From Bacteroidota bacterium (GTDB lineage Bacteria > Bacteroidota > Rhodothermia > Rhodothermales > JAHQVL01): a DNA stretch of 32,624 bases. Location of the stretch: the NCBI GenBank assembly GCA_039111535.1, contig JBCCIM010000056.1, forward strand, positions 1 through 32,624. The letters are read 5' to 3'. A model generated the notes under the pieces. That model made no database searches, was not told the DNA's origin, and saw only the letters and a program-made list of their open reading frames with translations. This document shows, piece by piece, positions 1 through 32,624 of the stretch (its first letter is position 1; each line of letters starts with the position of its first letter). Made by a program: the position numbers and the translations under genes.

Positions 1-133
1 AATGCCAGGTGACAACACGCAGTTTAAAGTAACCCTGATCCAGCCAGTGGCGATGGAAGAAGGCTTGCGCTTTGCAATCCGTGAAGGTGGCCGCACAGTT
101 GGTGCAGGTGTTGTTTCCAAAATTTTAAAATAA
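1..133 (+). CDS. tuf: Elongation factor Tu, 3' end (partial)
   Basis: This is the last 43 codons of EF-Tu, the GTPase that brings aminoacyl-tRNA to the ribosomal A site; the gene begins before the window. The reading frame starts its first complete codon at base 2. It shows the conserved domain 3 end of the family, including MPGDN, the [15 protein letters not shown] block and a short Lys-rich terminus before TAA at 131–133. It lies 62 bases upstream of rpsJ on the same strand, the usual str–S10 junction. The identification is secure although only the C-terminal tenth is visible. Confidence 0.97.
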
Positions 134-141
134 ACGATTAA

Positions 142-171
142 TCAGGGGCGTGTCGGAAGACATGCCCCTGA
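142..171 (+). other. 13-bp hairpin with GGAA tetraloop between tuf and rpsJ
   Basis: Arms at 142–154 and 159–171 pair over 13 base pairs with a single G·U, closed by the four bases GGAA, which fit the GNRA tetraloop class. No T-run follows, so it is not a classical intrinsic terminator. It could stabilise the tuf mRNA 3' end, mark a processing site, or be a leader element for the S10 operon. The structure is seen directly; the role is inferred. Confidence 0.6.
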
Positions 172-195
172 CTACTTGAGTTGACCTAGAGACGT

Positions 196-504
196 ATGGC
201 TAGTCAGAAGATTCGCATCAAGCTTAAGTCCTTCGATCACAGCTTGATTGACAAAAGTGCAGAAAAAATTATTCGCACAGTAAAGGCAACCGGTGCTGTT
301 GTAAGCGGCCCGATTCCTCTGCCAACGCGGAAATCAGTCTACACAGTGCTGCGGAGTCCACATGTGGACAAGAAAAGCCGTGAGCAGTTTGAGACGCGCA
401 GTCACAAACGCCTCATCGACATTCTGTCTACAAGTAGCAAAACGGTAGACGCGCTGATGAAGCTGGAATTGCCCAGTGGTGTTGATGTAGAAATTAAAGT
501 GTGA
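196..504 (+). CDS. rpsJ: 30S ribosomal protein S10
   Basis: S10 (102 aa, the normal family length) sits in the 30S head and, with NusB, also takes part in transcription antitermination. The N-terminal [11 protein letters not shown] block, the central VSGPIPLPT loop and the RSHKRLIDI segment are family hallmarks. The start is ATG at 196; no strong Shine-Dalgarno site is visible. It is the first gene of the S10 operon here, but its normal neighbour rplC is displaced by a lipoprotein gene that follows at once. A GTG overlapping the rpsJ stop could couple translation to that gene. Confidence 0.98.
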
Positions 505-533
505 CGTACTGTCGGAACACGAACCCCACTCCT

Positions 534-1013
534 ATGAAAACATCGAACAAAATTTTCAAGTTACTGCTTGTACTCTTTGCTTCAGTTGCGCTTGTCGGTT
601 GTGACAGTAGCGACGACGATGAGGGCGGTAATGATGCAGAGCGGTTTATCGGTGCCTGGGATATAATCAGCGCAGCTGACCAGGGTGGTGAACGAGATCA
701 GACTGCCATTTTTTCGGCGCTGGGTGTACTTACGGTGACCCTGAACGAGGACCAGAGTTATTCGCTCGTTTTGGTATACGCTGACCCAGAGACAGAAGAC
801 CTGGCGATTACGGGTACCTATACCGTCAATGATACGAGCAGTAGGCTCGTGTTGAGCGTTCAGTTGGAAGGTTTGCCGCAGGTTGATCTTTCGCTCACGT
901 ACAATTTTCTGAATGATATTCAGGTTGAATTTACTGCTGATGCCACAACGTTGGCAATTCTGCTAGGTGCAGAGTTGGAAGGCAACGTCATTTTGGTGGC
1001 AGAGAAGCGGTAA
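534..1013 (+). CDS. Lipocalin-like lipoprotein inserted between rpsJ and rplC
   Basis: A predicted exported lipoprotein of 159 aa. It begins MKTSNKIFK, followed by a hydrophobic core and an LVGC lipobox, so Cys22 would be lipidated, then an Asp-rich stretch. The mature part opens with FIGAWDI, resembling the GxW start of small lipocalin-like domains, and continues as alternating beta-type strands to the end. An in-frame GTG at 501 overlaps the rpsJ stop, but ATG at 534 gives a proper signal peptide and is preferred. Its place inside the S10 operon is very unusual, since rpsJ and rplC are nearly always adjacent. The ligand and function are unknown; the lipocalin assignment is inferred from the short motif and strand pattern. 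Confidence 0.8.
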   Translation: MKTSNKIFKLLLVLFASVALVGCDSSDDDEGGNDAERFIGAWDIISAADQGGERDQTAIFSALGVLTVTLNEDQSYSLVLVYADPETEDLAITGTYTVNDTSSRLVLSVQLEGLPQVDLSLTYNFLNDIQVEFTADATTLAILLGAELEGNVILVAEKR

Positions 1014-1135
1014 ATCAGAAACTACACAGAAACTTAGTTAAACCTACTGGTGAGAAGGGCGTTATATGCGGCCGACTCGAAAAATTTGAGCAAGTACTTC
1101 TTCTTTAAAACTGGAAGATAAAAAGAGTAGCAGCC

Positions 1136-1768
1136 ATGGGCAGCGGATTAATTGGAAAAAAAGTTGGCATGACCAGCATCTTCGACGAGGCAGGGAATAA
1201 CATACCTTGCACCGTGGTTGAGGTGGAGCCCAATGTTGTAACCCAAATCAAGTCGACCGACGGTAAAGACGGCTACGACGCAGTGCAGATGGGTTACGGC
1301 GAAAAGAAAGAGAAGCGTACCTCGAAGGCTATGAAAGGCCACTTCGACAAAGCGGGTACCACGCCGAAGAAGAAAGTTGTTGAGTTCAGGAATTTTGATG
1401 GTGAAGACCTTTCCGTGGGCGACAGCAAGACCATTGAGGACGTATTTGAGGAGGGGGATTATGTGGATGTGGTAGGGACCTCAAAGGGTAAGGGTTTCCA
1501 GGGCGTTGTAAAGCGTCACGGTTTTGCCGGTGTTGGTATGGCCACACATGGTCAGCATAACCGCCAGCGTGCGCCGGGTTCTATTGGGCAGTCCTCTTAT
1601 CCTTCAAGGGTATTCAAGGGCGTTCGTATGGCGGGGCAGATGGGAAATGAGCGTGTGACCATGCAGAACCTTGAAGTCATCAAAATTTACCCTGAGCACA
1701 ACGTGATGTTGGTCAAAGGGGCAGTGCCGGGTCCAAAAAACGGATTTCTGGAAATTCATAAAGCATAA
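1136..1768 (+). CDS. rplC: 50S ribosomal protein L3
   Basis: L3 (210 aa) is an early-assembly 23S rRNA-binding protein whose long loop reaches towards the peptidyl transferase centre. The start [13 protein letters not shown], the central [17 protein letters not shown] and the loop with [13 protein letters not shown] identify it. ATG at 1136 follows a 122-base gap after the lipoprotein gene, large for this cluster. No obvious promoter is seen in that gap, so rplC probably depends on read-through from rpsJ, but an internal promoter cannot be excluded. Confidence 0.98.
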
Positions 1769-1815
1769 TTGCAACTGCGCGATTACGGCAGAACAAGAAA
1801 AGAGCATCTTAGATC

Positions 1816-2463
1816 ATGAAACTCAAGGTCTTACAGCGCGACGGAAGTGAAGCAGGGCGTACGGTTACGCTCGACAAGTCGGTGTTCGCTATTGAACCCA
1901 ACGACCACACTATCTGGCTTGATGTGAAACGCGTTCAGGCAAATGCACGCCAGGGCACACACAAGTCGAAAGAGCGCTCTGAAATAGCTGGTAGTACCAA
2001 GAAGCTTTACCGCCAGAAAGGTACAGGTAATGCCCGCGCAGGTTCTATCAAGTCGCCTCTGCGTCGTGGTGGGGGAACAGTGTTTGGACCCCGCCCTCGC
2101 AATTACGGCATTAAAGTTAACCGTAAGGCCCAGGCCCTGGCGCGTCGCTCTGTGCTCTCGCACAAGGCAAAAGGAGACGCCATTCGGGTGATTGAAGACT
2201 TTACGTTTGATTCGCCAGATACCAATGAAATGCAGCGCATGGTTTCAGCGCTTGAGCTGGGTAATGCAACGGTGCTGCTGCTTACAAGCGGGCACGATAT
2301 AAACGCATACCGCTCTTCCCGCAACATACCGCGGTTCAAGGTACTGGAAGCAACACAGGCGTCAACCCTGGATCTGATGAATGCAAAAACTTTGCTGATT
2401 CAGGAAGGTGCTGTGAAAACGTTGAGCGCACAGTTGGGCGCCAAAAAATCAGGCAAAAAATAA
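1816..2463 (+). CDS. rplD: 50S ribosomal protein L4
   Basis: L4 (215 aa) binds 23S rRNA domain I and lines the exit tunnel through its extended loop; in Escherichia coli it also represses its own operon. The loop is clear here ([30 protein letters not shown]), and the C-terminal globular part includes NAKTLLI. The gene starts at ATG 1816, 47 bases after rplC. The C-terminus is a short Lys-rich tail. Whether autogenous control operates in this lineage is not shown by the sequence. Confidence 0.98.
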
Positions 2464-2471
2464 CCAAGAAG

Positions 2472-2508
2472 AATCTTTGTCATCTGCATTGCGGGTGACA
2501 GCAAGATT
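2472..2508 (+). other. Intergenic hairpin, rplD–rplW
   Basis: An 11-base arm (2472–2482) pairs with 2496–2500 and 2503–2508 across a two-base GC bulge, leaving a 13-base loop. It fills most of the 53-base gap and ends just before the rplW ATG. No T-run follows. It may influence rplW initiation or mRNA processing; this is inferred. Confidence 0.45.
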
Positions 2509-2516
2509 GTAAGGCC

Positions 2517-2816
2517 ATGGAAAAAGGAATTTTAATAAGGCCATTTGTCACAGAAAAGATGTCCCGTCTGATGGAAGAAGGGCACTATGCTTTTGTTGTT
2601 GACAAAGCTGCAAACAAGGTGGAGATCCGTAAGGAGATCGAGAAGCGTTATCCTGGCGTTAAGGTCAAGGAAGTGCGCACCCTGATTGTACGAGGCAAGC
2701 GGCGCAGACAGTTCACCAAGCGTGGTGTTGTTGAAGGACGTAAAGCAGCTTATAAACGAGCTATCGTTACGTTGATGCCCGACAGTGAACAAATTGATTT
2801 CTTCGAAAACGTGTAA
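2517..2816 (+). CDS. rplW: 50S ribosomal protein L23
   Basis: L23 (99 aa) sits at the peptide tunnel exit and is the docking site for trigger factor and signal recognition particle. The sequence shows the family opening (ILIRPFVTEKM), the YAFVVDKAANKVEIRKEIE strand-helix block, and the VRTLIVRGKRRR loop. ATG at 2517 is the first in-frame start and gives the normal length. It lies between rplD and rplB as expected, downstream of a hairpin that ends 8 bases before its start codon. Confidence 0.97.
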   Translation: MEKGILIRPFVTEKMSRLMEEGHYAFVVDKAANKVEIRKEIEKRYPGVKVKEVRTLIVRGKRRRQFTKRGVVEGRKAAYKRAIVTLMPDSEQIDFFENV

Positions 2817-2886
2817 AAAGGATTTGGCGGTGCGGCCGGCCCATTATAAGGCAGTAGGTACGTGACGTCTTCCAGAATAGAAAGCA

Positions 2887-3714
2887 ATGGCAATCCGACA
2901 GTTTAAACCGGTTACACCCGCGCAGCGACACCGCTCGATTTCGACTTTTGACGAGATTACCAAGTCAACGCCCGAAAAGAGCTTGCTTGCGCCTATCAAG
3001 AAAAAAGGTGGACGTAACAATACCGGACGGATCATGGTTCGCCACCAGGGTGGTGGACACAAGCGGCGCTACCGCATTATTGATTTCAAACGTAACAAGT
3101 TTGGCGTTCCGGCGAAAGTAGCAAGTATCGAATACGACCCAAACCGTTCTGCACGTATTGCATTGCTGGTTTATGCGGACGGTGAGAAGCGCTACATCAT
3201 TGCGCCTAATGAAGTGCAGGTTGGATCGGTTGTCATGAACGGCCCCGATGCAGCGCCTGAGCCAGGAAACTGCATGCCACTTGCAAAAATTCCGGTCGGT
3301 ACGTTTGTACACGCGATCGAAATGAAGCCCGGTAAAGGTGCACAAATGGCACGTTCTGCCGGCACCTACGCGCAGCTTACCGCGCGTGAAGGCAAGTATG
3401 CTACACTGCGTCTTCCGTCTGGTGAGACCCGCATGGTTCCAAGCCGCTGCATGGCTACCATCGGCACAACCAGTAACCCGGATCACGCAAACGTTGACCA
3501 TGGTAAAGCTGGCCGCAAGCGCTGGTTGGGTGTTCGCCCCAAAACGCGCGGTGTTGCTATGAACCCGGTCGATCACCCGATGGGTGGTGGGGAAGGAAAG
3601 TCTTCCGGTGGCCATCCGCGCTCTCCTTCTGGTGTTCCTGCAAAAGGGTACAAGACCAGGAAGAAGCGTAAGCAGTCAAACAAAATGATTATCCGCAGAC
3701 GCGGCAAAAAGTAA
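2887..3714 (+). CDS. rplB: 50S ribosomal protein L2
   Basis: L2 (275 aa, normal) is a core 23S rRNA-binding protein needed for subunit association and peptidyl transferase activity. Conserved parts visible are the [20 protein letters not shown] block, the central [13 protein letters not shown] segment, and the C-terminal [18 protein letters not shown] region containing the functionally important histidine. The tail is strongly basic. The TAA stop lies within an inverted repeat (3712–3735). Confidence 0.99.
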
Positions 3715-3735
3715 CCAGGTAAGGTTGCCTGGTTA
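3712..3735 (+). other. Hairpin beginning at the rplB stop codon
   Basis: Arms 3712–3720 and 3727–3735 pair over nine base pairs, one of them T·G, around the six-base loop AAGGTT. The rplB TAA is the first three bases of the left arm, so a terminating ribosome would unfold it. No terminator T-run follows directly. Possible roles are mRNA stabilisation or coupling of rplB and rpsS translation (inferred). Confidence 0.5.
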
Positions 3736-3770
3736 GGAAACTGCCCGGGCGAATAAAGCAAAAAATTTTA

Positions 3771-4049
3771 ATGGCACGATCACTTAAAAAAGGACCTTTT
3801 GTTCATTTCAAGCTCCAGCGCAAGGTGGACAAGATGAACGAAGGCGGAAAAAAGAAGGTCATTAAGACGTGGAGTCGCGCGTCCATGATTACGCCTGAAT
3901 TTGTTGGGCACACGTTTGCCGTACACAATGGCAAACAGTTCATTCCGGTTTACATCACGGAGAATATGGTAGGACATCGCCTTGGCGAATTCTCTCCAAC
4001 CAGAACATTCCGTGGCCACGCCGGCGCGAAGGACAAACGCGGTCGTTAG
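3771..4049 (+). CDS. rpsS: 30S ribosomal protein S19
   Basis: S19 (92 aa) forms a complex with S13 in the 30S head near the A-site tRNA. The N-terminus [10 protein letters not shown], the central [26 protein letters not shown] block and the [13 protein letters not shown]-terminal region are diagnostic, and the length is typical. It starts 56 bases after rplB. The lead-in is A+T-rich (AAAAAATTTTA) with no Shine-Dalgarno site, a common pattern in Bacteroidota relatives. Confidence 0.98.
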
Positions 4050-4107
4050 AAATTATCGTTGAAGGAACGCCCCTTGGGCTGTGACACCGTCTAGACTATC
4101 TACGGTC

Positions 4108-4470
4108 ATGAAAGCTAAAGCTGTAAGAAAATACATTAGAAGTTCGCCTCGGAAGATAAGACCGGTGGTTAACGTAGTCCGCGGACAGCGGGTGCCAGAT
4201 GCGATTAATTCGCTCAACTTTTTGCCGCAGAAGGTAACGGACACTGTGCGCCGTACCATCCTGTCTGCCGTCCACAATTTGATGGACCAGAACCAGGAAG
4301 AGCGGTTTGACGAAGATCAGTTGATTGTGCGTGAGATCCGAGTTGATGAAGGTCCACAGTTTAAGCGGTTCCGTCCGGCACCGCGTGGTCGTGCGCAACC
4401 TATTCTCAAGCGGACAAGTCACCTTACGGTTGTCGTTGGTACGCCTGGTGATGACGAAGACGACGCATAA
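4108..4470 (+). CDS. rplV: 50S ribosomal protein L22
   Basis: L22 (120 aa from ATG 4108) contributes a beta-hairpin to the exit tunnel wall. It shows KAVRKYIRSSPRKIRPVVN at the start and the tunnel hairpin region PAPRGRAQPILKRTSHLTVVV near the end. An in-frame GTG at 4081 would add nine residues, but the ATG matches the usual family start. The C-terminus ends in an unusual acidic tail, GDDEDDA, beyond the normal fold; this is one of several acidic additions in the window. Confidence 0.96.
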   Translation: MKAKAVRKYIRSSPRKIRPVVNVVRGQRVPDAINSLNFLPQKVTDTVRRTILSAVHNLMDQNQEERFDEDQLIVREIRVDEGPQFKRFRPAPRGRAQPILKRTSHLTVVVGTPGDDEDDA

Positions 4471-4512
4471 TATTCACGCTTAACAGCCCATAACACAAGA
4501 AAGGTTTTTACA

Positions 4513-5277
4513 GTGGGTCAGAAAACACATCCTGTAGGATTTCGGCTTGGCATCATTAGAGGTTGGGATTCCAACTGGTATGCCGAGAAAGATTTCTCAG
4601 AAAAACTTGTTGAAGACGAAGAGATTCGGAAGTACCTCTCCGCGCGTTTGAAGCGTGCAGGGCTCAGCCGTGTAGTTATCGAGCGCACGCCCAAGCGTGT
4701 GATTCTGACACTGCACACGAGCCGGCCAGGTGTGGTCATTGGTCGTGGTGGTGCGGAAGTTGAGAAATTGCGCGAAGAGCTGAAAAAGCTTACAAGCAAA
4801 GACATTCAAATTAACATCAACGAGATCAAGCGCCCTGAATTGGATGCCAGCCTCGTTGCCCAGAATGTTGCGCAGCAGCTTGAAGGCCGTGTTTCCTTCC
4901 GGCGGGCCATGAAACAAGCCATTACGGCTGCCATGCGTATGGGTGCTGAAGGCATCCGTATCAAAGTAGGTGGTCGCCTTGGTGGTGCTGAGATGGGCCG
5001 TACCGAGCAGTATCTCGAAGGCCGTGTGCCCCTGCATACTGTACGTGCAGATATTGATTACTCGGAGCAGAAAGCATACACGATCTACGGAACGATTGGC
5101 GTTAAAGTCTGGATTTTCCGTGGTGAAGTGATTGGCAAGCCGGATCTGAGCCCGAATGTTCAGGCCCAGCGCCAGCAGTCGCAGTCGCAGCAGATGCCAC
5201 CAGAGCGTCGCCGGCGTGGCAGACGCAACAACAACCGCCGTGGCGGTGGCCGGCAAGGCGGCGACAACAAAAGCTAA
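4513..5277 (+). CDS. rpsC: 30S ribosomal protein S3 with basic RG/Q-rich tail
   Basis: S3 (254 aa) lies at the mRNA entry channel. It starts with GTG at 4513, supported by an AGAAAGG ribosome-binding site at 4498–4504. The family start [12 protein letters not shown], the KH-domain GVVIGRGG loop and the C-terminal [23 protein letters not shown] block are present. After the conserved core ends near residue 215 there is a Gln-rich stretch followed by an Arg/Gly/Asn-rich segment ([15 protein letters not shown]). This tail is low-complexity, probably disordered and likely RNA-binding. Confidence 0.98.
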
Positions 5278-5314
5278 ACTTTAAAATTGATCTCGGGATA
5301 GAGAGGGTGTCATT

Positions 5315-5743
5315 ATGTTAATGCCCAAAAGAACGAAGTACCGCCGTGTTCAAAAAGGCCGCATTAAAGGCAATGCGACCCGTGGTACGCGGATTAACTT
5401 CGGCGACTTTGGAATCAAGGCGCTTGAGCCTGGTCGGATTACAAGCCGGCAGATTGAGGCAGCGCGTATTGCCATGACCCGTAAGATGAAAAGGGCAGGG
5501 CGCGTATGGATTCGGATTTTCCCCGATAAGTCCATTACCAAAAAGCCTGCTGAAACGCGTATGGGTAAAGGTAAAGGTTCTCCGGAATACTGGGTAGCTG
5601 TTGTAAAGCCTGGCCGTATCCTTTTTGAAATTGGTGGCAGCGTTCCGCCAGACTTGGCAAAAGAAGCTTTGCGTCTTGCACAGCAGAAACTGCCGATCAA
5701 AACAAAGTTTGTCGTGCGCCCTGATTACGTGGCTGCAGATTAA
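5315..5743 (+). CDS. rplP: 50S ribosomal protein L16
   Basis: L16 (142 aa) contacts the A-site tRNA elbow. The start [19 protein letters not shown] aligns with the family's MLQPKRTKYR opening, so the first ATG (5315) is preferred over the second (5321). The loop [21 protein letters not shown] and the C-terminal block around [14 protein letters not shown] are diagnostic. A GAGAGGG ribosome-binding site precedes the start. rpmC follows 13 bases after the stop. Confidence 0.98.
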
Positions 5744-5756
5744 TACCGTATCAGTT

Positions 5757-5960
5757 ATGAAAGCAAAAGAAATTCGCGAACTGAGCGTTACTGAGATTCA
5801 GCAGCGCATCAAGGATGAGCAGGAAAGCTTACAGCATCTGAATTTCCAGCATGCAATTGCTGACATTCAGAACCCAATGCAACTGCGGCACTCGCGTCGC
5901 TTGCTTGCACGGCTCCAGACCATCCTGAAACAGAAACTGGCCGCCGAAGCCGGCCAGTAA
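5757..5960 (+). CDS. rpmC: 50S ribosomal protein L29
   Basis: L29 (67 aa) is a small two-helix protein at the tunnel exit next to L23. ATG at 5757 gives MKAKEIRELSVTEI, the standard family opening; longer readings of this frame run into rplP. The second helix (HSRRLLARLQTILKQKL) carries the typical basic pattern. It lies 13 bases after rplP and 62 bases before rpsQ, in the usual order. Confidence 0.96.
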   Translation: MKAKEIRELSVTEIQQRIKDEQESLQHLNFQHAIADIQNPMQLRHSRRLLARLQTILKQKLAAEAGQ

Positions 5961-6022
5961 TACCAGATTTTTTAACACGGTAGTTGGTGGGGTTCCGGCC
6001 CACCAAGCCAGATCATGAACTC

Positions 6023-6283
6023 ATGGAAAATACCAGAAGTCGTAGAAAAGAAAGAGTTGGGCTTGTTGTAAGTGACAAAATGGATAAGTCCATTTCTGTT
6101 GCCATCCAGCGCCAGGTGAAGCACCCGATTTACGGGAAATTTATCAAGAAGACCACCAAGTTGATGGCGCACGATGAAACGAATGACGCAAACTACGGTG
6201 ACACCGTGCGCATTCAGGAAACGCGGCCATTGAGCAAGAACAAGCGTTGGCGCCTCATTGAGGTAATCGAACGGGCCAAGTAA
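6023..6283 (+). CDS. rpsQ: 30S ribosomal protein S17
   Basis: S17 (86 aa) is a primary 16S rRNA-binding protein with an OB fold. ATG at 6023 gives [19 protein letters not shown]; an in-frame TTG at 5984 would add 13 unconserved residues and is rejected. The [19 protein letters not shown] and [16 protein letters not shown] segments are family signatures. Confidence 0.97.
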
Positions 6284-6304
6284 TTCAGAACCAATTGATG
6301 TCGA

Positions 6305-6327
6305 GGCAGCGCGTGGAAGTTGCTGCC
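6305..6327 (+). other. Intergenic hairpin, rpsQ–rplN
   Basis: GGCAGC at 6305–6310 pairs perfectly with GCTGCC at 6322–6327 around an 11-base loop. It ends 22 bases before the rplN start and has no T-run. Its role is unknown; it may be an mRNA processing or stability element. Confidence 0.4.
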
Positions 6328-6349
6328 AACATTAAAAAATTACACGATC

Positions 6350-6718
6350 ATGATCCAACAGGAATCCAGACTCGCAGTGGCCGACAACAGTGGCGCCAAA
6401 GAAGTATTGTGTATTCGCGTATTGGGTGGCAGTGGCCGGCGCTATGCCCGTATTGGGGATAGAATCATTGTGTCTGTCAAGTCAGCTATTCCGGGTGGGA
6501 ACGTCAAGAAAGGTGAAGTTTCACCAGCAGTTGTTGTGCGGACCAAGAAAGAATACCGCCGCAAAGATGGTTCTTACATTCGCTTTGATGAGAATGCTGC
6601 CGTACTGCTCAACGCGCAAGATGAGCCGCGTGGCACCCGTATCTTCGGGCCCGTTGCTCGCGAACTTCGCGAAAAGCAGTTTATGAGAATTGTCTCACTT
6701 GCACCGGAAGTACTATAA
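6350..6718 (+). CDS. rplN: 50S ribosomal protein L14
   Basis: L14 (122 aa, the invariant family length) lies at the subunit interface and is the site where the silencing factor RsfS binds. ATG at 6350 gives [19 protein letters not shown], the canonical opening; the in-frame TTG at 6320 is rejected. The central GDRIIVSVK and [22 protein letters not shown] blocks and the C-terminal [14 protein letters not shown] are diagnostic. It begins 66 bases after rpsQ. Confidence 0.98.
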
Positions 6719-6725
6719 CACAAAT

Positions 6726-6766
6726 ACTTTCAGGCATCGGGCCAACAGGGCACCGAATGCGAAAGT
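6726..6766 (+). other. Long imperfect hairpin, rplN–rplX
   Basis: Outer arms 6726–6731 and 6761–6766 (ACTTTC/GAAAGT) and inner arms 6734–6740 and 6753–6760 (GCATCGG/CCGaATGC, one bulged A) form a two-part stem of about 13 base pairs with a 12-base loop. It occupies most of the 67-base gap. No T-run follows. Function is not known. Confidence 0.45.
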
Positions 6767-6785
6767 TGAAATGCAGAATTGAGCT

Positions 6786-7172
6786 ATGCCTCGCACGAAG
6801 AATAAAAAAAGAAAGCTGCACATAAAGAAAGGTGATACGGTCATGTTGACCAAGATTATCACCGCAACCAAATCCCTCGATTCAGATCGTAAAAAGGGAT
6901 ATGTGGGCAAAGTATTGCGGGTATATCCCGAAAGAGAGCGGGTAATTGTCGAAGGTGTAAACCTCCGTATCCGCCATACAAAACCCAACCAGACCTACCC
7001 GCAAGGTGGACGGATCCCCCGCGAAATGCCAATTCACATCTCAAATGTGATGCCGCTCGACGGTGATGGTAACCGAACCCGCGTGGGCAGAAAGCGGATC
7101 GAAGATCCCGAAACTGGAATTGGGCGCTGGATTCGGTATGCCAAGAGCACCGGAGAAGAACTGGACCGTTAG
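6786..7172 (+). CDS. rplX: 50S ribosomal protein L24, extended form
   Basis: L24 (128 aa) starts large-subunit assembly by binding the 5' end of 23S rRNA. The KOW region is present (KLHIKKGDTV, GYVGKVLRVYPERERVIVEGVNLR), as is the PREMPIHISNVMP block. The typical bacterial protein is a little over 100 aa. Here there is a Lys-rich N-terminal extension (MPRTKNKKRK) and a C-terminal extension rich in charged residues (SGGIGRW-like region to EELDR). ATG at 6786 is the first in-frame start after the rplN hairpin. Confidence 0.96.
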   Translation: MPRTKNKKRKLHIKKGDTVMLTKIITATKSLDSDRKKGYVGKVLRVYPERERVIVEGVNLRIRHTKPNQTYPQGGRIPREMPIHISNVMPLDGDGNRTRVGRKRIEDPETGIGRWIRYAKSTGEELDR

Positions 7173-7236
7173 GCACCAGCAGCATTGAATTTATAACGTA
7201 TACGAAAGCATACAGACGAGATTATCGGTAAGAGCA

Positions 7237-7809
7237 ATGGCTTATACTGTACGGTTGAAGGAGAAATATCGTAAGGAGGTCGTAGCTGAACTGACCAAAC
7301 AGTTCGGATACAACAAAGTTATGCAGGTACCTCGCCTCCTGAAAATCAGTATTAATAAAGGTGTAGGAGAAGCTTCTCAGAACAAAAAGCTTCTTGATGA
7401 TGCCGTCCAGGAATTGCGCGCAATTACAGGACAGCATCCCGTAACTGCCAAGGCAAAGAAGAGTGTTTCAAACTTCAAATTGCGCGAAGGCATGCCAATC
7501 GGGGTGCACGTAACGCTGCGCGGTGATCGTATGTATGAATTTCTGGATCGCCTGGTGACACTGGCGCTTCCACGTGTACGTGACTTCCGTGGTATTCCGG
7601 ATAAGAGCTTTGATGGCCGGGGCAACTATACGCTTGGTGTCAAGGAGCAGATCATCTTTCCGGAGATCAATGTCGATAAAATTGACCGCATCAGTGGTCT
7701 GGATATTACTTTCGTGACCTCTGCGAATACAGATGAAGAAGCACTTGCGCTCTTGAAAGAGCTAGGGATGCCGTTTGTGCGTAGAGAAACCGAAGAAGTA
7801 GAAGTTTAA
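7237..7809 (+). CDS. rplE: 50S ribosomal protein L5
   Basis: L5 (190 aa) binds 5S rRNA and forms an intersubunit bridge. The family blocks are visible: [16 protein letters not shown], the [22 protein letters not shown] region, and [33 protein letters not shown] at 7237 opens [11 protein letters not shown], typical of this branch. The C-terminus ends in an acidic ETEEVEV tail. rpsN follows 32 bases later. Confidence 0.98.
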
Positions 7810-7841
7810 ATTATTTAGCGAAAAGCTAGGCTTAGAAAAAG

Positions 7842-8111
7842 ATGGCAAAGAAAAGCTGGATGGCGCGTGAGCGCAAACGCCGTAAAATGGTTTCGAAATA
7901 TGCAGAGCGCCGGGCTCGGCTCAAAGCAGAAGGAGCTTATGAAGAGCTGCAGAAGCTGCCGCGGGATGCAAGTCCTGTACGCCTGAAGAATCGTTGTGCA
8001 TTGACCGGCCGCTCCCGCGCTTACATGCGGAAGTTTGGTGTATCCCGCATCGTATTTCGGGAAATGGCGCTGGCAGGTAAAATTCCTGGTATCAGGAAAG
8101 CCAGCTGGTAA
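7842..8111 (+). CDS. rpsN: 30S ribosomal protein S14, zinc-independent type
   Basis: S14 (89 aa) lies in the 30S head. Its C-terminal core is well conserved ([37 protein letters not shown]). The paired CxxC zinc-binding motifs of the short form are absent; the single Cys in NRCALTGR cannot form a zinc site. So this is the C-minus class, although shorter than the 101-aa Escherichia coli protein. It sits between rplE and rpsH as usual. Confidence 0.97.
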
Positions 8112-8156
8112 GCAAAGTTTGCTGAATTTGTCTTGGTTAAAAGCCTAAAAGTGCGT

Positions 8157-8174
8157 GCCGGGAGATGAGCCGGC
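8157..8174 (+). other. Short G+C-rich hairpin upstream of rpsH
   Basis: GCCGG at 8157–8161 pairs with CCGGC at 8170–8174 around an eight-base loop, ending 15 bases before the rpsH ATG. It is short, so chance occurrence is plausible. It may affect rpsH initiation. Confidence 0.3.
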
Positions 8175-8189
8175 CTAAACGTTAAAATC

Positions 8190-8591
8190 ATGAGTGGAAT
8201 AACAGATACCGTTGCAGATTATTTGACGCGCATTCGCAATGCGCAGAAAGCGCGACACCGTCATGTAGATATCCCTGCATCCAAGCTCAAGCGCGCCATG
8301 ACACAGATCATGGTTGAGAAAGGATACATCAAGCGATACCTCGACATTGACGATGGCAAACAAGGATTGCTGCGTTTGTACCTCAAGTATGATCCGGCAG
8401 GCAAGCCCGTTATCCATATGCTGAAGCGTATTTCGCGGCCCGGTCTGCGGAAATATGTTGGTGCGGATGATCTGCCCCGCGTAAGAAACGGCCTCGGTGT
8501 AGCAATCCTTTCAACATCGAAAGGAGTTATGACGGACAAAGAAGCACGCCTTGTAAATGTAGGCGGCGAAGTCCTCGCTCACGTGTACTAG
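8190..8591 (+). CDS. rpsH: 30S ribosomal protein S8
   Basis: S8 (133 aa) is a primary 16S rRNA-binding protein; in Escherichia coli it represses the spc operon by binding the rplE leader. The start TDTVADYLTRIRNAQKA, the middle KRISRPGLRKYV segment and the C-terminal GVAILSTSKGVMTDKEAR block are diagnostic. ATG at 8190 follows a 78-base gap, one of the larger ones in this cluster. Confidence 0.98.
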   Translation: MSGITDTVADYLTRIRNAQKARHRHVDIPASKLKRAMTQIMVEKGYIKRYLDIDDGKQGLLRLYLKYDPAGKPVIHMLKRISRPGLRKYVGADDLPRVRNGLGVAILSTSKGVMTDKEARLVNVGGEVLAHVY

Positions 8592-8682
8592 AAATTAGTT
8601 TTCATGTCGCTCTGTGGCTTATCCATCGCGGGTACGCCGGCGAAGAAAACCAAGCATTGAAAACCTTAAACAGAGATTAGAT

Positions 8683-9237
8683 ATGTCTCGTATCGGCAAG
8701 TTGCCAATTGAAATTAGTGGAGACGTCACAATCAACGTGGCCACTAACAACCTGGTAACAGTGAAAGGACCCAAAGGCGAATTGTCTTTGCAAGTCGATC
8801 CAGATCTCGAAGTATCACAGGAAGACAAGCAGGTGTCTGTCAAGCGTCCAACAGACCAGAAACGACACCGTGCGATGCATGGCCTGTACAGGTCTTTGAT
8901 CAACAATATGGTAACAGGTGTTACCAAAGGGTTTAAGATCGAACTCGAAGTCATTGGTGTGGGCTACCGCGCAATGATGCAAAATGGTGTACTGGAATTG
9001 GGGCTGGGTTTTTCTCATCCCATCTATTTCCTGCCACCTAAAGGGATCGATGTTGAAGTTGACACCAAGCGTGGCAAAAACCCGATTGTAATTATTCAAG
9101 GGATTGACAACCAGCTTGTTGGCCAGGTAGCTGCCAAGATTCGGAAGTTGAGACCGCCCGAGCCGTACAAAGGCAAAGGTGTTCGCTATGTTGGCGAATA
9201 CGTCCGCCGTAAAGCTGGTAAAACAGCTGCTCGCTAG
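8683..9237 (+). CDS. rplF: 50S ribosomal protein L6
   Basis: L6 (184 aa from ATG 8683) lies near the sarcin–ricin loop. MSRIGKLPIEI is the standard opening; an in-frame GTG at 8614 would add 23 unconserved residues and is rejected. Two related domains are present: VKGPKGELSLQV in the first and the C-terminal GQVAAKIRKLRPPEPYKGKGVRY signature in the second. Rejecting the GTG leaves a 91-base untranslated gap after rpsH. Confidence 0.96.
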   Translation: MSRIGKLPIEISGDVTINVATNNLVTVKGPKGELSLQVDPDLEVSQEDKQVSVKRPTDQKRHRAMHGLYRSLINNMVTGVTKGFKIELEVIGVGYRAMMQNGVLELGLGFSHPIYFLPPKGIDVEVDTKRGKNPIVIIQGIDNQLVGQVAAKIRKLRPPEPYKGKGVRYVGEYVRRKAGKTAAR

Positions 9238-9262
9238 TAGAAGTTAATTCATGATAAGCCGC

Positions 9263-9287
9263 ACCGAAGGGTTGGAAATCTTTCGGT
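9263..9287 (+). other. Intergenic hairpin, rplF–rplR
   Basis: ACCGAAGG at 9263–9270 pairs with CTTTCGGT at 9280–9287 (eight pairs including one G·T) around a nine-base loop. It ends 15 bases before the rplR start. It has no T-run and its role is unknown. Confidence 0.4.
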
Positions 9288-9302
9288 CCACAGGTTAACA
9301 AC

Positions 9303-9656
9303 ATGGCAAAGAATAGAAAAGCAATAAGCCGGAATCGCATCAAGCAGCGCATCCGCAAAAAAGTCAGCGGAACGGCAGAACGCCCACGGCTTTCTGTGTT
9401 TCGGTCGACAAAACATATTTATGCCCAGCTGATCGATGATCTGAACGGGCGTACGCTGGCAGCAGCTTCTTCCCTGGAAGAAAGTGGGCTGAAAGGCACT
9501 GCCATCGAGAAAAGCGCCGAGGTGGGCAAAAAGCTCGCAGAACGCGCAAAATCAGCCGGCCTGGAAACTGCCGTGTTTGACCGGAATGGTTTCCGGTATC
9601 ACGGCCGCGTCAAAGCACTGGCTGATGGCGCCCGCGAAGGTGGTATTAAATTCTAA
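9303..9656 (+). CDS. rplR: 50S ribosomal protein L18
   Basis: L18 (117 aa) binds 5S rRNA together with L5. Conserved parts are the basic N-terminus ([26 protein letters not shown]), the [10 protein letters not shown] strand, and the C-terminal [23 protein letters not shown] block. ATG at 9303 is preceded by CAGGTTAACA with only a weak ribosome-binding match. The order rplF–rplR–rpsE is the usual one. Confidence 0.98.
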
Positions 9657-9717
9657 AGAGCTTTAACGAGATAGATCGGATATCCGGTCGGTATAATAGC
9701 TGTAAACAGATAAGATA

Positions 9718-10248
9718 ATGGCTAAAGGTAGAAACCGTCGAGCACGTGATAAAGCATCAGCGCCACAGAAAGAGTGGATCGAAAAACTCGTTGCTGTGAA
9801 CCGCGTAGCCAAAGTTGTTAAAGGGGGTCGTCGCTTTTCCTTCAATGCAGTTGTTGTTGTTGGAGATGGTAACGGTGTTGTAGGTGCAGGCCTCGGAAAA
9901 GCAAATGAGGTTGCCAGCGCAATTGCTAAAGGTACAGAAGACGCAAAGAAAAACGTCATTGCAGTACCTTTGCGTAGAGGTACCATTCCACATACAGTTA
10001 TTGGACGGAAAGACGCAGGACGTGTGCTGTTGAAGCCGGCTTCCAATGGTACGGGTGTAATCGCCGGTGGCGGTGTCCGCGCTGTACTCGAATGTGCTGG
10101 TATTTCAGACATTCTTTCGAAGTCGCTGGGCTCCAGTAATCCACATAACCAGGTGGCAGCAACCATCAATGGCCTTGCTTCTTTGCAGGACCCCATGGAA
10201 GTTGCAAAGCGTCGCGGTATTCCTTTGAAAAAAGTATTTGAAGGATAA
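9718..10248 (+). CDS. rpsE: 30S ribosomal protein S5
   Basis: S5 (176 aa) shapes the mRNA entry channel and helps decoding accuracy. The N-terminal RNA-binding domain carries [21 protein letters not shown] and GLGKANEV; the C-terminal domain has the Gly-rich [17 protein letters not shown] and the SLGSSNPHN block. ATG at 9718 gives [12 protein letters not shown]. It is followed 53 bases later by rpmD. Confidence 0.98.
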
Positions 10249-10301
10249 GTCCTCGACCGCTTGTAGTTATTTCTGCCTTAGATGCAATTTGCCGAGCTAA
10301 A

Positions 10302-10484
10302 ATGGGAAAGTTGAAAATTACACAAACGCGTAGCGTTATTCGTACGTCAAAAAAACAGAGGCGCACAATGGAAGCGCTTGGTTTTAAACGTATGCACCAA
10401 ACGATTGAGCATACCGACACACCGCAGATTCGCGGCATGTTGGAGAAAGTGCACCATTTAGTAAAGATAGAAGAAACGAACTGA
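10302..10484 (+). CDS. rpmD: 50S ribosomal protein L30
   Basis: L30 (60 aa) is a small 50S protein. The sequence shows the family pattern of a first strand (KLKITQTRSVI), a helix with RRTMEALGFKRMHQTIEH, and a final strand ending MLEKVHHLVKIEE. ATG at 10302 gives the expected length. Its TGA stop is one base from the rplO ATG, so the two genes are probably translationally coupled. Confidence 0.97.
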   Translation: MGKLKITQTRSVIRTSKKQRRTMEALGFKRMHQTIEHTDTPQIRGMLEKVHHLVKIEETN

Positions 10485-10485
10485 C

Positions 10486-10947
10486 ATGGATCTCAGCAAT
10501 CTTAAACCTGCAAAAGGCGCCACCAAGTCGCGCAAGCGTATTGCTCGTGGCGTTGGTTCGGGGTATGGTGGACATAGCTCGACCCGTGGTGACAAAGGAC
10601 AAAAGAGCCGCTCAGGAGCCAGCATTCCAATCTGGTTTGAAGGGGGACAGATGCCTTTACAGCGTCGTATCCCCAAGTTTGGCTTTAAAAACAGGTTCCG
10701 TGTGAGCTACCGGGGCGTCAACCTTGCCAGTTTGGCCGAGTTGATTGAATCCGGCCGCATTGATGGCGCCAAACCAATTACGCCTGAAGTAATGGTTGCC
10801 GTTGGTGTTGCGCGGAAGAATGATCTTGTAAAAGTACTGGGTACAGGTGAAGCAGGTGCAGCCCTCCAGGTGTCTGCACATGCTTTCAGTGCTTCTGCGC
10901 GGTCAAAAATCGAAGCCGCAGGTGGAACTGCGACTGTCATTGAATAA
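10486..10947 (+). CDS. rplO: 50S ribosomal protein L15
   Basis: L15 (153 aa) is a late-assembly 50S protein with an extended Gly/Arg-rich N-terminal arm, visible as RIARGVGSGYGGHSSTRGDKGQKSRSG in two blocks. The core includes FEGGQMPLQRRIPKFGFKN and the C-terminal helix region SASARSKIEAAGG. ATG at 10486 lies one base after the rpmD stop. secY follows 48 bases later behind an AAAAGGA ribosome-binding site. Confidence 0.98.
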   Translation: MDLSNLKPAKGATKSRKRIARGVGSGYGGHSSTRGDKGQKSRSGASIPIWFEGGQMPLQRRIPKFGFKNRFRVSYRGVNLASLAELIESGRIDGAKPITPEVMVAVGVARKNDLVKVLGTGEAGAALQVSAHAFSASARSKIEAAGGTATVIE

Positions 10948-10995
10948 CACTGTATCGTGTGCAGCGGCTGTTAAGGCCGATTAAAAGGATTAGTT

Positions 10996-12312
10996 ATGGC
11001 TGGCTTTGCCGAAAGTATTCGTAACATTTGGAAGGTTGAAGAGCTGCGGCAACGCATTCTCTACACAATGGGCCTTCTCATTGTTTATCGTATTGGCGCA
11101 CAGGTAACCCTGCCGGGTATTGACGCCAATGTTCTGGCTACTGTGAACTCGCAGACCGACTCAAACAATCTATTCGGGTTTCTCGATATGTTTGTGGGGG
11201 GGGCGTTTAGCCAGGCTGGTATCTTTGCGCTCGGTATCATGCCGTACATTACGGCGTCGATTATTATTCAGCTGCTGGGTGCAGTTAACCCTTATTTCCA
11301 GAAGCTGCAGCGCGAGGGAGAAGAGGGCCGGCGTAAAATTACCCAGCTCACGCGTTATGGTACGGTGCTGATCACATTGATCCAGTCTACCGGATATGCC
11401 ATTAACCTGCTTGCAGGTGCAACCGGCACGGCGATTGTCATCAATTCGACCTTTTTCATGTTCACAACAGTGATTACCCTCACGGCCGGGACTGTCTTTG
11501 TGATGTGGCTTGGTGAACGAATTACAGAGAGCGGTATTGGCAATGGTATTTCGCTGATCATTATGATTGGTATTATTGCCTTCTTGCCAACCTCGCTGAT
11601 GAACGAATTCAATCTGTCAGCCAACTTCTTCATTTTCCTCCTTGAAATTGCCGTTCTGCTCGGTGTGATAGCCTTTATTATTCTGGTGTCACAAGGTACA
11701 CGGCGAATACCGGTGCAATATGCAAAGCGTGTTGTGGGCCGCAAGGTATACGGTGGTACAACGCAATATCTGCCAATCCGCGTTAACGCGGCGGGCGTGA
11801 TGCCGATCATCTTTGCCCAGTCCATCATGTTTGTGCCGGCAACCATCGCACAGTTCTTCCCCGGAAACGACGGCATGCAGCAGTTTGGCGCATGGTTCAG
11901 CGATATTTCCGGCTGGGGCTATTCGATCGTCTTTTTTGTCATCTGTGTGTTCTTCACCTATTTCTATACAGCCATCGCGGTTAATCCGAAAGAAATGGCT
12001 GATACAATGAAGCGCCAGGGTGGCTTTATCCCAGGGATTCGCCCGGGTAAACAAACAAGCGAATTTGTAGACGACATCCTCACCCGCGTTACACTGCCAG
12101 GATCTATTTTCCTCGGCCTTGTAGCCATCCTGCCGGCGTTTGCCATGCAGGCCGGTGTAACCGCAGGGTTTGCCATGTTCTACGGTGGTACCAGCTTGAT
12201 CATTCTTGTACAGGTGACCCTGGATACCCTGCAACAAATTGAAAGCCATCTGCTCATGCGCCATTACGATGGCTTCATGAAGAGCGGCCGCGTCAAAGGA
12301 CGACGTGTATAG
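10996..12312 (+). CDS. secY: Protein translocase subunit SecY
   Basis: SecY (438 aa) is the channel of the Sec translocon in the inner membrane. About ten hydrophobic segments are visible. Family signatures include LRQRILYTMGLLIVYRIGAQ near the start, the plug-side GIMPYITASIIIQLL, the large cytoplasmic loop with AKRVVGRKVYGG, and the C-terminal FIPGIRPGKQTSEFVDDILTR. ATG at 10996 has AAAAGGA upstream. The location between rplO and map is conserved in many phyla. The C-terminus ends in a basic RVKGRRV tail. Confidence 0.98.
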   Translation: MAGFAESIRNIWKVEELRQRILYTMGLLIVYRIGAQVTLPGIDANVLATVNSQTDSNNLFGFLDMFVGGAFSQAGIFALGIMPYITASIIIQLLGAVNPYFQKLQREGEEGRRKITQLTRYGTVLITLIQSTGYAINLLAGATGTAIVINSTFFMFTTVITLTAGTVFVMWLGERITESGIGNGISLIIMIGIIAFLPTSLMNEFNLSANFFIFLLEIAVLLGVIAFIILVSQGTRRIPVQYAKRVVGRKVYGGTTQYLPIRVNAAGVMPIIFAQSIMFVPATIAQFFPGNDGMQQFGAWFSDISGWGYSIVFFVICVFFTYFYTAIAVNPKEMADTMKRQGGFIPGIRPGKQTSEFVDDILTRVTLPGSIFLGLVAILPAFAMQAGVTAGFAMFYGGTSLIILVQVTLDTLQQIESHLLMRHYDGFMKSGRVKGRRV

Positions 12313-12346
12313 CCAGCTCCTGGCTTTCCTTAGATCTTCAACTGGC

Positions 12347-13159
12347 ATGATTCACCTTAAAAGTCTGCAAGAAGTAGAAAAACTCAGAGAGAGTGCTGAC
12401 CTTGTAAGTCGTACCCTCGCAGAGATAGCCGGACTTATCAAGCCAGGTGTAAAAACTATTGATCTGGATGCTGTTGCTGAGCAGTACATCCGATCGCACG
12501 GTGCTAAGCCCGCGTTCAAAGGATACAAAGTTGGGCGTGCTGTTTTTCCTGGCACGCTTTGCATCTCGATTAATGACGAGGTGGTACACGGCATCCCTGG
12601 TGAGTACGCCCTGCAGGAAGGAGATCTAGTCTCTGTTGATTGTGGCGTGTTGCTCAACGGTTATTATGGCGACAGTGCCTATACCTTTGCAGTTGGCGAC
12701 ATTTCTGCTGAAGACATCCAGCTATGCCGTGTCACCTATGAGTCTCTGATGAAAGGGATAGACAAGGCCCGCGTTGGATTCAGAATTGGAGATATCTCCC
12801 ATGCGGTACAGGCACACTGCGAGTCGTTTGGCTACGGCGTTGTCCGTGATCTGGTAGGCCATGGCATAGGTAAGAGTCTGCATGAAGCCCCGCAGGTGCC
12901 AAACTTTGGTCGGCAGGGGAGCGGGCGCAAACTTAAAGATGGGACCTCAATGTGCATTGAGCCAATGATCAATGCAGGTACTTTTGAAGTGTTTACTGCA
13001 GAAGACCAGTGGACCATTAAAACATTGGACAACAGCCGATCTGCACACTACGAATTAACCGTGGTTGTGCGTAATGGAGAAGCTGAGGTGTTGAGTACGT
13101 TTTCTCATATAGAAAAGGTAATTACACCACCCTACAAACTAGCACTGGCTGAAGAGTAG
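12347..13159 (+). CDS. map: Methionine aminopeptidase, type I
   Basis: The enzyme (270 aa) removes N-terminal methionine from nascent proteins after deformylation. The five metal ligands can be placed: Asp in SVDCGV, Asp in GDSAYTF, His in VGHGIG, Glu in CIEPM and Glu in HYELTVVV. The last is usually followed by His (EHT); here Leu replaces it. ATG at 12347 gives MIHLKSLQEVEKLRES; a GTG at 12305 overlapping the secY stop would add 14 residues and is less likely. infA, often next, is not present. Confidence 0.96.
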   Translation: MIHLKSLQEVEKLRESADLVSRTLAEIAGLIKPGVKTIDLDAVAEQYIRSHGAKPAFKGYKVGRAVFPGTLCISINDEVVHGIPGEYALQEGDLVSVDCGVLLNGYYGDSAYTFAVGDISAEDIQLCRVTYESLMKGIDKARVGFRIGDISHAVQAHCESFGYGVVRDLVGHGIGKSLHEAPQVPNFGRQGSGRKLKDGTSMCIEPMINAGTFEVFTAEDQWTIKTLDNSRSAHYELTVVVRNGEAEVLSTFSHIEKVITPPYKLALAEE

Positions 13160-13251
13160 AGGTAACAGGCTGCCTTTGTGGCACTGGCTGCTGAAAAAAG
13201 TAGTGTTGATGAATTGCGATTCCAGGCACAGAACTTTTTGCAGTTGTTTAC

Positions 13252-13285
13252 CGTTTACGCTAGGCTTTGCAAGAAATTGTAAACG
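13252..13285 (+). other. Inverted repeat upstream of rpmJ
   Basis: CGTTTAC at 13252–13258 and GTAAACG at 13279–13285 form a perfect seven-base inverted repeat 20 bases apart. It lies in the 157-base map–rpmJ gap, where infA would commonly be. The gap holds no open reading frame resembling IF-1. The repeat could be an RNA hairpin or part of a promoter region; either is inferred. Confidence 0.3.
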
Positions 13286-13316
13286 CAGTACGTAAATAAC
13301 TTAACGGATCATCGCG

Positions 13317-13433
13317 ATGAAAGTACAAGCGAGTGTAAAGAAACGGAGCGCTGACGACAAAATTGTACGTCGTAAAGGGCGCGTTTACGTAATCAACAAG
13401 AAGAACCCAAAACACAAGCAGCGCCAGGGTTGA
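13317..13433 (+). CDS. rpmJ: 50S ribosomal protein L36, zinc-independent type
   Basis: L36 (38 aa, the standard length) runs from ATG 13317 to TGA 13431–13433. It starts [11 protein letters not shown] and ends KHKQRQG, both diagnostic. The positions that carry zinc-binding cysteines in the classical form (11, 14 and 27) are Ser, Asp and Asn here; only His33 remains, so it cannot bind zinc in the usual way. It precedes rpsM by 34 bases, the normal order. Confidence 0.96.
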
Positions 13434-13467
13434 GCCCGGCTTGCCTGTTGTAAGTTGACAGAGAATT

Positions 13468-13848
13468 ATGCCACGAATCGCTGGAGTTGACGTCCCAAAT
13501 AATAAGCGAGGAGAGATTGCACTAACGTCCATTTTTGGCGTTGGTCGTTCCCTGGCCAAGGAAATCCTTGAGAAAGTTGGGATTGACTACAACCTTCACC
13601 CAAGTAAATGGACTGAAGAGCAGACGAAGCAAATCCGTCGTCTCATTGAAGATGAGTATCTGGTAGAAGGCCAGCTTCGGACAGAGCGTCAGATGAATAT
13701 AAAGCGACTGATGGATATCGGTTGCTATCGGGGGCTGCGTCATCGTCGTTCGTTGCCATTGCGCGGACAGCGGACCAAAACCAACGCCCGTACCAGAAAA
13801 GGGCGTAAGAAAACGGTTGCCGGTAAGAAGAAGGCGCCGCGTAAGTAA
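13468..13848 (+). CDS. rpsM: 30S ribosomal protein S13
   Basis: S13 (126 aa) contacts the P-site tRNA and forms an intersubunit bridge from the 30S head. The opening [20 protein letters not shown], the helix-two-turn-helix region, and the C-terminal [21 protein letters not shown] block are diagnostic. The last 20 residues are a Lys/Arg-rich tail ending KKAPRK. ATG at 13468 follows GAGAATT. Confidence 0.98.
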
Positions 13849-13880
13849 TATTTAGTGCCAAGTTTGTAGAAATTGAGATA

Positions 13881-14279
13881 ATGGCTAAAAAGCAAAAAGG
13901 CGGTCGGCCGGTTCGTAAAAAGAAGGTTGTTGTAGAGGCGAACGGACAGGCACACATCAAAGCGACATTTAACAATGTATTGGTCACCCTTACCGACCAG
14001 TATGGCAACGCGATTTCGTGGGCCAGCTCTGGTAAAATGGGTTTTAAAGGGAGTAGAAAGAATACGCCGTATGCAGCCCAGGTGGCTTCATCTGCTGCTG
14101 CTAAAGAAGCGTATGATCTCGGCTTGCGTCGTGTTGAGGTATTTGTGAAAGGACCAGGATCTGGACGTGAGTCTGCGATTCGCGCCCTTTCAACCTCAGG
14201 ACTTGAAATCGCTACGATTCGCGACGTTACTCCTATTCCACACAATGGCTGCCGGCCTCCTAAAAGACGGCGTGTTTGA
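13881..14279 (+). CDS. rpsK: 30S ribosomal protein S11
   Basis: S11 (132 aa) lies on the 30S platform near the Shine-Dalgarno–anti-Shine-Dalgarno helix. Family blocks are [56 protein letters not shown] and the terminal [18 protein letters not shown] at 13881 opens with a basic [15 protein letters not shown] segment. A 107-base gap to rpsD follows. Confidence 0.98.
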
Positions 14280-14343
14280 TCTTTGGATCAGCATACCCTT
14301 TCAGGTTTAAGTTTCCGGCTACGTCTGGCAGATGGCCAGGCTG

Positions 14344-14351
14344 TACGTTTG
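14344..14351 (+). promoter_or_regulatory. Possible -7 promoter box upstream of rpsD
   Basis: TACGTTTG matches the Bacteroidota -7 consensus TAnnTTTG exactly and lies 36 bases before the rpsD ATG, in the 107-base rpsK–rpsD gap. No convincing -33 TTTG/TTG box lies 18–20 bases upstream, so this is weak. If real, it would give rpsD–rpoA–rplQ their own promoter. Confidence 0.25.
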
Positions 14352-14386
14352 TATCTATACCCTTAGCAAACGAGAGGTAGATTACT

Positions 14387-14989
14387 ATGGCCCGTTATAG
14401 AGGCCCCAAACAGAAAATCGCACGGCGGTTCAAAGAGCCGCTTTTTGGTCCGAGCAAATCGCTCGAAAGAAAACCGTATCCGCCCGGACAACATGGGCGT
14501 TCACGACGCGGTAAAGAAAGCGAGTACTCAGTTCAGCTGAAAGAAAAGCAAAAAGCAAAACATACCTACGGTCTTCTCGAACGTCAGTTCAGAAATCTGT
14601 TCGAGAAAGCTGCCCGTAAAAGAGGCGTTACCGGGGAAAACTTGCTTCGTTTTCTTGAATCCCGCCTTGACAATACCGTCTTCCGCCTTGGCTTTGCCAT
14701 GACCCGGAGACAGGCTCGCCAGTTTGTAACGCACTGTCACATCTTGGTTAACGGCCGCGTCGTAAATATTCCTTCTTATCAGCTCAGAACAGGAGATATT
14801 GTTGCCATCCGGCCCAAAAGCCGGCGCTCTCCTTCTATTCGTGAAGCTGTACAGCGTAATCGCCGAACTTATCCATGGCTGGAAGTTGATCGGAAGGAAA
14901 TGCAAGGGAAATTCCTCGAATTCCCGAATCGCGAAGATATCCCAGAGAATATCCGCGAACAGCTAATCGTCGAGCTCTATTCGAAATAG
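14387..14989 (+). CDS. rpsD: 30S ribosomal protein S4
   Basis: S4 (200 aa) begins 16S rRNA folding and contributes to decoding fidelity. The start MARYRGPKQKIARRFKEPLFG is typical of this branch. The S4 RNA-binding domain follows at about residues 92–155, including LDNTVFRLGFAMTRRQARQFV and HILVNGRVVNIPSYQ. The C-terminus ends REQLIVELYSK, the usual family end. The ATG is preceded by a good GAGAGG ribosome-binding site at 14372–14377. Confidence 0.98.
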   Translation: MARYRGPKQKIARRFKEPLFGPSKSLERKPYPPGQHGRSRRGKESEYSVQLKEKQKAKHTYGLLERQFRNLFEKAARKRGVTGENLLRFLESRLDNTVFRLGFAMTRRQARQFVTHCHILVNGRVVNIPSYQLRTGDIVAIRPKSRRSPSIREAVQRNRRTYPWLEVDRKEMQGKFLEFPNREDIPENIREQLIVELYSK

Positions 14990-15089
14990 CCACTAACGGA
15001 AGGGAATCTCTCCTCCTTTTGCCTAGCAATATTCAGGAGTATTTTTCCGTGGTTGGGTCTTAGAAAAATCAAAGAATCCAGTACTAATT

Positions 15090-16064
15090 ATGAGTACATA
15101 CACGATCCAGATGCCGGATGGCGTTCAGCCAGAAGAAATTACAGATACACATGGCGTATTTGTTGTTCAGCCATTAGAGCGCGGATATGGCGTAACCATT
15201 GGTAACGCTTTGCGGCGTGTGCTGCTCTCTTCCCTGGAAGGGGTTGCAGTAACTGCCATTAAAATTGACGGCGTACAGCACGAATTCTCTACCATTCCTG
15301 GTGTGATGGAAGATGCTTCAGACATCATCCTCAACCTGAAAGGTGTGCGCTTTAAGCCAACAGATGTCATGGATAGCAATATCCATCTCGTGCTAAGGGG
15401 ACCTGGAGAGTGGACAGCAAAAGACATCGGCGATGCTACTAGCGATTACGAAGTGCTGAACCCGGACTTCCACATTGCTCACCTTTCTGAAGGTGCAGAA
15501 TTGTCTGTTGAACTTCGGATGGGCAGAGGTACAGGCTATGTACCTTCAGATGAGAACAAGCAGTCTGACGATCCTATCGGCGTGATTGCTATTGATTCTA
15601 TCTTTACGCCAATCAAAAACGTAAAGTATGTAGTCAAGCCTACCCGTGTAGGTCAGAAAATCGACTATGAACGCCTGATTTTCGAAATAACCACCGACGG
15701 GTCGGTGTCACCAGAGGAAGCTCTACATCAGGCTGCCCTGATCTTGCGTGATCATGTAGCCATGTTCCTCAAAATTGACGAGCCAACCCAGCCTACGGTA
15801 GAAGAGAAAGAGGTTGACGCGGAAGTACAACGTATCCGTGAACTGCTTTCACAGACTGTGGATGAACTCGACTTGTCAGTTCGTGCGCACAACTGCCTGA
15901 AAGCAGCCAACATCAAGAACATTGGTGATCTGGTACGCCGCGATGAACCTGAAATGTTGAAATTCCGCAACTTTGGTAGAAAGTCGCTGCAAGAATTGAT
16001 GCAGGTTCTCGAAGAACGTGGGCTACACTTTGGAATGGACGTAGACAAATACCTCCAGGATTAA
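15090..16064 (+). CDS. rpoA: DNA-directed RNA polymerase subunit alpha
   Basis: Alpha (324 aa) dimerises to start core RNA polymerase assembly and contacts promoter DNA and activators through its C-terminal domain. The N-terminal domain shows PLERGYGVTIGNALRRVLLSS and EFSTIPGVMEDASDIILNLK. After a linker at about residues 235–250, the C-terminal domain has LDLSVRAHNCLKAANIKNIGDL and FRNFGRKSLQEL. ATG at 15090 lacks a visible Shine-Dalgarno site. It is followed by rplQ, the normal end of the alpha operon. Confidence 0.99.
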   Translation: MSTYTIQMPDGVQPEEITDTHGVFVVQPLERGYGVTIGNALRRVLLSSLEGVAVTAIKIDGVQHEFSTIPGVMEDASDIILNLKGVRFKPTDVMDSNIHLVLRGPGEWTAKDIGDATSDYEVLNPDFHIAHLSEGAELSVELRMGRGTGYVPSDENKQSDDPIGVIAIDSIFTPIKNVKYVVKPTRVGQKIDYERLIFEITTDGSVSPEEALHQAALILRDHVAMFLKIDEPTQPTVEEKEVDAEVQRIRELLSQTVDELDLSVRAHNCLKAANIKNIGDLVRRDEPEMLKFRNFGRKSLQELMQVLEERGLHFGMDVDKYLQD

Positions 16065-16071
16065 ATTTGAT

Positions 16072-16111
16072 GTGTGCCGCGGCTACCCCCACGTAGCTGT
16101 ATATAGCACAC
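16072..16111 (+). other. Nested inverted repeats between rpoA and rplQ
   Basis: An inner hairpin, GCTAC (16082–16086) with GTAGC (16093–16097), is enclosed by GTGTGC (16072–16077) with GCACAC (16106–16111). Together they fill most of the 59-base gap just upstream of the rplQ start. They could limit rplQ translation or guide mRNA processing; no function is demonstrated. Confidence 0.35.
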
Positions 16112-16123
16112 CGCGATATAACC

Positions 16124-16702
16124 ATGAGACATCAGAAAAAAGGATTTAAGCTCGGCCGTACGAGTGCGCATCGCAAAGCCACATTGGCTTCAATGTCGCA
16201 TGCTTTGATTGCACACAAGCGCATTACAACAACGTGGACAAAAGCACGTGCGCTTCGGATGTACATTGAGCCGATTATTACACGCGCTAAAGTTGATAAC
16301 ACGCACAACCGCCGGCAGGTCTTCCGCTTGTTGCAGAACAAACACGCTGTAAAAGAGCTGTTTGACGCAATTGGTCCAGAAGTAGGCGATCGCCCAGGTG
16401 GGTATACCCGCGTGATCAAGCTAGGACAGCGTGGTGGTGATGCGGCTGAAATGGCAATCATCGAACTGGTCGACTACAACAACGAGCGTCCGGAAGGCAG
16501 CAAGTCTGGCCCAAGCAAACGCAAAACGCGCCGTTGCCGTCGTGGCAGCAGTGCCAAAGCAGCCGCTACAACAACTGCCGCCGCCGCTGAAGAAGCTGTA
16601 GAGGATGCCGTTGAAGAAACCACAGCCGCTGTTGAAGAGGCTGCAGAAGCTGTTGCTGATGAAGCAACAGAGGCTGCTGAAGATGCCACTGACGCTGCTT
16701 AA
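16124..16702 (+). CDS. rplQ: 50S ribosomal protein L17 with long Ala/Glu-rich tail
   Basis: L17 (192 aa) surrounds the tunnel exit. The core, about residues 1–125, shows [19 protein letters not shown], the [17 protein letters not shown] helix and [10 protein letters not shown], ending near [10 protein letters not shown]. After a basic patch ([11 protein letters not shown]) comes a tail of about 50 residues made almost only of Ala, Glu, Asp, Thr and Val, with repeated EEA/EDA units. Escherichia coli L17 is 127 aa, so the tail is an addition. It would be acidic and either helical or disordered at the ribosome surface. Its function is unknown. Confidence 0.97.
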
Positions 16703-16760
16703 GAAGACAAAAAATAAAGGCTAGCAGGCTGAGCTAAATTTTATTTTTTCACGAATAGTA

Positions 16761-16798
16761 AAAAAACGCTACCGAAAGTCTTTCGGTAGCGTTTTTTT
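16761..16798 (+). terminator. Strong intrinsic terminator closing the ribosomal cluster
   Basis: A near-perfect inverted repeat has a left arm AAAAAACGCTACCGAAA and a right arm TTTCGGTAGCGTTTTTT around a three-base loop, followed by further T residues. The A-run on the left and T-run on the right would allow termination in both directions. It lies 58 bases after the rplQ stop and 71 bases before rel, so rel must have its own promoter. Confidence 0.95.
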
Positions 16799-16823
16799 AT
16801 TCTTTCCACGATCCTGGCTGTGA

Positions 16824-16837
16824 CGATTTCTAAATCG
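16824..16837. promoter_or_regulatory. Small palindrome upstream of rel
   Basis: CGATTT, two bases (CT) and AAATCG form a perfect 14-base palindrome 33 bases before the rel ATG, downstream of the rplQ terminator. A position between terminator and start codon suits an operator or promoter element, but no known regulator site is recognised. Confidence 0.25.
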
Positions 16838-16869
16838 GAACTGACCAATCATCTTGAGTTTAATGTAGT

Positions 16870-19113
16870 ATGATTGAAGTCTCCGATATTTTAAAGAATG
16901 CGGATATTCATATAGAACCGGAGTATGAGCAGAAAATAGAGGACTTGCTGGCGTTGTGTCGCAAGCATCTCTTGTCTGTCAACGAAGAGCTTATCACGCG
17001 CGCTTTCCGATTGAGTTACTGGGCACATCGTAACGATCGCAGAGCATCCGGTGAACTATACATTAACCATCCGCTGGCCGTAGCTGGCATTGTCGCTAAA
17101 GATATCAGTTTTGATGATATCAGCGTTGCTGCTGCCCTGTTGCATGACGTTGTTGAGGATACCGAACTCTCTATCGAATTTATAAAACAAGAGTTTGGCG
17201 AAACCCTGGCTGTGATTATCGATGGCCTCACTAAAATTGATGGGGTTTTTGCCTCCCGCGAAATGGGCCAGGCAGAGAATGTGCGCAAGTTGATGCTGTC
17301 TATGGCATCCGACATTCGCGTCATCCTGGTGAAGTTTGCAGACCGGCTGCATAACATGCGCACGCTGGACTCATTGCCGCGCAAAAAGCAGATCAAAATT
17401 GCCAGCGAGACGCTCGACTTGTTTGCACCGCTGGCACATCGCTTTGGGCTTTTTGCGATCAAAGGCGAGTTGGAAGATCTAACGCTCAAGGTGCTCAAGC
17501 CTGAGTCGTATTTTGAAATAGCCGCCGGCCTTAGCGATACCAAGCGAGCCCGCAGCAACTATATAAAGTCGTTCATCTCACCACTCAGAGCGCAACTGGA
17601 AGACAAAGGCGTTGAGTTTGAGATTTATGGCCGGCCCAAACATATCTACTCCATCCACCGCAAAATGCTGCGGCAAAACAAACCGATCGAGGAGATCTAC
17701 GATCTCTTTGCAATCCGCATTGTACTCAACAGCACCGGTAAGAAAGGGAAAGAGGATTGCTGGCGAGTCTATTCGATCATCACCGATTTGTACCGTCCTT
17801 TGCCAGAGCGCTTCCGTGATTTTATTTCGGTACCCAAGTCCAATGGTTACCAGAGTCTCCACACAACGGTGCTGGGGCCGCAGGGGAGGAGGGTAGAGGT
17901 GCAAATCCGTACGGAGGAGATGCACGCCATTGCCGAGCGCGGACTTGCAGCACATTGGAAGTATAAAGAAGGTGTAAGCAACGCAAACGAGCATATCGAC
18001 CAGTGGCTCTCGTGGGTCCGTGATCTGCTCGAAAACCCGCGCCCGGAACAGGCTACCGAATTTGTACAGGAATTCCGTCTAAACCTGTATGATGAGGAAA
18101 TCTATGTCTTCTCACCGAAGGGAGACCTGTACAACCTGCCGAATAAAGCAACGCCCGTAGATTTTGCCTATCTCGTGCATACGGAAGTTGGCAATCGGTG
18201 TATCGGGGCGAAGGTAAACGGTAAAATGGTCCCGCTCTCGAAGCGTCTGAAAAGCGGTGATCAGGTTGAAATTATTACATCGAAGAAGCAAACGCCGCGC
18301 CCCGACTGGGTTAAGTTTGTTGTAACCCACAAAGCCCGTAGCCGGATACGCCACTGGATCAATGAAGAGCGGCGGCACATTACCGAGGTGGGACAAGACA
18401 TCTGGCGGAAAAAGTCCAAGCGCTCCCGTATACAGGTGCAGGATAGCGATATGCAGCGGTATGCAGCCCGCTTCAAGTTTCCGAGCCCGCAACACATGTT
18501 CTACGAAATTGGCGCTGGCCTCTTTGATGTAAAAGAGCTGATTCAGTTTATCCAGAACAAAGGAGAGGAGCCAACGGAGCAGGAGGTAGAAGAGAAAAAT
18601 CAGCCACTACAGGTGCGCTACGATACCTTTTTGGATAAAGCACAATCGGTTGGCAAGCCAGCGCTTAAAATCGATGGGGAGCTCCACACAGATATCGTTA
18701 CGCAGTACGCCTCGTGTTGCAATCCTATTCCTGGCGATGAAGTCTTCGGCTTCCTAAGCAAGACAGGAGCCATCAAAATTCATCGCGTGGGATGCAAGAA
18801 TGCCGCCTATCTGTTGGTGAACCATCATGACCGCATTATGCAGGTGGAATGGAGCCGGCAGAAGGACGTTCAGTTTGTGGCAGCATTGCGCCTTATTGGG
18901 GAAGATCGGGTAGGCATTCTAAACGATATTTCAACCGTCATTTCAAAAAATCTGAAGACCAACATTCGGTCGATGACAATCGATTCTGAAGATGGTGTGT
19001 TCGAAGGGACCCTCGTGCTGAGCGTCAATGACCTCGCACATTTGCGCCGACTCATGCAGCGGTTACAGCGGATCGACAATATACATGGGGTCTACCGGTT
19101 TGAAGAATCGTGA
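16870..19113 (+). CDS. rel: Bifunctional (p)ppGpp synthetase/hydrolase, Rel/SpoT family
   Basis: The enzyme (747 aa) makes and degrades (p)ppGpp, the stringent-response alarmone. The domains run in the classical order. The hydrolase HD domain comes first, with HDVVED at 92–97. The synthetase follows at about 240–370, with YGRPKHIYSIHRKM and a GYQSLHT loop, then the TGS domain at about 410–470. A zinc-finger-like region with CCNPIPGDEV and a C-terminal ACT domain from about 675 end the protein. The synthetase charge motif reads RFRD (314–317), a conservative form of the RxKD of bifunctional enzymes rather than the ExDD of RelA. With an intact HD site, both activities are expected. It lies just after the ribosomal cluster but is separated by a terminator. 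Confidence 0.97.
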   Translation: MIEVSDILKNADIHIEPEYEQKIEDLLALCRKHLLSVNEELITRAFRLSYWAHRNDRRASGELYINHPLAVAGIVAKDISFDDISVAAALLHDVVEDTELSIEFIKQEFGETLAVIIDGLTKIDGVFASREMGQAENVRKLMLSMASDIRVILVKFADRLHNMRTLDSLPRKKQIKIASETLDLFAPLAHRFGLFAIKGELEDLTLKVLKPESYFEIAAGLSDTKRARSNYIKSFISPLRAQLEDKGVEFEIYGRPKHIYSIHRKMLRQNKPIEEIYDLFAIRIVLNSTGKKGKEDCWRVYSIITDLYRPLPERFRDFISVPKSNGYQSLHTTVLGPQGRRVEVQIRTEEMHAIAERGLAAHWKYKEGVSNANEHIDQWLSWVRDLLENPRPEQATEFVQEFRLNLYDEEIYVFSPKGDLYNLPNKATPVDFAYLVHTEVGNRCIGAKVNGKMVPLSKRLKSGDQVEIITSKKQTPRPDWVKFVVTHKARSRIRHWINEERRHITEVGQDIWRKKSKRSRIQVQDSDMQRYAARFKFPSPQHMFYEIGAGLFDVKELIQFIQNKGEEPTEQEVEEKNQPLQVRYDTFLDKAQSVGKPALKIDGELHTDIVTQYASCCNPIPGDEVFGFLSKTGAIKIHRVGCKNAAYLLVNHHDRIMQVEWSRQKDVQFVAALRLIGEDRVGILNDISTVISKNLKTNIRSMTIDSEDGVFEGTLVLSVNDLAHLRRLMQRLQRIDNIHGVYRFEES

Positions 19114-19514
19114 AGGAGTGGTGAAGATATTGTAACGGACACGCTACATCATTTAAACCAACACCTTAGCTGAAACGGCTAGTGCTCCCGTCCCCAAAAA
19201 AAGTACGCCAGTTAAGGTCAGCAATTGCCTCATTTATCGGCGCATCTATAACTGTTATTGTAGCAGCGTTGGTAGATATGATATTCGCAGTGAACCGTAC
19301 GTATTGGCGATTTGCTGCTTCAATAGCCGTTTTGTTATTGGACAAATAGCAGTGTTGATTGCCGGGGTAAAATTGGTTACGTATCCGTTCGGCTAGTCTG
19401 GCTATCGACCTTCGGATAAAAGTATAGCGGTTTTTTGCATCTGGAATTCTTTGATCTAAGTGGTTACTTTACAGGCAACTAGATCAAAAACAATTAAGCA
19501 AAGACCCCATCATC
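19114..19514. other. 400-base gap between rel and the HU-family gene
   Basis: No normal-length gene is present and no tRNA-like fold was seen. The gap contains a possible small frameshifted membrane protein (19182–19396, listed separately). An A+T-rich stretch before the next start could hold its promoter, but no clear -7/-33 pair was found. Confidence 0.5.
19182..19396 (+). pseudogene. Possible small two-helix membrane protein, frameshifted
   Basis: From GTG 19182 a 55-codon frame encodes a basic start (PKKVRQLRS), a hydrophobic helix (SFIGASITVIVAALV) and the beginning of a second after NRTYWRF, then stops at 19347–19349. The -1 frame continues with a smoothly matching hydrophobic segment (VIGQIAVLIAGVKLV) to a stop at 19394–19396. 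One extra T in the TTTT run at 19330–19333 would join them into about 70 residues with two membrane helices. It may be a decayed gene, a sequencing indel or chance. No ribosome-binding site was seen and no family is recognised. Confidence 0.3.
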
Positions 19515-19940
19515 ATGGAGGAGAAAATACATACACTCACCAAAAAAGATGTAGCCCGGCGAGTCTCCGATTTGATGGATGAGCCCATCTACAAAAGTGA
19601 ACCGTGGGTCAATGCCGTAATCACCGCCATTGGCGAGTTGATGGTAGAGGCAGACCCGGAAGTTCGCATCGAGCTACGCGACTTTGGTGTATTTGAGGTA
19701 AAAAAGACCAAAGCAAAACCCAAGGCGAGAAATCCAAAAACCAACGAGACGGTTTTTATTCCTAGCCGGCGAAAAACACACTTCAAACCAAGTAAGCGGT
19801 TGAAGAAGATTTTGCAGGTGCCGCTTACCGATCTGGAATATACCATACCACTTGGCAGTGCAGATGCACTTGCAGAGCTGACTTCTGCATTCAAACCTAA
19901 TGGGAACGGATATCCACAGAATGGAAACGGTCACCACTAA
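19515..19940 (+). CDS. HU/IHF-family DNA-binding protein with C-terminal extension
   Basis: A nucleoid-associated protein of 141 aa. Residues of about 8–98 form the HU/IHF fold: an N-terminal helical part (LTKKDVARRVSDLM), the central IELRDFGVFEVKKTKAKPKARNP block leading into the DNA-binding beta arm, and FKPSKRLKKIL at the end of the core. The typical protein is about 90 aa; the extra 40-odd residues end in a Gly/Asn-rich tail (NGNGYPQNGNGHH). Such proteins bend and compact DNA. Whether it acts as a homodimer or with a partner cannot be told. It starts at ATG 19515. Confidence 0.92.
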   Translation: MEEKIHTLTKKDVARRVSDLMDEPIYKSEPWVNAVITAIGELMVEADPEVRIELRDFGVFEVKKTKAKPKARNPKTNETVFIPSRRKTHFKPSKRLKKILQVPLTDLEYTIPLGSADALAELTSAFKPNGNGYPQNGNGHH

Positions 19941-20012
19941 TTGCGGTTGTATAGCGCAAGGTTTTCAACTGTTATCTGATTCATGAAAAATCAGCGCTAG
20001 GAGTCTGGATTA

Positions 20013-20453
20013 TTGCGTATCATCGGAATTGATTATGGACGAAAACGGGTTGGCCTTGCAATGGCTGATCCGTTTCGTATGTTTGCCCAAACCATCGGCA
20101 CCTTTACACCAAAGACTGCGCTTGTTGAATTAAAGCGGATTCACGGAGACAGTGGCATTGAGTTGATCGTTATTGGATGGCCGCTTACCCTGGATGATGA
20201 AGAGAATAAGGTGACACGGTTTGTCCATGAGTACATCAACCGGATCAACAAATTGCTACGTGGCATACCAGTTGTGAAGTATGATGAACGGTATTCATCA
20301 CGGCGGGCAAGTGCCGCGTTGGTGGAGGCAGGCATCAGGCGAAAGGCGCGGGGTAAGAAGGGCCGGCTTGACGCAGCAGCAGCAGCCATTATATTGCAGG
20401 ACTATTTAGACGAGACCAGGTCTAGGGATAGCGAGGAAAACGAAGCTTTTTAA
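20013..20453 (+). CDS. ruvX: RuvX/YqgF-family RNase H-fold nuclease
   Basis: A protein of 146 aa of the YqgF family, associated with 16S rRNA processing and annotated as a putative Holliday junction resolvase. The first strand IIGIDYGRKRVGLAMADP carries the conserved acidic residue; VKYDERYSSRRA and GRLDAAAAAIILQDYLD supply the remaining active-site acids. The usual GLP motif is GWPLTLDDEEN here. The start is TTG at 20013, supported by an AGGAG ribosome-binding site at 19999–20003 with nine-base spacing. def follows 39 bases later, so they are probably co-transcribed. Confidence 0.92.
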   Translation: MRIIGIDYGRKRVGLAMADPFRMFAQTIGTFTPKTALVELKRIHGDSGIELIVIGWPLTLDDEENKVTRFVHEYINRINKLLRGIPVVKYDERYSSRRASAALVEAGIRRKARGKKGRLDAAAAAIILQDYLDETRSRDSEENEAF

Positions 20454-20492
20454 GCACCGCCTCCTGCGTTGACCAGACGGTATGGGATGACC

Positions 20493-21053
20493 ATGATACT
20501 ACCAATCTATGTATACGGCGCGCCAATTTTGACGCAACGCACCATAGAAGTGACAGAGAATACCCCTGAGCTTCAGCAACTGATCGACGACATGATCGAA
20601 ACCATGCATGGCGCATCGGGCATTGGCCTTGCTGCGCCGCAAGTGGGGCGGTCTGAGCGGCTGTTTGTGGTAGACCTCTCACCGATGGTTGAAGACGACG
20701 AGGATGCGGAAGCTGCACCGGTTGTTTTCATCAACCCCGAGATCTACGAAGAGAGCGAAGAAGACGAAGAGTATGAGGAAGGCTGTCTTTCGATACCTGA
20801 TATCCGTGAGTATGTGATCAGGCCTGAAGGCGTTCGCCTCCGGTACATGGATCGCAATTTCAAGAAGCACGATATCGTTGCAGAGGGCATGCTGGCACGC
20901 GTGATCCAGCACGAATTTGATCACCTTGATGGGGTGCTTTTTCTCGATCACATCAGCCCCTTCAAACGCCGGCTGCTCAAACGCCGGCTCAAAGAAATGG
21001 CCAGAGGCAACATTGAAGCTGACTATCCACTGAAGTTTACCAGTGTAGTTTAG
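20493..21053 (+). CDS. def: Peptide deformylase with acidic insertions
   Basis: The enzyme (186 aa) removes the formyl group from nascent N-termini, the step before Map. All three motifs are present: GIGLAAPQ (43–50), EGCLS (96–100, metal ligand Cys98) and HEFDH (140–144, both His ligands and the catalytic Glu). ATG at 20493 gives MILPIYVYGAPIL, matching family starts; earlier in-frame starts at 20469 and 20487 are less likely. Two acidic runs, EDDEDAEAA near residue 70 and EESEEDEEYEEG before motif 2, are not part of the standard fold and may reflect adaptation to salt. Confidence 0.96.
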   Translation: MILPIYVYGAPILTQRTIEVTENTPELQQLIDDMIETMHGASGIGLAAPQVGRSERLFVVDLSPMVEDDEDAEAAPVVFINPEIYEESEEDEEYEEGCLSIPDIREYVIRPEGVRLRYMDRNFKKHDIVAEGMLARVIQHEFDHLDGVLFLDHISPFKRRLLKRRLKEMARGNIEADYPLKFTSVV

Positions 21054-21173
21054 CAGCATTTTGGTACTAACAGCATTTCTCCGAATAACGCGTAACGAAC
21101 GCTATAACTGACCTGTCTACAGCAAAGGATGCGCTGTTGCCCGCTTGCATCTCTTTTTCGCGTGTAAAAAGCC

Positions 21174-21203
21174 TTTCTTCTAAGTTGTGTTTTCTTAACT
21201 TTG
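21174..21203 (+). promoter_or_regulatory. Bacteroidota-type promoter upstream of the DUF1080 gene
   Basis: TAACTTTG at 21196–21203 matches the -7 consensus TAnnTTTG exactly. TTTC at 21174–21177, 18 bases upstream, is a weak -33 match. The start codon of the next gene is 53 bases further on and the site is within the 203-base def–DUF1080 gap, so position and orientation suit a promoter. Confidence 0.45.
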
Positions 21204-21256
21204 TGGTCAGCGCATAGTCGCTATACTTCCACCATTGACCATAATTTTGAACAACC

Positions 21257-22306
21257 ATGAAGTATTCCACGCAATTTTACGCCGTGCTTTTATGTGTGGC
21301 TTTTTTCGGTATGGCACCGGTGCAGTTTGTACAGGCCCAGTGGAGAGTCCATGATCTGGAAAGACCGAAGCCGGAAATTGTTACGCCCCCGGCCCAGGTG
21401 CTCCCGGTTCCACCACCACCAGACGCCGTTGTTTTGTTTGATGGGACAGATCTGTCTGGATGGGAAGCAACAGACGGTTCACCTACAAAGTGGGTAATCA
21501 AAGATGGCAACATGGAATCTGTTGCCGGCGCGGGTTACATCCAGTCCAAAGCTGCATTTGGAGATATGCACCTGCACGTAGAATGGGCTGCGCCAGTACC
21601 CGTGATAGGCAACAGCCAGGGCAGGGGCAATAGCGGCGTTTTTCTGATGAGTTACTACGAGGTTCAGGTACTGGATTCGTATGACAATCCAACGTACGCT
21701 GACGGACAGGCCGGCGCAATCTATGGTCAATATCCGCCACTCGTAAACGCTACGCGACCGCCAGGCGAATGGCAGTCGTACGATATTTTCTGGCATCGCC
21801 CGCATTTTGGAACCGCTGGCAACGTCATTTCGCCGGCGCGCGTGACCGTGATCCACAACGGCATCATGATTCAGGACAACGTAGAATTATGGGGCCCAAC
21901 CGAATGGCTGCAATACCGCCCGTATGAGCAACACCCTGATCGCCTGCCGATCCGCTTTCAAGACCACGGCAACCCCGTATTGTATCGCAATGTCTGGGTG
22001 CGCGATTTGGAATCTGAAAAACGGACAACAATGCCGCCAAGTATCCAGATGTCTGAAGACATGCTCGACCGGTATGCCGGGAGGTATGCCTTTGGTAACA
22101 ATGCCTATGTCCTTACCCGTGAAGGAGGTGAGTTGGTTGCGGAGATTGGTGGCCGGGATTTCTATCTCGTCCCGAAATCAATCACATTGTTTGAAATGCG
22201 CAATACATCCGGTTCGTTTACCTTTGAACTAGATGATACAGGCATGCCGACCGGTGTACATTGGGAAATGAGTGGAAGCTCAGTTAAAGCAGCAAAAGTC
22301 GAGTAG
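21257..22306 (+). CDS. Secreted DUF1080 (3-keto-disaccharide hydrolase-like) protein
   Basis: A predicted exported protein of 349 aa. Residues 1–28 form a signal peptide ending FVQAQ. Residues of about 50–260 are a DUF1080 lectin-like beta-sandwich: LFDGTDLSGWEATDG, WVIKDGNMES, the NSGVFLMSYYEVQVLDSY block and a late PIRFQDHGNPVLYRNVWVR, all typical. DUF1080 members include 3-keto-glycoside hydrolases. A further domain of about 80 residues (DMLDRYAGRYAF to the end) resembles the small beta domains fused to some serine hydrolases. The substrate is unknown. A Bacteroidota-type promoter lies upstream and a terminator downstream, so it is probably a single-gene unit. Confidence 0.9.
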   Translation: MKYSTQFYAVLLCVAFFGMAPVQFVQAQWRVHDLERPKPEIVTPPAQVLPVPPPPDAVVLFDGTDLSGWEATDGSPTKWVIKDGNMESVAGAGYIQSKAAFGDMHLHVEWAAPVPVIGNSQGRGNSGVFLMSYYEVQVLDSYDNPTYADGQAGAIYGQYPPLVNATRPPGEWQSYDIFWHRPHFGTAGNVISPARVTVIHNGIMIQDNVELWGPTEWLQYRPYEQHPDRLPIRFQDHGNPVLYRNVWVRDLESEKRTTMPPSIQMSEDMLDRYAGRYAFGNNAYVLTREGGELVAEIGGRDFYLVPKSITLFEMRNTSGSFTFELDDTGMPTGVHWEMSGSSVKAAKVE

Positions 22307-22328
22307 CCCTGGTTCTTTTTACAGGTAG

Positions 22329-22361
22329 CGGGATTCCGGACGAGGTTCGGGGTCCCGTTTT
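22329..22361 (+). terminator. Intrinsic terminator after the DUF1080 gene
   Basis: Arms 22329–22337 and 22349–22357 pair over nine base pairs including two G·U, around an 11-base loop, followed by TTTT. It lies between the convergent ends of the DUF1080 gene and the minus-strand biotin carrier gene. The T-run favours + strand termination. Confidence 0.75.
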
Positions 22362-22370
22362 AGTATGTTG

Positions 22371-22880
22371 CTATCCTTCAAACTCTAACAGCAGGTCACC
22401 TTTGGCTACCGGGTCGCCGGCTTTGACGTGGATGCGGGCAACTGTGCCGTCTGCTGCGGCCTTGATTTCGTTTTCCATTTTCATGGCTTCCAGTACCAGC
22501 AGGCCTTTGCCGGCCGCTGCTTCGTCTCCCTCGGCAACAAGAACCTCAAGCACCAGGCCCGGCATTGGGGCGCGGACCTCTTTTTCCATGGCGCTGTTGC
22601 TGTCTGCAATGCCATACAGTTCCAGAAGCTGTGCGCGTTCGTCTTGCACGGCAAGGGTGTGTTGAACACCATTTACCGTCATTGTGCAGGTGGCGCCGTC
22701 CACCGATTCAAGCAAGACCCGGTAGGGTTTACCATCTATGATAATAGCGTAAGTATGTGCGCTTATCCGGTCAATTTGTAAATCTTTTTGGGATCCATCG
22801 ACCGCGATCGTGGTGCCATCTATCGATAGGTCGATTTGCCGATCTCCAATCAGGACTTTGTATGTGGCCGGGTGTGCCAT
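22371..22880 (-). CDS. Biotin carboxyl carrier (biotin/lipoyl attachment) protein
   Basis: A protein of 169 aa. Residues of about 100–169 are a biotinyl domain with the signature EAMKMENE; Lys134 is the expected biotinylation site. The N-terminal 90 residues (strands such as YAIIIDGKPYRVLLESV) resemble the region before the biotinyl domain in acyl-CoA carboxylase alpha chains and oxaloacetate decarboxylase or pyruvate carboxylase carrier subunits. No carboxylase or carboxyltransferase gene lies nearby, so the partner is encoded elsewhere. The gene is divergent from aat, 33 bases between start codons, and begins with ATG. Confidence 0.9.
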   Translation of the reverse strand: MAHPATYKVLIGDRQIDLSIDGTTIAVDGSQKDLQIDRISAHTYAIIIDGKPYRVLLESVDGATCTMTVNGVQHTLAVQDERAQLLELYGIADSNSAMEKEVRAPMPGLVLEVLVAEGDEAAAGKGLLVLEAMKMENEIKAAADGTVARIHVKAGDPVAKGDLLLEFEG

Positions 22881-22913
22881 GGACGATGTTGTTTAACTGG
22901 ATTAAGAGCGCTG

Positions 22914-23504
22914 ATGCTTAACAGGCTGACCCCTGAAATGTTGCTGCAAGGCTATCAGATCGGAGTATTTCCGATGGCTGAAGACCGTGATAGCGAAGTT
23001 GTTCAATGGTTTGCACCTGACCCACGTGCAATTTTGCCGCTTGATGGATTTCACGTGCCCAAGACGTTAGCAAAACTTGTCCGTCAAAACAAGTTTGAGG
23101 TGGTTTCCGATCGTAATTTTGAAGGTGTGATGCGGGCTTGTGCAGCCCGTGAGACAACCTGGATTTCCGATGACATTATCCGTTCATATGTTGCCCTGTA
23201 TGAAAACGGATATGCACATAGTGTAGAATGTTGGCTGGATGGCCGGCTGGTAGGGGGGCTCTATGGCGTTGCCATTGGCGGGGCCTTTTTTGGTGAATCG
23301 ATGTTTCATCACGAGCGGGATGCCTCCAAAGTAGCCCTGGTGCATCTTGTACGGTGCCTGAACGCTTGCAACTATACGTTGCTCGATACGCAGTTTACAA
23401 CCCCCCATCTGGAAAAATTTGGCGTTATTGAAATTCCGCGGATCGAATATGAAGAGAAACTTGACCGCGCATTGGAACAAGAAGTGAAACCGTGGGCTTT
23501 GTGA
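22914..23504 (+). CDS. aat: Leucyl/phenylalanyl-tRNA–protein transferase
   Basis: The enzyme (196 aa) attaches Leu or Phe from aminoacyl-tRNA to N-terminal Lys or Arg, marking proteins for ClpS/ClpAP in the N-degron pathway. Family motifs are clear: GYQIGVFPMAE, FAPDPRAILPL, ETTWISDDII, YENGYAHSVECW, GGAFFGESMFH and LLDTQFTTPHLEKFG. The Glu in ESMF and the Gln in DTQF match the expected catalytic-site positions. ATG at 22914 gives MLNRLTPEMLLQGY. It is divergent from the biotin carrier gene and is followed 29 bases later by the DUF1460 gene. Confidence 0.96.
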   Translation: MLNRLTPEMLLQGYQIGVFPMAEDRDSEVVQWFAPDPRAILPLDGFHVPKTLAKLVRQNKFEVVSDRNFEGVMRACAARETTWISDDIIRSYVALYENGYAHSVECWLDGRLVGGLYGVAIGGAFFGESMFHHERDASKVALVHLVRCLNACNYTLLDTQFTTPHLEKFGVIEIPRIEYEEKLDRALEQEVKPWAL

Positions 23505-23533
23505 CAGGAGCCCAACGAAGCAAAAACCGTTGC

Positions 23534-24475
23534 ATGATCAACAGCATGATGAATAATTCCCCAAACTGCGACAAGCGTTTTCCTACGTTCGTACCTGCAG
23601 CCTTTTTTGTTGTCTCGCTCTTCAGTATGGCAGCCTGTCAGCCGTCAGAATCGCAGCCGGTGCAGCAAGCTACCGCATCGGCTGAGGCGTTACCGGGCGA
23701 CACGACCGCCGTGGCGCAGTTTGACGCACTCATGGCGGAAGCCAGGGCAAAGGCATGGCATACCAGGGATCTGGGGGGCATCATGATGCAAGTTGGGGTG
23801 TGGTTTGAAGGCCAGCCGTATGTTGCCGGCTCGCTCGATGAATCGGCCTACGAGCAACTGGTTATTAAGCTCGATGGGTTTGATTGTGTGACCTTTGTCG
23901 AATCTGTGCTTGCCCTCTCTCGAACCATCAAATCTCAAGCTTACAACTATGCCGGTTTTGTTGACCACATGCAGGCCCAGCGCTACCGGGATGGCAAGCT
24001 GGATGGCTATTGCAGCCGCCTCCACTATTTCTCTGAATGGATTTTGGACAATGAACGGCGCGGTAGGGTACAGAATATAACAGCTGAAATTGGTGGTGTG
24101 CTCCTTGATAAAGAGCTTGATTTTATGAGCGGGCACCGCGATAGCTATGCGCCGCTCAAAGACGACAGCCTGTATGCAGGCATTGTTGCAATGGAAGCAA
24201 ACTTGAAAGACCTTCAGATGTATCACATCCCGCAAGCAGCTATTGCATCCGCATATCCATCGCTGCTGGGTGGTGATATAGTTGCGCTTGCTACTGATAT
24301 CGGTGGACTCGATGTCACCCACACAGGGTTGGTTTTTAAACATGAGAACGGGCAAGTCGGCCTGCTTCATGCCTCTACAACGCGCGGTGTAGTGGTTTCG
24401 CCAGATCTTCAAGCTTATGTGGAGAACAATAGGCGCCAGATTGGCATTGTGGTAGCTCGACCCCAGGACCTTTAG
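23534..24475 (+). CDS. DUF1460 lipoprotein (NlpC/P60-like amidase fold)
   Basis: A predicted lipoprotein of 313 aa from ATG 23534. The signal peptide ends in SMAAC, so Cys35 would be lipidated; a start at 23549 is also possible. The mature protein matches the DUF1460 family, linked to cell-wall amidase activity with an NlpC/P60-like fold. The likely nucleophile Cys is in FDCVTFVES and the His in VTHTGLVF, followed by LLHAST. Conserved CSRLHYFSEWI lies between. It probably cleaves peptidoglycan fragments or stem peptides in the periplasm; the substrate is inferred from family knowledge only. Confidence 0.9.
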   Translation: MINSMMNNSPNCDKRFPTFVPAAFFVVSLFSMAACQPSESQPVQQATASAEALPGDTTAVAQFDALMAEARAKAWHTRDLGGIMMQVGVWFEGQPYVAGSLDESAYEQLVIKLDGFDCVTFVESVLALSRTIKSQAYNYAGFVDHMQAQRYRDGKLDGYCSRLHYFSEWILDNERRGRVQNITAEIGGVLLDKELDFMSGHRDSYAPLKDDSLYAGIVAMEANLKDLQMYHIPQAAIASAYPSLLGGDIVALATDIGGLDVTHTGLVFKHENGQVGLLHASTTRGVVVSPDLQAYVENNRRQIGIVVARPQDL

Positions 24476-24541
24476 GATGCCAACCCACTACACCCGCACC
24501 ACCCTGACGGCATTCTATGATTTGTAACTTGTAATTTTACC

Positions 24542-25525
24542 ATGGACGCAATAAACAGAATTGGCGTTTATACCAGTGGAGGGGATGCTCCGGGCATGAA
24601 TGCGTGTCTTCGTGCTGTCGTGAGAACTGCGATATCGAATGATTTAGAAGTGGTTGGCATCCGGCGAGGCTATGCTGGCATGATTGAAGGCGACTTCTGC
24701 GAAATGGAAGCAAGATCTGTCTCCAACATCCTCCAGATGGGCGGCACAATTTTAAAGAGTGCCCGCTCTGACGAATTTCGCACGAAAGAAGGCCGGGCAA
24801 TAGCTGCGGACATGCTCCGCAAAGCCAACGTCGAAGCCCTGGTAGGCATTGGTGGGGATGGCTCATTGAAAGGCGCTGCGCTTTTTCACGAAGAGCATGG
24901 ATTTCCTGTAGTGGGATGCCCGGGTACCATCGATAATGACCTTTTTGGTACAGATGAGACCATTGGTTACGATACAGCGCTAAATACTGCGCTGGAAAAT
25001 ATAGATCGGATACGCGATACGGCAGATGCCCATAACAGGCTTTTTCTGGTAGAGGTCATGGGTCGTGATGCCGGTTTTATTGCGCTGAACTGTGCGGTAG
25101 GTGGCGGTGCCGAACTGGTACTGATCCCGGAAACCCTCACTGATATGCAATCCGTTAAGGATCGCATCCACTCCCTGATGTCTGCGCAGGCGCGTTCTTC
25201 GATTGCCATTGTGGCTGAAGGGGAAGATTTTGGCGGTGCAACACGCATTGCTGAAGCTTTAAAAGGAGACCCGGTGTTTGATTACATCGACTTGCGTGTA
25301 TGTATTTTGGGCCACACCCAGCGCGGTGGTTCGCCAAACGCTCGAGATCGGGTATTGGCAAGCCGGCTTGGGTCGCACGCAGTAGATGCTTTGCTTGAAG
25401 GACATACCAGCGTAATGGTGGGAATCGTGAACCACGAAATCAAACTCACCCCCATGCGCAACGTATGGAGCCGCAAAAAGAACATCGACTACGAATTGCT
25501 ACGGCTCACCGAACTACTTTCTTAA
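24542..25525 (+). CDS. pfkA: ATP-dependent 6-phosphofructokinase
   Basis: The enzyme (327 aa) phosphorylates fructose 6-phosphate in glycolysis. The sequence shows TSGGDAPGMNA (12–22), the nucleotide loop GGDGS (104–108) and PGTIDND (127–133) with Asp131 as the catalytic base, then MGRDAG (173–178) and GHTQRGGSP. Gly after GGD and Gly in PGTIDND indicate the ATP-using rather than the PPi-using class. ATG at 24542 is the natural start; length matches the bacterial ATP-PFK family (about 320 aa). It lies 66 bases after the DUF1460 gene. Confidence 0.97.
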   Translation: MDAINRIGVYTSGGDAPGMNACLRAVVRTAISNDLEVVGIRRGYAGMIEGDFCEMEARSVSNILQMGGTILKSARSDEFRTKEGRAIAADMLRKANVEALVGIGGDGSLKGAALFHEEHGFPVVGCPGTIDNDLFGTDETIGYDTALNTALENIDRIRDTADAHNRLFLVEVMGRDAGFIALNCAVGGGAELVLIPETLTDMQSVKDRIHSLMSAQARSSIAIVAEGEDFGGATRIAEALKGDPVFDYIDLRVCILGHTQRGGSPNARDRVLASRLGSHAVDALLEGHTSVMVGIVNHEIKLTPMRNVWSRKKNIDYELLRLTELLS

Positions 25526-25557
25526 CTCCTGAGACCCATTGAGTGCACGTGCGAGAG

Positions 25558-26295
25558 ATGAAACACTACCCTCCTGTAGGCGAAGCTAAAGGCAAGAAAA
25601 AAGAAGTTGCATTGATGTTCGACGCCGTGGCGCCACGGTATGATTTACTGAACAGACTCCTCAGCGGGGGGATTGATCGCAGCTGGCGAAAAGCAGCCGT
25701 TAACATGCTTGCCCCACACAAACCCAAGCGCATCCTCGACCTGGCAACGGGTACGGCAGACCTGGCTATCGAAGCCATCAGGTTGAACCCCGAGAAAATT
25801 GTTGGGGTGGATATCGCGGAAGAGATGCTCAAAATTGGACGTGAAAAGCTCCGCAAAATCAACCTGGACGACCGGATTACGTTACAGCGCGGCGATGCAG
25901 AGAAATTACCATTCTCTGATTCTCAGTTCGATGGCGCAATGGTCTCTTTTGGGGTGCGCAACTTCGAAAATTTGCAAAAAGGGCTGAAAGAAATCCGTCG
26001 GGTGCTAAAGCCTGGTGGTGCGCTGGTGATTCTTGAATTCAGCCGGCCGCGTGCTTTTCCTATCAAACAGTTCTACGGGATTTACAGCAAGTATATCATG
26101 CCCGCGATAGGTAAACTCTTTTCGAAATCCAGCAGTGGGGCTTACAAATATCTACCTGATTCAATTGCTGTATTTCCGGATGGGGATAACTTTCTGGCCG
26201 AGCTTGAAGCGGCAGGATATGAAAACAGGGAAGCAAAACGGCTCACGTTTGGCGTGGCTTCGCTTTACAAAGGCGTGGTGCCCGGTAAAAAATAA
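25558..26295 (+). CDS. menG: Demethylmenaquinone methyltransferase (MenG/UbiE)
   Basis: A class I SAM-dependent methyltransferase of 245 aa that performs the last methylation of menaquinone. The family opening VALMFDAVAPRYDLLNRLLS, the SAM-binding motif ILDLATGTADLA, and the later FGVRNFENLQKGLKEI, LKPGGALVILEFSRP and YKYLPDSIAVFP blocks are diagnostic of UbiE/MenG. Related bacteria use menaquinone rather than ubiquinone, so MenG is the more likely role (inference). ATG at 25558 is preferred over GTG at 25543. Its end faces the minus-strand kinase gene 42 bases away; no clear terminator separates them. Confidence 0.95.
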   Translation: MKHYPPVGEAKGKKKEVALMFDAVAPRYDLLNRLLSGGIDRSWRKAAVNMLAPHKPKRILDLATGTADLAIEAIRLNPEKIVGVDIAEEMLKIGREKLRKINLDDRITLQRGDAEKLPFSDSQFDGAMVSFGVRNFENLQKGLKEIRRVLKPGGALVILEFSRPRAFPIKQFYGIYSKYIMPAIGKLFSKSSSGAYKYLPDSIAVFPDGDNFLAELEAAGYENREAKRLTFGVASLYKGVVPGKK

Positions 26296-26337
26296 GTGGA
26301 AGGTTCAGGTGCGGTAGGGATAAAGGTGCTGTGTAGC

Positions 26338-26778
26338 CTAGCGTCCGTTTTTAACGTGGCTGTTGAGATACTTGGTCAGGCGGACTTCATTCACTTTGCC
26401 CTGGCTTGAGTATTCTACATGGTCCATGAGCCGGCGCATGATATGCACCCCAAATCCGCCAGCTTGCCGGCGTTTGGCTAACTCAAAAATATCTGGTTCG
26501 TTGTATTCTTTAGGGCGGAATGCTACGCCTTTATCTCGAATACAGACGGTAAAGCGGTCGGAATCGACGATGACCTTTATGTTGAGCTCGTGAGAGTCTT
26601 CACCGCTGTACGCGTGTTTGATCACGTTGGTACAAGCCTCATCAACGGCCACCTTGAATTGCTCGACGGACTGTGTATTGAAGCCCGCCTCGACAGTGTG
26701 CGTTTCAATAAAACGACGCACATCCTCAAGGTAACGTGTCGAACTCGGTATGGTCAGTTTGTACGTTGAACTAGCCAC
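26338..26778 (-). CDS. RsbW/SpoIIAB-like anti-sigma serine kinase (HATPase_c_2)
   Basis: A protein of 146 aa of the GHKL ATPase superfamily. The N box reads EACTNVIKHAY, the G1 box IRDKGVAF and the G2 box GGFGVHIMRRLMD, typical of partner-switching kinases. Such proteins bind a target, usually a sigma factor, and phosphorylate a STAS antagonist. The start appears to be GTG at 26776–26778. It is the last gene of a three-gene minus-strand cassette, 56 bases after the STAS gene. No sigma-factor gene is adjacent, so its target is unknown. Confidence 0.92.
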   Translation of the reverse strand: MASSTYKLTIPSSTRYLEDVRRFIETHTVEAGFNTQSVEQFKVAVDEACTNVIKHAYSGEDSHELNIKVIVDSDRFTVCIRDKGVAFRPKEYNEPDIFELAKRRQAGGFGVHIMRRLMDHVEYSSQGKVNEVRLTKYLNSHVKNGR

Positions 26779-26834
26779 GGGGATCGTGTTGCGTTTGGTT
26801 GCAGAAGCAGTATTGAATCGAAAGTATCATTGGA

Positions 26835-27197
26835 CTATTCAGCGGTTTGCTGTGCGTCAAATTTTTCGATGGCTTCCTCTTCTGTATCAACGATGTCGAA
26901 GAGCATCGGAAAGCCAAGGAGGTCAAACACGTTGAACACCTTGGGTTGTAATGCGGCGATTTTGATGTCACCACCTTTGGAGCGCAAATCTTCAATGTAG
27001 GCCATAAATACACCCAGGCCGGCGCTCGATATATAGTTCAGGTTGGCACCGTTCACCACAATTTGGTAAATGCTGTCATCCTGGCACTTTTTTATAGCTG
27101 CTTCCAGCTCAGATGCGGTATGCGCATCCAGTTCTCCTTTGAGATCCAGTACGTTAACTGATTGCAACGATCTAAATCCGACTGAAAAATTACTCAT
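26835..27197 (-). CDS. STAS-domain anti-sigma factor antagonist (RsbV/SpoIIAA-like)
   Basis: A single STAS domain of 120 aa. The strand VNVLDLKGELDAHTASELE is typical, and the motif NYISSAGLGVF contains the serines at the usual phosphorylation position. Phosphorylation by the downstream kinase and dephosphorylation by the upstream phosphatase would switch its binding state. An ATG at 27195–27197 with AGGA upstream is preferred over the GTG two codons earlier. It lies 42 bases downstream of the phosphatase gene. The C-terminus is acidic (DTEEEAIEKFDAQQTAE). Confidence 0.93.
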   Translation of the reverse strand: MSNFSVGFRSLQSVNVLDLKGELDAHTASELEAAIKKCQDDSIYQIVVNGANLNYISSAGLGVFMAYIEDLRSKGGDIKIAALQPKVFNVFDLLGFPMLFDIVDTEEEAIEKFDAQQTAE

Positions 27198-27239
27198 ATG
27201 CACAGGTCCTCTAGTACGCTTGGGTAAAATTCAAAATGG

Positions 27240-29486
27240 TCAATCTATTTTCTGCTCAATTTGGGCAGCACTTTTTTTGGCTTTTACGCTGTTTGATTGC
27301 GCTGAAGCCAGGTTGATACCGTTCCATTTAAGCACCACAAGGGTCATGTCGTCGTCATACGACTCGATGCCCAGGAAGCCATCCAGGTCACCGAGGATGG
27401 CATCATGAATGCCCTCAGCGTCTTCGTGGCGGTGCTGTTTTAAAGATTCCAGGAGCCGGTCATATCCGTATTCTTCGCCTTCTACGTCACGGCTCTCAAC
27501 AACACCATCCGTGTAAAGCACAAATACGTCACCCGGGTTTAACGAAATACGCTCTTCTTGCAGCGTTTTCTCGAACAACTGCCCGCGGTCCAGGCCGAGT
27601 CCCAGGCCGGCCGGGCGCAGGTATCGCGCATTGCCGGCCAGGTCAATCATCGCAACCGGACAATGGCCCGCACGACCCATGGTGAACTCTTCCGTTTTAA
27701 GGTTGAGCATCCCGTAAATCGCAGAGATAAATACGTTTTTCTCCAGTGAGTGGGCAAGGGCTGCATTGGCATGCCGCAAAAACTCCGAAGGATTGGGGGC
27801 CAGCCGCGAAACAGACTGGAAAATGCCCTGCATTTCTGCCATATAAAAAGCAGCCGAAGCGCCTTTACCAGACACGTCACCGATAACGAGGCAGAGCCGT
27901 TCATCATCAAGGGCAAGAAAATCATAATAGTCCCCACCAACACGTTCAGCAGATACGTTGGAGGCCGCAATGGTCAGGCCATCAACCACTGGTACGTGCT
28001 GCGGCAGCAGTTTGCGCTGTACTTCGCGTGCAATGTCGAGTTCACTGGCAAGCCGTTCTTTTTCGAGTTGCTCTTCGAAAAGCCGGGCATTGTCCATGGC
28101 AATCGCTGCCTGGGCGGCATAAACCTGGATGGCGTCGATGTCATCTTGCTCAAAGCCATGGGTGACATCTTTGGTTACAAACAGGATGCCGAGGGTCTCT
28201 TCACGAGCAATGAGAGGCACAGCCAGCATACTGCCAAACCCGTCGCCGGGCCGTACGCTCAGGCGGTGGTCCGCTGCTGCTTCACCCAGGTATATATAGG
28301 CGCCCGATGCAGACACATCAGAAAAGAGAGAAACGGTATCAACCAACCGGCTGACGCGTCCGGGAGTCACCTTGTTGGTGGCAACAATTTGAGGCGTAAG
28401 AGAGCCTGATTGGGGGTCCGCTACGGCGAGCCAGGAGGCCTGGGCTGAGCCGGCTTCAACGGGAGACGCGGCAATTTGTGCATAAAGACGCTCCGGGTCA
28501 GAGGCCTGGTTAATCAGCTCTGTAAGGGAGTGCATCACTGCCCGTTCGTGCTCTTTGCGCTGGAAGTCGCCCGTTGTTGGGAGATGAAAGAGCAGCAAGA
28601 GGAGGGACGCTGTGCAATACAATACACCAAAACCAATGCCCAGCATTACAAAGATGTTGAGTCCGTAATTGTAGAACTGAATGTATACAAACAAGTCCTG
28701 CAAGAACGGAGAAGGATTTGGCAGCGGGCCGGCGTCTACACTGGTCAGCAAAAATATGAGTAGCAAGGTCGAGAGACTGATACTGATCAGCTTCTCTTTG
28801 AAATTCAGATAGACAATCCACGAAGCGCGCAGGGAGTTAACCACCATCAGCCCAAGGGGCGGGATGAGGGCAATGACCTGTAGGATATTGGGGTCCTCGC
28901 GCGGTGACTTCATGAAGAAAGTGAGCGAGGCCACAACCATGGCGGCCATCATCAAATACCAGTTACGCTGTGCTGTTTTTGTACGCTTGAAGAGCACCAG
29001 ATCTTTGATCCGGAAGATCATGTAAAGCGTGAAAATTAGCGCAAAAAGGCTTAAAAAGGTGGATTTGAAAATGGTTGTGACAACGAGTGGGGCGCCTGTG
29101 TTGTAATCAAATTCATCAACAGCATCAAAGACATCAATCAGCTCTGCATCGCGCCCAAAAGAAGTGAGCGGGATGGCCGCAGAGATAAAGAGCAGGCCCA
29201 GCAGCAGCATTGTCCAGAATACACGCGCCGGCGATGCTGAGCGCGCCTTGTAGCTTTTATGCAAGAGCAGCCACAATGCACCAAATCCAAGAAATACAAC
29301 CAGGTTATACAGGAAGAAATAGGACCCGCTCACCTGCGTTTCCGAATTCATCGAGATGACCTGAAAGAAGAAACCATACCCGAATGAGATCACCACAAGG
29401 GCGAGCAGCACAGCATACCCCAATCTCGAGCCTGGAGAGAAAGCTCGAAATCGCTCAGATATTTGTTCGGGTGATAATACAGACAT
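27240..29486 (-). CDS. Membrane GAF–PP2C (SpoIIE/RsbU-type) phosphatase
   Basis: A 748-aa sensor phosphatase. Residues of about 20–302 contain roughly eight hydrophobic segments. Residues of about 317–468 form a GAF domain (GFGSMLAVPLIAREETLGILFV). A short coiled linker (ARLFEEQLEKERLASELDIAREVQRKLLP) leads to the PP2C/SpoIIE domain at about 500–720. Metal-binding acids are visible in VGGDYYDF (Asp519), IGDVSGKG (Asp537), YTDGV (Asp660) and DDDMT (711–713). It would dephosphorylate the STAS protein encoded next in response to a membrane or GAF-sensed signal. It is the first gene of the operon, with ATG at 29484–29486. Confidence 0.95.
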   Translation of the reverse strand: MSVLSPEQISERFRAFSPGSRLGYAVLLALVVISFGYGFFFQVISMNSETQVSGSYFFLYNLVVFLGFGALWLLLHKSYKARSASPARVFWTMLLLGLLFISAAIPLTSFGRDAELIDVFDAVDEFDYNTGAPLVVTTIFKSTFLSLFALIFTLYMIFRIKDLVLFKRTKTAQRNWYLMMAAMVVASLTFFMKSPREDPNILQVIALIPPLGLMVVNSLRASWIVYLNFKEKLISISLSTLLLIFLLTSVDAGPLPNPSPFLQDLFVYIQFYNYGLNIFVMLGIGFGVLYCTASLLLLLFHLPTTGDFQRKEHERAVMHSLTELINQASDPERLYAQIAASPVEAGSAQASWLAVADPQSGSLTPQIVATNKVTPGRVSRLVDTVSLFSDVSASGAYIYLGEAAADHRLSVRPGDGFGSMLAVPLIAREETLGILFVTKDVTHGFEQDDIDAIQVYAAQAAIAMDNARLFEEQLEKERLASELDIAREVQRKLLPQHVPVVDGLTIAASNVSAERVGGDYYDFLALDDERLCLVIGDVSGKGASAAFYMAEMQGIFQSVSRLAPNPSEFLRHANAALAHSLEKNVFISAIYGMLNLKTEEFTMGRAGHCPVAMIDLAGNARYLRPAGLGLGLDRGQLFEKTLQEERISLNPGDVFVLYTDGVVESRDVEGEEYGYDRLLESLKQHRHEDAEGIHDAILGDLDGFLGIESYDDDMTLVVLKWNGINLASAQSNSVKAKKSAAQIEQKID

Positions 29487-29583
29487 GCGCTGCGGTCAGG
29501 CTGCTGTGTAGCTGCGAACGAAACAACAGGGCAATGCTGACACGCTGTTTCGGGGTTATAAGACCATCAGTAGTACTGTGGCC

Positions 29584-29629
29584 GTAACAATTTGTTACAC
29601 TTCCGGCCCAGATGTACCTGACCGGAAGT
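29584..29629. promoter_or_regulatory. Adjacent palindrome and hairpin in the divergent region
   Basis: GTAACAA-T-TTGTTAC (29584–29598) is a perfect seven-base inverted repeat with a one-base centre, the shape of a dimeric regulator's operator. It is followed directly by ACTTCCGG (29599–29606) and CCGGAAGT (29622–29629) with a 15-base loop. No T-run follows. The location, about 100 bases upstream of the phosphatase start, suits control of the phosphatase operon. The regulator is unknown. Confidence 0.4.
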
Positions 29630-29842
29630 TACGCATTACCCAAACCTTCTGCATGGTTTTTGCCTGTAGCGTGCTGAAAAAATAGCAGCACCTCGCGGGC
29701 TGGCCCCAAACCGCTGATCGAGCTATCTAAAAGACTGTTTTGGCGTACCTTGGCGCCGGATTTGCCAAGATTTTATCCGTTCGCATTTTAACTCATTTAT
29801 AAGGTAACTTCGGTGGAATTCTCTCGTAGAATCGCCATGGTC

Positions 29843-29871
29843 CACCAAACATCTCGTTGAGAGGTGTTTTT
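29843..29871 (+). terminator. Terminator-like hairpin in the leader of the repeat-protein gene
   Basis: CACC and TCTC (29843–29846 and 29852–29855) pair with GAGA and GGTG (29859–29866) around a GTT loop, with a five-base bulge, and TTTTT follows at 29867–29871. An alternative pairing uses AAACA with TGTTT. It is 52 bases upstream of the repeat-protein start, so it could be an attenuator or the end of a short leader RNA. The bulge makes it weaker than a standard terminator. Confidence 0.3.
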
Positions 29872-29923
29872 GTGATGACAGAAAGATGCTGAAAATTGAT
29901 ATTAGACAGGAATTGGGCGCCTT

Positions 29924-31903
29924 ATGAGACAAAATCCTTTTGTTCGCTGGCAACTCTGGGTATTGGGAGGGATAACGCTGCTTCTAATGTTCCGCGTACT
30001 TTCCGGTCCACCTCCGCGTAGCGGACTGGTGGTTATGGAGCGTATGCATGCCGAATCGCTTGTACAGAAGGCTTTTGAAGTTGAGCGCGCAATCGAAGTG
30101 TCTGTAGAAGGGCAGGGGTCATTCCAGTTTGCTGAGACGGGTGATAAAGACCTCGCTGCCTATGCCTGGATCATTGATGCCGAAACCCGCGAGCCCGTGT
30201 GGCAAATGGATCAAAACAACACCGTGCGAAGCAAAGGGTCTCTTGCAACCGTATCTGATGAATTGCGGCTGAAAGCCGGCACCTATCACCTCATTTTTGC
30301 TTCTTATGGCAATGTGCTCGACGGCCGGCTCAACCGCGACCAGCGCGAAGAATCTGATTGGGAAGACGATGAACGCGACTGGTATGTAGTGCTCAACCTC
30401 GTTGATGGAAAAGAAACAGATGTTCACCACAAACATGTGGATGCCCAGGATGCGCCGGTCTTTAACGGAGAACGTCTCGTGTGGCATTCAGGCCCGGTGA
30501 AAAACAAAGCCAAACGCTCTTACCTCTTTGACGTTACTGCCCCAACAACTTTCACTGTACGTGCAACAGGCGAATTCTCCGAGGATGTAAACGATTATGG
30601 CTACATCGTAAACGAACTTTCCGGAGAGCGTGTTTGGGAAATGAAGCACGACAATACAATGCCCGCCGGTGGTGTTGCTGAGAATCGGATGGTATCAGCC
30701 AAGCTTGATCTCAATCCCGGCGTTTATCGGATTGCGTACAACTCGGATGCTACCCATGCATACGATGGATGGAAAGGCAACCCACCTTACAACCCGGCTG
30801 GATGGGGCATCAGCCTGACAACCGACGAGAATAGCCAGCCTGTTTTGGCATTTGACCCGTGGACAACCCGGCAGCCGATGCTTTCGATGTTGTCGAATAC
30901 CGATGATGCGCTCAAGGTTGCAACATTCCGTGTACATCAAAAGCAGCGATTTGTGTTGTATGGGCTCGGCGAAATGAAGCGCAATGACCGGTATGATTAC
31001 GGTTGGATCGAGCGCATGCCGGCCAATACCGCTGGCGTTGATGCTTATTTTATTGAAGATGTAGAGGATCGTCATCCTGACAGCGATCGTTCTGTGTGGG
31101 AAATGACCTACGAAGCGTCACAACCTGCCGGTGGTGACGATAGCAACAGACGTTCCGTTAGCTTTGTAGACCTCGTGCCTGATCTATATACATTGTACTA
31201 TCGGACCGATGGTTCACACTCTTTCTCTGAATGGTCCAACGGCGAGCCGGCAGAAAGCGAGCGCTGGGGCGTTGCCATGTTCGACCTCGATGGCATGGGT
31301 GATATCGATATTGTAGAACAGCTCGACCTGGCCGCCCATTTTCATGAAGGGGAGCATGAGGAGCGCATCGAAGAAGAGCTTGCGATTCAACTGGAAGGGC
31401 TCGAAGAAATTGAGGCGCAGGTAGCAACTGCCGTTGAAGCCGCTGTTGAAGCTGCAGTTAGCGCCGAACTGGCCTATGTAGCTCCTGCTGAACCTGCTGC
31501 GCCGTTACCCCCATCTGCATTGTTTTTTGAACCCTCTGACGTATTGATTTCCATGAACAAACTTGGAAACGACGTTGATCGGTACGAAACACTTGAATTG
31601 CAGGGATGGGCGCGCTTGCGCGTTGTCGCTGTGGGCGAAATCACCCCGAGTGGCAACCAGTACGATTATGGGTACATCACCAAAGCTAGTACTGGTGAGA
31701 AGGTTTGGGAGATGAAACTCGATAATACCGAGGCCGCCGGCGGTGATGAAGCCAACCGTATTTTTGATGGTACCGTTGAGCTTTCTGCCGGCACCTATCG
31801 TGTGCACTTCAAAACCGACGCCACACACTCTTTTGGTGGATTCAATACACCGCAGCCGGCGTTACCTGATGCCTGGGGCATCACAATCGCCCGCGATAGA
31901 TAA
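29924..31903 (+). CDS. Membrane-anchored protein with four copies of an unrecognised domain
   Basis: A protein of 659 aa that I do not recognise. A single hydrophobic segment (about residues 10–26) after MRQNPFVRWQ suggests an inner-membrane signal anchor with the rest in the periplasm. Four repeats of about 100–120 residues follow, roughly 54–160, 199–299, 332–453 and 553–656. Shared landmarks are YGYI/YGWI/YAWI, VWEM or VWQM, DNT, AGG, NR, G-x-Y, SDATH or TDGSH, and WGI. Repeat 1 is the most divergent. An Ala/Glu-rich segment (about 473–520) and a Pro-rich stretch separate repeats 3 and 4. The strand pattern suggests beta-sandwiches. It is divergent from the phosphatase operon and lies 89 bases upstream of prmA. 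Confidence 0.85.
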   Translation: MRQNPFVRWQLWVLGGITLLLMFRVLSGPPPRSGLVVMERMHAESLVQKAFEVERAIEVSVEGQGSFQFAETGDKDLAAYAWIIDAETREPVWQMDQNNTVRSKGSLATVSDELRLKAGTYHLIFASYGNVLDGRLNRDQREESDWEDDERDWYVVLNLVDGKETDVHHKHVDAQDAPVFNGERLVWHSGPVKNKAKRSYLFDVTAPTTFTVRATGEFSEDVNDYGYIVNELSGERVWEMKHDNTMPAGGVAENRMVSAKLDLNPGVYRIAYNSDATHAYDGWKGNPPYNPAGWGISLTTDENSQPVLAFDPWTTRQPMLSMLSNTDDALKVATFRVHQKQRFVLYGLGEMKRNDRYDYGWIERMPANTAGVDAYFIEDVEDRHPDSDRSVWEMTYEASQPAGGDDSNRRSVSFVDLVPDLYTLYYRTDGSHSFSEWSNGEPAESERWGVAMFDLDGMGDIDIVEQLDLAAHFHEGEHEERIEEELAIQLEGLEEIEAQVATAVEAAVEAAVSAELAYVAPAEPAAPLPPSALFFEPSDVLISMNKLGNDVDRYETLELQGWARLRVVAVGEITPSGNQYDYGYITKASTGEKVWEMKLDNTEAAGGDEANRIFDGTVELSAGTYRVHFKTDATHSFGGFNTPQPALPDAWGITIARDR

Positions 31904-31992
31904 TGCTTCGGTTTCTCAAGCGCCTCCTGTGTGTTTAGAAACCTTTCCGGCATAGCAGGATATGTCTTCCTTTTGATGCAAAAGGCGATCCT

Positions 31993-32624
31993 GTGACCAA
32001 CGAACCCTCCATCGAACTGACCCTCAACCTGTCTCCACACCTGCACGATCTCCTCGTCGCTGAACTGGATGCTGTTGGATTTAACGGATTTGTCCAGGAA
32101 GAAACCCGGTTTCAGGCCTACATCCCCCCAAAAAAATGGGTAGCTGATGCCCGAGAAGTTGTTCAGCACTGGCTGCAACTACACGCTCCGGGAACGACCT
32201 GGCAAGAACAAGAAATTGTGCCGCAGGACTGGAATAAAGCGTGGGAGGCTTCCATTCAGCCCATCCGTATTGCACCTTTCTATGTTCGCCCAAGCTGGGC
32301 GCCAGCGGTTGAAGGCTTTATAGATATTGTGGTTGACCCCAAAATGAGCTTCGGCACGGGCCACCATGAAACTACCCGCTTGCTGCTTAAAATGATGCCA
32401 GATCACATCACACCGGGCTGTGATGTGCTGGATGCGGGTACCGGGACAGCCATTCTTGCTATTGCCGCCACCAAGCTTGATGCCGGCAAAGTCTTCGCTT
32501 TCGATATCGATCCCTGGGTTAGCGAAAATGTAGCAGAAAATCTGGCGTTAAACGCGGCAACAACAAGTGTGTCGTTCTCCGTTGGAGGGATGGATGTGGT
32601 GCCGGATACAACCTATGATGTGAT
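31993..32624 (+). CDS. prmA: Ribosomal protein L11 methyltransferase (partial, 3' end outside window)
   Basis: The first 210 codons of PrmA, which trimethylates ribosomal protein L11. GTG at 31993 is the start, supported by AAAGG at 31980–31984. An N-terminal substrate-binding domain (ELTLNLSPHLHDLLVAELDAVGF) is followed by IVVDPKMSFGTGHHETTRL, the PrmA signature, and the SAM-binding motif VLDAGTGTAILAIAATKL with FAFDIDP. The reading frame is open to the window edge. The family is about 275–300 aa, so roughly a quarter to a third of the gene lies beyond the window. Confidence 0.95.
   Translation, partial: MTNEPSIELTLNLSPHLHDLLVAELDAVGFNGFVQEETRFQAYIPPKKWVADAREVVQHWLQLHAPGTTWQEQEIVPQDWNKAWEASIQPIRIAPFYVRPSWAPAVEGFIDIVVDPKMSFGTGHHETTRLLLKMMPDHITPGCDVLDAGTGTAILAIAATKLDAGKVFAFDIDPWVSENVAENLALNAATTSVSFSVGGMDVVPDTTYDV

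Follow-up and report, generated by a model that had tools for sequence, protein, structure and literature searches.

A predicted jelly-roll domain in four copies beside an RsbU-RsbV-RsbW switch in Rhodothermales, and its possible role in extracytoplasmic ligand binding

Among described systems, a close counterpart to the operon next to the gene reported here is the SigB-type switch of Bacillus subtilis, with its phosphatase, antagonist and kinase. The route by which extracytoplasmic signals reach phosphatases of the RsbU type is poorly known; PMC12143880 describes a linker-dimer mechanism for these enzymes. A folded domain that occurs next to RsbU-type phosphatases as well as within them offers a concrete and testable sensor. 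We analysed a 32,624-nucleotide stretch of DNA (the window) from a member of the Rhodothermales, in which the gene for a membrane-anchored protein of four repeats diverges from a partner-switch set: a SpoIIE/PPM phosphatase, a STAS antagonist and a HATPase_c_2 kinase. The features of this locus were as follows:

26338-26778 (-): RsbW-like anti-sigma kinase (HATPase_c_2)
26835-27203 (-): RsbV-like anti-sigma factor antagonist, STAS (TIGR00377 above cut-off, PF01740)
27240-29486 (-): RsbU-like phosphatase with many N-terminal membrane spans, GAF and SpoIIE (domain scan, hydropathy)
29487-29923 (no strand): intergenic region between the divergent rsbU and repeat genes (motif scan)
29924-31903 (+): four-repeat membrane-anchored protein, 659 aa, ATG start (ORF, orthologues, alignment)
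31993-32622 (+): prmA, truncated where the window stops; often lies downstream of the repeat gene in the order (domain matches)

All three components of the B. subtilis switch are likewise present, but RsbU here is a multi-span membrane protein with a GAF domain, and the genome has no SigB-type sigma factor above cut-off (the best TIGR02980 match scored 118 bits against a cut-off of 234). Eight to nine hydrophobic segments were assigned to the window RsbU by hydropathy; neither hydropathy nor the domain scan revealed a large periplasmic insert or an evident periplasmic sensor domain, and no Pfam model matched the membrane part. Promoter-like and terminator-like matches in the intergenic region were no more frequent than expected by chance. 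Two other genes in the window were noted in passing. An N-acetylmuramoyl-L-alanine amidase-like protein (PF07313) is encoded at 23492-24475 (+), between aat and pfkA, and is kept nearby in many relatives. Within the ribosomal protein cluster, between the rpsJ-like 196-504 and the rplC-like 1136-1768, lies a 170-residue ORF (501-1013, +) that starts like a lipoprotein (LVGC) and contains an acidic stretch.

Architecture and predicted fold of the repeat protein

The repeat gene is a real gene, with matches in 36 of the 40 genomes in a search of relatives (G000 counted in) and orthologues that align from residue 1. The ORF, repeat alignments, structural model and hydropathy agree with the original prediction of a 659-residue protein carrying four copies of one domain, each of about 120 residues, behind a single N-terminal membrane anchor. 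Its parts, all on the forward strand, are:

29936-30004 (+): N-terminal membrane anchor, residues 5-27 (helix in model, hydropathy)
30026-30403 (+): repeat 1, about residues 35-160, degenerate (repeat alignment; strands in model)
30470-30826 (+): repeat 2, residues 183-301; candidate site E217, D224, D275, H278 (repeat alignment)
30875-31288 (+): repeat 3, residues 318-455; candidate site E350, D358, D429, H432; lineage-specific insertion (repeat alignment)
31355-31468 (+): long predicted helix, residues 478-515, Ala/Glu-rich, between repeats 3 and 4 (model, alignment)
31538-31900 (+): repeat 4, residues 539-659, the most conserved repeat; candidate site E572, D581, D632, H635 (alignment, single-domain model)

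Residues 5-27 form the sole membrane helix predicted by the model, and hydropathy places the hydrophobic segment at 11-29; by eye, neither a cleavage site nor a lipobox was seen there. Repeats 2 and 4 had been judged the most alike, and local alignment against 500 shuffles gave that pair the highest z of all (32, with 43% identity over 92 aa), followed by repeats 3 and 4 (z = 24) and repeats 2 and 3 (z = 22). Repeat 1 was more distant from repeat 2 (z = 11) and repeat 4 (z = 10), and its similarity to repeat 3 was not detectable in the same pairwise comparison. The longer insertion noticed in repeat 3 measures about 20 residues and is absent from most orthologues; the helix at 478-515 is absent from the aligned orthologues. 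Repeat 1 has indeed lost landmarks, the Glu, Asp, Asp and His of the other repeats being gone. On a tree of 271 domain copies, all 50 labelled first repeats fell inside one clade of 62 tips that holds copies from both Bacteroidota and Acidobacteriota, which indicates that repeat 1 diverged early.

The family is unnamed in the databases searched. No curated family in Pfam or NCBIfam matched the 659-aa protein or the repeat profile; a search of PDB sequences returned an unrelated best match (E 0.03) for the protein and none for the profile. The original description of an unrecognised family therefore holds for these libraries. Weak, sub-cut-off Pfam matches to DUF4458, FG-GAP_3, CBM_20, DUF5013 and AMPK1_CBM differed among members and were rejected as identities. 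A tblastn search of plasmids for the repeat protein found nothing, and among the titles and abstract openings of the literature searched no paper was recognised as describing the domain.

The fold class, by contrast with the family, is already known. Modelled alone with AlphaFold2, repeat 4 was predicted with a mean pLDDT of 97.1 as an eight-stranded sandwich; the full-length model (mean pLDDT 83) retained the strands of repeat 1, and the repeated domain was seen in both. Foldseek returned no match to the single-domain model with E below 0.001; hemagglutinins and esterases appeared in many rows at similar E-values, which we took as common sandwich similarity. With VIA-align 2, the same model superposed on the Kremen CUB domain (Z 8.6) and C1s CUB1 (Z 8.2) at rmsd 2.4-2.5 over 91-92 residues, and on a PPC domain (Z 8.5) at rmsd 3.0 over 91 residues, although a Z near 8 can mean just a common arrangement and Z of about 8.5 lies little above background. 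CUB chains mostly gave rmsd values of 2.4-2.8, and PPC or collagen-binding domains 3.0-3.4; with the tandem (full-length) model, cubilin CUB repeats ranked second. The nearest solved folds are CUB, PPC and GOLD domains. As predicted structures go, the repeat is a CUB/PPC-like jelly-roll beta-sandwich, for which we claim membership of neither family: the family remained without a match, but the fold is not new.

Gene neighbourhood, fusions and possible function

The repeat profile detected the domain in 67 of 394 Bacteroidota genomes and in 29 of 297 from Acidobacteriota. An extracytoplasmic binding or sensing role appears most likely, because the domain recurs both inside and beside sensor outputs in the two phyla. 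We put at about even the chance that the repeat binds a ligand outside the cytoplasm and serves, in the window, as the periplasmic input of the adjacent RsbU-RsbV-RsbW switch. The four jelly-roll copies on their single anchor would face the periplasm, where repeats 2-4 may bind or release a ligand and so shift the multi-span phosphatase RsbU into another state; RsbU would then dephosphorylate RsbV, and the target of RsbW would be freed. Signal transduction could follow the linker-dimer mechanism of RsbU-type phosphatases. What we observed directly are the repeats, their modelled fold, the neighbouring genes and the fusions to sensor outputs in other genomes; within this scheme we infer the periplasmic side, the contact with RsbU, the ligand and its nature, the direction of the signal and the linker-dimer step.

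Gene order provides moderate support. The repeat gene was present in 36 genomes of the order; by hand tally, it and the RsbU orthologue are divergent neighbours in 28 of these, spanning 11 of 15 families. Loci extending to as much as 20 kb usually have rsbV and rsbW after rsbU, and prmA after the repeat gene; where prmA is not adjacent (L025, L026, L031, L032), rsbU-rsbV-rsbW can still adjoin the repeat gene. The pfkA, ubiE and prmA order is likewise conserved around the locus, so adjacency alone amounts to moderate evidence. Four of the remaining genomes have the two genes unlinked (G005, G009, G019, G029) and two have the repeat gene without an RsbU orthologue (G006, G038), all six speaking against the sensor reading; in the last two, contig breaks end the locus. 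All three genomes sampled from family f13 lack both genes. Some genomes of the order also carry a second, secreted-looking multi-repeat paralogue without rsbU nearby (L037:9141-10961, -; L038:9052-10803, -); the L037 copy lies near ORFs that by eye resemble MacB/FtsX-like permeases.

Together with the joint absence in f13 and the RsbU that has no large periplasmic insert, the contexts of the domain outside the order also suggest a sensor. An acidobacterial homologue (L002) has its start near 5905 (+) and diverges from a gene for a 7TMR-DISM and SpoIIE protein starting at 5850 (-). Single copies lie within Reg_prop proteins whose SpoIIE output was confirmed by Pfam (L086, L107, L114, L117), and further Reg_prop proteins that carry the domain have a histidine kinase output (L003, L106, L108, L113, L150). 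Of these, the Saprospiraceae protein L003 is a 1542-residue hybrid two-component protein with one copy in its Reg_prop region, and L150 has two copies. Additional proteins of similar length have a C-terminus that matches RsbU, by BLAST only. Several of the SpoIIE fusions adjoin more SpoIIE, STAS and HATPase genes. The original prediction had not taken in this broader setting, neither the RsbU switch next door nor the fusions.

Hydrolase fusions and secreted forms show that the use of the domain reaches beyond signalling, and for that reason the main rival reading is that of a general module for binding to the envelope. The repeat would then be an extracellular module for a cell-wall or envelope polymer, used in the manner of a CBM or PPC domain and recruited by sensors, hydrolases and stand-alone proteins alike; the window protein would be structural or adhesive, and its adjacency to rsbU a matter of gene-order inertia. 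We hold this possible, if less probable than a sensor. Three- and four-repeat proteins of other Bacteroidota and of Acidobacteriota have the look of secreted proteins, and most of them lack an adjacent phosphatase gene, which favours the module and counts against the sensor. In two phyla a single copy sits C-terminal or nearly so, after a PF00144 domain of the serine beta-lactamase family (L116:5966-7600, L151:4632-6914, L152:6504-8717, L153:6216-8420), and in L118 a PF00144 gene lies next to an ORF that encodes the domain. The fusions suit a general binding module no less than a sensor, and a ligand common to them and to the sensors would be informative. The conservation of gene order around the locus in general is likewise in keeping with inertia, and the lack of a SigB-type sigma factor above cut-off weighs against the sensor. 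A general module is less readily reconciled with the repeated insertion of the domain into sensors with SpoIIE or kinase output, or with the independent SpoIIE neighbourhood in L002. As a separate observation, one gene recurs downstream of the four-repeat gene in three loci outside the order (L075:8662-10080, L081:8411-9811, L088:8887-10323); it encodes an Omp85-like protein in the two loci scanned.

A candidate binding site

In repeat 4 numbering, the polar positions that are conserved across 200 unique domains are E34, D43, N73, R74, D94 and H97; Gly, Trp, Tyr and Leu are also among the conserved positions, and several of these look structural. E34, D43, D94 and H97 are all kept in 156 of the 182 domains in which position 94 is aligned and all lost in 6 (counts uncorrected for phylogeny), with losses largely in repeat 1 by inspection. 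The original prediction had read conserved residues of the repeats as a shared binding site. The co-conservation of the Glu, Asp, Asp and His makes such a site plausible, and it keeps the standing of a candidate.

The same four residues recall the calcium site of CUB domains; we treat the resemblance as a lead, not a result. In C1s CUB1, according to the published account (PMC4222235), Glu45, Asp98 and Ser100 touch the ligand lysine, Asp53 belongs to the calcium site, and Tyr52 is among the residues with described roles. Repeats 2-4 might similarly bind Ca2+ through E34, D43 and D94 and hold a ligand by one of its basic or polar groups, which would make the domain a bacterial relative of CUB or a convergent counterpart. 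This we consider rather unlikely; it is compatible with the sensor reading and would specify its binding step. The roles of the C1s residues, the co-occurrence of the four repeat residues, the top structural ranking and mostly lower rmsd of CUB chains, and the rank of cubilin with the tandem model all favour it, and three MAFFT strategies for a joint alignment placed D43 and D94 on Asp columns of CUB. In those alignments, however, E34 fell in a gap, and a profile-merge alignment did not place D43 or D94 with the CUB columns. The Z-scores near 8 may reflect just the common arrangement, none of 53 repeat sequences gave a CUB match in the Pfam scan, and hhalign against eight CUB sequences gave a probability of 1.3%, with no detectable homology. 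Because the profile comparison failed, we do not claim CUB membership. Should the CUB-like site prove genuine, bacterial envelopes would share a binding mode known chiefly from animals.

A broader proposal, which we regard as speculative and improbable, is that, across Bacteroidota and Acidobacteriota, a CUB-like calcium-dependent domain acts as an interchangeable extracytoplasmic input that feeds histidine kinases as well as PP2C partner switches; within the order it would form a split sensor, with four domains on their own anchor acting in trans with a sensorless phosphatase. That the repeats are inert spacers, their conserved residues serving folding only, is very unlikely: the structural look of several Gly, Trp, Tyr and Leu positions would suit it, but the conservation of Glu, Asp, Asn, Arg, Asp and His extends over different phyla and contexts, and the degenerate repeat 1 keeps its modelled strands without most of the conserved charged and polar residues.

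Comparison with known sensors and accessory domains

The preferred reading, of the repeat as an extracytoplasmic ligand-binding domain, can be set against three known systems beyond the SigB-type switch. In Reg_prop/Y_Y_Y periplasmic sensors (PF07494, PF07495) that signal through SpoIIE or a histidine kinase, the domain is found singly within the sensor region, whereas the window protein has neither a propeller nor an output domain of its own. The bacterial pre-peptidase C-terminal domain (PPC, PF04151) shares with the repeat a secreted accessory role and perhaps its fold, and the two have in common a Leu-x-x-Gly-x-Tyr strand motif, which we take to be characteristic of PPC; Pfam scans of the repeats gave no PF04151 match, and no PPC domain was found in the genome of the window. 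CUB domains (PF00431; C1s CUB1, Kremen, cubilin) have a jelly-roll beta-sandwich close in size to the one predicted for the repeat, and those of cubilin are arranged in tandem, as are the repeats of the window protein. The conserved disulphide cysteines of CUB are absent from the repeat, in which no Cys is more than 60% conserved among the 200 unique domains. Acidic residues of the repeat lie at seemingly equivalent strand ends to those of CUB, but the repeat is bacterial and has landmarks of its own: Trp, AGG, NR and WG.
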